Assembly: GCA_963989385.1 (NCBI GenBank)
Contig: OZ022508.1
Coordinates: 52,739,087 to 52,803,086 of the forward strand
Source: Ctena decussata
Taxonomy: Eukaryota; Mollusca; Bivalvia; Lucinida; Lucinidae
Length of the DNA stretch: 64,000 nt
Direction of reading: 5' to 3'
Positions 1 through 64,000 of this stretch are shown here, one piece after another. How positions within the stretch are numbered: position 1 is the first letter of the stretch; each line of letters begins with the position of its first letter. Below the pieces are notes generated by a model. The model was not told the DNA's origin and made no database searches. It saw only the letters and a program-made list of their open reading frames with translations. Both the position numbers and the translations under genes were made by a program.

Positions 1-660
1 ACGAATTCGTATCTTAATATGGTTATCCCCGAGGGGATAACCAATAAGGTCAATATTTTGCATAATTTAAGTTTGGCGAACACAACCAGTCGATTAGTTA
101 CCACTAGATGTTTTGGACTATATATTACCAGAATCAACCATAAAATACTTGCTAAATCTGCAAACACTTCACAACAGTGATCTGTATCGACTCTGCTTAT
201 CTCAGATGTCCACCTAAAAATGGTTACTTAGTATGAAGTTTTTATAATTTCTCGTGTCCTATATATCTGGACCATACGTACATGAAGGCACCTTTAATAT
301 CGCCGTATTACCTACCTCTTACATGTTAAAAAACGGTCGAATGTTTGGTCCGGCGCGCGTGCTATGACGTAGGTTGTTACTAAGAGTCTGCACTCCTCTT
401 TATTTAGGTGGCATTTTAATAAATCCCCTGGTAGATACAGATGAAAATTGCATAAATTAAAAGGGTACTCGTATCAGAATGTCTATCGTGTTGTCAGTGT
501 GTATTGAACTGAATTCTTCATTTCAGTGTTTGCCGTAGCTCACGTGCACACACTGACACAAATGTGAGCTGAATTCTGGAAACGCTGATACTTTTGATAG
601 CAGAGGCAATGCAGGATGCCTCTTAACCTTGACCAATAACTTTTCATTATAATAATAACT
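1..660. other. Non-coding stretch, no gene seen
   Basis: No coding region is supported here. A short palindrome lies at 21-42 (10-base arms GGTTATCCCC and GGGGATAACC). A weak inverted pair, TGTCAGTGTGT near 493 and ACACACTGACA near 550, suggests a decayed foldback repeat. Confidence 0.5.
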
Positions 661-898
661 TGAGCCGCGACACGAGAAAATCAACAATGTGGTTGTGCGC
701 CCAGCGCAGACTCAGATCAGCCTGGGCATCCGCCCAGTCTGATCAGAGTCTTCACTGTCCGCATGGAGGTAGCTTAGGTCCATAGCTACCCTTTAAGCGC
801 TTAGCGATGAGTCTGATCAGACTGGGCGGATGCCCAGGCTGATCGGAGTCTGCGCTGGGCGCACAACCACATTGTTGGTTTTCTCGTGTCGCGGCTTA
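661..898. repeat. Foldback (MITE-like) element, family 1, copy 1
   Basis: The two halves are near-perfect reverse complements. The left end begins TGAGCCGCGACACGAG and the right end finishes CTCGTGTCGCGGCTTA. The arms extend inward through the GTTGTGCGCCCAGCGCAGAC and CAGCCTGGGCATCCGCCCAG blocks, leaving a short centre near 775-790. It is far more GC-rich than its surroundings. Related copies lie at 50652-50890, 55871-56108 and 62062-62286, with a degenerate piece near 2378. No coding potential; presumably a non-autonomous DNA element moved by a transposase encoded elsewhere. I could not define a target duplication. Confidence 0.85.
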
Positions 899-1239
899 TA
901 TAGTCATAGACTATTAATTATAGAAAACTGAATTGGTGGTCAAGTCATGAAGTCATAGTGGCCCTTAGAAGACCACACACAACACAAACTAATTATATTT
1001 ATGAATTAATGGAAAGAGAATAATCTTGACTAATAAGTTAAGTAATTATACAAGCGTTCGTAAAAAATGTCATTTTACAAACTAATGCAATAAGAATGAC
1101 ATCTTAAAACGACTGACAGGAAAATAAGTAAAGTATACAAATCTTTTCTATTTTATTCTATCCCTTAATCTTGCAAGGATATTAATATAAAGGCGAACTC
1201 GCGTTGACTATAAATAAAGTGCCATATTTTTTTTAGCAA

Positions 1240-1415
1240 ATTTCAAAGAAAATCTCGTTGAATATATGCAATAATAGGGATCAAACAGCCCAAAAGTTTT
1301 CAACATTTCCCTCGGGACATGGAGAACGTCAAAATGGTGTGAAAGTTAACGCACGAAACAAAAAAAAAACAAAATAAAAATAAAAACAAACATTTTTGAT
1401 CCCTATACTGACTCT
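1240..1415. repeat. Degenerate foldback related to 37525-37695
   Basis: The left side shares the order CGTTGAAT, TATGCAATAA, GATCAAACA with the palindromic element at 37525-37695. It also has the CCCTCGGGACATGG block found there as CCCTCGGGACCTGG. The right side ends with TTTGATCCCTATA, the inverse of the left AGGGATCAAA. The centre is eroded and A-rich. Confidence 0.55.
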
Positions 1416-1734
1416 CCAGTTTCATAACGAAAATTAATGTGACATAAACATTACCATTTTTTTTCTCCGACACTGTGTTTCTAAAAAAAGCAAAGTTAAT
1501 CGCTGAGTTATAAAGTACATATTTGATACAGTATACCGGACAAAAAAGTTAGGGATCAACATTTGACTGAGAAATAAATTATCAAAAATAATTTTCTTCT
1601 TTTCAATACATCTATTGAAAGCGGCACAGGACTGCATGGATTTTTGGAATCGGATCACGTGACACACCAGTAGACTATACCCCTAAAATTGAAGTGAAAA
1701 CTGGCATCACCAAAAAATTGAATGTCCATGATTT

Positions 1735-2079
1735 TTTGCTTTATCCATGCAAAACCTTGCCAGTGCTCATCAATATTTCTGGGGTCTGAATAACTGGATG
1801 ACATCTACTCAGTATGCTTTGGGTAAACCACCAGAAGCTCATTTGGGGACTCGTTAAAGGCCTTTTGTGAAAAATGGCAAAAGAGTCCCGAAATATGTCT
1901 CTGAGAAGTTTACCAGAAGCATTACATACCGAGTTGCTGTCTTGCAGTTATTCAGGCCATCAGAGGTCACAGTGAGAACTGAAAATCAGTTTGAATGGCT
2001 AAATCCAAAAATAGTGCACATTCAGTTTTGTGGTTATGCCATTTTTCACTTTGACTTTAGTGGTATGCCTGATTATTAA
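1735..2079 (+). pseudogene. Unrecognised protein-coding fragment with one in-frame stop
   Basis: One forward frame stays open across about 115 codons apart from a TAA at about 1855-1857. It looks protein-like rather than low-complexity: it contains FWGLNNWMTSTQYALGKPP before the stop, and VPKYVSEKFTRS and FRPSEVTV after it. The open part after the stop covers 1867-2079. I do not recognise the family. It could be a relic of a transposase or of a host gene. It lies between a decayed foldback (1240-1415) and repeat-like sequence. No splice signals were convincing, so I treat it as a broken fragment. Confidence 0.3.
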
Positions 2080-2377
2080 TTTCTGCTGGCGTGTAACGTG
2101 ATCAGATTCCAATATATGTCATCTAATCTTGTGCAGCCTTCATACATGTATTAAAAAGAAGGAAATGATTTTTGGAAAATTATTTTTTTTTTCGGTATAA
2201 AAATTTCAGTCAAATGGTTGTTCCCTAACTTTATTGGTCCAGTATATATATATACTTGTCTGTCGTCGTGTTGTAAAAGGCACAGTACGGCATGTACGAA
2301 CAGGAACTAGTCAGATCAGTCTGTGCATTCGAGGAGTCGGATTTGAATATTGCTTTTCAATGTTTGCTGGGGATTTA

Positions 2378-2472
2378 TGAGTCGCGACACGCAAAAGGTT
2401 GAACGACGCACATGCGAACAGCAAAGTCTCAGACCGGGCAGTCTGGCGAGACCCTTTTCTGTTCGCACATAT
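2378..2472. repeat. Degenerate partial copy of foldback family 1
   Basis: It begins TGAGTCGCGACACGCAAAAG and continues with GCACATGCG and AGTCTCAGACCGGGCAGTCTG, the same block order as the left arm of the 661-898 element. The matching right arm is missing, so this is a truncated and diverged half. Confidence 0.5.
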
Positions 2473-3344
2473 TAAATAGGGAATCAATAGTTACTACATG
2501 AAGTTTCTTTAAAGATGACACGGGTCCTTAGACTAATTCGAGTTTCACTGTTCACAACATGTTAAGGTCCATTTTACGTGAAACGGTTAATTTGAAATTT
2601 ACAACGAGAAAAGAGGTATGATACCATCTACTAAGTCACTATATGACGAAAACTAAAGTAATTCTATAGGAGTTGGCCCTTTATCTCAACTTTTATAAGC
2701 CTAGGGCTTATGAAGTTTAATGTGCATGAGACCGTTCGAGGTCACCTCTCATAAAACGAAATAAGACAAACTTACTTCAGTGAAATTCAAACCCATTAGT
2801 GCATGCATAAGAGAGGTCAAGGCCACACATTTCAAAGCTTAATCAGAGTGACCTACTTGATTTTAAAAGTGACAGCCTGTCAAAGGTGTCTGTGACTTTT
2901 CAAACTTCAAAAGGGGGTTCATTTCAATCAAGCATATCAAAGGAGCCTGTGGCATTTCAGACTTCAAAAAGGGCTCATTTCAGGAGTGTAAATACATTGC
3001 AATAATAATTCAGTTGACCGTAAGCATTAAACTAGATTCAGCCTAAACAAATGTACTTATGGATGTTCGTTCATGCATACATGAAAACATGATGAATGGG
3101 TGTCTGTAAAACTGAAACCCATCTATTAGTATATCAGATGTTTATTTGCATTTACTATTCAAGCAGCGTCTGAAAAACGGTACGTTACGGCTTTGTGCAA
3201 ACAGAGAATGCTCAGATCAGCCTGTGTAATGGTTTTTAATGTCAGGGCTGCTTGACTTGGAAGAGTGAGCTCATTCGTTATGATCGAACTATCGATCCAT
3301 GGTAAGCCATATTTTGTCTTGGTTCCTTTCGTTGGAATAAACCT
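2473..3344. other. Non-coding stretch with a short imperfect direct repeat
   Basis: No gene is visible. A block of roughly 45 bases (TGTCAAAGGTGTCTGTGAC and what follows) at about 2878-2925 recurs diverged at about 2936-2983. Near 3200 the words CTCAGATCAGCCTG again recall foldback family 1. Confidence 0.4.
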
Positions 3345-3586
3345 GGCCCCGAGGTTATAAAACTTTTTCATGCTCAACTCAGCTGAGCATGAAATTTTAC
3401 CTGCTAATAAATAGCAAATTATTGATAAGTACAATCGTTTTCTTGTTCAGTTAAGCTGAGTATGGAGTTTTCTCTGCTTATGAATATGAAAATGCCAACA
3501 TAAAATGGCATTTTCATAATTATCAGCAGAGAAAATTTCATGCTCAGCTGAGTTGAGCATGAAAAAAGTTATATAACCTCGGGGCC
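3345..3586. repeat. Foldback element, family 2, complete copy
   Basis: A 242 bp palindrome. The left end GGCCCCGAGGTTATAAAAC mirrors the right end GTTATATAACCTCGGGGCC. The arms continue through TTTTTTCATGCTCA and CTCAGCTGAGCATGAAATTT, with the axis near 3500 (ATGCCAACATAAAATGGCAT). A half-length relative lies at 24453-24613. The terminal 20 bases are nearly those of family 3 (11601-11735 and 60500-60652), suggesting a common mobilising enzyme. No coding capacity. Confidence 0.85.
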
Positions 3587-4078
3587 TGATCTTGGACTTA
3601 AAACTGACCCTCATGTCATTAACTGGCAAGTGATTATGGTCGGCCGAAACGAACGAACCCCTAAAACTTGCTAAATGGGCACAAAGACCATCCATAGAGA
3701 CGAAGCTACATGTGTATATGAATAACTTTGTGAACAAAATATCTGAAGAACCGCTAAGCTATGTTCCTTATATATACTGAGCAAAAGTGAAAACGCTACA
3801 TTATAGAAGGCAGTTTATAACTAACAAGGTGATACTGTTTTGCCTGGATATAAACATTTCAGTCGCGTAAGACATTCAGCACGATAATGTCTATAAAATT
3901 CTGAATCTGATTCTTCTCATAACAGAGTTATCTTACTTTATTCAATTTTAGCATATTTTGTAAAACACCAATATGCGCATGCGCAGATGCACATTTCTTC
4001 GCTGATCTGAAACGTTACATCCAGAGTGATAGAAAAAGCAACAAATGACTCGCAATTGTTATTTAAAAAAACTAGGAA

Positions 4079-4827
4079 ATTGAGCTTGTTTTTCAAAATT
4101 ACAAACTGTCTCCCTTTGCATTAAAACTACAGCAAATTTTAATTTTCAGTTGTTCTTTGGTTTATCAATTTTTCTGAGCAGCTATTTTCTCGTCCTTGTA
4201 TTGCAATAATTCGTACACTTAACCCATCGTTAATTTCAAGCAAAATTGTGACAATATGTTAGGAAACCACAAATTAATTTCTTACTGGAATTTCTATTGT
4301 TCACGGATTCTTATTGCGTTTTCGAAGAAAAAGCGAGAATTCAACACTAATCAACAGATGGTAATGTGCACAACCCGTGGTGAATGTAGAATAATCAGTT
4401 TCTGGTGCCAGAAGGAATGTATGGAAATGAAATCGGTAATTTCTTGTAGAATTGAGCTTGTTTTTCAAAATTACAAACTGTCTCCCTTTGCATTAAAACT
4501 ACAGCAAATTTTAATTTTCAGTTGTTCTTTGGTTTATCAATTTTTTCTGAGCAGCTATTTTCTCGTCCTTGTAGTGCAATAATTCGTACACTTAACCCAT
4601 CGTTAATTTCAAGCAAAATTGTGGCAATATGTAAGGAAACCACAAATTAATTTCTTACTGGAATTTCTATTGTTCACGGATTCTTATTGCGTTTTCGAAG
4701 AAAAAGCGAGAATTCAACACTAATCAACTGATGGTAATGTGCACAACCCGTGGTGAATGTAGAATAATCAGTTTCTGGTGCCAGAAGGAATGTATGGAAA
4801 TGAAATCGGTAATTTCTTGTAGAATTA
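4079..4827. repeat. Tandem duplication, two 372 bp copies
   Basis: The unit beginning ATTGAGCTTGTTTTTCAAAA at 4079 repeats at 4451 with only a few differences: one extra T in the TTTTTCTGAGC stretch, GACAATATGTTAGG against GGCAATATGTAAGG, and ACAGATGG against ACTGATGG. The second copy ends near 4827. The small open frames inside are by-products of the duplication. The similarity implies a recent event. Confidence 0.9.
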
Positions 4828-6430
4828 TGCATATTTTTATCAAACTACACCATGTGGTTAAGAGTTATGAGCAATTTCACTCACTGACTACAGCGGAAGG
4901 ACAAACAGACTGATGGACTTGCACAGCGATTAAAGCGCACACCTGTGGGTCGTGCAATACTGTTTAGACTTTCGTCACCGTTTTGCATGCCGATGGATGG
5001 ACAATGTTACAATACATAAGTATACAAAATTTGAACCATATATACCACGGTGTTCAAGAGTTATGAGCATTTTCACTACTTGAACGTAAATTTTCAACTT
5101 GTGCTCTGCAAAAAAGACGGTTATGCATGCAAGTCGTTAGATAATGTTTACATGTATAAGTATGCAAAATTTTATCAAAATATAGAATGCGGTTCAAGAG
5201 TTATTAGCGTTTTCGCTAACTGGTAACGGACGGACGGGCGGGCGGACAGACGGACTCACACAGTGATTATAGTGCAAGCCTGCGGGTTGTGCAATAGGAA
5301 GCTTTGCATACCAGTGGCTGGGCAATGTTAAATTAAATAAGTATACAAAATTTGAAGCAAATATACCAAGCGGTCCAAGAGTTTTGACCATTTTCAATAA
5401 AAGAGCTCGGCCGGCCAAATTGATGCTCGGTGAAGCCTCGTCACTGTTTAGCATGCCGGTGGCTGGACTATGTTAAAATACATAAGCATACAAAATTTGA
5501 ACCATATTTACGACGGTGTTCAAGAGTTATGAGCATTTTCAGTAGTTGGCCGTAAATTTTCAACTTGTGCTCAGCAAAGCCTCGTCCATCAAATAAGGTT
5601 GTTATGCATGCGAGTCGTTAGACAATGTTTACATGTAAAGTATGCAAAATTTTGTTAAAATATCCCATGCGGTTCAAGAGTTATAAGCATTTTCGCTGAC
5701 TGATAACGGAAGGACGGACAAAATATCTCAACCGGCCAAAATGATGCTCGGTGAAGCCTCGTCACCGTTTTGCATGCCGGTGGCTGGACATTGTTAAAAT
5801 ACATAAGTAAACAAAATTTGAACCATATATACCACGGTGTTCAAGAGTTATGAGCATTTTCACTACTTGACCGTAAATTTTCAACTTGTGCTCAGCAAAG
5901 CCTCGTCCATCAAAAAAGACGGTAATGAATGCGAGTCGTTAGATAATGTTGACATATATAAGCTTAAGTATGCAAAATTTTATCAAAATATAGAATGCGG
6001 TTCAAGAGTTATAAGCGTTTTCGCTAACTGATAACGGACGGATGGACGGACAAACTTGTGCTCAGCAAAGCCTCATCCATCAAAAAAGACGGTTATGCAT
6101 GCGAGTTGTTCGATAATGTTGACATGTATAAGTATGCAAAATTTTATCAAAATATAGAATGCGGTTCAAGAGTTATAAGCGTTTTCGCTAACTGATAACG
6201 GACGGACGGACGGACAAACTTGTGCTCAGCAAAGCCTCGTTCATCAAAAAAGACGGTTATGCATGCGAGTCGTTAGATAATGTTGACATGTATAAATATG
6301 CAAAATTTTATCAAAATATAGAATGCGGTTCAAGAGTTATAAGCGTTTTCGCTAACTGATACATGTAACGGACGGACGAACGGACTCACACAGTGATTTT
6401 AGTGCAAACCTGCGGGTTGTGCAATTTTGA
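4828..6430. repeat. Degenerate tandem array with ACGGACGG motifs
   Basis: Diverged units recur, each containing TATGCAAAATTTTATCAAAA, GCGGTTCAAGAGTTAT, AGCGTTTTCGCTAACTG and an ACGGACGGACGG tract. Most have TTGTGCTCAGCAAAGCCTCG and GACGGTTATGCATGCGAGTC in between. From about 5880 to 6370 the period settles to roughly 162 bp, for about three copies. Two units close with CACACAGTGAT and CTGCGGGTTGTGCAAT (about 5255-5293 and 6385-6425). Open frames here are short and unsupported. Confidence 0.8.
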
Positions 6431-6930
6431 AAGACATAAAAACACATACTGATGTGCTCTTGCGATATGTTTGGTACACTGGTTGTGTGTCCAAGGTAAA
6501 ATAAGGACAATTGTATCATGAACTACCTTTTTAAATCAAGTTTAAAGTGTCTGATCGACTGTTCCGAATTTGCTTAGTTGAAAATCTGACCCCTGCTCAC
6601 TTCGAAATGTGTTCATTTTATCTGAAACGGCTTTTACAGCTGTCCACTGGTATCCTCGCCTTACACATGCATTTAACTTTAAAATGCGTTCTTATTCGTG
6701 AAAAGTTCCTGGTTCCACAAAACAGAAAACTTGAAGACAAATCACTTGTAGCGTTTTCACTTTTGTTCAGTATATTTGGCATACAGTTACAGGCTAAGAT
6801 GTAGATGAACCGATTTAAACCCCTTTCTGACGTAAACATTAGGGGATAAACCGTCTTTAGAGGCAAGCATAAGGTTGGGGCATAGTGTTTCATAAACACA
6901 TTTTCTAGTTGGTTTTGTTATGCTCAGCTA
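6431..6930. other. Non-coding stretch, no gene seen
   Basis: No supported gene, RNA or repeat unit. The short open frames on both strands overlap each other and resemble chance. The stretch ends at the TA dinucleotide (6929-6930) flanking the next element. Confidence 0.45.
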
Positions 6931-7895
6931 CGAGGGTCATCCAATAAGTCTTGCAAACGCCGTCATTACTGCTTTATTAATTGAGGTAGGGTTATCAAAT
7001 TACACCATTAACAGCTTACGTATATAATACACATATGTACTAAATATCATACATGTGCTATTCCTTTCTCAGATATGGGAGGGTTTTGAACGCAAAGGTG
7101 TAAGCGATACCGGCGGTGAAATTGCACAAACATGACGTTTTTTACAAGAGGTTAGGGGAAGAAAATTCCTGCATACATGTTTATTATTCTTTCAAATTAC
7201 AAGAATTCAGGTTCTAAAGTAATCGCCTTATATTTAAGAATTAAAATAAAGAGACAATTGCCACTTCACATTACCAGACAAATGCGGTTGCTAGGCAACA
7301 AGAGAATATTACAGAATTTTAGCAAAATTTTAGTTTTTGACGTTTACCTCTTGTTTCTTATAAGGCTGCAAATGATATCAAACAAGGCTCGAAGCTTATA
7401 TTTTCTCTTATATCTACATTTCAGCATCTAGGGACTATTTTTTATAACAAATTAATGGCAGTTTAGGAAACACTTCATCTGCTGTGAAAGCCTCTTCTTC
7501 ATATACTCATTTTATAAGATATTTTAGCTGCCCGAAAAAGATGGAGATCTTCCTTTGAACAATAATTATATCTTGACTGATGGCAATATCTTAACCTTGG
7601 TACTGTGTACATACGTCAGTATTATTTTCCGTATCTCCCAGCAATTTTCAAATATTTACAGGATTCTGAACTAAGCTAGGGGATCTTAAACAGACAACTA
7701 GAAGCCACCGCCGCACCCATAATGATAGTATTCTTCAGTTGCCTAGCAACGCCATTTGCAAGATCATGACGTTTCTGGAAATTGTTGAGTGGAAAGAAGG
7801 AAAGATGCACTGTAGGAATGTGGATTGCTTGAATCGTTTTTAATTATCATTTGCCTGAAACTCGGCCGTTTGCAGGACTTATTGGATGACCCTCG
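6931..7895. mobile_element. Non-autonomous mariner-type DNA transposon
   Basis: The 965 bp element is bounded by 29 bp terminal inverted repeats with one mismatch, beginning CGAGGGTCATCCAATAAGTC on the left and inverted at 7867-7895. Both ends are directly flanked by TA (6929-6930 and 7896-7897), the target duplication expected of the Tc1/mariner superfamily. No transposase frame survives, so it must rely on an enzyme made elsewhere. A second, internal inverted pair of about 20 bp (about 7280-7299 and 7738-7757) carries GTTGCTAGGCAAC and GTTGCCTAGCAAC, which match the RFX/EF-C site GTTGCYNGGCAAC. A diverged relative of the right part lies at 24340-24451. Confidence 0.8.
7287..7299. promoter_or_regulatory. 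RFX/EF-C-like palindromic site inside the mariner-type element
   Basis: GTTGCTAGGCAAC matches the RFX1/EF-C (MDBP) palindromic consensus, with its inverted partner GTTGCCTAGCAAC at 7738-7750. Family knowledge: RFX factors drive ciliary and some immune genes. Activity here is inference. Confidence 0.4.
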
Positions 7896-7897
7896 TA

Positions 7898-8657
7898 TAA
7901 CACCAGAAGAATTAAAATCTTAAAGAGTATATTAGTGATGGAAATCCATGTTCCCAGACTGATGGGTCTGTTTACACAGAACTATACTGCACTTTTGGAA
8001 AAAGTGAAAGAGAAAACGTATTTCCCTTTGCCTATCTGTTTCCAATTTCTATCGTTACATTTTTATTTCATTTTGATAAGTGCTGGCCCTGATGGGAGAT
8101 CATTAATGACAACAATATATTTTTATTTGTTTTTAATTATCCAGCTAGTCGCCACAATAAACATCCTATTTACAAAATTCTTAATTAATACATGAAATAA
8201 ATTCGTAAGCAAAAAGCTGTAACAAAAGGATTAAGTCACATATAAAGAATCTATGCATTCATACAGTATTTTCATCCAAAAGTTAATACATGTATCATTC
8301 ATAAATGTGTTACTAACGTTTCTGAGTTGTTCTGATACAGTCGACATATGTAACTAATGAAAAACTGCAAAATGTTTTTATAATAGCATAAAAATTCTAA
8401 AAATTGTGACACCAAATACTCGCCGTAATTGTTCTAAAAATAGTAGTTTGGTTCCATTTCATCTGCATCTGTCGGACGCATTACTGCATTGTAATGATGC
8501 AGATGGAATGAAGCTGAACAGCCATCAGGACAGTCTGATCTGGGTCTGCACTGCTTGTCCAAACCAATCTGTTTCAAAACTCACAATTTTGACTGCAGAA
8601 GATACAATCGCTGCTTACACTCGATGCCAGTGGGCATGTTCAACATATTTACTTGGG
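7898..8657. other. Non-coding stretch with a small hairpin
   Basis: No gene is supported. A hairpin-forming pair, TTCATCTGCATC and GATGCAGATGGAA, lies around 8457-8510. The following CAGTCTGATCTGGGTCTGCA recalls foldback family 1 at low similarity. Confidence 0.4.
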
Positions 8658-8838
8658 AAGGGTACAGTCGGGTAAATTCGGACAGCGGGTAAATTCGGAC
8701 AGTGACATTGTTTCCTTTAAATGCCAGTTGTTGGAATTAAAAAAAAAATAACTGGGCAAAGAGTGAAAATCCTGTTTCACTGTTTGCAATGGTATGTCCG
8801 AATTTACTCGCTGTCCGAATTTACCCGACTCTACCCTA
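8658..8838. repeat. Foldback element, family 4, compact copy
   Basis: About 180 bp with inverted ends. The left end reads AGGGTACAGTCGGGTAAATT then CGGACAGCGGGTAAATTCGG. The right end reads GTCCGAATTTACTCGCTGTC then CGAATTTACCCGACTCTACC. The internal AACTGGGCAAAGAGTGAAAA and CACTGTTTGCAATGGTATGT blocks recur at 13110-13200, where a second copy is split by insertions. Overlapping short open frames on both strands reflect the symmetry only. Confidence 0.75.
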
Positions 8839-11600
8839 AACCCAAGCAACGTTTAGGTAATGCTCGGGGTTACCTAAGTAATTATATCAAACGTGCCCAG
8901 TAACTTCCTATTGAGAGTAATGACACTTATAATGAAATGTAAAGACTCATGTCATCGTAAATACTACATTGAATTTAGCTTACTCACCGTTTGATAATAT
9001 GGACTTAACAGAACCAAGCAGCGCACTCACCATCCAAGTAGGGAACTGATCGGAACTCGCCAATTAAATCAGGGACTTAATTTAAAGATGTGCTCTTATA
9101 TCTATATATACTCAGCAAAAATAGAAACTTGATGGTTGAAAGCTTGTCAATGGTTTTCGAACTTCAACATTTTTGGAAATCTCAGACTAGTACTAACACC
9201 AATATTTTGTGATAACTGATCAAGTATTCTTTCCTTTCAATTCTGGTGAACAATCAGGGCACTTGAATCACTTGAAACGCTAAAACCTGTTCTAGAAAGA
9301 GCAGGGGTCAATTTTCAGAAAAAGGCAAAATTAAAAACATACACAAATTTCGACTTGACAGGAAATTTACAAATGTTATCTTAAAGCAGTACAACAAATG
9401 AAATAATAACAATATTTATTTCAAGTATGACGTTTACGTCTGATTCTGACGTAGCGTTAAATACACATAATGCCAGACAAAGGTCTGTAATCCGTGTTTG
9501 GTTGTTTTCACGCAACTATTCAATTGCTCTGGTTGTCGCAAAAGGGTTTCTGAGACCAAAGGTTATCTAGCAATTGCAATCGAGCGACTCACATATCTGG
9601 CAACGTTAACGCTAAAGCGCAGAATCACAATTTCAGTATTCGTCAATTTTTCAGAGACGTAGTAATAGATATATCAGTAAATATCAGTACTGATTGTCAA
9701 GTGTACATGACAATTAACTAGCCCTTTAGTACTAATATTTACTAATATATCTAAAAAAGAAATGGATATATGTTTTAATCCACAGCTTGAGGGAACTTTT
9801 CACATGAAAACAAATGATTAAACCTATAAATATAAATTATATATTCTATTTTATTTATTTATTTTTATTATCTAATTCAACCTGCCTCACCCTACCTCGA
9901 AAATGAACCTTCCTGTCTGATGCACTAAGGTCATCAGTTACCTGACCAATCAGAAACGGCTTGAGTGATCAGAGGGAAATTTAAATTAGACTGTTTGTCT
10001 CATTTTAATTTTGTACACAGAAGGGGAAAGACCAGAAAACTGAGCTGCAGTTTAAAGTATCCATAGTCCTATCAGCGGTAAAAACGCCTAAACTCAAATC
10101 ATTGTAAATTGTACATTGTATTTTTACCATTTTATGAAATCGAAAGTAGGTCATTTTAGTTGCCAAGTAAAATGACCCAAATAAGTTTTCAAATACCTTT
10201 TATGTGAAACTGAAGGATGTTTTATTATTTTGAAGCTGGCTAATCCCGGTCATTTACAATAACGAAACTATAGTGAGAAGCTTGCAGCGATACCTCATGG
10301 TAAATTTTTTTATGCTGATAGAGAATGGGGCCTTTAAACAAATTTTGTTCGGTAAGCTCTGCTGTTCTCTTTTATCGAAAAGAAAATGTTTGTTCAGGGT
10401 ATTCATTAATCTCACGTTGTTAGTGTTATTTTGATAAAATGTTTTAACGCTCATTACACAAGTTTCAATGCTTAATTTTACCACTTTTCTACTAAAACAT
10501 ATGTTGTAGAGACTCATTTAATTGATGTGTAACCAGAACATATGTTATAAGATGAATGGGTACACATCCCTGTTTTTCTGCCATTTATGCAAAAGGAACA
10601 GATTGCTTCTCTGGATAACGTAGTTCTTCCAAGTGGTCTACTCTTGAAGGAAAGAATTTGTTCCTAAACCTCAGTGCTTTCAAGAGTTGTTCCCCATTGA
10701 GAAGGGATTCAGAAATGAAAATGCAGAGTTGCTTAACCAAACTGTTTAAAGTGACCTTAATTCAGTGCTCATTCTCAACATAAATAGTTGGTAACCTTTA
10801 ATAACCTCTGAGGTGAGTCTAATACGGCCATATAGTTTAATGGATTATTTTCATTATAAAATATGTTGTGGAGACTCATCTAAGCTAGGAGAGTTAAACG
10901 AATATCCATAACAAATATTTCTGTGGCCAACAAGAAAACAGCTGAGTTTACTGAAACAGAAGTTGTTTAATTGCATCTCTGTAATGATTGGTCTATTCAA
11001 AACTGTACATGATAACACCACATTATAAATATCCAGTTATCAGAATTTATCAGTACTAGCAACTTCAAAGAAAAGTACTGTCATCTGTGGATTAAAGGAA
11101 GAATTTACTTCCATGTAAGAGTTAGTGATATCCCTAGAATTTGTCGTTGTTTTGGTTGTGGCTTAACGTATACAATACCTTTTTTCAATAATGTTGAGAC
11201 GTTGTCTCCGCATTGGTAAGGCTTTTATCCGACCTGCCGGAGAAAACTGACTCACAGGTCCTGCTACAGCTTTAAGCAGCTTTTTCGCAGAGGCACCAGG
11301 CAGCCCATTGATTTGGCGGGCCTCGATGGGCTAGGGCCTTCGACCTCGGAGGTAAATCCATATACTTTAAGATGTATGGGTACACCAAAATGTTTTGTGC
11401 TACGTTTTACAGAGGGGAGGGGGATAACTTTTGAGACATTCTGTCTGCTTCCCTGAATGACATGGCCTTTTCAAACTGGAGTCTTTTTTGAAAGGAAAAC
11501 ATATGGTCATCAATGAGATAGGAGGCAAAACCACAAATAGCAAGGCTGCTTCCCCTAGAAGGGTACCCATATTGTTTAGGACAGACTTACACTTTGGTAA
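8839..11600. other. Long non-coding stretch, no supported gene
   Basis: No convincing coding region. Visible items are a short hairpin at about 8849-8878, a TATATACTCAGCAAAAATAG word near 9106 resembling one at about 3772 (TATATACTGAGCAAAAGTGA) and possibly a Tc1-type terminus, AT-rich sequence around 9770-9880, and a GC-richer patch at 11190-11350 with the hairpin-capable CAGCCCAT and ATGGGCTAG. None was identifiable as a gene. Confidence 0.4.
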
Positions 11601-11735
11601 GGCCTGGGTTTGAGGTTATACAACTTGAGAATAATCTCAAACTCAAAATAAAGCATGTGCTCGGAAGCAGCCAATCGGTGTCCTTTATTTTGAGTTTGGG
11701 AATGTACTCAAGTTTTATAACCTCTGGGCCTGGCC
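11601..11735. repeat. Foldback element, family 3, copy 1
   Basis: Left GAGGTTATACAACTTGAGAA mirrors right CAAGTTTTATAACCTCTGGG, with inner arms ATCTCAAACTCAAAATAAAG and CTTTATTTTGAGTTTGGGAA. A longer relative is at 60500-60652. On the minus strand it places AATAAA about 62 bases beyond the stop codon of the 11749-12485 exon, so it may act as that gene's polyadenylation signal. Confidence 0.75.
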
Positions 11736-11748
11736 ACATGTTCAATAT

Positions 11749-12485
11749 TTAGAAATATCCTGAAAAGTAATTGTAGTCACTGTCTACTTCTCCATCAGAA
11801 TCGGCCCACTCTCTTTCGTACTGGTCTTCTTGCCTCTCCCGTCGATTCTCTAGCTGATCATTGTAGGAGTCATATCGATTCTCCAAGCGATTCTCCCTTC
11901 TATCAGAACGCGATTCGTAACGGTTTTCAAATCGATCCCTGCGATTATCCCATAAATTTTCTAACCGATCCATCCGATTACCCCATGAATTTTGAGCTCG
12001 ATTGTTGAAAACGTTTTGCCGACGATTACTTCCAGTATTTCTACGATTATTTTGGATGTTTCTACGATTATTTTGGGTGTTTATACGATTATTTTGGATG
12101 GTTCTACGATTATTTTGGGTGTATCTACGATTATTTTGGATGTTTCTTTGATTGTTTTGGATGTTTCTACGATTGTTTTGCGTGTATCTGCCACTACGCT
12201 GTCCGTTAAGATAATTGGAGAGGCGATCCCATCGATTTTCCATTCTGTTTATGCGATTCTCATACCGATTTTCAAGCCTCTCCAAACGGTTTTCCATACC
12301 AGGTCGATTGCCATATCGATTTTCGAGGTGGTCAAGTTGACGATCATATCGGTTTTCAAGTTGCTCTGTTCTTCTATTCCAAAGATTTCGTAAGATGTTC
12401 ATCCGATTATTATTGGAGACATTTCTAGAGCGGTACCTCTGGGGCTGTTGAAACGCTCGGTAGAAGTTATAACTTCCGTACTGCC
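11749..12485 (-). CDS. Asn/Arg-rich heptad-repeat protein, terminal exon (partial gene)
   Basis: The minus-strand frame ends at TAA (11749-11751). An in-frame ATG lies at 12402 (217 codons), but the frame stays open upstream, encoding a Tyr/Gln/Arg-rich stretch (GQYGSYNFYRAFQQ). At 12486 there is a good acceptor, TTTCTATCGTTCCAG, so I read this as the last exon of a spliced gene; the 5' exons were not found. Order from the ATG: repeats built on LENRYDR/ENR (residues 10-62), eight 7-residue repeats of RNIQNNR/RYTQNNR type (72-127), a second ENR block (about 143-190), then an acidic, aromatic tail (SDGEVDSDYNYFSGYF). It has almost no hydrophobic core and no cysteine, so it is probably disordered or fibrous. 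I do not recognise the family; a secreted matrix protein is one possibility, but no signal peptide is visible here. Confidence 0.6.
12022..12189 (-). repeat. Eight 21 bp repeats coding 7-residue units
   Basis: The plus strand reads repeated CTACGATTATTTTGGATGTTT-like 21-mers. On the coding strand these are units such as RNIQNNR, RYTQNNR, RTIQNNR and INTQNNR, ending with a diverged RNTGSNR. The period is exactly three times seven, so the reading frame is preserved. Confidence 0.9.
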
Positions 12486-12632
12486 CTGGAACGATAGAAA
12501 ATCTATAATAATAGCTTATCCGAGAAACCTTTCATACACTTTGTAGGAATAAAGTCGTGCAAATTCGGACAGCAGGTAAATTTGGACAGTGACATTGTTT
12601 CCTTTATATGTCAGTTGTTTAAGAAATAGATC

Positions 12633-12788
12633 AGCTCTAGCAGGGAATTGTTGAGTAATAATTCACTGTTTGTAGGCCAGTTGTAAAGTAGATCATATCA
12701 CGAGCGCGGAGCGCGAGTGATATATCTGCTTACAACTGATCGACAAACAGTGAATTATTACTCAACAATTCAATGCTAGAGTTGAGCT
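12633..12788. repeat. Long palindrome inside the split family 4 element
   Basis: The left arm runs from AGCTCTAGCAGGGAATTGTT through AATTCACTGTTTGTAGG. The right arm mirrors it through CGACAAACAGTGAATTATTA to CTAGAGTTGAGCT. The centre is the GC-rich CGAGCGCGGAGCGCGAG. Confidence 0.75.
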
Positions 12789-13138
12789 ATTTCGATTCTA
12801 ACACTCAAAAACACTGAAAAAGTATTCGCTTCATTCAAAGTCTCCCAACCTTCCTGCCAGCGCGTTCATGCTCCTGCCAATATTCTTAACTGTATCCAAA
12901 GTAAATATACGTTTTTATTGCGATTTTAGAAAGAAAAAGAGACGTTACACCGTCTAACGTCTCAAAACGTCACAAAATTACGTCAGTAATGCCAGTGACG
13001 TCAGCAATTAGACTCGCGCGCTACGAAACTGTGAATTGTTGCAGAATAAAACACGGAAACTTTCCATTGCCTCTATAGGCGCACTGTGTTAGAATTGCAA
13101 TTAAAACAAAATTAACTGGGCAAACAGTGAAAAATCCT

Positions 13139-13172
13139 GATGAGACGGCTCATTATTATGAGCCGTCTCATC
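13139..13172. repeat. 34 bp perfect-arm palindrome
   Basis: GATGAGACGGCTCAT (13139-13153) is the exact inverse of ATGAGCCGTCTCATC (13158-13172), with a 4-base centre. It is absent from the corresponding place in the 8658-8838 copy, so it is an addition. Confidence 0.8.
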
Positions 13173-13245
13173 TTGATTTTCACTGTTTGCAATGGTATGT
13201 CCGAATCTACCCGCTGTTCGAAGTTACCAGACACCTCGCCAAAAG

Positions 13246-13850
13246 TCTAGCATATTTCAGGCCTGCTCGTATAGTATAGTACCCATGTTAAAAATTCTGC
13301 CGATTTGGAAAGTTCTAATTCTCAAGCTTGTGCCAGTTGACATTTTTGTCCCATTTTATCTGGATGAAGAATTTTGGCGGGTTAATTTTTTCGTGTAAAA
13401 TGATAATTTTTATTTTTCGTTTTCTGCATATAAAATTGTCGTGTAAGGAAATACTTGTCTCACGTCAGTCTGGAGATCATGGAACGACTAAGATTTTATG
13501 TGCCAATGTCAAGGACCGACATTTTCAATAGGACAAAAATTATAAGAATGCATAGGGAAAATGCATTGTTAAAGATTATAAAGGCAAAAATTGACTTTAT
13601 GTCTAATTTAGAAATGACTGGACTACAACCAATGTAGCAAAATACGATTTAACATTTCAGTTTCAGACTATGGGTAATATGTGTTTGGAAAAGAAATTTG
13701 ATGATGTTTTGGACAAAGTTTTAAAAAGAGTAAAAAATCATAGTGGTCTTAACTTTTGTTGATGCACATCCAAAGAGCTGCAGTGTTTTCAAACGTGTTT
13801 TTCATTGTACATTACTGCTTTGGACACGATCAATTTGAACAAGGTCAAAC
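13246..13850. other. Non-coding stretch before the LTR element
   Basis: Three overlapping short open frames exist, but none looks like a conserved protein. The last five bases, CAAAC (13846-13850), abut the LTR and are compared with CGAAC after the 3' LTR. Confidence 0.4.
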
Positions 13851-14445
13851 TGTTACGAAATGGATCTAATCGTCCACTATGTCGTCGAGATTATTTTAAT
13901 CCTTTCAATCAGTAAGGCTACAGTTTTTAGGGTAACTGTGGTAATAAAACATTTACGGAAATTGTGGCTACGTTATGCATGGGTTGTTTGTGAATACCTC
14001 TCGTGGACAGCGTATTGCATGATTTTAAGGTGAATACCTGCACGAGTCTTTTGATTGTGGAAAGCGTGTTGCATGATTTTAATGTGAGACGCATAGTATT
14101 TATACGCCTATCTTTTAATGAAAAGTTAGACGTGGCTGTTTAATTCTTGATGGATGTTATATTGTTGTGTGCCCAGATTCTGTGTTAAGACCTAGAAGGG
14201 TAAGATTTTATTATATTTATTTAGAATAGTTTGGCTAAGAATGAAAAATGTGACTTCTGATTGATATGGTATGATTATATGTGTCGACTGATTTGATTTT
14301 GTTGGCAGTGATCAGGCTGCGCATGTGTCGACCGATTTTGTTAGTAAGCATGCTGCGCATAATATTTGTATATTAGGAAGTTTTGTAAATTTCGGAAATA
14401 GTTTATATCACTGATGTTGGTTGCAATGGTGTGCGTCTATTTGAC

Positions 14446-14633
14446 GTCCAGTGACGTCAATTGCATTCATGTTATTCATGTGACGTCAGTTGCATTCATG
14501 TTATTGCGACGTCAGCACTTTTATATTAGTTTCACTGGTGTCCAGTGACGTCAATTGCATTCATGTTATTCATGTGACGTCAGTTGCATTCATGTTATTG
14601 CGACGTCAGCACTTTTTATATTAGTTTCACGTA
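14446..14633 (+). repeat. 94 bp direct repeat carrying CRE sites
   Basis: Two adjacent copies start with GTCCAGTGACGTCAATTGC at 14446 and 14540. Each holds two TGACGTCA sites plus a CGACGTCA variant, separated by TGCATTCATGTTATT spacers. The same duplicated block is present in the 3' LTR at about 21323-21510. Confidence 0.9.
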
Positions 14634-15783
14634 TACGTGACCTATAGAAGTAGATTGATTTGTAATGGGACTAATTTATATACTCGTGACGTCAATTGAC
14701 GCCATAGCATGCACCGCATTAAGGGTTTTTTCCATAAGTTATAATAGTAACATTTGGTCGTCATGCGCTTGATTTGCCTTCACTAGATGACGTCATATGG
14801 TATAACATCATTGGCGTCATGATGTCAGATCAAACGTTATGATCCCAAATGTGTTAGAAATGTTTATTCAGCTATTATATTCTATGGCAAATGGTATTAC
14901 GCTTAGTTAAAAGAAATGAATTAATACATATGCGAGTTAGATTTTGGTCAATCAATTTAATGTAAATAAGTCATTGTTTAGATTATTCATGTTTTATGTG
15001 GGGTATGTCATGGTAATGCCTGTTGACGTCAGTATACTTCTTGACAATGTTTGACGTCAGATCCTTCGACGCACATGCGTGGTAGGATCTACGTTTCTTC
15101 ATTGGCGGAAGTGGTAAGCACAATTTTGGCTTTACATCGTGAGCGCGAGTCGTGTCTAGTGACACGGCTGGCGTGTGCACGTTATGCTCGGCTTCGCCGA
15201 GGGCGTTGTATGGTATTTCCAAGACAGGCCCAAGTCTTACGTATTGTTATTATGTAGTTACAATGTATTAAGTGTAAGTTCGTTATTTTTAGGCACATCA
15301 AGTCCGGCAGTCAGCTGTTAGGGCTTAGAGCCACGTCTCACCTGGAGATTCGATAAACGTCTCCAGGTTAATACCAACCCGGGTAGAGGCAGTTACAACG
15401 CCGTTTGTGAATGGTTCCTAAGCAGAGGCGGGAAGCACAAAATGTAGGCGGAAGTGGTTAGCACAGTTTTGCCAGATTCTGTGATAAGATCTGAAGGTCA
15501 CATCAAGTGTGGGACAGTGTTCGTCCACTAAGGTGTATTAATATATATATAGACTGGTCCCTGGTACGATCCAGGGAGCGACCAGTATATAATCGTGCAC
15601 GTGTAATTATAAGTTGGTGTTCCTCATGATATATGGACTGGCCCATGACATGATCCAGGGAACGACGAATTGAAGTCTACCAACATAAGGCCTTGTTTTT
15701 TTGTATGAGCTCAAACTAACGTTTTTTGTCCTTTGTGTTTTCCTTTAGTTCATGGCGCTGAGCCGAGTACGGTGTTGACGTCA
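14452..15783. promoter_or_regulatory. Cluster of nine CRE (TGACGTCA) sites in the LTR
   Basis: Perfect palindromic CREs start at 14452, 14481, 14546, 14575, 14697, 14788, 15024, 15052 and 15776; another lies in the leader at 16849. With equal base use about 0.03 would be expected by chance in 2.2 kb. CREB/ATF factors bind this octamer, so a cAMP- or stress-responsive enhancer is inferred. The identical set recurs in the 3' LTR. Confidence 0.7.
15340..15368 (+). other. Hairpin-capable stem conserved between LTR subfamilies
   Basis: ACCTGGAGA and TCTCCAGGT can pair around an 11-base loop. In the solo LTR at 27183-28571 the same stem is kept (27848-27856 with 27895-27903) although its loop is longer and unrelated. 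This suggests selection on an RNA structure, perhaps for packaging, export or 3' processing. Confidence 0.5.
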
Positions 15784-16088
15784 GACGGCAATCTATTTGC
15801 GTATTGTACGCAAATCGATTACAGATTTGAAACAAACACCTTACTTGGGCCAGCGACATGAACTGATATGTGTTGTATATTATTGTAATTGTGACAGTTG
15901 TAAATTGTATTGTTGTATATAGAATTTACATTATATATAAACTTAAAAAATTCTAACGTTGTTAGAGTTTCCTTGTTAGTGTATTACACTAGTAGATAAC
16001 CCTTTAACCGGAAGTCACCCTCCGCCGTCCTGGCGACGCATAAGGCTCTACACCCGTGTCGACCGTGTGTAAAACCTTCTGCGTAACA

Positions 16089-16110
16089 TGGTGTCATGAA
16101 GTAACGGGAT
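16089..16110 (+). other. Probable primer-binding site
   Basis: Directly after the LTR comes TGGTGTCATGAAGTAACGGG. TGG followed by GTGTCA is complementary to a tRNA 3' end ...TGACACCA, as in many tRNA-Leu-type sites, though the match beyond the first eight bases requires gaps. The position is standard for LTR elements. Confidence 0.55.
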
Positions 16111-17032
16111 TTGATTTCCGGTTAATATCTGCCAGTGTAACACATTGACAATATATACAGAATCTAGGCACAATTTTGTCAGTCATTTTTTTTATTATTA
16201 TTGACTTTCTGATTGTTCTTTTCTAAGGTGACGTAAGGCTGTGAATTTTAGGGGAGCAATTTTGCCACTAAATTCTTTGTAAATGTAACCTACACTCAAT
16301 TATAGTCAACTATCCTTATTCCCTGCGTGATGAAGTGCGATAGCCCATGCATTAATTTGTGATAAAATGTAACAGGTTGCATATCTGAGTGGGGAAACTG
16401 AGGTTATATAGACCTGAATTGTCTTGGCACGGATGATACATATTTAGTTTTAAGGTCCATTTGAGTACCTTGGCACTGCTGTTGCATGACAATCTGTAAG
16501 TTTATTAACTTAAACGTTTTGTACGTTGTGTCGTAACCGTTACTGAGGTCCATTTTATGTCCTGATTTAGTAACGTAGGTCACTCGTAACGTTATATAAT
16601 ATCGTTACAATGAATTAAACCTAATAGCGGAATCTTAAGTTTGATTTACCGTTGGTATCCTATAAGGTTTTGTAATGTAGGACGTACAGTTGTCGTGTCA
16701 GTGTTAATACGTTGCGTTACATACGTTACGTTTGTATATCCGATACGCTAGATCAAGTTGGGCGTAATTGTAATGTGGGTTATTTACGTCATCTAATTAC
16801 GTCATCTAATAGTGAAAAGTAATTCTCGGCAAAGTCAACGTCAGTTTATGACGTCATTTCCGGTCTGTTATGAACGTAACTTTAATGGCTACGTCCAGAT
16901 CGCGAGTATACTAATTAATCAACGTTTTAGTTGGATTAGTTCGTTATTATTATTGTTAACGTTTTAGTTAACGTGTGACTATAAGTGAACGTCGGTTTCA
17001 GTTAAGTTAACGTGAGCATTACGTTAAGCGTC
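16111..17032 (+). other. Untranslated leader of the LTR element
   Basis: About 920 bases with no long frame. It contains several ACGTCA-type words and one full CRE at 16849-16856 within TTATGACGTCATTTCCGG. It probably holds packaging signals, but none can be assigned. Confidence 0.5.
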
Positions 17033-19801
17033 ATGGATCAGTTAGTTAAGACGGGAAAGGAGTTAGGTTATGAGGGGCAGGCATTGCAGGAATTTGTAAA
17101 GCAACAGCAAGAGACTGAGAGGGCAGAAAGGCACGCGGTAAGGGAACTTGATAAAGAAAGGATCGCGGCGGAGAAAGAAAAGATTGCGCAGGCCGAAAAA
17201 GATAGGGAAATTGAATTGGCTAGGATCGCGACGGAAGAAGCTAAGATTGCGGCGGATAGGGCGACGGAAGAAGCTAAGATTGCGGCGGATAGGGAAATCG
17301 AGATGGCGCGAATTGAAAGCATAGAGCGGCAAGCCGAGAAAGATAGGGAAGCTAAGTTGTCTCAAGTCGAAAGCGATAAGGAAGCGAAGTTGTCGAGCGA
17401 AGTTGAGTTAGAAAAGTTGAAGTATAGCTTTGAATTGCAGCAACGCGAGTTAAAGAATCAGATAGATTTGCAGAAGGTAACGTTTAGAGTTGAATTAGAA
17501 AAACAGAAGGCTGAAAAGTTAGCGCATGCGCGAGATCCCAAGTTACCGTATTTTGATGAAAGTAAGGACAAAATGGATAGTTACTTATCAAGGTTTGAGA
17601 AATACGCGACGGCGAATAAATGGGATAAAAACGTTTGGGCTGCATATTTAAGCGCATTACTTAAAGGTCGCGCGCTTGATGTCTATGATAGATTGTCTGT
17701 AGATGATGCAGCAGATTATGACAAGTTGAAAGATGCGTTGTTAAAGAATTTTGATATGACTGAACGCGGTTTTAGGAAGAAATTTCGCTATGATAGGCCT
17801 GAAAAGTCCGAAACGTTTATTCAGTTTAGTAGTAGACTTAGGTCGTATCTTAATAAATGGTTAAAAATGGCGAAAGTAGACCAGTCTTACGAAGCTGTTT
17901 GCGATTTTTTCGCTAGAGATCAGTTTTTAGAATCCTGTAGTAAAGAACTATATGTTCATTTGAAACCGAAAACATTCACGAATCTAGGTGAGATGGCTAG
18001 GGAAGCAGATTTATTTGCAGAAGCACGTGGCGGTGTCTACGCTTGTGTTAATAAGGGGCAGCGTGATAGTAAGGGCGTAACTCAGAGTAGATCTGATAAT
18101 AAGCCGAGTGCGAAGCCAGAGATAAAATGTAGTATTTGTGGTAAGGGACATTTAACATATAAATGTTTTAAGAATCCCGATAGGAAGCAAGCATATAGTG
18201 CAGAGGTAGGTGCAAGTGCAAGCGGGTATAGCGGAAGTAAGGGGAGTAGTTATGCACCGAAAGATGAGGCACAAAGATCACAGAGTAAGAGCGATACTGT
18301 ACAGACGAAGGGTAGTAATTCAGATCGTGGCCGTGGTCGGGGTTATTCCCGCGGACGTGGTCGGGGTGGCGGACATCAAATGAGTTTTTGTAAAACTACA
18401 ATGAATAGGTCTCATGAAATTGAAGGTCTCTATAAGAGTAAGGAAGAAGGTCCATTAATCGATAATAACGTGGATAGGGAAGGTGTCTGTTACTTTTCAA
18501 GGTCGCGATTACCAACAGCGCAGGGTACGGTTAATGGTAAGACAGTTGTAGTTTTAAGGGACACAGGTTGTACTGGGTGTGTCGTTCGTAGAAACTTGGT
18601 TTCTAATGATCAGTTACTTGGTAGAGAATCTGATGTAACTTTGATTGATGAATCTACCCAAAGGTATCCCTTAGCAATGGTTGACATAGATTGTCCATTT
18701 TTCACAGGAAAAACTGAGGCATTGTGCATGGAAGATACATTGTATGACCTGGTTATTGGAAATATTGACGGGTCAAAACTTCCCGATATGTCCCATTTTG
18801 CAATGGCGGCAGTGACTAGGTCACAAGCTAAGCAAGGTGAAGAGGTCTATAAGAAACTTAAAGTTCCTGATCAAATTATTGCTAGTGATAAGGAGGCATT
18901 GAAGCAGGCCCAAGTTGTTGACCCTAAATTGAATGGCATAAGGCAAAGAGTGGAATCTGGGAATGTGACTATTAGTCGTGGATTGAACCGAGGTGAAACT
19001 AAGTTTATCCGAAAGAAAGATTTATTGTATAGGCAGTTCACTAAGGGAAACAAGGTCACTTTGCAACTTATTATCCCTGAAGGTTTTCGTGAAAAGGTGT
19101 TAAGATTGGCGCACGAAACCTTGATGTCAGGTCATTTGGGCATAAAGAAAACTATGGATAGAGTGTTAACTGAGTTCTTTTGGCCTGGAATTTGTGGTGA
19201 TGTGGCAAGGTTTTGTAAATCTTGTGACATATGTCAAAGGACTATTCAAAAAGGTCGTGTCACTAAGGTTCCTTTAGGAAAGTTGCCACAGATTGACACA
19301 CCATTTAAACGAGTCGCTGTTGATATAGTTGGACCGATAGAACCTCGTTCTGACAGGAAATCCCGCTATATTTTAACAATGATAGATTATGCGACGAGAT
19401 ATCCCGAGGCGGTAGCGTTACCCGGCATTGAAACGGAACGCGTAGCCGAAGCGTTAGTTGAGATGTTCAGTAGATTAGGAATACCGAGTGAAATGCTAAT
19501 CGAGCATGATAGTAAGATCACGATTGACGTCATGAGAGAGGTTAGTAGGTTGTTGTCGCTTCAAGATCTGACAACTATTCCTTATCAATCTACTAGTAAA
19601 GGACCCGTGGAGAAATTCCATGATACGTTGAAACAGATATTACGTGAAATGTGCGTAGAACGTCCGAATGACTGGGACAGGTATCTCCCAGCATTATTAT
19701 TCGCAGTAAGGGAAGTTCCGCAAGAATCATTAGGTTTTTCCCCGTTTGAACTGTTGTATGGGCGTAATGTTAGGGGTCCTATGCAAATATTAAAGGAATA
19801 G
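17033..19801 (+). CDS. Gag-protease-integrase polyprotein of the LTR element (integrase truncated by TAG)
   Basis: The first ATG in frame is at 17033 (the frame is open slightly upstream from a GTG at 17012), giving 922 codons to TAG at 19799-19801. Order: Glu/Lys/Ala-rich coiled coil (about 15-165); capsid starting near LPYFDES (about 170), whose last third (about 247-332) resembles the SCAN fold region; zinc knuckle CSICGKGHLTYKC (366-378); Arg/Gly-rich basic tract (about 430-447); aspartic protease with DTG at 510-512 and later DLVIGNI; integrase zinc module (H694, H703, C731, C734); and integrase core with D764, D826 and E860. The core looks weakened: D826 and E860 are 33 rather than 35 residues apart, the GxxF motif after the second Asp is absent, and the usual NG before Glu is KG. 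There is no RT or RNase H. The product would assemble particles and process itself, but cannot copy RNA unaided. Confidence 0.9.
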   Translation: MDQLVKTGKELGYEGQALQEFVKQQQETERAERHAVRELDKERIAAEKEKIAQAEKDREIELARIATEEAKIAADRATEEAKIAADREIEMARIESIERQAEKDREAKLSQVESDKEAKLSSEVELEKLKYSFELQQRELKNQIDLQKVTFRVELEKQKAEKLAHARDPKLPYFDESKDKMDSYLSRFEKYATANKWDKNVWAAYLSALLKGRALDVYDRLSVDDAADYDKLKDALLKNFDMTERGFRKKFRYDRPEKSETFIQFSSRLRSYLNKWLKMAKVDQSYEAVCDFFARDQFLESCSKELYVHLKPKTFTNLGEMAREADLFAEARGGVYACVNKGQRDSKGVTQSRSDNKPSAKPEIKCSICGKGHLTYKCFKNPDRKQAYSAEVGASASGYSGSKGSSYAPKDEAQRSQSKSDTVQTKGSNSDRGRGRGYSRGRGRGGGHQMSFCKTTMNRSHEIEGLYKSKEEGPLIDNNVDREGVCYFSRSRLPTAQGTVNGKTVVVLRDTGCTGCVVRRNLVSNDQLLGRESDVTLIDESTQRYPLAMVDIDCPFFTGKTEALCMEDTLYDLVIGNIDGSKLPDMSHFAMAAVTRSQAKQGEEVYKKLKVPDQIIASDKEALKQAQVVDPKLNGIRQRVESGNVTISRGLNRGETKFIRKKDLLYRQFTKGNKVTLQLIIPEGFREKVLRLAHETLMSGHLGIKKTMDRVLTEFFWPGICGDVARFCKSCDICQRTIQKGRVTKVPLGKLPQIDTPFKRVAVDIVGPIEPRSDRKSRYILTMIDYATRYPEAVALPGIETERVAEALVEMFSRLGIPSEMLIEHDSKITIDVMREVSRLLSLQDLTTIPYQSTSKGPVEKFHDTLKQILREMCVERPNDWDRYLPALLFAVREVPQESLGFSPFELLYGRNVRGPMQILKE
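17228..17293 (+). repeat. 33 bp perfect tandem duplication in the Gag coiled coil
   Basis: Two identical 33-base copies (17228-17260 and 17261-17293) encode ATEEAKIAADR twice, extending the helix by 11 residues without breaking the frame. Confidence 0.9.
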
Positions 19802-20542
19802 TGGTCTGTAGAGGAAACTGACCAACGTGCGTTATTGACGTATCAGTACGTTATTGATCTAAAAGAACGTTTAGAGAGAACGTGTAAGTTAGCACAGGAT
19901 ATTGTCCGGAAAATGGACGTAAAGCAGAATGCTTATTATGATAAACGCGCGAGGTCGCGTAAGTTTGACGTCGGAGACAAAGTACTTTTGCTACTCCCGA
20001 ATGAGTGCAATAAATTGTTACTTCAATGGAACGGACCATATGAAGTTGTCGAAGTAGTCAATGCAATGAACTACAAGATTAACGTCAAGGGCGTCGTGAA
20101 TACTTATCCTGCTAACATGATTAAGCAGTACGTTCAACGTCAAAAGAACGTGTCGTCTGCAGTTGTTAATGCACGTGACAATGTTGGATCAGAGGATCAC
20201 AGTGATCCGAATGTCCAAAGAGTTAACATTTGTACGTCAGAGGACGTATCCCAATATGACTTCATACGTGAAAACGTAAAGCCCGACGACGTAACGTCGA
20301 TTCAGAAAGCAAACATGGAAGAACACGGTGGCGATAGTAGATTAGAGGCAGAGGCAACGGATCCTGTGGGATCTGTCGTGCGAAGTAAGTGTAATGTCAA
20401 AGACAACGTTAATTTTACGTCTGATACACTTAAAGGTGGCGATTTCCATCTAGTGTTCGATCAGACTTACCCATACTTCCCCATTCCATTTGAGGCACGA
20501 CAGGTACGACACAGAGAATTGATTGACTTTGGGATTAGGTAA
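19802..20542 (+). pseudogene. Integrase C-terminal region downstream of the in-frame stop
   Basis: The same reading frame continues after the TAG without any shift for 246 codons, to a stop at 20540-20542. Its first part is what normally follows the integrase core: a helical segment (ERLERTCKLAQDIVRKMD), a KFDVGDKVLLLLP strand, and a GPY/F module with WNGPYEVVEVV. After about residue 105 it becomes a low-similarity acidic tail with no recognisable RT start. The stop falls just after ILKE at the junction of core and C-terminal domain, so it either inactivates the integrase or is bypassed. The context TAG-TGG is not a readthrough context I recognise. Confidence 0.75.
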
Positions 20543-20727
20543 ATCCGTGGCCAAGATAATTTGGGGGCGGACTACCTTAGTAGATAGTTTGGCCACGTTA
20601 TGCATCGCACCGTTGTTGTGTATATAGCTAGTTTTCCAGTTTTGACATAGCCTACGATTCGATCGCATTTCGTACTATTTCAGAAAAGAAACATTGTTAT
20701 GTTTTTTTCTCCCTAAGGGGAAACCTA
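20543..20727 (+). other. 3' untranslated part with polypurine tract
   Basis: No frame. AAGGGGAAA at about 20715-20723, five bases before the 3' LTR, is the likely plus-strand primer (polypurine tract). The space where RT-RNase H would lie in a Gmr1-like element is missing. Confidence 0.6.
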
Positions 20728-22969
20728 TGTTACGAAATGGATCTAATCGTCCACTATGTCGTCGAGATTATTTTAATCCTTTCAATCAGTAAGGCTACAG
20801 TTTTTAGGGTAACTGTGGTAATAAAACATTTACGGAAATTGTGGCTACGTTATGCATGGGTTGTTTGTGAATACCTCTCGTGGACAGCGTATTGCATGAT
20901 TTTAAGGTGAATACCTGCACGAGTCTTTTGATTGTGGAAAGCGTGTTGCATGATTTTAATGTGAGACGCATAGTATTTATACGCCTATCTTTTAATGAAA
21001 AGTTAGACGTGGCTGTTTAATTCTTGATGGATGTTATATTGTTGTGTGCCCAGATTCTGTGTTAAGACCTAGAAGGGTAAGATTTTATTATATTTATTTA
21101 GAATAGTTTGGCTAAGAATGAAAAATGTGACTTCTGATTGATATGGTATGATTATATGTGTCGACTGATTTGATTTTGTTGGCAGTGATCAGGCTGCGCA
21201 TGTGTCGACCGATTTTGTTAGTAAGCATGCTGCGCATAATATTTGTATATTAGGAAGTTTTGTAAATTTCGGAAATAGTTTATATCACTGATGTTGGTTG
21301 CAATGGTGTGCGTCTATTTGACGTCCAGTGACGTCAATTGCATTCATGTTATTCATGTGACGTCAGTTGCATTCATGTTATTGCGACGTCAGCACTTTTA
21401 TATTAGTTTCACTGGTGTCCAGTGACGTCAATTGCATTCATGTTATTCATGTGACGTCAGTTGCATTCATGTTATTGCGACGTCAGCACTTTTTATATTA
21501 GTTTCACGTATACGTGACCTATAGAAGTAGATTGATTTGTAATGGGACTAATTTATATACTCGTGACGTCAATTGACGCCATAGCATGCACCGCATTAAG
21601 GGTTTTTTCCATAAGTTATAATAGTAACATTTGGTCGTCATGCGCTTGATTTGCCTTCACTAGATGACGTCATATGGTATAACATCATTGGCGTCATGAT
21701 GTCAGATCAAACGTTATGATCCCAAATGTGTTAGAAATGTTTATTCAGCTATTATATTCTATGGCAAATGGTATTACGCTTAGTTAAAAGAAATGAATTA
21801 ATACATATGCGAGTTAGATTTTGGTCAATCAATTTAATGTAAATAAGTCATTGTTTAGATTATTCATGTTTTATGTGGGGTATGTCATGGTAATGCCTGT
21901 TGACGTCAGTATACTTCTTGACAATGTTTGACGTCAGATCCTTCGACGCACATGCGTGGTAGGATCTACGTTTCTTCATTGGCGGAAGTGGTAAGCACAA
22001 TTTTGGCTTTACATCGTGAGCGCGAGTCGTGTCTAGTGACACGGCTGGCGTGTGCACGTTATGCTCGGCATTCGCCGAGGGCGTTGTATGGTATTTCCAA
22101 GACAGGCCCAAGTCTTACGTATTGTTATTATGTAGTTACAATGTATTAAGTGTAAGTTCGTTATTTTTAGGCACATCAAGTCCGGCAGTCAGCTGTTAGG
22201 GCTTAGAGCCACGTCTCACCTGGAGATTCGATAAACGTCTCCAGGTTAATACCAACCCGGGTAGAGGCAGTTACAACGCCGTTTGTGAATGGTTCCTAAG
22301 CAGAGGCGGGAAGCACAAAATGTAGGCGGAAGTGGTTAGCACAGTTTTGCCAGATTCTGTGATAAGATCTGAAGGTCACATCAAGTGTGGGACAGTGTTC
22401 GTCCACTAAGGTGTATTAATATATATATAGACTGGTCCCTGGTACGATCCAGGGAGCGACCAGTATATAATCGTGCACGTGTAATTATAAGTTGGTGTTC
22501 CTCATGGTATATGGACTGGCCCATGACATGATCCAGGGAACGACGAATTGAAGTCTACCAACATAAGGCCTTGTTTTTTTGTATGAGCTCAAACTAACGT
22601 TTTTTGTCCTTTGTGTTTTCCTTTAGTTCATGGCGCTGAGCCGAGTACGGTGTTGACGTCAGACGGTAATCTATTTGCGTATTGTAGTACGCAAATCGAT
22701 TACAGATTTGAAACAAACACCTTACTTGGGCCAGCGACATGAACTGATATGTGTTGTATATTATTGTAATTGTGACAGTTGTAAATTGTATTGTTGTATA
22801 TAGAATTTACATTATATATAAACTTAAAAAATTCTAACGTTGTTAGAGTTTCCTTGTTAGTGTATTACACTAGTAGATAACCCTTTAACCGGAAGTCACC
22901 CTCCGCCGTCCTGGCGACGCATAAGGCTCTACACCCGTGTCGACCGTGTGTAAAACCTTCTGCGTAACA
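20728..22969 (+). repeat. 3' LTR of the Gmr1-like element
   Basis: 2,242 bp, the same ends and content as the 5' LTR. Differences seen by eye: one base inserted (TCGGCATTCGCCGAG against TCGGCTTCGCCGAG), three inserted in GTAGTACGCAAATCG, and two substitutions (CATGATATATGG to CATGGTATATGG, AGACGGCAATC to AGACGGTAATC). The two indels account exactly for the 4 bp length difference. Confidence 0.95.
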
Positions 22970-24339
22970 CGAACTTCACATGTATTCAGAGTTGTTATGG
23001 GCCTTTGAAGTTCTACTGATTTACATTGGGAAGGACAGAAAGTTTCTAAGACGTCATAGACTTGAGTAATTGTTGTACAACTAATGAGGCATTGAGGGAG
23101 TACGAAGCTTAGTTAGCTCTTTCGGATTGTGTTTTTTTTTACAGAATTATGTCACTTGCTTATTAAAAAAGCTTGCCCGCATGCTAGAATGTGCAGTTTC
23201 AATGGATCTTTTTGAAACATATACACATTATTGATATGTAATAGCCTTTAGGTTCTTAATCTATCTTTTCTCTCTAATCATTAAAATTTATTATAATTTA
23301 CACTGTGTTTTGAATAAGCCGACAGGACGTCTCGAGATTGTTCCCCTTTGCAACAATGTCGAAAGTCGAAAAAAATATGAAAATGTATCCATTATTCCTA
23401 CACCTTGAAAAATGCAGGGTTAACATCCTTTTTGACAGCTTTTTTATATTTATTTTTATTGGGATGTTATAATTTGCATAAACCTAATGGCCTTTGATAT
23501 GTTTTTCCTAATATCATAATTAACGTCATTATTACATTAATTAAAAATCCCATTTAGACAACCAGGCGATTTTTATTTGCATAATATAATGAGATTTGCA
23601 TGCTGTGGTTCACCTACTACATGTATTTCAATATTTTTGCAGCTTCATGTGTTAACTTGTTTAACAACGCTGTGATTGATTAATGGGTTTCTTGTGACTT
23701 GACTAAATCACCTCAAATATTAATACAATAACCGTAATCATCACAAATTTATACAGTTTTGTATACTACCCAGCCATTTAAAATAGCAACACTTAAGAAA
23801 GGCCGTTGTGACGTCATATGTCGCTCTTCACATTTTATTCTACACATATACGATTCTACAGCCTCTGCACTTCATAATGCACACTTCATGGTTTATATTC
23901 ATTGTTTGATGGGTAACGTTTATAACAGGCTGAATATCTCAAATTGCTCAATGATGATAAGGTGTCATCAGTCAGATTCTTGAACGGCAATGTCTGGGCT
24001 TCAAGAATCAATTGACAAAAAAACAGCAACAACAACAAAAAACAAAAAAAAAACTTTGAACCCTATTTCCAGGTCCCTTAGAATTTGCTGTATTTCAGTC
24101 GGACTAGTCTATATTTTACATACATCATACTTCACACACTTCGTATTTCGAGTCACACTTTATATCAACTTTTGACTCCTCACTTCATACTCTCCACTTC
24201 TGTCTTCCAACTTCACAGTTCGCGTTTCAAAACTAATCGTTTTAGTTTTCGCATCGTTTCGACAAGTCAGAAAATTTCGTTCACCCAACCATGGAATCGT
24301 CAAAATTGATACGCACACTTTATTAGTAAAGGTATCGGA
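22970..24339. other. Non-coding stretch after the LTR element
   Basis: It starts with CGAAC, the candidate target duplication. No gene is visible. Around 24080-24230 and again at 24640-24740, short ACTTC/GAAGT words recur, suggesting a very decayed repeat. An A-rich tract lies near 24020-24055. Confidence 0.4.
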
Positions 24340-24451
24340 AAGATCATGAAGTTCCTGAAAATGTGACTGGAAAGAATGGAAGACGCAGGGGAGGAATATA
24401 GACAAATTGATTTAGTGGCATTACCTATCGTTTGTCATTTGCAGGACTTAC
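24340..24451. mobile_element. Truncated relative of the mariner-type element
   Basis: AAGATCATGAAGTTCCTGAA, the purine-rich GGAAAGAATGGAAGA and the terminal TTTGCAGGACTTACTGG run parallel to 7764-7885 in the TA-flanked element. The terminal repeat is cut where foldback family 2 begins at 24453. Similarity is moderate and judged by eye. Confidence 0.4.
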
Positions 24452-24452
24452 T

Positions 24453-24613
24453 GGCCCCGAGGTTATAAAACGTTTTTTCATGCTAAACTCAGCTGAGCAT
24501 GAAATTTTACCTGCTAATAAATAGTAAATTGCTGATAAGTACAGTTGTCTTCTTGCTCAGTTTAAAATGAGTATGTAATTTTCTCTGCTTATTAATATGA
24601 AAATGCCAACATT
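24453..24613. repeat. Half-copy of foldback family 2
   Basis: It matches 3345-3505 closely (GGCCCCGAGGTTATAAAAC, CTCAGCTGAGCATGAAATTT, ATATGAAAATGCCAACAT). It stops near the axis of symmetry, so the right arm is lost. Confidence 0.8.
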
Positions 24614-26189
24614 ATAACTCAGTGAAAGCCATAAAGAGTAAACCCTGAAGTGCTGACTAACGTATGTAATGTGAAGTATATATATACGAGCTGTGCATTG
24701 AGAAGTGTGAAATGTAAAGTCAGATGAGAGAAACCGTTAAGTATGAAGTCACCACCTGTTTTTCGCATCAGAAATTGTCTAGTTAGAGGTCTAGAGCATG
24801 AGCGTGAATACTTGGCGCTCAACGTAATGAAGCAGGACTCAGGGTATGATAATAATAATAATAATAATGATAAACGCTATAATAAAAAGAAAAGTAATGA
24901 TAACAGTCATAACACTTATAAGATTTTTTAGAGCATATTCGAAGGTGTTCGCATGATATTGCCAATAGGACAAAATACAATCACGTAAAATAGTTGCAAT
25001 CAAGGGCGGGCTCCGATGAGAGTTCTGAGTGAGTCCATTCTTTTCGTCTATCAGGGATAGATAAGCCATGGCCCCTAGTGGAACCGCCTCACCGAAGTGG
25101 AACGTCCGGACACACGTTGCAATAATAAGAAATTGAGTAAGGAAATAAAAAATTTATGTCGAAGTCACGGCATCCAGACCCACCCTTGTGTGCAGCTATG
25201 AACGAGACAGAACAGAAAAAGAATGAAAACAAATAAATAAATAGATAAACAAATATAAATATATAAAAAGGAGAAGGAAAGAAAAGGAAGACTCCACGGG
25301 GGACGCCGGGTGAGGGTCTTACCGAGTAACCCAGACATGCTAAGCTGGATGGCTCGGTTGGTTTGTGTTGTCATGTTGCACACAGCATCATATCTTTTTT
25401 TCTTATTTATTGTATTACATTTCTTTTTCATTGATATTGCTCAATTAAACATTATTTATAGTAGTTGACATACCAAATCACTCATTATATATATGCTATA
25501 ACATAATTGTCAAACGGGATACAGATTTATATAAGTCGTTTGACTTTCTTTTGGATCCTTTTTGTATATTCTTCTGTATATGTCTTGTCATGTGTATTGT
25601 ATTTATATTGTCAGTTTATACAAATAAATAATAATGTTTATACTAACACTTATAATGATAATAATAATGGTAATATAATAATGATAATAATCAAAATAAT
25701 AAAATCAAAACGAACTAAATATTGAAAAAGAAGAACCAACTTTAGACAGCTTGTATTATTCACAACAACGATAGATTAATTTTCTTGACAATTCATAGCG
25801 TGATAAGGTCGCTGAAAAGCAAAATACTGAGAATGAACTGTAAATTGTTTAGCATTAAGAGTGTCATTTCAGCAACAACTATTTTACAAACTGCCGGATA
25901 CTTGTACATTTCTCATTATTTATTGAATAGTGACATAACAACCAGAACACGAAAAATTTAGGTGACAAATGCATTTCAAATCCAATTTGATGCATCCTGC
26001 AAAACTTTCATCAGCTGTGAAAGAAATAAAACTCGGCAGTAAGTACAACCTACTTAATACCTCACCCGCATACTGAGCGATAAACAGCCTTACTGAGGTA
26101 AATCTGAAAAGTGTTAAAATGATGAAATAATGAGTTGAATTCACAAAGTATGCACTTCAAAAATTATTTTTAAGGTTCAGTCGTCTGAT
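24614..26189. other. AT-rich non-coding stretch with simple repeats
   Basis: No gene. (AAT)n-like tracts lie at about 24847-24870 and 25665-25700, and A/T-rich imperfect repeats at 25225-25270 (AAATAAATAAATAGATAAAC). The region around 25290-25380 (GGGGGACGCCGGGTGAGGGT) is GC-richer but unidentified. Confidence 0.4.
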
Positions 26190-26199
26190 ATGTGGTTAA

Positions 26200-27177
26200 T
26201 TTCTAAACCAAGTGAGTTTGTAAAAAAATCAATAAATAAAAAAAATCAGCATTTAACTTCTTCATGCACATCTTCAATACGTCTCCAGCAAATCTGCAAG
26301 GTATTAAAAAATCCAATGGAAAGTTTGAAAGGAGTTGAGCACTATCAGGAATTATTTGATATGTGCAGTGGTTGGAAAATGACCAAGTTCGAAAGCCTGT
26401 CAGGTTTGCACATTAGTTTTAAGCATTAAACTTCTTCATGCACATCTTCAATATGTCTGTAACATATCTGCAAAGTATTGAGAAAGGATCCAGTGAAAAT
26501 TTTACAAAAATCGATTTCACATAGTATGCATTATCAAACATCATTTAATATGCGCAGTAGTAAAAAAAGCCAAAAAAAACAACCCAAAATAAGTTCAATT
26601 TGTGAAAAAATGCATATATTAACTTCTTTATGCACATCTTCAGTTTTTCCTTTGTCATATCTGCAAAGTTTTGAAAATATCCAATGAAAACTCTGAGCAA
26701 AGTTGATTTCACAAACTATCCACAATCAAACATTTTCAATATGTGTAGTGGTTGAAAAATGACTTAGTTCAAAAGCCTGTCAAGTTTGCCAAAAATGATT
26801 TTTCTTCAGCATCAATCTTCTTCATGAATATCGTCAATATGTCTGTAACATATTCACGAAGTATTGAAATGACCACTGAAAACTCTAAGAGAAGTTGATT
26901 TCACAAAGTGTGCTCTATCAAACATAATTTAATACATGCAGTGGTCGAAAAAATATGAATGCCAAACCCTTCAATTTGGCATACTTTTTTCAGCATTAAC
27001 TTCCTCATATATATTTCCAATATGTCCGTAACAAATCTGCAAAGTGTTAAAAAGGTCCAGTGAAAGCTCTACGAGGTGTTGATTTCACTCCTAATCATTA
27101 TTGAATATGTGCAGAGGTCGGAAGAGGGCTGAGTTCAAAACCCCGTAAAATTTCAAAAAAAAAAAAAGAAAGAAAGG
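26200..27177. repeat. Diverged satellite array, left part
   Basis: Units of roughly 180-210 bp recur, each with CTTCTTCATGCACATCTTCA, ATATGTCTGTAACATATCTG, CAAAGTATTGAAAAGGTCCA, TTGATTTCACAAAGTATGC and AATATGTGCAGTGGTCGGAA in that order. About five units are visible before the solo LTR. Open frames are incidental. Confidence 0.8.
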
Positions 27178-27182
27178 CCAGG

Positions 27183-28571
27183 TGTTACACAGAAAACTCT
27201 ACACCGGAGCTTTATGTGTCGCCAAGACGGCGGAGGGTGACTTCCGGTTAATGGCTTTATCGACCAATGTACAACATCTACAATGAAACTATAACAAAGT
27301 TAGAATTTTGTAAATTTATGTATGATAATGTAAGTTCTATATACATGTACAAACAATACAATTTACAACTGACGCATATACAATGATATACAACACATGT
27401 CAGTTCATGTCGCTGCCCCAAGTGTGATGTTCTCAAATCTGTATTCGACTTGCGTACAATTACGCAAGCCAATCACAGACTGACGTTAACACCGTACTCG
27501 GCTCAGCGCCATGAACTGAAAAAACACAAAAGAACAAAAAACATCAAATGAACCCCCACACTCTAAAATAAATAAGGTCTTTCAACACTTTGCTGGCTCC
27601 TACAAATCGGTCTCTCTCTGTACACCATCAGGGACCAGTCTCTGTTAAATATGTACTAACACCTAACTGTGTCTCACAATTTGTCCCAAGGGAAGAATTC
27701 TGTTGAATTCTACAAATTCAAAACAATTTTATGCCGCGGCGGTTGTCTTCACAGCATCGAACCCACACTATCGCTCTGATGTAGCCCGCCTCTGCTAGGC
27801 CTCTCACATCGGACGTGTTGTTTGATCGAGAACCCGGGTAGGTATAAACCTGGAGATATGTACTTCCAGGTAAAGTAGTACCTAAAGCGGTGTTTCTCCA
27901 GGTGAGGAGTGGCTCACAGTCCCAACAATTGACTGTCGGACTTGAAGTGCCTTTTAGACTGATTTTCTAAAGCTAGGCACACAGATATTCCGTCATAATC
28001 ATGTTTTAGCGACTCCTAAGCTGACGTTTGAAATCGAAAGTATTTATACAGGTCTTCGGCTTATGGGCTATTCACAACTAGCTCGAGAAAATTGAACGTC
28101 ATGAGATACGACAAAATTTTAGGTCAAGTATAGTAAATGCTTATAATAAATATACCGAATACTGGTATATTCTTAATTTCTAAAACGGGTAAAACATGTG
28201 AACTTTGTCAATTTATGTCCTGCGCCCACAAAAACTATATTGAACAACTCAGGAACAAAAACTGAGTCTAAACGAATGTTAGACTGCGCAAAAAAGACAT
28301 TCCTCAAACAAAATGTTTCACCCACAAGTAGCCAAAGCCAACACTCAGCTTATGTGAACATACTGTATTAACAAAAGGAACTTCGTAAACAAATCTGATC
28401 TCATAAATAGTCCGAGCAGAAAATAAGCCACGATTTCCGTAAGTATTTTATTACCACATTTACCTTAAATACTGATGTATTACTGACTGACGTAAAAACC
28501 ACGTCAGGCAGACCTAAGGTTAAAAAAGAATTTAGACTTAAAACACCTGCGATGCGATCCATTTCGTAACA
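27183..28571 (-). mobile_element. Solo LTR of a related Gmr1-like subfamily, reverse orientation
   Basis: Read on the minus strand it starts TGTTACGAAATGGATCGCAT and ends TGTGTAACA, matching both ends of the 13.85-22.97 kb LTRs. It shares GGTAATAAAA near the start, TTCATGGCGCTGAGCCGAGT and GGAAGTCACCCTCCGCCGTC. At 1,389 bp it is about 850 bp shorter and has no TGACGTCA site. The flanks are a perfect 5 bp target duplication, CCAGG (27178-27182 and 28572-28576), showing that this superfamily makes 5 bp duplications. No internal coding region remains, as expected after LTR-LTR recombination. Confidence 0.9.
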
Positions 28572-28576
28572 CCAGG

Positions 28577-28993
28577 ATCAAACTTCTTTATGAACGGCAT
28601 TAATAATTGTAACACATCTGCAAAGTATTAAAAAAGGTCCAATGAAAACTCTACGAGAAGTTGATTTCACAAAGTTTGTACTATCAATCATTATTGAATA
28701 TGTGCAGAGGTCGCAAAAGAGCTAAGTTCCACATCTTGTAAAATTGTCAAAAAAGAAAAGAAAAGAAAGAAAAGAAAGAAGAACAGCATCAGACTCCTTT
28801 ATGAACATCTTTAATATAATTGTAACGTACGAGAATCTGCAAAGTATTGAAAAGGTCCAATGAAAACTCTACGAGAAGTTGATTTCACAAAGTATGCAGT
28901 ATTATTGAATATGTGCATAGGTCGGAAAAGGATTAAGTGCAAAACCCTCTAAAACTGTCAAAATAACCAAAAAAAAAATAAATCAATAAAACG

Positions 28994-29024
<31 letters not shown>

Positions 29025-29610
29025 AAGAAAGGAAAAAAGGGTCAGCAACAAACTTCTTTATGAACATCTTTAATGTAATCGTAACAAATCTGCAAAGTAT
29101 TGAAAAGGTCCAATAAAAACTCTACGAGAGGTTGATTTCACAAAGTATGCCCTATTGACCATTACTGAAACTGTGTAAAGGTCGGAAAATGGCTGAGTTC
29201 AAAACCCCAAATATTGGTCCAAATATACCTTTTTTCAGCATCACACTTCTTCATGCACATTTTCAACATTTTGTAACATATCTGCAAAGTATTGAAAGGA
29301 TCCACTGAAAGCTCTAAGTAATTTTTTAATAAAATGTCGACTATTAGTCGTACTACAAACATATTATTATAAAAATTACTTTTGCTATACTAACCCTTCA
29401 GTCCCTTTTTTTTACCACACCTGCCATATCTTATGGTCATGGTTTGGACTAAATTTGATCAACATATGACAAATTCTATCAAAGCTTTGTAGCAAAGAAC
29501 TCAAATGTTGACGGAAGGACGGAAAGACGGATTTTAAACTATTGAAAAGATCCACTGAAACTCTGAGAGGAGTTGATTTCAGAAAGCGTATGCTATTGGT
29601 CAAACTACAA
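28577..29610. repeat. Diverged satellite array, right part
   Basis: Continues the 26.2-27.2 kb array after the solo LTR: ATCAAACTTCTTTATGAAC, CAAAGTATTGAAAAGGTCC and CTACGAGAAGTTGATTTCAC recur at about 28577, 28790, 29048 and 29240. Within it lie a poly-A run at 28994-29022 and AAAGAAAG tracts. Another remnant unit appears at about 29840-30000. Confidence 0.75.
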
Positions 29611-31150
29611 ACATGATATATGTAAGAATTACAAAATGGCTTTTCTCTTTTTATATTGACCCTTCAGAACTTATTTTCCTACCACACCTGCACTATCTCA
29701 TGGGTATGGTGTGAGGTGAAATTGATCAACATATGACAAAAACTATCAAGATGGATGGATGGATGATTTGCGTTTTTACGTCCTTTTCAACAGTATTCTA
29801 GTCATATCAGGACGATGGGTGGGTGATAATGAAAGGCTGAGAAGCTGATTTCACAAAGTATGCAGTTACCGAATACGTGCAGAGGCTGAAAAATGGCTTA
29901 ATTCAAAATCCTGTAAATTTGTCAAAAACTATTGTTTCAGCATCAAACTTCGTGCACATCTTCAACATGTCTGTAACATATTTGCAAAGTACTGAAAGAA
30001 TAATACCAATCTTCTACCTTAATATATTGTTTAGCATATTTACGTGCGTCGTGACTATTACTGTTATTGTTGCTAATACAATATGATTTTGCAGAACTTT
30101 CATCTCTTTGTGGAGCTATGCATAATATTAATATTGTCTGTTCCCAGCCCTCACTATATAATAATACATATTTACCTAAACATGGTGATATTAAAACAAA
30201 GAGTACTAATATCCCGCGGGCCATCATATCTGATTCCGATCCTTCCTATCGAAACGTTAACGTGAGTTGCTTCAGAAGTACTGACGTTACGTCAATGGCT
30301 CAGCGTGTTTATAAGGACGCGTATCAATGAGCTTTTACTATAGGAGTTAATGAGTGAAGTCACGTGAAAACGTACTGACGCTTTGCGGAAGCAGTAGCGA
30401 TATGATCAGACTGCGTACAATACAAGCTGACCTGACGCTTCTCTCTTCCTATCAAAAACTTAAAAGTCCTGAGTATATGAAGACTCAGACGAAAAACATC
30501 TAATTTCAGTATTTGATATGCGCGTGCATGGCGTAAGTCCCTTTTACGCCACCGCCTTAATATATGTATGAACTTTATATTATTTCCGCTTTTGTTATGA
30601 AGTTAAAAATATCATAACACTTCATTTTCCCATGCTGGAAAATATTACTAACCCTAATTTATTTTCATTCATGAAGGCTGACGTATATATTTGAGTGATG
30701 AACTAATTCAGAAAACAGTAATTGCTCCACAAATGAAAATACCGTACATGAGCAACCAACCAATCCAAATTAAGACTGTTTCAAATACTGGTAACTGGCT
30801 CAAATACTCCATGAAAAGCTTTTAAAAAAAATCATAGTTTTCTTTCGCTCTACATCGGTCAATGTTGATTTTTTCATGAAAGGGTTCCCTTGAAGCAGGA
30901 AGCCTGAAATGGTATAGTTATAACCATGAGTTGCATTGATCATGATCATGTGAGAGACTATGTAATGGATTTCACGGTTTTTATTATATTTATTCATTTT
31001 CTTATTTAATTTTTCCTCGATAAATATACCTATGCTACTTTTCATTTCAAAGTTTTCTCTTAAACTAAGGAAGCCAGATATAGCTTCCATGAATTAACAT
31101 CTATAACCTTCTGTATCGTGTGAGTAACAATGTTTTCTCTCGGCTTATTT
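29611..31150. other. Non-coding stretch, no gene seen
   Basis: It contains a (GATG)n tract near 29751-29766 and a remnant satellite unit near 29840-30000. The short overlapping open frames on both strands at 29.9-30.3 kb lack any recognisable domain. Confidence 0.4.
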
Positions 31151-31154
31151 TTAT

Positions 31155-31925
31155 TCCCCGCAGAAAGCGGAGGGGTATAATTTTCTCCATGCCCGTCCTT
31201 CCGTCTGGAGACATAACTAAGTAACCAATGAACGGAATTCGATGATACTTAAAAAAATATATATCACCATAATGTTCTGACGCACGTCAAGTTTTCTGAG
31301 AATACGATTTGAAATGTATGAGTTATTGCCCTTGAATTGATATTGAGCAATATTTAAAAAAACAATGAAAATAGTTTCATGAAACTTATGATAAATTTGT
31401 ACGAATATTGCACTGATTTGCATATAAAATTTGGTTAGATTGGTTTCAATAGTGCATTAGTTATCGCCCTTGAATTGGTGTAAAAATTACAAATTAAGCC
31501 ATAACTAGGTAACCTACGAACAGAATTTCATAAAACTTACAATAAGTTTGTATCACATTAACTGGGGTTAGTATAGTAAGTTTTGTCAGACTATCTTCAG
31601 CAGTTCATGAGTTATTGCCCTTAAAGCAGTGTGAAACATACCATTTGAGCTATAAGTTACGAATGACCAGAATTTCATGAAACTGAAATTAATTGAGTAA
31701 CACTTATAATGGTGATGTACATCTAGATTTGTCGGAATGACATCTTTAGTGCAAGAAACAGTATCCTTAAACTGAATTGATTTAAAATCTGCGATTTGAC
31801 CATAGCTTCATGAAACTGAATGTAAAGATATATATCGCCATATTGCATTGATGCACATGCAGGTTTATCAGAATAGGTTTACTAATGCATGAGTTAAGCC
31901 CTTGAATTAAAGTCTGCACGTTTAG
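31155..31925. repeat. Degenerate tandem repeat array (GTTATTGCCCTT units)
   Basis: It begins CCCCGCAGAAAGCGGAGGGG and CCATGCCCGTCCTTCCGTC. About four or five diverged units of roughly 150 bp follow, each with CATAACTAAGTAACC or a variant, GAATTTCATGAAACTTA and ATGAGTTATTGCCCTTGAAT. The layout resembles the next array (31972-33650). Confidence 0.65.
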
Positions 31926-31971
31926 TCGTTACTGAATAACTAGTCGAGGAATCTGATACGAACAGCAGCTT

Positions 31972-33650
31972 TTTGTCACCCGACGTAGGCGGAGGGGGAC
32001 TATAGAAATGACCCTCGTCCGTCCGTGTGTCAGTCCGTCCGTCCGTCCATCCGTCCTTCCGTCCGTCCTTCCGTCCGTCCGTCCGTCCGAAATCTTGTCC
32101 CCGCAACTCCTCCTACGTCTTTCATCAGATTGATTTGAAATTTTACAGATTGTATTCTTATGATATGAAGATGTGCATGTGGTTTTTGATTTTTGTTTCG
32201 GCCATTTTTGATGGAGTTACGGCCCTTGCTGACTCAGACCTTGTCCCCGCAACTTCTGCCACATCTTTTATCAGATTGACTTGAAATTTTGCAGACTGTT
32301 TCATCATGATCTAAAGATGTGCATGTGATTTTGGAATTTCTATTGCTTTATATTTAACAAAGTTATGGCCCTTTGTCGTTTTTGACATTTTCTGTCCATC
32401 CGAAATCTTGTCCCCGCAACTCCTCCTACATCTTTCATCGGATTGATTTGAAATTTTACAGATTGTATTCTTATGATATGAAGATGTGCATGTGGTTTTT
32501 GATTTTTGTTTCGGCCATTTTTGATGGAGTTACGGCCCTTGCTGACTCAGACCTTGTCCCCGCAACTCCTGCCACATCTTTTATCAGATCAACTTGAAAT
32601 TGTGCAGAATGTTTCATCATGATCTGAAGATGTGCATGTGATTTTGGAATTTCAATTGCCCAATATTTTACAAAGTTATGGCCCTTTGTCGTTTTTGGCA
32701 ATTTTCCAACTTTTGAACCGTTTGACCGAGAGAGCTGAAATTTAGTATGCTATTAGCATTAAATTTTGGTAAATTGAGTATTGTGATTATTGTTAGGATA
32801 TGCTAAATTTATTAGTGACAGTTATTCCCCTTTCATAGATAATAGACATTCACTTAAAGGTAAAAGGATAACTCAAGATATATTCATATTAATGGGCTGA
32901 ATCTTCATAAATGCAATGTTCATTTTTCATCAGATTCATATTAGGAGGACTATGGCCCTTGTTATTTGTCACCCGACGTAGGCGGACTATAGAAATGACC
33001 CTCGTCCGTCCGTGTGTCAGTCCGTCCTTCCGTCCGTCATTCCGTCCGTCAGTCCGTCCGAAATCTTGTCCCCGCAACTCCTCCTACGTCTTTCATCGGA
33101 TTGATTTGAAATTTTACAGATCATATTCTTATGATATGAAGATGTGCATGTGGTTTTTTATTTTTGTTTCAGCCATTTTTGATGGAGTTACGGCCCTTGC
33201 TGACTCAGAACTTGTCCCGACAACTCCTGCCACATCTTGTATCAGATTGACTTGAAATTATGCAGAATGTTTCATCATGATCTGAAGATGTGCATGTGAT
33301 TTTGGAATTTCAATTGTCGTATTTTTTACAAAGTTATGGCCCTTTGTCGTTTTTGGCATTTTTCCAACTTTTGAACCATTTGACCGTAAGGGCTGAAATT
33401 TGGTATGTTATTAGCATTTGGTAAATTGATTATTCTGATTATTGTTAGGATGTGCTAATTTTATTAATGACAGAGTTATTCCCCTTCCTAGATAACAGAC
33501 ATTCACTTAAAGGTAAAGGGATAACTCCAGAACTATTCATATTAACGGGCTTAATTTTCTTAAATGCATTATTCATTTTTCATCAGATTCATATTAGCAG
33601 GATTATGGCCCTTGTTATTTTGTTATTGGATATACAGTACTGATGTTTTG
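31972..33650. repeat. Compound tandem repeat, two long copies
   Basis: Copy 1 (about 31972-32960) and copy 2 (about 32968-33650) each start GTCACCCGACGTAGGCGGA, pass a CCGT-rich tract, then 147 and 165 bp monomers with CTTGTCCCCGCAACTCCT and GAAGATGTGCATGTGATTTT. They end in a shared tail (CATTCACTTAAAGGTAAA, CATCAGATTCATATTAG). Copy 1 has the monomer pair twice, copy 2 once. The CCGT tract translates as SVRPSVRP-type sequence, which is not a gene. Confidence 0.85.
32013..32090. repeat. CCGT/CCTT simple repeat
   Basis: A tract dominated by CCGTCCGTCC with CCAT and CCTT variants. A shorter version occurs at 33003-33060. Confidence 0.9.
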
Positions 33651-35604
33651 GGCATTCTGTAAGGGCTAAAGTTTCAGGAACCTGATTTTACACATATATG
33701 CCCTGTTCTGAACTGAAGTACTTTATAACCTCATAGAGGTCCAGAAATTGGGTTTATGTGCTTGCTTATTCTTCAGTTATATTTGCTTACCAGGTTCTGT
33801 AATACACAATTTTTCTGTTTTTGGCCATACAGTTACTCTGAAACGGAATAAAGGGCTGCAGTTTGCGACACATTTCAAACGTTGGGTGACACTAGGCCGA
33901 TGGCCTTTTATATTAACAGGCTGCTCTAATGCATTTTAAGATGTTTTCTGTTGTACAATTCTTGCGAGTCATCGAATGTCAGCAATCACTTTCAGTCATC
34001 AAACTGTCACCTAACATAATTTACATGCTGTTAATTAATTTGTACTTTTATAACTTTATTTGTTTACTGACCTGTATGTGTACTTTATTTTATTACAAAA
34101 TTCATTATTGAACTTGAAACGTCATAAAATATAGCCTTGATATCAGCTTAAGACAATCGAACATCTGTTTCCTTATGAAACCTATAACCTAGGTGCCATA
34201 TTTGTTTGTCCATATCTAACAAAGTTATGTTACCTTAAATGAGAGTCTATTTATTTTGGCTTAATCATAAATGACATACTTTATCGTATATGATATGTGT
34301 GCCCACATTTGAACTCCATTTGTCGAAAATATCTTGTTTAAATAATAATAATAAGAAAAAAAAATAAAAAAAAAAATAATTAAATAAAAAAATGATAGAA
34401 ACTTTGAAAATATGTGCCAAAAGTTTCTCGCTTTTTTGCATTGAAATCTTTACATACGTAATACACAGGTCTCAGGTTTAAATCTAATGGCCATTTGATA
34501 TTTGATAACTAAGTGAACTGTCTACAAGCCATTTATTGTTTCAAACTTCTAAAGTAGAAAAATAATTTCAATGATCTGTGTGTATGCCTATGGCTAACGC
34601 ATACTATTATTTGCTAGCATTAACTTTTGGAACAGCTAATCCCATGATACACAGTAAACCAATTTCTTGAAACATATTACAAGGTTTACCATCTATACAC
34701 TGCTAATACTATGTATCATGCTACTTTTTTTAACTTGCTCTATTCCATACGACTTGTAGTATGTACCTTCTTCTATACAGCCGGTTACAGTTTCACAAAG
34801 CACCAGAAATGTGAATTAAAAAAAAAAAAAACAAAAAAAAACAGATTTATTATGACACCACCATGATCAGTTGGTTGGTCTGTTCTTTTTTTTCTAAAAT
34901 GTATGACCCCTCCAAGCATGGTTTCAGTCTTTGTATATTCATGCGACATCATATATCATTCAGTCCAGTCAGACACCACCAATGTCTTCTTTTAATAGTT
35001 AAACAAATGAAAAGGCAAATAATAAGGGCCTTATGCCAAAGCATTACCTGGGAAGGAACATGAATTTCAAGCTGCACCGTGTAACAGCACAAGGAATAAG
35101 AAACAAAAGTTTCACATTGCAAGGAGCATGTAACTTAGTTTAAAGTGTATCAAGGAATTAACATATTATGTAGTTTAGTAACGTAATCTACATAAGTAAA
35201 TTTATATCAATTTATTTAATCATTACTCAGAGTTTGCTACATTGTATTTTTAAGAATCATTCTGTAAACATCTTTCAAACGTCATAATGCCTGTAAATCA
35301 GCATTAGATTTTGGTTAATAACTATAGCCAGGCTGCAGAATATATTAATGAAATTAAATGACTTTGGTAATTTCGTAGTTATTAGATCAAACCGATTGAT
35401 TTAAAGTGGCATTTTCCAGGATTTATTAGGTGCAATCCTTCATTTTATGGTACAGTCACATAAATAGAAAATAACGTATATTTCTTCTTATTTCGGCCAT
35501 CTTAAAAAAACTAATGACTTTGTTTTATTTTTATTAGGCTTATCTCCTAAGGATGCCACATACATAATTTATGCTTGTTTCAGTAGCTGGATTAAAATAA
35601 CAGT
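33651..35604. other. AT-rich non-coding stretch
   Basis: No gene is supported. A-rich simple sequence lies at 34348-34392 and 34818-34840. Nothing else is identifiable. Confidence 0.4.
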
Positions 35605-35761
35605 AAATAGAAAATACCATGTTAGTGTCTTTTGAGATCAAGTTTATCAGGCAAGACCAGAAACAGCGTAGGAATGGCGAGGCTTGCCGAGCCAGTCCGA
35701 CATGTTTCTGGTCGAGCCTGATAAACTTGATATCAAAAGATATTATCATGGTTTTCTATTT
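35605..35761. repeat. Foldback palindrome
   Basis: The left arm AAATAGAAAATACCATG, GATCAAGTTTATCAGGC and GACCAGAAACA mirrors the right arm TGTTTCTGGTC, GCCTGATAAACTTGATATC and CATGGTTTTCTATTT around a GC-rich centre near 35675-35690. A further smaller palindrome follows at about 35960-36045 (CCTGATAACA and TGTTATCAGG). Confidence 0.75.
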
Positions 35762-36130
35762 ATCATGCATCGTTAGAAGATTTTATGGCGTAAAAAGAAT
35801 CAAACAAATGAAAAGCAAACGCAGTTTTGTCCGAACTTGTTGGCGTCGCGAATGCGTTGTGACGTATATCGGTGACGTCATTTAACCAATCGAACATTGT
35901 TATCACTGCCAACGTCAGTATGTAGCCAATCGTCTTCAGAGATCGCTTCTTAAGGCATCGCCTGATAACATTCGCGCATGCACAGTTCTACAGTGACATG
36001 ATATATATCATGTTATCATACCCCTGTTATCAGGTGAATTTTGCAGCAGATGCATGATAAACATGTTAACAACGGTAGGACCATTTATGTCATTGCACCA
36101 CTTTCGGAACTGGCAGCGTTAAGAAATCTA

Positions 36131-37752
36131 CTGGCAGGCGACCAGTGGTGGCCGTTTTTTTGTTACACTTTTTATCTTGAAACGAACATATACTGATTAC
36201 TGATTCTATATTTTGTTTTAATAAACTAGGGGTAATTGTCGATATGATACTGATTTATATTTTGAAATAGTCTTTAAGATGTGCCTGTGACAGATCCTCA
36301 AACTACGTCACCAAAACGCATTGAAATACGAGCGTAGCGTACCAGTGATGGCCGTCACGATTGCTATGCGTTGAATGATGCATTTTTCAAAACCTTGTTG
36401 TGGATTTAAACTTTGATGATATGTCATTGTAAGTTTGTGGTCTTTGTCAGAATTTAATAGTTTTATCGCGTTCAGCACAGATAGAATATAAGCAACAGTC
36501 AGAAACGGACTTTAAAACTCTGACGTAGTCATTTCGTAGGCACACGCTACATTTCGTCGAAAACAAACATAAATCATGGTTACACGTGTGCTGTCATTTA
36601 CAATAATTTAGATGCTTTTTTGCAGGCTGGTTGCAGGTTATACCTTTTTCGTCATAGGTAAACATTAATAACGCAATTTGTTCATGTTTATTTCTGTATT
36701 TAATTATGTCTGTATCAAGGGTTGTGATCCCCGGCAAGGCAATAATGTTGGCATGAGGGTAGCTTGGATATGCCTTCCGGAGAGATAATTTAACCAGTCT
36801 TTTTTGTGAGAGTTCCTTTTGTTTCCTTTTAGGGAACGGCCAAATCTGAGGCGGATCAAATACGTAATTATTGCATAAAAAGCAGTGCCGAGAGGTATTA
36901 ACAGCCGTGCATCAACAGGCGAAAAACCGTGTTTCAACAATGTTTTTCACGCGCTGTTGAAACACGATGACAGAACTTTCGTTATGCTTGTGCCGGGCCA
37001 CTAAAAACCGCCATGCACCTTTGTCTCTCCCGTTTGGGTCGAAAAATTGGTGATGCGCCTCTCCTCTTTCGGGTAATTAACAATATAATTGGTCGCGTGC
37101 CACCTATGTATACTTGTGACGTCATCATACTTTGTACTCTTATTACGTCATAAAGTACTGACACGGATTTCAAAGCCATGTTGTCTTCATTCTCACGATG
37201 CCAAATGGAGAGTGTTAAAGAAAACATGCATCCTAAGCTTTCAGCAATCAAGAACTGCAGGATGGTGCATGAAAGGGCCAGGCATGTTCTGTATGGAATT
37301 TTTGCTTTGATCAAGGTATCTGCTTTTTGTTGATGAATTTGCAACGACCATCATGGACTCTTTCCATAAATACTGAGGTTGAATAGGATGATGGCAGCCA
37401 TTTTGAACAGCTTGATGCTGTCGGGCCAGGAAGACGGATATTAATAAAAGTGATGCACCGGCGCGTTGGCTGTGAAACGGTGACAAAATATTGTGCCGTA
37501 TTTTCGCAAATCCTAACGAATATTTCGTTGAATTTATGCAATAACAGCGATCAAACATTTTTTCCAATGCATTAACGTTTGCCAGGTCCCTTGGGAGATG
37601 TTGAAAACCTCGGCCTTCGGCCTCGGTTGTCAACATCTCCCTCGGGACCTGGCAAACGTTAATGCATGCAAAACCATGTTTGATCCCTATATTGTACGTG
37701 CATAATGCAAACAGCCACCACTGGTACGCGGCCACCACTGGTCGCACGCCAG
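36131..37752. mobile_element. Candidate DNA transposon with TA-flanked inverted ends
   Basis: CTGGCAGGCGACCAGTGGTG (from 36131) is mirrored by CACCACTGGTCGCACGCCAG (ending 37752). Over 26 bases including the flanking TA, 24 match. TA lies immediately outside both ends, as for Tc1/mariner-like insertions. The 1.6 kb interior has several moderate open frames (up to 208 codons on the minus strand, 37241-37867, overrunning the end), but none resembles a transposase. It also contains the palindrome at 37525-37695. An alternative is that these are two inverted copies of a shorter repeat; ACCAGTGGTGG-like words recur inside. Confidence 0.4.
37525..37695. repeat. Foldback palindrome related to 1240-1415
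   Basis: The arms AATGCATTAACGTTTGCCAG, then GTCCCTTGGGAGATGTTGA, are mirrored by TCAACATCTCCCTCGGGAC and CTGGCAAACGTTAATGCATG. The centre is CCTCGGCCTTCGGCCTCGG. The outer ends AGCGATCAAACA and TGTTTGATCCCT also pair approximately. Confidence 0.8.
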
Positions 37753-38164
37753 TACACAATGGAAAATCCATCAAAACTTTTCTACAAGACAGATCGGAAA
37801 GGAAACTATTTAGGGCTTTTTGTGAGTTGGTCCCTACATTGAATATAGCTGCGGCATAATTAAACACTAAAGGGGACTATATATAATACTGTCGCCTAAC
37901 GTTTCAACTCGACCAAACGTGCGCACATTTATATTTAAATTTTAAATCATGTCTATAAAACATACAGCGATTATTACCTTCATTATTACTCATTAGATTG
38001 ATAAGTATGATAGATGAACACTGCTGTCTGCTCATGTAATAAAGAATTCGGCTGACAGTCGACGATAACAACATATTTCTCTTATCAACTATTTAATTCA
38101 TACTGTCTACTGTGACGCTGACTTTGCCCATACATATGTCACAGAGCAAGCACACAAACTATCA
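37753..38164. other. Non-coding stretch, no gene seen
   Basis: No repeat unit or gene identified. The last 80 bases grade into the CTGTCTACTGTGAC words of the following minisatellite. Confidence 0.4.
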
Positions 38165-38640
38165 AGTGTTGTGTTTTATTCACTGCCTACTGTGCACCGT
38201 TAGCTTTTACTATATGCTGTCTACTGTGACATCGATCCTGTGTACTACCTACTGTGCACCTAAGCTGTCTACTATTTGCTGTCTACTGTGACATCGACCC
38301 AGTGTACTGCCTACTGTGCACCTAAGCTGTATACTATTTGCTGTCAGTTGTAACATCGACCCTGTGTACTGCCTACTGTGCACCTTAACTGTCTACTATT
38401 TGCTGTTTACTGTGACTTCGACCCTGTGGACTGCCTACTGTGCACCTAAGCTGTATACTATTTCCTGTCAATTGTGACATCGACACTGTGTACTGCCTAC
38501 TGTGCACCTTAACTGTCTACTATTTGCTGTCTGCTGTGACATCGGACCTGTATACTGTCTAATGTGCAATTTAGCTGTCGACTATTCGCAATCTACTGTG
38601 ACATCTACCCTGTGCACCGCCTACTATGCGTCATTGAGTG
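38165..38640. repeat. About 62 bp minisatellite, seven to eight copies
   Basis: The unit contains ACTGCCTACTGTGCACC, TAAGCTGTCTACTATTTGCT and GTCTACTGTGACATCGACCC. Successive copies of the ACTGTGCACC word are about 61-63 bp apart. Edges are diverged (CGCCTACTATGCGTC at the right end). Confidence 0.9.
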
Positions 38641-38878
38641 TTTAATGTCCACTATGACATCGACCTTGCACATACGCAAGAACTTGGCAACATGTTACTG
38701 TTCAGTGACTATGATACGCAACCAGATAACCATAGTTTTGGATCAAGTATAGCTTTAAAAGACACCATGCTTAGCTTAAGTTGGAGTGGGGAAAAAAAAC
38801 TTTAAAAAAAATCAAGTTTTCATGTATAAAGGATTAATAATCAGGAAGTTTAGCCTTTTGTAAATCAATAAATTTATG

Positions 38879-40094
38879 AATCCATCATGAGTGTCCATGT
38901 AGGATAAATAGAATCTTTAACTGGTTTCCAGTGGTAATAAGGAGATCCCAACCCGAGGGTCCGCCATTTAAGTGGAAAACGAGGCTCTATCGAGTTTCCC
39001 ACTAGAACGGTAGGCCCGAGGTTGGGATCCCTATCCCCTCTGAACACCAATGATTGATTATTTTTCTCACCTACCAATATTAAAACATTATTTGACTGAC
39101 TGTTAGCTTCTACCTTAAAACGAGCTATTCTGACGTCATTCTGACTGATTTAGGGAGTGATGTCATAAATCAAGCATAATGAACTTAGATAGGCAAAGAA
39201 ATGGTATGATTGCTGTAAAGCTAGCCAAAAGAAGATTATCTAATGGCAATTAATACGTAAAAGGACTGTTTCAAAATCCTGTCTGGGAAGACGTTGAGCA
39301 AACAAATTCGAACGAATTCGCGGGTAGCTTATCCCACATGACTAGATGTTTGGAATAGCTTTGTTACTGTCTTGAAAGCGCACGGATGACTCTACCCTGT
39401 ACGCTGCGATAGATGAGAAAGTAAAATCCCACCCAAGGGGTTGGAATTTCTACCAGGGACTAGGCTTGCCGTCTCCCTAGTTGAAATTCCAACTCCCAGG
39501 ATGAGATTTTTCAATAAAACTTGGACAGGCTCATGGCGGATTATTTTTCTTCCACTTTTTGCGAACTTCAAACCTCATATCGGATAAAGCTTCTAAACAG
39601 ATAAATAAATATATTTTTACCAGTTATATGAAGTAAATTTTGATCAGACCAGTGTGTTTATTGGATCTTAAAACGGGCATAAACACAATTTGAACCTTGA
39701 AGATAGATGGGAAACAAGATTTGATGACTATTTTATTTTTCAGACTACAACATTAAATTGCAGCTAAGTCTCCTATGTCGCGCACGTTAAGTTACAAGCG
39801 ACACAGTTAATCTTTGGTGACGTCACAGACTTATGATCTACTATTACACGTTTTCCTAGTTTCCTCCATGCCCATTTTGTACATCTAAAATTGAAATATG
39901 TCATTTTTTTAAAAAAAAAAGTCCTATTGCTGATATAAGAAAGATGTTGCGAATGAAAAGATTATAGCAATCCATCGTGAGTGTCCATGTAGGATAGGGA
40001 AATCTCACCTGAGGGGTCAGAATTTCTACCAGGGACTAGCAAAACCTCGTCCCTGGTTGAAACTCCGACCCCACGGATAAGATTTACCTCTTTG
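38879..40094. repeat. Array of palindrome-bearing repeat units
   Basis: AATCCATCATGAGTGTCCAT at 38879 recurs at 39968 as AATCCATCGTGAGTGTCCAT. Three roughly 90 bp palindromes lie at 38942-39031, 39423-39511 and 40000-40085. The second and third share GAATTTCTACCAGGGACTAG. Palindromes 1 and 2 are followed by GATTATTTTTCT; for palindrome 3 that follow-on sequence appears only at about 43785, beyond the inserted LINE. The 39530-39910 block is repeated at 43775-44165. Confidence 0.75.
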
Positions 40095-40525
40095 GTTTAA
40101 ACATATTTTATTCAAATTTTTCAATACATATATACATTGTAACAATATAAATAATAGGATTGGAACGAAAGCACAAGTACTTATAAAGTTTCTCTCCTTA
40201 ACTATATCTAGCATGCCAATATCATGGCGATAGCTTGACAAAATAAGTTAAACAAAATTTACATTTAAATATATATGTAATATCGTTTACAAAAACCAGT
40301 GATTAATATTGAAACCAAATGATAGGGAAAAGTGTCCGGATAAGAAGGAAAAAAGAAGACAGTGTAGAAAAGGAGCATAAAAAAGGAAAAGATACAACTT
40401 TACAAACTATGCAACCGAGGATGAGAGAGGGGGCGCAGAATCGCAGCGACAGTCGCATCAAGTACTCTGACTACCATTACTTACATAAGTACCAGCCGCT
40501 TGCCATAAGCTAAGAAAATATGCTA

Positions 40526-41450
40526 TCAGAAGCGTTTTGAATCCAAAATAAATTTATGGACCTTTTCAAATATAACTGTATTTGTTTCAAAGGAAAAAGA
40601 ATCGTTTCCATATAAAAGAAGGGACAGCGAGGGAACCTGATACTGAGACACTGTATTTATGAGTTCGGTTTGTTGGACTTGGTAGTTTCTACAGTGAAAA
40701 AAGTAATGTTGGGCATTTTCCACACTACCACACTGACATAAAGGGGAATCGGAAATGTTCCCTATGAAAAGATCTAAGTTTAGCGAACTGCAATTGGTTC
40801 TTAACCTAGTGTGTAATATTTGGGCTTTCCTATTACCTATGTAGAAATATTTCGGAATATGCGATTTGTCTTTGTTGAGAAAGCATTTAAAGGCATTTAC
40901 TGAATCAGATTACTGCGCCTCTTCATGTACGTTATTCCAGGCTCTGACAGTTGACGGTAGGAAAGAGTTGTAGTAAAGAGTTGTCCTAGCATCTATTGTT
41001 TGAAGATCATTAGAATTTCTAAGATTATAGCGTGAAATATTACTGACAGACTGAGGTACCAAGGAAGATAGATATAAAGGAGCTAGATTATGTGTCATTT
41101 TGTAAAACAAGGTAAGTTTATGATTTAATCGTCTCTTTTCAAGCGAGTCCCACCCTATTTCCTTACACAGAACACTGATGGAAACAAGTCTAGTGGCTCC
41201 TGTAGCTATTCTAGCCGCTTCATTCTGAATTTTGTCAAGTTCTTGCTTCTCATATTGCGAACAATTATCCCAAATGATATCCCCATATTCGATTAAAGGT
41301 CTAATAAATGCTGTGTAAATAATTTCTAGAGATTTCCTATCTAATTTGTATTTTAATTTTCTCATGATATTAACCCTAGCCCATGCTTTTGCTGTAATAT
41401 AATTTATATGTTGGTGCCAAGTACAGTCGTTTGAAAAGTAGAGACAGATA
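40526..41450 (-). pseudogene. LINE thumb and C-terminal Cys/His domain, one in-frame TAA
   Basis: The thumb region (IIYTAFIRPLIEYGDIIWD, LDKIQNEAARIATGATR) is followed by NSFLPSTVRAWNNV. A TAA at about 40910-40912 interrupts, but the same frame resumes with a conserved tail: FLNKDKS, GNRKAQILHTRLRTN and a zinc-finger-like CQCGSVENAQHYFFHC, to the terminal stop at 40526. A comparable Cys/His tail is seen in the unrelated fragments at 53016-53719 and 45105-45840. Confidence 0.85.
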
Positions 41451-41454
41451 TCTG

Positions 41455-42498
41455 CTAGTTTTGCATAAAGACAGGTGGATGAAAAGGTCTATTAAGTTTA
41501 CGAGAGAAAAGTAAAGACTCGGTTTTGGAAGGGTTGAAAGTAACGAGCCATGTTGAAGCCCATTTTGAGATTTTACCCAGATCTGTGTTAATATAACCGG
41601 CTGCTGTGATAGGATCATCTACAATGATAAAGAGACTAGTATCATCAGCAAATAACCGAATATTTGAGCCAATATAATTTACAATATCATTGATATACAA
41701 AAGAAACAGAAGAGGGCCCTAGTTTGATCCCTGGGGAACTGCAGCACGAATATAGGTCCAGTCAGAAACAGCGCCAGGGAGAACAACTCGTTGTTTTCGG
41801 TCAGAGAGATAGTCTGCGAACCAAGTGTGGACGTTTCCTGTGACACCAGCTGCTTGAAGCTTAGAAAGGAGACCAGCGTGCCATACACGATCGAATGCTT
41901 TGCTGATGTCGCAGAAAACAGCCCGTACTTCTTTCCCTGAGTCTAATGCTTGACAAAAGGTATTGTAAAGAAATGTCAACTGGTTGACGGTTGAGTCTCC
42001 AGGAAGAAAGCCGGATTGTAGAGAAGAAAGTAAATTGTTGTCACGTAGGTGATTAAATAAATGTTTAAATACAAGCCTTTCTAGAACTTTATCTTCTGAG
42101 TTAAGCAATGAAATGGGTCGATAATTGGAAACATCAGACAGGCAACCTGTTTTAGGTACAGGGCAAACATTGGCTTCTTTATATGCAGAGGGAACAGTAC
42201 CAACGTATAGTGACTGGTTGAAAAGAGAACAATAAGGTATTGAAACTTCTTTAGATAATTCACGAAGAACACGATTACTCAAGTCATCAGGACCAGAAGC
42301 TTTGGCAATAGGAAGAGTTTTAAGAACTGATTCAACTTCTAGTGGGGACAATATAATGTTACTTAATGGTGTATTGACGGTAGCTGCAGGTAAGTCAGGA
42401 ATAATGGCATTCTGTTCATTTAAAAGTGTGTGGCTTTGGAAATATCTATTTAAAACATTAGCCTTATCATTGTCTTCCGTGTATATGTCGTCATTCAA
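41455..42498 (-). pseudogene. LINE reverse transcriptase, interrupted by an in-frame TAG
   Basis: The RT motifs occur in order: ASGPDDLSNRVL, NYRPISLL, LQSGFLPGDSTVNQL, AVFCDISKAFDRVWH (catalytic Asp), AAVPQGS, then a TAG at about 41719-41721 where this group normally has a Leu of the GPLLFLLYIND segment, then LFADDTSLF (catalytic ADD), with GKISKWASTWLVTFNPSKTE after it. Frame and order are otherwise intact, so the stop is a simple inactivating change. The frame ends at 41455 and shifts into the thumb frame. Confidence 0.9.
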
Positions 42499-42544
42499 TT
42501 CGAGGGGCGGAATTGATGTTTTGTAGTTAGGAGCGATGAAAGTT

Positions 42545-43120
42545 TTAAGTGTAGACCACCAGTCTTTGAAGAAAGTGTCTCAGAGGTAAGTTTTGCTGCA
42601 ATTTTGTCGTAAAATATTTTTTAGAATCGCGAATATTTTGAACAACTTTATTACGTATTGATTTAAATTTCTTCCAGTCTGATTCTGAGTTAGTTCTTTT
42701 GGCATTCCTGTATGTTCTTTTCCGTTTTCTAATGTGTCTTTTAATATTCGAATTAATCCAAGGCGGTTCTGAAGATTTTACTTTAATACATCGGTTAGGT
42801 ATACAATCTTTAGCAATACCAGTTAAAGTGCTATTCATATTATTTGCGTAAGTATTAATATCATTATCCTTAACAGAGTCCCAGTCAAAAGATGCTGCCT
42901 TATTACGTAGTAGTTCATAATTACCTCGGTCATAATACCAAATGTGTCGCGTGAATAAAACAAATTTAGGCTTAGAAAACTTAAATATACCATATATTGG
43001 ACAATGATACCTTATTTCCTGATGTAGGAAAGGGTCACCAACTCCACTGACTATTAAATGTGTTTTATTATTAACAAGAATGATATCGATTAATGACGAT
43101 GAGTTTTCGGTAAAATGTGT
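42545..43120 (-). pseudogene. LINE linker between endonuclease and RT
   Basis: A second frame is open from about 43120 to 42545. It includes QPTHFTENSS and DIILVN (the end of the endonuclease domain), then a basic stretch with WINSNIKRHIRKRKRTYRNA, typical of the region before RT in this LINE group. Another shift near 42545-42590 moves the reading into the RT frame. Confidence 0.7.
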
Positions 43121-43751
43121 GGGTTGGCTTATAGACTGATAGAAGGAGAACTGAGTACAAACTGAATCTCGCGGTTTGAGGATTAAGTAGATTTAGATTG
43201 AAGTCGCCGGTAATAATTATATCTGAAATTCCTGGTGAATCAACTGCTAGCGCTATAGAATCCTCAATGTCAGAAAGATAGTTAGAGTCAGAATTTGGAG
43301 GACGATAAAACAATCCAAATAATATACGTTTATGGTTATTGGTCAGTTCTATCCATATGCTCTCAATATTGCGAGACTCTAAATCTGCTCGACGCTTATA
43401 ATGTAGGCAGTCCTTCAGATATATCATAACACCTCCGTGATTGTCGCCGGGGCGATCCTTCCTCTCAGGGCTCTTATATGAATGCAACAATAGGTCACTT
43501 GTGTCAATAGGAGGGCTTAGCCAAGTTTCTGTGAAGGCTAAGATATCGAATTCAAAAAGTTCGGTCTCTATTATTTCTAATTTCGAAAAAGTACCTTGTA
43601 CATTATAGTGCACAAAGGACAAGTTATGTGTAAGATCAAGAGAACTAAATAAAGTATTGGACATACCCGAGGATGAACTGTAGTTGCTACTAGAAGAAGA
43701 TGTTGATAGGGGTCCTGGGTTAGGGTGTACATCACCACAGCAGAATAATAG
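43071..43751 (-). pseudogene. LINE endonuclease domain with 2A-like N-terminal motif
   Basis: Open from just after a TAA (43752-43754). CGDVHPNPGP appears 16-25 codons before the ATG at 43664, followed by a Ser-rich linker and then the exonuclease-endonuclease-phosphatase fold: VHYNVQG (N), FTETWL (catalytic E), GGVMIYLKD, FYRPPNSDSN and ITGDFNLNLLNP (D/N pair). It nicks target DNA for target-primed reverse transcription. The frame is lost near 43110-43130, where the next conserved part continues in another frame. GDVxxNPGP motifs at this position are known in APE-type LINEs and can act as 2A sequences. Here the usual Glu is His, so activity is doubtful. Confidence 0.85.
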
Positions 43752-43770
43752 TTAGACAAGCCTCTTTCAT

Positions 43771-44165
43771 AGCTTGGATCATGATGGATTATTTTTCTCC
43801 ACTTTTAGCGAATTTTAAATTTCAGATCGGATTAAGCTTTAAATAGGAAAATTTTAACTTTTTAAACTAATAATCTGAGTAAATGTTGAGCAGCCCAACT
43901 GTTTTTATCGGGCTTTTATACGGGTGAAAATTCAGTTTACACCTTGAAATAGATGCGAAACACAATTTGTTGGCTATGTTTCAGAGGGTTAAAACAACAT
44001 ACAGCTAAGCCTCTCACGTCGCGCGTTAAGTTGCTAGCGACGTTTCATAACCGGTTTTAGTGACGTCATCAAAATTAAGTGACTTAAAAAACCTATGATC
44101 TGCTATCTACCGATGTTCTAGTTGCTTGCATGTCCATTTTGTTTATTTAAAATTGAAATATTAGT
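43771..44165. repeat. Second copy of the 39530-39910 block
   Basis: GGATTATTTTTCTCCACTTT, CGGATTAAGCTT, TCGCGCGTTAAGTTGC, GGTTTTAGTGACGTCA and AAATTGAAATAT follow in the same order as at 39538-39905, moderately diverged. It is the right part of the repeat unit split by the LINE. Confidence 0.75.
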
Positions 44166-45104
44166 CAATAAGAAAGCTTTTGCCAAAGAAAGACAGAAGC
44201 ATCTTATATCAGCTGAATGCCTATCTTGTATATGTGAAAACGGTAGAAGAAGTGTTCTATATGAGAAAGCCTATATTGTATATGTGAAAGTGGAAGGAAA
44301 TGAATTTCTTTTGAGTTAAAAACAAATGACGTCGTGAAACCTGTGATGGTTTGACGTATTTGTGCAAAATACCATGGTTCGAATAAACATTTTTTTTTTC
44401 GCATTTGCTTTGCTGTGCGTTACGGTATTGAAATAAATTTCACACCAAAGCGTTTCCCGCCAGGTTTTTTTAGATGTTATTATTACTTTTTACAAACCTT
44501 TTCCGCTTTAGAAAATGCTTTTTTTTGCAAACATAACCTTTCATTTGCTGTTTTCATTTGCTTGTTCTCACATAAAATATTAATTTGAGGAAAGAAGAAA
44601 CGTCTCTGAAAAAATACATCTGAATTTACAGGGCAATTTTTGAAATAGTAAGGTTTTCCACAAAACAGTTAACTGAATCCCCTGTTCAGTTAACGCCGTT
44701 GATTTCAACGTCAATGAGTAATGATTCCTAGGCGCCGTTTTCCGAACGGGGTACAGTATAGTTTTAAAAATCTATTTTGAGAAATACTTACGCACGGAAA
44801 ATTTAGTATCATTTCATCAACTTCTAAAATCACGTTCAGGATTTTTCTCTTTTTTATTTTTACGTCAGGAGAAATATATGTCAAATAGCATATGTTTGCG
44901 TCAATTTACAGGTAATGCGTAGAGATTGGGCAAGAGTTACAGCAGGACATTTTATACCTCTTGACGTTTATTTCCATACCTTAACGAACTGTAAAACAAT
45001 GTCTATAAATAAGGATGTATTAACACTATTAGTTTAAACATAACTATAGATATACAATATTTTACAAGATACAATACTACTTAGGATGAGAACGGAAGCT
45101 AGTA
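44166..45104. other. Non-coding stretch, no gene seen
   Basis: A short direct repeat (GCCTATCTTGTATATGTGAA near 44219 and GCCTATATTGTATATGTGAA near 44271) is the only structure noted. Short AT-rich open frames have no recognisable content. Confidence 0.4.
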
Positions 45105-45900
45105 GCTTATTTAGTTCTTCTCCTAATTAACACTATTAATTTTGCATAAATAATATCAATCATCGCATTTTCATCATACGTCATTGAAATAGGAATTATT
45201 TGTTTCACGCTTGAAAGAAAGTCCTATAGTATAGCGCTTCTCATTTCCTTAGCTTCATTTTTGTATTTCGCATCCAGTAGTAATTCAGAATTGATTGAAA
45301 TTATTCCTTACTGCTGGAAGCGTCTCTTTCTGAAGAAATCTCTCTGTTTCGTACCAAAAGTACTAAAGAAGGAAACGACAAGGGTTTCAATTTCCTCACA
45401 GTCACATTCATTGCAGTTCTGTTAAGTTTAACAGATACTTCCGGTCTGGGTATGAACAAAGTGCCCTCCCCTCTTTGGCTTTTCCCACATATACTGTCAT
45501 TTATTAATTTCAGACGTTTGGCTGCTACTTCACATCTTCCGTTATCACTATAACACTCGAGTCATCCAGTTCTTTAGCAACCTTTGCAGCTTCCTTTGCC
45601 AATATCTCCATGCTCAGGGGTCCACGAAATGTCAAGGATTACTCCCGACTGTTGAAGTTTGAGGATATTTTGCTGAACCGGCTTGACTGAAGTCTTGTAT
45701 GTGATGTAGCCTCCCAATCAAGTGAGAGGAGGCCAAATGCTGACTGACTATCAGAAAAGACATGGAGCTTGGTAGTAATATTTCCTCTGCCAGTCACATA
45801 ATTGTATGTATTCTTTATTGCCATCTGAACTGCCACTAGTTACTGACTGGTCTTTCTGTTGTCCCGTTCTTCCTTGACAAATACTAACAAAATATACAGA
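45105..45900 (-). pseudogene. Decayed LINE 3' part: RNase H and Cys-rich tail
   Basis: Minus-strand pieces in shifting frames give an RNase H-like order: AVQMAIKNTYNYV, then VFSDSQSAFGLLSLDWEA (catalytic Asp motif), then SGVILDISWTPEHGDI, then ILAKEAAKVAKELDD, then a diverged CNECDCEEIETL tail. At least three frameshifts and several stops are needed. RNase H after RT is found in several LINE clades (for example the I group). The RT itself is not visible upstream, so this is a 5'-truncated relic. Confidence 0.6.
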
Positions 45901-46418
45901 CATTAGGCAGCTCGTGTGCGCAATTCCTTATAGGGTTTTGTAACTATCATTTTGAAAGTTTGCATGTGTTTTACTTCACATCAGAATTCGCAAGTGTTTT
46001 TGTAGAATCGACAGAAGTTTTGTCACTTTTTTGCGTTTCGAACTTAGTATTTTGGACAATGCTAAGTATTTAGACAAAAGATATCTGCGTGCGCAACTCC
46101 TCGTAGGGTTTTGTACCAACCACTTTGAAACATGACAGGTGTTGTTTTTTTTGACATGGTCTGAAAATTTGCATGTAGTTCTTATAGAATACGTGTCTCC
46201 AGATGATTTGTTTTTTCTTTCGCATTTAAACCCAGTCGTTTTCCAGGTTCCAGTATTATCAAAGTGCACAGATTATGGGCTCCTTGTTTGCGCAGCTCCG
46301 CATAGGGTTTAGTACCAAAAACTACCAATCTTTTTGAAACTTTGCAGATGTCTGCAGATGTTTCTGTGATGGTCTGAGAATGTGTATGTGGTTCAGATAT
46401 ATTCCTCAGATTAAGGTT

Positions 46419-46460
<42 letters not shown>

Positions 46461-46784
46461 GTAACTTTTCAGGCTTCTCTACTATTTAAGTGCGTAGCTA
46501 GTGTGTACCTTGTGTTGAAAACTCTTAATACAGTTTTATATCAGTCCTTTTGAAATTTTGCAGGTGTTCTATCATGCTTTTTGAATTAGCATGGGATACG
46601 AATAAAATCCCGAGACTATTTTTAATCACTTTTCCACGTTACGAACTTAGTCATTTGGCGGTCTTCAGCACTATTTTAGCTCATAGTAAGTGCAAAGACA
46701 GTGTGTACCTTGTGGGTGCAACTCTTCACAGAGCTTTATTACCGTCCTTTTATAAAATACTTCACACTTTTTTGTTATGGTAAT
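45901..46784. repeat. Very diverged units related to the 189 bp satellite, with CT microsatellite
   Basis: GTGTGCGCAATTCC (about 45913), GTGTGCGCAACTCC-like (about 46089) and TTTGCGCAGCTCC (about 46286), each followed by GGGTTTTGTACC, TTTGAAA and CAGGTG or CAGATG words and a GGTCTGAAAAT segment, echo the regular satellite at 47812-48935. A (CT)n run occupies 46432-46458. Confidence 0.6.
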
Positions 46785-47811
46785 TGTGTATCCCCCTTTT
46801 TTGTTTCAAAGGCAAGTGACATAAATTCATTGACTTTGCTTGTTCATTCTGTATCCAGTCTTTCTAAGCTTTTTTGTTAGAACTATTTTCATCAACAGCT
46901 TAGTCGCCTCATTTATAATTGTTCTACACGAGATTCCACTTCCAAAGCATTTATTCCTGTTGTACTAGAAATGCCTAAGCATATTGTCAGGCCTTCCCAT
47001 ATTTTCATAAGTGGTGGAGGTGGTGTGTGGAAGGAAGTGGGAATTCCAGTTACCTACTTGCCAAACAAGCTGGATATTCTGGCTGTGCAGCTATCAGCGC
47101 CTCGTAGAGATGAAGCATACAATTTGAGCTGCAAAATATATAGTTTCCTTTGCCTTTCTGAGTAAGTCCAAATACTTAAATGTTTTTTCTCAATAGGTTT
47201 TCAAGTTTTTCATCAGGGTAACTGAATGACCACCTGTTTGGGAAAGAGCTGCTCATTCGGTTTACCGTGCATGTTTTTCGTGATGTTTACCATTTGTGTT
47301 TGTGCTTAATCCTTTCCTTTTGGTTCTGAGGGTGGGATGTGAGCTTGATTGTATAAAGTGCTGATCATTGACTGTCTTTTTTACTTTTCATATGTATATC
47401 AAATTTTATCTTTTCATGATACATTTTCGTATTTGTTTTTTTTTTCTTTGTACGTAACTTTTTTGTCATCACTGTGAAGCTATATCTTCATATCAGTATC
47501 CAGTGAGAATATTCAAGCCTCTGTTTTACTGAGACTTATTTTCACACACCATTTAGGTCAATGTATAACAAGTTTTAGGTCCGCTTCAGAGAACCTAAAA
47601 TCTCCATCACATCGTTGCCTTAAGAGGTTAACCAGGCATGAGCTAAGACCGAACTTTGTGGCAAACTGATGTTGCAAACCGATGCCATTTTTGCAATTGG
47701 CGCTATAACGTAGCTTTGCGTCATATAAAGATCATTGTCCCCTACCTTTTCGAAGAAAAGCGAAGGGACATAGTTTTCGGCATTCCGTCCTTCCGTTCTT
47801 CCATCCCCCTA
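46785..47811. other. Non-coding stretch, no gene seen
   Basis: No supported coding region. The final 60 bases (GAAAAGCGAAGGGACATAG, CCGTCCTTCCGTTCTTCC) form the leader of the following satellite and resemble the leader at 31155-31205. Confidence 0.4.
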
Positions 47812-48935
47812 AAGTAGTAGGTACCTTGTGTGCGCAACTACTCCTACAGTTTTATGCCGATTCTTTCGAAACTTTACAGCTGTTTTTGTCATGGTCTGAA
47901 GATATGCATGTGGTTTGGATATAATCCTGAGATTATTTTTGTCACTTTTTCCACAAGTTGAACTTAGTCATTTTTAGGCGTTTTTACTATCAAAGTGACT
48001 AGATAGTGGGTACCTTGTATGCGCAACTCCTCCAACAGTTTTATGCCGATTCCTTTGAAACTTCACAGGTGTTTTGGTCATGGTCTGAAAATATGCATGT
48101 GGTTTGGATATAATCCTCACATTATTTTTTGTTACTATTTCCACAAGTTGAACTAAGTCAGTTTTAGGCGTTTTTACTATCATAGTGACTAGATAGTGGG
48201 TACCTTGTGTGCGCAACTCCTCCTACAGTTTTATCAGATTCCTTTGAAACTTCACAGGTATATTGGTCATGGTCTGAAAATATGCATGTGGTTTGGATAT
48301 AATCCTCACATTATTTTGTATTACTTTTTTGCAAATTGAACTTAGCCATTTTTCATACATTTTTACTATCAAAGTGAATAGATAGTGGGTACCTTGTGTG
48401 TGCAACTCCTCCGACAGTTTTATGCCGATTCCTTTGAAACTTCACAGGTGTTTTGATCATGGTCTGAAAATATGCATGTGGTTTGGATATAATCTTCACA
48501 TTATTTTTTGTCACTTTTTCCACAAGTTGAACTTAGTCAATTTTAGGCGTTTTACTATCATAGTGACTAGATAGTGGGTACCTTGTGTGCGCAACTCCTC
48601 CAACAGTTTTATGCCGAGTCCTTTGAAACTTCACAGGTATTTTGTTCATGGTTTAAAATATGCATGTGGTTTGGATATAATCCTCACATTAAATTTTATT
48701 ATTTTTTCGCAAATTTAACTTAGCCATTTTTCATACATTTTTACTATCAAAGTGAATAGATAGTGGGTACCTTGTGTGTGCAACTCCTCCGACAGTTTTA
48801 TGCCGATTCCTTTGAAACTTCACAGGTGTTTTGATCATGGTCTGAAGATATGCATGTGGTTTGGATATAATCCTCACATTATTTTTTATTACTTTTATCA
48901 CATTTTTAACTTAGCCACTTTTCCAGCTCAAACAC
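47812..48935. repeat. 189 bp satellite, six copies in dimeric order
   Basis: GTACCTTGTGTGCGCAACTC-type starts fall at 47821, 48010, 48200, 48389, 48578 and 48767 (spacing 189, 190, 189, 189, 189). Two monomer types alternate: one ends TTTTAGGCGTTTTTACTATC ATAGTGACT (48010 and 48389), the other CATACATTTTTACTATCAAA GTGAATA (48200 and 48578), so the higher-order unit is about 378 bp. The open frames here are satellite artefacts. Confidence 0.92.
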
Positions 48936-50651
48936 TTGGTGTATATACACAGTGGAGACATAGTTTCCAAGGCGCGGGACATAAATTCGTCGAATTTGCT
49001 TGTTTTCGCTGGATTCCGGAACAACAGAACGTCATTACATATATTCTTGAGAAAACGGAACTGTTTCAATATATGTACTCAGGGTCGATGATGATTAACT
49101 GCCACAATAGATATACAAGGATGGATTATCCTTTGAAAGTTAATATTTTCATAACAATTTTGAGTCTAAATGTACCGTACTATTTTGGAAAGGTAGCTAT
49201 TGTTGCCTTTGCTGTTTTTAGATGCATTGTGGCAGTCATTAATTTGAACATATTTAAAAGCTGGCTGTCTGTCTCCAAACGAAATTTCAAACCGATCGGT
49301 GTAGTAATTTTGACATATTGTTAGAAATAAGTTTCTAAAAGAGAGGGTACACAGATGATTACATAAGTTGCACTGAGACGAACTCGGAGAGCTTAAAAGA
49401 AGGCAGTGACCGACAAGAAACTCACATAAGTCTGCAATTAGTAACAATATTGCATCAAACGCAGCATAGACTTAACGCGCAATAAATTTAAATGTCAAAA
49501 TGACTGAATTTGCATTTCAATAGTTAAATGGTACAAGCACTTCTTTCTGCTGACATTCCAGTGAATGAACTTGTCACACCTGTCTATATCTTAAACAAAT
49601 TTGATTTTGAAACAAAGAACCCGTTTGTACTGGTTACCTAATCAAACTAAAACAAAATAGATAAACTAAAACATACATTTATGCATATCACAACAAACAA
49701 ATATGCCATATTTTAAGACCAATAATCGAGGCGATCACCTTGTAAAGTTGCGAAATCCGATTAAACGCTAAATTTGGTGTTCTACTCTTAAAATATCGTT
49801 GTATTCCAATACCAAGTAAAACGATGTGATCTCAACCGATAGTATCAAAAGAACTATATATAAAGAAGTATATGTAATAAAAATTATAAACAAGTTCCTT
49901 GAAAAGCGAAGACACGAATTAAAAGCGTTGTCTTCTGGTACCTCGAGATTTGTCACTATGAACTGGACCTCTTGAGTTTAAATCCACGTCCACATTTGAA
50001 GAGGATTCAAGGTTCAAGGTGACAACACTGTCGCTATCACAACCAAACAAACACACATGCACGCACGCACACAGATGTCTAACCCATTAGGTCAGAAAAC
50101 AAAAAGTGCTAAGCATTAGAACTGTCCGCCACTCTATAACTAGTATATAGTTGGAATAAGATTTTTTTAGGGTTGGAATTTAGACAGGACATGTTCTGTG
50201 CAATATTACGGGTTAGACTAATTAAGCTGTACAAGTCTTTACTTTTGGCAGTATAGGTTGTTACTTAAGGTAAGATGTCAGTATGGATTGGAAATATTCT
50301 AAAATCTCTCCATTTATCTTCAAAGGGGTGAGACAAAGGCTTTATAGGTCTTTTTTCATGTGTTCCTATTGGTTACTCGTAATTTATGCCATACACTACC
50401 ACTAAAATTTGGAGCGTCGACCCAGTTAACTTCATGCAGGGGTGTAAATTATATAGATCATTTGTTTCAAAACCACAAATTCATAAATAGCTCATGATGC
50501 GGTATACCTCTTGCTATATATCCTCTTGCTAGAAATAAATGTTGTAGGCTTTAAACTGTTAAATTACAATAAATTACAAATCGTAGAAATCAATTGCTGT
50601 TTCATTCAGCAGCACAACATTGACACACATATTTATTTTTAATTCTTTGTA
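48936..50651. other. Non-coding stretch, no gene seen
   Basis: No domain or repeat family recognised. A short CA/CG-rich tract (CACACATGCACGCACGCAC) lies near 50051. Confidence 0.4.
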
Positions 50652-50890
50652 TAAACCGTAACACGACGAAACCAACAAAGTGGCATGTGCGCTCAGCGAG
50701 ACTCAGATCAGCCTGGGCATCTGCCGAGTCTGATCAGAGTCTTTGCTTTGCGCTTAATTTGTACATAAGGGTCTAAGCTACCTCCATGCCGACAGCAAAT
50801 GCTCTGATCAGACTTGGTGGATGCCCAGACTAAACAGAGTCTTCGCTAAGCGCACATGCCACTTTGTTGGTTTTGTCGTGTTGCGGCTCA
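50652..50890. repeat. Foldback family 1, copy 2
   Basis: Inverted ends AACACGACGAAACCAACAAA and TTTGTTGGTTTTGTCGTGTT enclose CAGATCAGCCTGGGCATCTG and TGGATGCCCAGACT arms. Here the inner word is GTGGCATGTGCGC rather than GTGGTTGTGCGC, the same variant as copy 4. Confidence 0.85.
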
Positions 50891-51061
50891 TATAATGGCA
50901 GCTCTCACCTGATGGCTGCAGCTGCCCTGCCTCGCTGATCAAACGTCAGTAAGTGTGGTTCGCAGATGGATATACGGTATGTTACCTGCCGATATATACT
51001 CAGAGACAATAAAAAGCATGCAGTTTTTTCTTTATTTGACTACTGGGTCTCGTGTAAATGA

Positions 51062-51826
51062 CTGCGTAGAAATATTAATAATGCCATTTTGTCAGGGGAT
51101 TTCAACCTCAAAGATATTGCTTGGCCAGACCGACTTAATAAGTCAGGTTCAGTGTATCTCGGCATAACCATTACCAATGATTTGAAATGGAACACACATG
51201 TCAGCAATATTTGCACAAAGGCTAATAGGACCCTTGGCTTCCTCAGACGTAACTTGGCAGCATGTCCACAAGACGTTAAAGAGTCAGCATACAAGGGACT
51301 TGTGCGTCCAGTCCTGGAGTATGGTAGTTCAGTTTGGGACCCCCAAAGTATAATTCTTCACGATGAACTTGAGAAGGTGCAGAAAAGGGCAACTAGATTT
51401 GTAACGGGAAATTACACATATGAAACTGGGAGTATGGCTGGCATTCTGGAGAATCTTAAGTGGGAATCTCTGAAAAACAGAAGGAAAGCTAGTACACTCA
51501 TGATGCTTTACAAAGATCTGAAGGGTGCAGCCTGTAAACCCATAAATGACCTTGTTCTCCCAAGTAGGCGTACCAGGAATCATCATTTCTTGGTTTTTCA
51601 AACACCAATGGCTGGGACTGACATTTACAAGTCCAGTTTCTTTCCCCAGACTATTACAGATTGGAATTCCCTGGAAGCTTCCCTTATTTCTGCTTCTGAG
51701 TGTGCAGAGAATTCAGTTACTAAGTTTACTTCTCTTGTAAGGGCTAGAGACTAGCTTCCCTTATCACAGGTCCTGATGAATGATTGTCCTTGGACGTTTC
51801 ACCAGTAAACAATTCTGATTCTGATT
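51062..51826 (+). pseudogene. Internally deleted CR1-type LINE: endonuclease scrap fused to RT thumb
   Basis: The frame is open from 51062 to TAG (51752-51754). It begins with NNAILSGDFNLKDIAWPD, the GDFN block of a LINE endonuclease, then after about five residues enters VYLGITITNDLKWNTHVSNI, which belongs well after the RT catalytic centre. KVQKRATRFVTGNY and KSSFFPQTITDWNSL follow, the usual thumb and C-terminus. The endonuclease end, linker and RT palm are missing, so one deletion joined the two parts in frame. Downstream, AATTCTGATTCTGATTTT near 51808 looks like the short tandem tail of CR1-type LINEs. No start codon is convincing. Confidence 0.8.
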
Positions 51827-51841
51827 TTGGCAAACCGTCTG

Positions 51842-51863
51842 CCCCCCCCCCCCCCCCCCCCCC
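51842..51863. repeat. Poly-C run (22)
   Basis: An uninterrupted C homopolymer just after the LINE relic. It gives the false Pro-rich and Gly-rich open frames on the two strands. Confidence 0.95.
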
Positions 51864-53015
51864 TGCACACATACTAACACAAATTGTTTTGCAGTCATTA
51901 ATAATGGAGTTAAGGTCCCTTGATTCAAATTCAGCAATTCCAATCACGGCTTCAACCAAAATAAGAAATGCTACATGTCTCAAATTATCTCTCTTTGAAT
52001 TAAAATTATAGGAAATTTAATGTTTCTATATCATACCTGATGTTAGAAGTTTTAACTTGAAATGGGAATGGCAACCTCTACTTCCCTACATTCCCAACAG
52101 TTTTGCACTTTTTTGCCCGGGGCAAAAATGCCAATATTTGGGGTAGGATTGTATCTTGGGCTATAAATTATCTTTGTCTTCTAATATGCAGGAAACTTTT
52201 CCTGCTATTGAGTGAACAGATGTCAGGAAAGTAATAACTGAATTTATTTCCAACCTTAAAAACTATCCAATCGCTGCGCGGCATGGATGGGAAACTCTGG
52301 CTAAAGCTCGAATTCAGTTTTAGTTTTCAATATAACAGTGCCCATTTTCAAAGAAGAATAGCACTGAATCTAAACGGCTAACACATACGGCTAGCAGGTA
52401 TTCAGTTGGAGCTGACAGTGATTATCTGGAAGCCCTCTAGATAATTCCGTAAATTTAATGTGTCAGAGATCAGAAATATGCTAAATAAAGTCCCTGCAAT
52501 TAGATAAGATAAGATAAGATACTTTTTAGCCAATTACGGACCATTTTCATGGTATAGAATTAACTATAAATTGCATGAACATACATATTACAACAACAAA
52601 TATTTTGTTAATTTTGGATAAATCATGTAAACACACAATAACGAATTATAGACTTAACCAATACACGTTACCACTCACACATTATAATCACAGGACATCT
52701 GTACAATAACGCTTAGTCCAGTATGAAAATAACGTCATTGAAACATATGTCGATGCTTATTTTAAAATGTAACACAGCTGTCTATGATAAGCAGATTATC
52801 AAAGTCGAGTACCCCTTTCATGAAATCCATTAGACCAGTTCAAACTGCAACATATACTTTGCTCGGCAAGGTTCGCAAAATACAAATTGTTGAACTCGTC
52901 TAATATGAAATCACAAAATGTTGAGCCAATAAAAGGTTCCCATCATAGACAGATGGTATGCGACAAATGAGAATATATATATGCCCGATAAACCAAACAT
53001 TCCATAACACAGTAA
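51864..53015. other. Non-coding stretch, no gene seen
   Basis: A short (AGATA)n tract at about 52502-52522. No coding region or long repeat recognised. Confidence 0.4.
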
Positions 53016-53719
53016 CTATCGTACATTGCGCAAGCTAAAACATTTATAGACAAAATCAGCTAGTTTTTGTATAATGTCAGTATCTTCGCATGTCATCAGC
53101 CAGATCATTTTGCAGAATCATCAAGAATGTTGAAAGATGGAACTAAATCTATTATGTATTTGAAAAACATATATCCTTCGGAATCGTAGAAGGGACAACT
53201 GCATAGGAAGTGTTTCTCATCTTCAATTTGATTTAAACTGCAACATTTACAAATTCTTTCTGAAAATGGTTTCTTTATATATCTGCCAGATTCTACTTCT
53301 AGCTTGTGAGAACTTATTCTCAGCGAAGTCAAACATTTTCGCCTGCTTGCATCAGTAACTGTATCTAAATAGTGTTCTCTTTGAAAGGAAGACTTAAATA
53401 AATACAGTGTTCTCAATTTACCCTGATTTTGCACTGCCTCCTTATGAAAATTTAAGAACCAAACATTTTTATATCTATTCTTCAGATTATTTTTAACTTG
53501 ATCAAGATTGTGGTCTTCCAAATTTACTTCACTGAAAATAAGATTTACACCACTATACCAAGACTTAAAACCTTTATTGTGTAAATCTATATTGTGTAAT
53601 CTGTAATATGACGTTATTTCAACGTTCTGTTCTACTGTGTTGTATGTATAGACTTGTAGGTCTGCAAAACTTTTATAGGATTTAGGGGTACACCTCCGTG
53701 TTTCCCGCCATTTTCTCAA
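53016..53719 (-). pseudogene. LINE C-terminal fragment with Cys/His motif, frameshifted near its end
   Basis: A 204-codon minus-strand frame contains WYSGVNLIFSEVN, KLRTLYLFKSSFQREHYLD, LTSLRISSHKLEVESGRY and a zinc-finger-like CKCCSLNQIEDEKHFLCSCP. This order is typical of the region after RT in molluscan LINEs. It ends at 53105, but a frame shift recovers the usual last segment (IIQKLADFVYKCFSLRN) to a stop at 53016-53018. No RT is found upstream, so it is 5'-truncated. It has no ATG start. Confidence 0.75.
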
Positions 53720-53876
53720 AAGGCAACAACTTCTGTGACCTTCTCTTTCTTCCTTGAAAGGTGAAGTCCTTCCTAAACGGGATCTACTCTCAAAGGAAAA
53801 AAGTACAGTTTGCTTCTAGAGGAGCTAATTCTTTTTTGAAGACTTGACCACCATTCAGAATGGGGCGCAAAAAAGC

Positions 53877-53907
<31 letters not shown>

Positions 53908-55870
53908 AAAAGTATATCCATTCACATTAAATAGCTAATGCATATCAAAATAATTTTATTCAAACTAATCGATCACCTAGAAGCACATTAAATGACAGCA
54001 CCGACGTGCTCTTCCTCTGCAGTTATAATCTTGAATATGCAGGTTAATAATATGCAACTGATTGACTTTAAAACATTCTTGAACTGATCGATACATGTAT
54101 TTCGTTGATTCTTTCAACTAAAAAGAAGTAGTCATACATATGAGTGCTTCTTTTTAATTAAAAATAATATGATTTACAGCACGGTAAAGTAGACCTAAGC
54201 ATGGAAGCAAAAATAAATAAAAATGAAAAATAAAATAAAAATAATGAACGAATTAAAGCAAAAAAAAAAAAAATGAAACAAAAGAATCTATTTATGTGTA
54301 CCGTAAACATCTTAAAAAACTAGAAGTGTTTTTTTTTTCAAACCTGAAACAGGTGTCTCCCTCTCCCCACCAGTCCCCAACCAGCCTCATACCCAGCCTA
54401 CCTCTACCCATGGGCATGTCCTAATCTTGGTAGTAACAGAAGGCGTCATGATGTAAAGCTGAGGATCTGTTATCAGTCGGACAAAAGAATTTCCAAGATT
54501 TGCCAAATTAACATTCTAAGACTTCAGGTGACATTAAAAATGGGTCAATATCACTATCATTAAATAATTGATTTCTTAAAGACAATGTTCTTCTTTATTG
54601 GGTGCCTTAATCCTATTATGAAATAGTGCATTTGAACTGTTATTTCATCATAGAAATCCCCTTGTCTCACATAGTAAGGACATCACAAGGTCATAAAATT
54701 GCTGTACTGTTAATTATGAGACTATTATATATTGTCTAACGACATTTTGTGAAAACATTTCTTTCTGAAAACATGAAATAAACGAGGGAGCAATCTTTGA
54801 GACAGTGCTTCATGGAAAGAAATAAAATTCCAGAAGTTCTCTTAGCAGCGCTTTATTCCAGTATTCTTCAAAAGATACCACAAAAGGCCATTTAAATCAA
54901 TTCCTCAACTAGGTAAAAAGGTTACAAAAAGGGGGAATACTTTGAAGCTTTGTAATAGAAACATTTTGATAAACCGCTTCAGTTAAGAAATCCACCCCAA
55001 ATGACAACATTTTGAAGGACCCTCGTAATCTGAAAGTAATAAAGATGGGTGTAAGGCAGTGACTTTTTTGTTGTGTCGAAGGCATGATAAGATTACTTTG
55101 ACGCGAGTTCGGCTGAACTGCTTGGGTACAGTATAGTAACTCAGGGTAGCGGTGTGTGCCCTACAGCGACTGGATGTAAGTCAGCCGTTCTCTTGACACG
55201 AGTAGCACTGGATAACCCATAATCCAGGCTACTCGAGGGAATCCAAGCTCTCAGAGAAGCTACCAGAAAATATGTTGTTCATCTTTTTTTTCAAACCAAA
55301 CTGTGTGTTTTCCGTGCGTTCAGATTACCTGAATGGCGATGGAATTATTTGAAAAAAAAAAACAAAAACAAAAAAAAAAACAGAAAAGTGCTAGTGTTTC
55401 AATTACTATTCAACGTAAATTGATTTTACACAAACAAAAATAGAAGAACATCTACAATTTCAGCCAAAATGAAAGCTGCAGCTATGCTTCTGGTGCTGAA
55501 AAGACTTATCCAGTCTGGACAAAGACACGATAGAAGATCAAAGAGCAGGACTTATCCTAGGAAGCACGTGACATTTATACAACGTCGCATCAACGTCAAT
55601 GCATCGACGTTGATGCGACTTTGCCATGCCATTATACTTAAGGAACCACGACTCATTTATCTTCGACGATCATTTTTAAAGATATTTCTTGTTCAGAATA
55701 TGTTTCCGTATACATGTACATCAGCAAATATAGCATTTGGAAATATAAAATAATAAATGTTTTAGCTTATATTTTAGTTATCATTTCGAAGATCGGACTG
55801 GCATGAACCGTTTGATGATTGTTCATAAAACAGACTGGAATGAACTACATAATGACTGGTATTAATTAAA
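53720..55870. other. Non-coding stretch with A-rich tracts
   Basis: Poly-A runs at 53877-53903, about 54259-54275 and 55353-55381. A palindrome GTCGCATCAACGTC (55584-55597) and GACGTTGATGCGAC (55606-55619) sits inside a 94-codon open frame (55469-55753) that I do not regard as a gene. Confidence 0.45.
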
Positions 55871-56108
55871 TGAGCCGCGACACGACAAAACCAACAATGT
55901 GGTTGTGCGCCCAGCGCAGACTCAGATCAGCCTGGGCATCCGCCCAGTCTGATCAGGGTCTTCGCTGTCCGCATGGAGGTAGCTTAAACCCTTAGCGACC
56001 CTTTGAGCACTTTTCGAAGAGTCTGGTCAAATAGGACGGATGCGCAGGTTGATTTGAGTCAGCGCTGGGCGCACAACCACATTGTTGGTTTTGTCGTGTC
56101 GCGGCTCA
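55871..56108. repeat. Foldback family 1, copy 3
   Basis: The best-preserved ends: TGAGCCGCGACACGACAAAA on the left and its inverse TTTTGTCGTGTCGCGGCTCA on the right. The left arm is nearly identical to copy 1; the right arm has drifted (GGACGGATGCGCAGGTTGAT). Confidence 0.9.
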
Positions 56109-56713
56109 AATCTGTTTGTATTTGGGAGTGTTAAAAAGGTTGATTGCAATTTGTCTTAATGACACGCAAATGCATGCATTATAATTGAATTGATTTATAT
56201 ATATTTCATATTTTGACCTGTGTTTCATAAAGCGATTCCCTTTTAATCATTTGCATTCATAATTTTAAATTCAGGTTATTGGTGTTATCATTAATGACAC
56301 TATAAACATCTACCTCACCCTAATTATCTTGATAAATGACAGTAAAACGATTTATTATTCTTTTTCCTCTTATGAAACAGAAGACATTTCCTAAATGGAA
56401 ATAAATAAATTATTTACACCATAAACGCGTCGATAAAGCCGTCATTATCATACAAGTTTTCACTTATCGTATATTATTTGGCTGTACAAGTGTGTTTTCC
56501 ATAACTAGGGTGACCTCAGATATATTATGAAATTTAGCTATGAGATGGGTTTTCGCTTCTAAAATAACTCCAAAATCTAGATCCGTCTTATATGCCGGAT
56601 CTAGATTTTCAGGACTGTTTTGGAAGCAAAAGCCATGTTTTGTAATTGAAAAAATACGGTACATACAAAACGCCATACTTCAACACACAAACACAGTCTA
56701 TCAAAGTACAATA

Positions 56714-56763
<50 letters not shown>

Positions 56764-57127
56764 CTTTCTAGGTCAAAAGTTCCTATACATGAAATTTCTT
56801 GTGTTTCCATGGCACCTGCGAAATTAATGAGCATTTACTTTTTGCTAATTTCAGAAGAGTATTCATATACCTATTAAACAGACCCTTTCGTTTTGCTTTC
56901 TTATGACTGCACATGCTACAAGTGTAGTTTGAACATGCATGGGGTAATTTTTCATTTTCGCAGAAAAACATCATTAAAATTGTTCAGTTTCAAAGTCATT
57001 TCATTTCTTGACCATGGTCAGGAGTTCATCTTCTTTCTGCAAATCTCCTCATTGGATATGTGGTCCTTCTACGAAATGTTCAATAACCTTCGGTGGCATC
57101 TTATCTCAAAAGCCTGCGTTCATTTCT
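56109..57127. other. Non-coding stretch with CT microsatellite and palindrome
   Basis: A (CT)n run spans 56717-56760 and gives false Ser/Leu and Arg/Glu frames. A palindrome, AAAATCTAGATCCG and CGGATCTAGATTTT, lies at about 56571-56606. Confidence 0.5.
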
Positions 57128-57995
57128 CTAGCTCTTGTGCCAATGCCCACAATTCTCAGGCATACAGAAATATCGAAATGACAAGGGGCACATTAGTTTC
57201 ACCTTTGATCCAAGAGATATGTTGTTCTCTCTCCAAATTGGCCTCAGCTTTGTAAGAGCTGCAGTGGCTTGTTCAATCCTTGAAAGAGCCTGCGGTTTTG
57301 AGCCATCATCTGAGACAAGTGCATCAAGGTATCCGAAGCTTGCTACAGTACCCAGGTTATGTCCTGTTGATCTAGCCTTGGATGCCATTGGCGCTGTTTG
57401 TCAGCAATTTGGTCTTCTCAGCACGTATCTCCATCTTATACCTTTTGCAGGTTTTGTCGAGACTTTCAACTAGTGCCTCTAGTTGTTGCTCTATCTCAGC
57501 TAGAGCTTCTATGTCATCGGCCAACCGCAGAACCGCCTATGCTAGCCTCCATCAAGATTTTCCAGAGGATCAGACATAATCCGTTCGAGAAAAAGATTGA
57601 GTAGGGTGGGTGACAGAAGACATCCGTGTCTTACTCCAACTGTTGTTCTGAACCATTCTCCTGTGCTACCATTTATCAAGACTGCACCTGTAGCCTTGTA
57701 GTAGAGCGGCTCAATGGTGCGAACTAGATTTGCACTGATATTGTACTTCCGCATGGTGGCCCATGAGGCTGCAAGCCAGACCCTGTCAAAGGTTTTTTTT
57801 TTAATCAATGAAGACATGGTACAGATTCTGCTGATGATGGAGCTACTTTTCACGCAGGATTTTGAGGCTGAATATCTGTTCGTTGGTGCTCCGTCCGGAT
57901 CTAAAGTCAGCTTGTTATTCAGCACTTATCTCTTTCGCTCGGGGTTTACGCCTGTTCATGATGACTTACGACCTTTTTATACCTTTTACTAGTAA
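57128..57995 (-). pseudogene. Decayed LINE reverse transcriptase
   Basis: Minus-strand pieces give the RT order: VIMNRRKPRAKEISAE, then QADFRSGRSTNEQIFSLKIL, LYHVFID and KKTFDRVWLAASWATMRKYN (catalytic region), RTTVGVRHGCLLSPTLLNLF, then, after a gap where the ADD motif should be, LDALVSDDGSKPQALSRIEQ and KLRPIWRENNISLGSKVKLM. At least three stops and two frameshifts interrupt it, including an A-run (57788-57802) that shifts frame beside the catalytic Asp motif. The clade is different from the 40-43.7 kb LINE. Confidence 0.8.
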
Positions 57996-58222
57996 TTGTT
58001 GGTATGAGCAGAAAGCTCCATGTTGAGGCAGCATTCGATTGTCTACAGTTTGTCTGTCTGTCGGTTTACACTTTCAAACATTTTCTCCTCTGAAACCCTG
58101 TGTCGACTGAGGACAAATTCCATAGGATGGGGGAACGAAAGTTTGTTCGAGGGATCCAAGTCACGTAACCAAGATATACTGAGGAGATTGTTTTGAAACT
58201 TGAACAAAAAGTTTTTGCAATA

Positions 58223-58600
58223 CACTGTAAAAATCGCGCTTTGCTATAAAACATAAATGGTTACATGTTTAGGTGTAAACATGTTTAGGAAAATGTCATA
58301 TAGCTAAACACGTACATGTTTTCTATTATTTTCCCGGACAAAGACTGCTAAACACGTTTGATTCTGTTACGCGTTTCGGGTGAATCCATTCTCTCTTTTC
58401 CCCGTTGAAGAACGTAAAAAAAAGAGACGAAAATGTTGACAGAGGAAATTTTCAAAGTAAAAGGTAAATATAAACATTTCTGTACATGTTTAATTTCTAA
58501 ACCTAAACCTAAACATGTTGCAAATTGAACACGTTACGATTTAAACACATAAAAAACCAGACTGCATTTTTGCATTGATTCTAAACACATTTTTACAGTG
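58223..58600. mobile_element. MITE-like element with CACTGTAAAAA ends
   Basis: CACTGTAAAAA at 58223-58233 is mirrored by TTTTTACAGTG at 58590-58600, and TA flanks both ends (58221-58222 and 58601-58602). The 378 bp interior is non-coding and rich in AAACATGT/ACATGTTT words. TA flanks suggest a transposase of the Tc1/mariner type or another TA-targeting group. Confidence 0.6.
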
Positions 58601-58602
58601 TA

Positions 58603-59312
58603 GTGACAGTAGATTTCATTTAGATTTCCAAGCATTTTTCTACTCTTACCTTCTACCAAAAGTCGCCAGATTTTTGTAAAAGCCAATACCATCAGGATTT
58701 CTTATTGGCAGTTACAGGCCAATTTAAAAGTGTAAAATATAAGCGCTGGCGCATGTGCATTGAGCGTTTCACTTTGTCTGTGGTGTCTTTAATCAAAGAG
58801 GACTTGTTAGAAATCGGAAACTTGTTAAAATAATCAGAAGTTTTAAAACAACACCATTTTCAACTTTAAATAATGGTTTTGCTCACAAATTGTAAATAGA
58901 AATACGAAATTTTATCGCTACAAGACCTCTCTCTCTCTCTCAATAAATTTCATTTCCATACAAAACGTCATAGGCCTGCATCAACACAGTTTAAGTGTAC
59001 TCGATTTCGCGACGGGGTTATTTTGAGTAAAAGAAAATAAACAGAAAATTTATTGGTACAAGAACGAACACACACACACACACACAAACACACACTTCTT
59101 GTCTTTTGTCCTTTTTCTGTTCCTTTCAATTACACTAATTACTTGAGTCAAACCTATTATTCAAAACAGATGCAAATAAGACCATTACTAATTCGTGCGT
59201 TTGATGTAAATAACTATATTTTTAAAGTGACACCAATAAACTTCAGAACCTATTGTGTGTCAGTAGTCTTCAACTTGTTATTGGAATTACCGACGCCATT
59301 TTCAACAAGACG
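58603..59312. other. Non-coding stretch with CA microsatellite
   Basis: (CA)n at 59068-59095 and a short (TC)n tract near 58930. No gene recognised. Confidence 0.45.
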
Positions 59313-59487
59313 GAGCGGCGGTAGTGTAGTGGATAACGCGCTGGACTACCAATCCAGGGACGCAAGATCGATCCAAAGCTTTTCCGGTCTTCTGGGTGAG
59401 ACTTTAAACCGAGATTCCATCTCAGTATGGCCTAGCTGTTGGTGCGACGTTTAACCCGAGATCACTCATTCACTCACTCCCTCACTA
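59313..59487 (+). repeat. tRNA-derived SINE
   Basis: The 5' part resembles a tRNA: A-box-like GTAGTGTAGTGGATAACGC, an anticodon-type hairpin CTGGA/TCCAG with loop CTACCAA, and a B-box-like GATCGATCC. A SINE body follows (TGGGTGAGACTTTAAACC, GTTGGTGCGACGTTTAACCC), ending in a TCACTCATTCACTCACTC tail. RNA polymerase III promoter boxes are inferred from the tRNA likeness. It would depend on a LINE enzyme for movement. Confidence 0.75.
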
Positions 59488-60039
59488 TTATTGACTGAGA
59501 AGAAAGATCAGACGCCATGCTTAGTCATGCATACTAGCGATTTCCATAATGAGTAAAGTAAAAACAAGGTTATGTTAGTCATCTGATATTAAGATCGCAT
59601 TTCATTCGCGATCTTTGTATCAAAACGTCAAGATTTTTCCCATCAGTAAGGGTTACGTTGTCCTGAACGTCATTGGACAACGTTACTCAACGTATCAAAG
59701 TTAGTGGCATATCTAATCTTCTGAGCCGGGGTGGTTAAACCACCTAACAATAACGTTAGTTAACGAGATGTTAAATTTTCTAGCCATGATGTTGTAAGCA
59801 AACACGCTGCCAAAATGTGAAGAGCCTCGCATTTTTTCTAGCAGAAAGTATTAGCTGTGTACTAGAGGAGTTACCAAATCCTCAACTAATGATGCATTGA
59901 ACATGACGTCATTATAGATCGATTTTTTCCTTAGAAGCATATAGCAGAGAATTAGATTATTTGAAAATGAAATTAAAGGTTTGAGAAAATCACTCTTTTC
60001 CATTGTATAAATTTCAGGTAGCATGTCTATTAAAATTCC
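59488..60039. other. Non-coding stretch with a small hairpin
   Basis: A hairpin-capable CGTTGTCC and GGACAACG pair lies near 59655-59690. No gene. Confidence 0.4.
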
Positions 60040-60240
60040 AGTGAAGCATGGCATACACTGTTAGCCATGCTTCGATGCCAGTGACGTCATAGATATGTTA
60101 CCATAGCAACTATGGATTTATCAACTGTTACGCTTAGTACCCTGGCATAATGACGTCTCAATTATGTCACATGAGCTCTTAGTTGCTATGGTAACAGATA
60201 TTGGTATCAGAGCAAGGCAAACAATGTTTGCTATGCTTCG
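60040..60240. repeat. Foldback element carrying paired X-box-like sites
   Basis: Inverted pieces GAAGCATGG and GCTATGCTTC, with GTTACCATAGCAAC (60097-60110) mirrored by GTTGCTATGGTAAC (60182-60195). Both match the RFX X-box form GTTRCCATRGYAAC. A TGACGTCA site (60082-60089) lies between the outer and inner arms. Confidence 0.6.
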
Positions 60241-60499
60241 CCAATTTTTCAATAACATTACAAACTGAAATTCTTTCAACAGAAACTTCGGATTTTCTCA
60301 AACAAATATTCTAAAGTCATTTAATTCTGTGTGAAATCGCAATTCCTCGTAAGAACTGCATCGCTACGATGGTTCTAATGAGGAGTAACAGCATATGTTT
60401 TCGTTGAGACTCAAGAAAATATATCTCAGGAATTATCCTCAAAACAAACTAAAAAAGTACTGATTTTAGAAATTGAAGTTACCATCCTTGTCATGTCCT
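60241..60499. other. Short unassigned stretch
   Basis: No gene or repeat recognised in this interval. Confidence 0.35.
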
Positions 60500-60652
60500 G
60501 GGTCCGAGGTTATTAAACTTGAGTATAATCTCAAACTCAAAATAAAGCACACTGATTGGCTGCTTTCGCTTTCGAGCATGTGCTCGGAAGCAACCAATCA
60601 GTGTGCTCTATTTTGAGTTTGAGAATGACTCAAGTTTTATAACCTCTGGGCC
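60500..60652. repeat. Foldback family 3, copy 2
   Basis: The left end GGTCCGAGGTTATTAAACTT mirrors the right end AAGTTTTATAACCTCTGGGCC. The arms contain CTCAAACTCAAAATAAAGCA and CACTGATTGGCTG, with their inverses. The centre GAGCATGTGCTCGGAAGC matches copy 1 at 11601-11735, which lacks part of the arms. Confidence 0.85.
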
Positions 60653-62061
60653 AGACGGTTGATATAAGTCTGTACTGATCGCAAAACCAAGCAGAATTGC
60701 AGCATCTCCATGCATAAACATGCCTGAACAAACAGTAAAGACGAAGCTCAGAGCGAAAGAGCAACTATGGTCAGGGTCAACAGAACTTAAGTCTTTTATG
60801 TCACATTGCCGAATTTCTTAACTCATTGAAGAAATACTTTGAAAACTTGTAATTTGTTAGTACCTATATTAGATTGTATTTGTGCTTACGCTTAATCATG
60901 CTGATATGTATATATTTCTTTTTACCTAGATCACCATTGTCTGTTGTATTGCTATATGTTGTTCAAACGGTGTACTCATGGGCCTTTGGCCTTTTGTATA
61001 ACTAATAAACTCATTGGATCATCACAGTGACTTGTTGGGTTATTAGTGATGTTTATGACCTTGTTAGGCTTCAGACAATTTCAGCAATTTGACCTTAATA
61101 AATATTATAATAAGTATATTTGAATAGTGACTAATATATGTTATTGAAACAAATCGGTATCATTTATGACGTTTGTTTTTCTGTTTTTGCTTTGGATTGA
61201 CACACGGTGTTTTTCCAAATATTTGGACACCCAACTGCCATCTTAAGACTCAGACAAATGAATCTCTCCTACCAGTAGAAGGGTGATAAAAGATGGCAAC
61301 ATTGCATAACCGATCAGACCACTCATTTTAAGAGCAGTCTGATCGGGTCTATACTGTTGCAGTCAGTTGTATGTTTCCGGGTTTGGGTATTTCACCAGTT
61401 GTTCAAACAGAATGTCCCAATATTTTAGTATGTAAGAAGAAATGAGTCTGTGAACTCTTTGCGTGACGGTAGTACTTTTTGGTACTTTTATTTTTCAAGT
61501 TATAAATCATAATTGTCATTGCGTAAATATTAAAAGTAATCGCTCTTATTTCTGTGACTTAATCTTCGTTCACGCGATACAAGTTTCTTTGTCACAGAAA
61601 CTAGAGCAAAGAAAGTTTTTTCAAACATTCTGCGTTCACACGAAAAATGTGACGAAGAATTTTTGTCCAATAAACTTCGCCGAAGAAATATTTGCAGCAG
61701 TTGTCACACGAACAAAGATTTTTTACCAAAGTTACTTAACCCGTGTGAACGGCAAGCACAGGCACATTTTCTTGGTGAAATTCACTTTGTTTAAAGTCAA
61801 ACTGATTTGATTATGAACTTTTTTCATACTTCATCTCCGCAGCTATTTTCTTTAGCATGTTTAATACATACCTCATGACAAACCTTCTCTTCACACAGAC
61901 AAATTTTGTTTGTCACATAAATTTTACCATACAAATTTGGCGGTAAAAAAGTGGCATAAGCATGTATATATTTTCATTCACATGAGCACAGTTTCATTAC
62001 CAAATCCACTTTGTCAAAGAAACTTTGTCCGTGAGCTGGCAAGTGTAAGCAAATACTTGAT
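60653..62061. other. Non-coding stretch, decayed repeat words
   Basis: From about 61550 to 62040, words such as TTTGTCACA, CGTTCACAC, ACTTTGTCCGTGAG and GTGTGAACGGCAAG recur irregularly on both strands, suggesting an old repeat. Open frames of 102-115 codons here lack recognisable domains. Confidence 0.4.
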
Positions 62062-62286
62062 CCGGGCCGCGACACGACAAAACCAGCAAAGGTGTCATGT
62101 GCGCCCAGCGACGACTCAGATCAACTGGGCCGCCCAGTCTGGTCAGAGTTTTCGCAGGACGCATGTAGCTAGCTTCGCCCTTTATCTACAATATCTTAGC
62201 GCACAGCGAAGACTCTGATCAGGCTGGACGGCTGCCCAATCATGATGATCTGGCACATGCCACTTTGTTGGTTTTGTCGTTTTCGA
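62062..62286. repeat. Foldback family 1, copy 4 (diverged)
   Basis: Starts GGGCCGCGACACGACAAAAC and ends CCACTTTGTTGGTTTTGTCG. It carries GTGTCATGTGCGCCCAGCGA, AAGACTCTGATCAGGCTGG and other family 1 blocks, with deletions in both arms. Confidence 0.75.
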
Positions 62287-62645
62287 TTTTATTGACCAGT
62301 ACATGTATCTGACGCCTTTGCTAACTGGCGAAAATCTGATTGTCGCGAGTTTTCTACTAAAATGCGAAAAAGACCATGGTATTTTGTATTCAAACAGTTT
62401 GTGGACACGCAGCTCAGATAACAGACACGAAACAATGGGTAAACCAGTTTTAAAGAGCGGCCGACTTTGAACAGCACACGCGGAGAAATAGACTGATTCT
62501 AGTCGAAGATGCTAGACTCTGAATTCGCCTAGCCATTTTGTTCATATCAAAATTTCACTTCTGTTAAAGTCTTTACTATATCAGCTCTTGACTCCAACAT
62601 TTCCATGTGTTTGAGGCTATGGCTACTGTTTGGGTTTTTACCTAT
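62287..62645. other. Non-coding stretch, no gene seen
   Basis: No supported feature. Confidence 0.35.
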
Positions 62646-62932
62646 GTAATGCAGATATCTGCATTTCAAATATAGATATCTCTATTAATAAATACAGATA
62701 TCTTTATTTTTGTAATTACAGATATCTCTAATTAAAATGCAGATATCTGTATTTGAAATGCAGATATCTTTAATTGAAATGCAGATATTTGTATTTGAAA
62801 TTCATATATCTCTATTTTCAATCATAATAAAGATATTACAGATGTAAATGTAGATATCTGTATTAGAATGCAGATATCTTTATTAAATGCAGATATCTGC
62901 ATTTAAATGAAGATATCTGTATTACATTGGTA
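62646..62932. repeat. AGATATCT tandem array
   Basis: The core AGATATCT (containing the palindrome GATATC) recurs about every 20-35 bases in contexts such as GCAGATATCTGCATTT, ACAGATATCTTTATTT and GTAGATATCTGTATT. About a dozen cores are visible. Because each core is palindromic, the array reads similarly on both strands. Confidence 0.85.
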
Positions 62933-63580
62933 TAAACCAAAACGGGCCGCCATAGGAGGCAGGTATAAAGGCATCAGAGATAATAATGTGAATTTCTAAC
63001 ATCTTGGGCTGACAAAAGTCTAGGTGAAAAAAGTCTGTGTAAACCTAGGCCTGCAACCCGACCGTAGGTATTCAGACAAGCAGACCTTCAAGTGACTCGG
63101 AGAAAACCGGAAGTCGACCTCACGGCACCGGGGTTAGTGTAAACCCAAATCGGACGGCCCGTAGAAATGTAATCAGGGGCACTGGATATAACGAATGTAT
63201 TACAACAATTAAAATACATGATTTTAGTTTATTACGAATATATACAAGTAATATATATATTATTGAAACAAATCCATGACAGAGAACAAAGTAGTTTCAG
63301 CTGAGATGAAAGCCTAGTCATCCAAACTGGAAGACTGGTTGCAATGCGTACTATTGCTGTGTACAAATGACCAAGGGAATAGCTCCCTGGACACAAATAC
63401 GCATGTGCGTATTGAAATTTTGTCAAGCTGACAAAATTTCAACACACTCCTGCGTATTGTATGCTGAAATTTTATAACTTCAACAAGGTTTCAATAGCAA
63501 CTGACAAAAGCTTACTGAAAGGAAAAAAAGAAAAAAAAAAGAAAAAAAAAAAAAAAAAAAAAGAGTCTGTAAGTTTTCTA
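62933..63580. other. Non-coding stretch downstream of the right-hand gene
   Basis: A-rich tracts occupy about 63520-63562. On the minus strand this lies just after the stop codon of the 63581-64000 exon and would be its 3' untranslated region. No clear AATAAA was found close to the stop on that strand. Confidence 0.4.
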
Positions 63581-64000
63581 TCACAAACATTGTCTCGCCG
63601 TGTTTTCCTCGTGTAATTTGGTATTCATAAAGCTTTCTACGAGACTGTCGTCAGTGCTGGATGTTGAAGGAGTTCCATTACTCACTGTCGCTAGAATATT
63701 TCTTATCTTTTCAAAATTGTCCGACTCGGTGGCATGTCTTGGTTCTTTTATCTCAGTGTCCTTAACATATTTGGAGACATTCTGTTTCTGCCCTTCATAA
63801 TTATTTGCTGTAGATGAGTATGAAAACACGTGTGGTTTGAAACCACACGTGTTTACATTCACATCTGCAGAAGTATCGTCCACTTCAATATTATCGTCAT
63901 AAAAATGGTCCTCCCCGGTGACAAGAAATGCTTCATCTAATCCGTACTTGCTGGATTTCGGTGTGCGGCATATTTCGTGAAGATCTGAGTACATAAAAGC
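63581..64000 (-). CDS. C-terminal exon of an unidentified host gene (runs off the window)
   Basis: The minus-strand frame ends at TGA (63581-63583) and is open to the window edge at 64000. An ATG at 63992-63994 is in frame, but the two codons before it are also open, so the exon probably extends further. The 139 or so visible residues are hydrophilic and acidic, rich in Ser, Thr, Asp and Asn, with Tyr-containing motifs (MYSDLHEI, KYGLDEAF, HVFSYSS) and a Thr/Ser-rich patch (NGTPSTSSTDDSLVES). It has no transmembrane helix, no cysteine cluster and no low-complexity repeat. This suits a cytoplasmic tail of a receptor or a disordered C-terminus, but I do not recognise the protein. Base composition looks more coding-like than the surroundings. 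Confidence 0.5.
   Translation of the reverse strand, partial: AFMYSDLHEICRTPKSSKYGLDEAFLVTGEDHFYDDNIEVDDTSADVNVNTCGFKPHVFSYSSTANNYEGQKQNVSKYVKDTEIKEPRHATESDNFEKIRNILATVSNGTPSTSSTDDSLVESFMNTKLHEENTARQCL
63824..63854. repeat. Perfect 31 bp palindrome inside the terminal exon
   Basis: AAACACGTGTGGTTT (63824-63838) and AAACCACACGTGTTT (63840-63854) are exact inverses around one G. Each arm holds the E-box CACGTG. In the reading frame it encodes VNTCGFKPHVF. Confidence 0.9.

What the first reader, a model, noticed from the sequence alone, without database searches (positions are those of the whole stretch)
13851..22969. Recently inserted LTR retrotransposon with Gag, protease and integrase but no reverse transcriptase
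Seen: intact 2.24 kb LTRs, primer-site and polypurine positions, and a long frame going capsid, zinc knuckle, DTG protease, then HHCC integrase zinc module, with no RT or RNase H between or after. Known: Gmr1-like Ty3/Gypsy elements put integrase before RT, and their capsid is related to the SCAN domain; the capsid here resembles that. Inference: RT-RNase H was lost downstream of integrase, and the element moves with RT supplied in trans while keeping its own Gag, protease and perhaps integrase. If many near-identical copies share this layout, it is a distinct RT-less but protein-coding element lineage.
Basis: partly seen in the sequence, partly recalled or inferred. Interest (0 to 1): 0.82.

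Follow-up and report, generated by a model that had tools for sequence, protein, structure and literature searches.

The report
Retrotransposon without RT, with altered integrase
A high-copy jumping element in an animal genome codes for its own coat, protease and a changed integrase but no reverse transcriptase, appears to borrow that enzyme from a complete sister element, and keeps swapping sequence with the sister everywhere except in its own distinctive segment, which is also found in a second source of sequences.

Summary
In detail: an LTR element (13851-22969) coding Gag, protease and integrase, with no RT or RNase H. It is not a lone deletion. In the same genome a B-specific 32-mer occurs 388 times, and 115 of 150 scored RT-less copies have a frame of at least 1140 aa, 111 of them without a stop in the matched stretch. 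A complete Gag-PR-IN-RT-RH partner ("A") is similarly young and abundant. A and RT-less "B" copies are nearly indistinguishable from LTR to mid-integrase (Fst about 0, shared SNPs). Then they diverge in one block (19468 to about 20560): integrase second half (about 26% different) plus a tail. The block also occurs in a second source, where B-B identity (83%) exceeds A-B identity within either source (73.5 and 76.5%). In all 29 B copies compared, the second catalytic Asp is Glu, yet the block shows purifying selection (A-B dN/dS about 0.12). Best reading: an old semi-autonomous lineage supplying Gag, protease and an altered integrase, borrowing RT (and probably catalytic integrase) from A, its backbone kept current by template switching. 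The window copy carries a private in-frame stop. New variant of a known kind; trans-mobilisation and the role of B integrase are inferred.

The parts
13846..13850 (.). 5' flank CAAAC, imperfect target-site duplication (pairs with 22970-22974 CGAAC)
   Evidence: exact 5-bp duplications in other B copies and A copies
13851..16088 (+). 5' LTR, 2238 nt
16089..16105 (+). putative primer binding site, TGG directly after the LTR
   Evidence: sequence; primer tRNA not identified
17033..19798 (+). Gag-PR-IN open frame from ATG (frame open from 17006)
17534..18058 (+). capsid; weak SCAN match; Arc/MLV/PNMA2-type fold in the model (pLDDT 89.3)
18128..18169 (+). CCHC zinc knuckle
   Evidence: motif recalled
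18560..18568 (+). DTG of the aspartic protease
19073..19243 (+). integrase zinc module (Integrase_H2C2)
   Evidence: Pfam PF17921 E 1e-19, residues 690-746
19322..19324 (+). first catalytic Asp (D773), in the part shared with A
19468..20560 (+). B-specific block: fixed differences from A start at 19468; ends just behind the B stop (3' limit approximate)
19502..19504 (+). E833 at the place of the second catalytic Asp of PFV and Ty3 integrase
19610..19612 (+). E869, third catalytic acid, retained
19799..19801 (+). in-frame TAG private to the window copy
   Evidence: absent from 28 of 28 other B copies compared
19802..20542 (+). integrase C-terminal part with GPY motif, then B-specific tail ending in a conserved segment and stop
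20543..20587 (+). in-frame relic of the RNase H C-terminus (14 residues and stop)
20715..20723 (+). polypurine tract, 4 nt before the 3' LTR
   Evidence: sequence
20728..22969 (+). 3' LTR, 2242 nt

Best explanation
The window holds one recently inserted, now stop-damaged copy of a semi-autonomous, RT-less LTR retrotransposon (class B). It is the standing partner of a complete Gag-PR-IN-RT-RH element (class A) in the same genome. B codes for Gag, protease and an integrase whose second catalytic Asp is Glu; reverse transcription must be done by an RT-RNase H from elsewhere, most simply A's in shared particles (inferred). Co-packaged A and B RNAs recombine by template switching, so LTR, leader, gag, PR and the first half of integrase form one shared pool, while a diverged 1.1-kb block (integrase second half, tail, RT deletion) persists as the B allele (population pattern shown, mechanism inferred). 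The block arose once, before the two sources separated (inferred from the trees). Purifying selection on it means the altered integrase is still made and used: most likely as a poorly catalytic or non-catalytic partner of A's integrase in the integration complex, or as a structural/packaging part of Gag-Pol (inferred).
For: Copy number and intactness: 388 exact matches of a B 32-mer and 686 of an A RT 32-mer, 0 for the reversed controls; 115 of 150 scored B frames at least 1140 aa (4 of the 115 with a stop inside the match) and none above 1206; 103 of 132 scored A frames at least 1500 aa. Similar age and same integration mark: LTR-LTR divergence 0-0.41% in 8 B copies, 0-0.65% in 9 A copies over the 1.2-1.3 kb fetched; exact 5-bp duplications in 4 B copies (of 9 with the window: window imperfect, 3 with the far end not located, 1 in a tandem) and in 6 of 8 A copies tried (one read by eye; the other 2 stretches missed the LTR end). 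One pool: no fixed difference from 17523 to 19467; Fst -0.04 to 0.04 up to 19122, 0.21, 0.11 and 0.02 in the next three 100-nt bins, then 0.89-0.96 to about 19804 (11 A, 29 B); LTR and leader Fst -0.04 to -0.01 with shared SNPs; class changes 8 on the 5' tree (25 of 200 shuffles gave 8 or fewer) against 1 on the integrase-C tree. Trans-source block: identities; tree (6 B rows one clade, SH-aLRT 100; the 5' tree groups by source). Selection: dN 0.173, dS 1.46 between the window and one A copy; shared variants N4:S16 in 29 copies, N1:S8 in the 9 copies not chosen by protein score. Catalytic site against PFV and Ty3 integrase.
Against: No expression, particle or mobilisation data. B integrase-C changes faster than A's between sources (83.1% against 94.9%), so constraint is relaxed or shifted. 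RT absence and Glu are not strictly tied: 3 of 120 proteins listed are RT-less with tail but an A-type motif, and 2 RT-bearing loci carry the B-type core (L049, L050). dS is near saturation in the core piece (2.06), so dN/dS is rough and rests on one pair. 20 of the 28 fetched B copies were taken from a list ranked by protein score. The tail's constraint is not significant (P 0.065 and 0.11).
Confidence: 0.82

Rival explanations
1. Pure parasite: B's proteins do not matter. It moves on A's proteins because it carries A's LTRs and packaging signals; its frame is intact only because copies are young and the 5' part is refreshed from A.
For: 5' part homogenised with A; copies are young; the tail is only weakly constrained (P 0.065 for 29 copies, 0.11 for 9).
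Against: The B-specific block is not refreshed from A in bulk, yet it keeps dN/dS about 0.12 against A, shared variants N1:S8 in the less biased set, a long frame in most scored copies, and conserved residues in a second source.
Confidence: 0.12
2. B is a regulator: its altered integrase acts as a dominant-negative subunit that damps A, so the pair is stable in the host.
For: Altered second catalytic acid with retained zinc module, first Asp, third Glu and C-terminal part; long persistence beside A.
Against: A is abundant and young, so damping is not strong; no functional data.
Confidence: 0.1
3. B integrase is catalytically competent with a Glu at the second position, so B lacks only RT-RNase H.
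For: An acid is kept there in 29 of 29 own copies and in 63 of 63 proteins with the B-type core motif among the 123 held; the third Glu is kept in 29 of 29 and in the 58 of 63 where its motif was found; spacing from 833 to 869 is as in the partner.
Against: Recalled, not tested: conservative changes of the DDE acids usually abolish or strongly reduce retroviral integrase activity. A paper search on this residue change listed nothing.
Confidence: 0.25
4. A recent, one-off RT deletion in an A element that amplified.
For: Near identity of A and B outside the block.
Against: The integrase half of the block is 26% diverged from A in DNA and the block is shared with another source together with tail and stop.
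Confidence: 0.02

Closest known systems
Gmr1-like Ty3/Gypsy elements (partner A)
   Same: Gag, protease, then integrase upstream of RT-RNase H (order in P0001: 608-775 integrase, 1092-1250 RVT_1, 1316-1447 RNase H); integrase upstream of RT is what passages of PMC6238403 and PMC8220671 give for the clade; weak SCAN-like capsid match
   Different: B lacks RT-RNase H; clade placement by RT tree was not tested
Semi-autonomous wheat Gypsy elements RLG_Sabrina_SA and RLG_WHAM with partner RLG_Wilma (PMC9744471; abstract and sections 2.7, 2.8, 3.2 read)
   Same: High-copy, protein-coding (GAG-protease), no RT, inferred mobilisation by an autonomous partner
   Different: There integrase is absent too and homology to the partner is minimal; here integrase is kept in altered form and the partners are one recombining sequence pool outside one block
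RLG_Quinta / RLG_Cereba (PMC11302176; abstract and passages read)
   Same: Autonomous / non-autonomous pair, the latter contributing GAG
   [quoted passage not shown] no integrase
Non-autonomous grass pararetroviruses with concerted evolution of regulatory sequence (PMC5491270; abstract read)
   Same: Defective partner kept by region-specific recombination with another element
   Different: There noncoding regulatory sequence is homogenised; here LTR, leader and about 2 kb of coding sequence
Tos17 of rice (PMC3977881; abstract read)
   Same: Mobile LTR element that lacks an essential coding part
   Different: Lacks gag, the opposite half; Copia
IAP deletion types, TR-GAG, soybean LTR-swapping pairs (recalled only; listings seen, none read)
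   Same: Non-autonomous LTR elements with partial coding capacity
   Different: None recalled with a conserved integrase altered at the catalytic triad beside RT loss

Membership tests
Ty3/Gypsy LTR retrotransposon | LTRs with TG..CA ends, PBS, PPT and short target duplication | tested here: met
   imperfect duplication in the window copy itself; PBS and PPT by position only
Ty3/Gypsy LTR retrotransposon | integrase with H2C2 module, DDE core and GPY/F module | tested here: inconclusive
   H2C2 met; core below Pfam cut-off and second acid altered; GPY motif seen by eye, motif recalled
Gmr1-like clade | integrase upstream of RT | tested here: met
   in partner A (P0001; own-genome A loci); the window element has no RT
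Gmr1-like clade | RT groups with Gmr1 elements in a tree | not tested
   no named Gmr1 reference sequence was fetched
Gmr1-like clade | SCAN-related capsid | tested here: inconclusive
Semi-autonomous LTR element with autonomous partner | no RT but own conserved coding frame in many copies | tested here: met
Semi-autonomous LTR element with autonomous partner | shares LTR ends, leader/PBS and activity period with an RT-bearing partner | tested here: met
Semi-autonomous LTR element with autonomous partner | mobilised in trans by the partner's RT | not testable with these tools
   needs expression and transposition assays

The most novel reading that the evidence does not exclude
A and B are a long-lived two-allele system within one retroelement population. 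The 'sexual' pool recombines freely except at one block, and B's integrase has been repurposed after losing the canonical triad into a dedicated non-catalytic (or differently catalytic) subunit of a mixed A+B integration complex, so that B is a specialised partner rather than a decaying deletion.
Probability: 0.25. Interest if true: 0.87.

Novelty: new variant of a known kind. Interest (0 to 1): 0.72.

Why it matters
It shows, with hundreds of copies and an RT-bearing partner in the same genome, how an element without reverse transcriptase may persist for long: keep a backbone identical to the helper by recombination and keep one protected, selected block of its own. It separates what must be shared with a helper from what may diverge, and it makes a question directly testable: why does an RT-less element keep an integrase whose catalytic triad has changed?

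Tried and rejected
Single-copy deletion: rejected by copy counts. RT missed in another frame: four of the nine listed frames were scanned by Pfam and hold no RT; the other five are antisense. Stop codon shared or recoded: rejected, private to this copy among 29. SCAN membership: sequence match below cut-off; the capsid's only two PDB sequence matches at E <= 1 are unrelated enzymes, Foldseek found no match at E <= 0.001, and no SCAN entry is among the 50 listed rows or. Integrase model: mean pLDDT 57.8, not used. Tail as an RT N-terminal stub: suggestive only; of 1000 shuffles 1, 12, 53 and 164 reached the observed score in the four pairs tried. DNA of other species' elements through genome contigs: 42 pattern matches, none a relative. 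Literature on the catalytic change: no paper. Papers on an RT-less element with altered integrase: none seen in the listings (openly licensed PMC library only; one search listed 20 of 205 papers, 15 of 45, 10 of 14). Troyka (PMC12440569, passages): not this, its termini and duplications differ. One fetched copy (L024) lacks the class region and was left out of all A/B counts; L018 and L021 gave no LTR pair.
Full report
What is there. The finding's coordinates hold. Two LTRs (13851-16088 and 20728-22969) with inverted ends TGTTACG/CGTAACA differ by 2 substitutions and 2 indels. The internal frame 17006-19801 (ATG at 17033) codes a coiled coil (by eye), a capsid, a CCHC knuckle, a DTG protease, the H2C2 zinc module (Pfam E 1e-19) and an integrase core that falls below Pfam's cut-off. 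A TAG closes it at 19799; in the same frame 19802-20542 codes the integrase C-terminal part and a tail. No RT or RNase H was found in the four frames given to Pfam. Directly after the tail's stop, in the same frame, lie 45 nt that match the very end of RNase H of the complete relatives (20543-20587). An RT-RNase H segment has therefore been removed from between tail and relic.

Two classes in one genome. The window lies in a genome of 1.66 Gb in 245 contigs. Of 20 other copies fetched (out of the 39 others that one search listed for resembling the window's leader), 11 carry an RT-bearing body ("A"), 8 the RT-less body ("B"), and 1 lacks the region. A protein search with A's RT scored 132 places of 4053 candidates, 103 of them in frames of at least 1500 aa. 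A search with the B piece 19802-20539 scored 150 of 2440 candidates, 115 in frames of at least 1140 aa (4 of these with one stop inside the match) and none above 1206. Only best candidates are scored, so these counts lean to intact, young copies. Exact 32-mers count 388 places for B's integrase core and 686 for A's RT, with 0 for the reversed controls. The order in the A relative P0001 is integrase, RT, RNase H, as described for the Gmr1 clade (passages in PMC6238403 and PMC8220671).

One pool with a protected block. Comparing 11 A with 29 B copies (the window included), no position from 17523 to 19467 is fixed between classes. Fst lies between -0.04 and 0.04 up to 19122, is 0.21, 0.11 and 0.02 in the next three 100-nt bins, and the same SNPs segregate in both classes. 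From 19468 on, Fst is 0.89-0.96 with 13 to 33 fixed differences per bin, as far as that alignment goes (about 19804). The rest of integrase-C is 74-75% identical between classes, and the tail has no counterpart in A by blastn. Leader, LTR end and LTR start show Fst near 0 with shared SNPs; behind the B stop one fixed difference remains and Fst is 0.41. A tree of the 5' region needs 8 class changes (200 label shuffles: 6 to 11, 25 of them 8 or fewer); a tree of the integrase-C start needs 1. A and B therefore exchange nearly everything but the block. Template switching in shared particles is the obvious route; frequent recombination within an LTR family is reported for Onsen (abstract of PMC5668417). 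The block is not perfectly sealed: two RT-bearing loci carry the B-type core with different crossover points (L049, L050), and 1 of 60 B-core places on contigs C1-C2 has an RT 32-mer within 5 kb, 1042 nt away (from the lists).

Old and shared. Between the window and one A copy the integrase-C block has dS 1.46 and dN 0.173 (ratio 0.12; core piece 0.094, C-terminal piece 0.135). A protein search (best 120 of 468 listed) returned a second set of RT-less proteins of about 1180 aa with the same tail and altered motif. A tail-only search listed 65 proteins, all from one database source and none above 1228 aa. Between the two sources B-B identity in integrase-C is 83.1%, above A-B identity within the window's genome (73.5%) and within the second source (76.5%, from a truncated A protein). 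In capsid it is the reverse: 98.9% and 90.8% within, 77-78% between. The trees agree: the 6 B rows form one integrase-C clade (SH-aLRT 100), while the 5' regions group by source.

The integrase. Against PFV and Ty3 integrase (which residues are catalytic is recalled) the first Asp is D773 and the third acid E869; the second catalytic Asp is replaced by E833. Glu is there in 29 of 29 own B copies and in 63 of 63 proteins with the B-type core motif among 123 held; the third Glu is present in the 58 of 63 where its motif was found. Shared variants among B copies in integrase-C are 4 non-synonymous to 16 synonymous (P 4e-6), but 20 of those copies came from a protein-ranked list; in the 9 copies chosen by leader DNA, the window included, they are 1 to 8 (P 4e-4). 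Partner A shows 0 to 8 in its integrase-C. The tail is weaker: 5 to 6 (P 0.065) and 3 to 4 (P 0.11). Results against a simple story: B integrase-C is less conserved between sources than A's (83.1% against 94.9%), and 3 of the 120 listed proteins are RT-less with tail but an A-type catalytic motif, with different switch points. RT loss and the altered acid go together as a rule, not by necessity.

How it works. Shown: B has no RT, is high-copy, about as young as A (LTR divergence 0-0.41% in 8 B against 0-0.65% in 9 A copies, the latter over part of the LTR), shares A's LTR and leader, and leaves the same 5-bp duplication (exact in 4 B copies, with the window imperfect and 4 not readable; exact in 6 of 8 A copies tried, 2 not reached). 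Inferred: A's RT-RNase H copies B RNA, most simply in mixed particles made of both classes' Gag; A's integrase, perhaps with B's as a partner, inserts the product. The selection signal argues that B's own integrase is made and matters; how is open, and the readings are set out as best explanation and rivals.

Compared with what is known. Semi-autonomous, RT-less, GAG-protease elements with an RT-bearing partner are described in wheat (PMC9744471, abstract and three sections; PMC11302176, abstract and passages), and concerted evolution of non-autonomous and autonomous retroelements in grass pararetroviruses (PMC5491270, abstract). What differs here is the retained, altered, selected integrase and the sharp block in an otherwise shared sequence. 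Searches of the openly licensed PMC library listed no title or abstract describing such an element; not every matching paper was listed and subscription journals were not searched.

Host. Unnamed. Two RT-bearing relatives are labelled as Candidatus Thiodiazotropha bins, symbionts of lucinid clams (recalled), most likely host DNA in those bins. A lucinid genome of 1.58 Gb, 17 chromosomes and 37.5% GC is described in PMC11830101 (passages). A lucinid or related bivalve is a likely host, by inference only.

Noticed in passing
14452-15783 and 21329-22661 (LTRs): Nine TGACGTCA palindromes (CRE/ATF-type, name recalled) in each LTR; 29 in the window against 0.7 expected, part of them in a duplicated 77-nt unit.
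   Followed up: partly
G000:C3:13985162-14012477: Five B-core matches spaced exactly 6821 nt apart, like a tandem array of B bodies sharing LTRs; a tandem pair also at C12:61724797/61731623.
   Followed up: no
L019, L023, L026: B copies with LTRs of about 1.15 kb instead of 2.1-2.3 kb, so LTR length classes exist within B.
   Followed up: no
L049; L050: RT-bearing loci with the B-type integrase core, A/B recombinants with different crossover points.
   Followed up: partly
12001-12210: 21-nt tandem repeat.
   Followed up: no
12623-12793: 64-nt inverted repeat, 89% complementary, 43-nt spacer.
   Followed up: no
14001-22000: Positive GC skew across the element body (0.16-0.26 in 2-kb bins) against -0.08 to 0.15 in the other bins of the window.
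   Followed up: no
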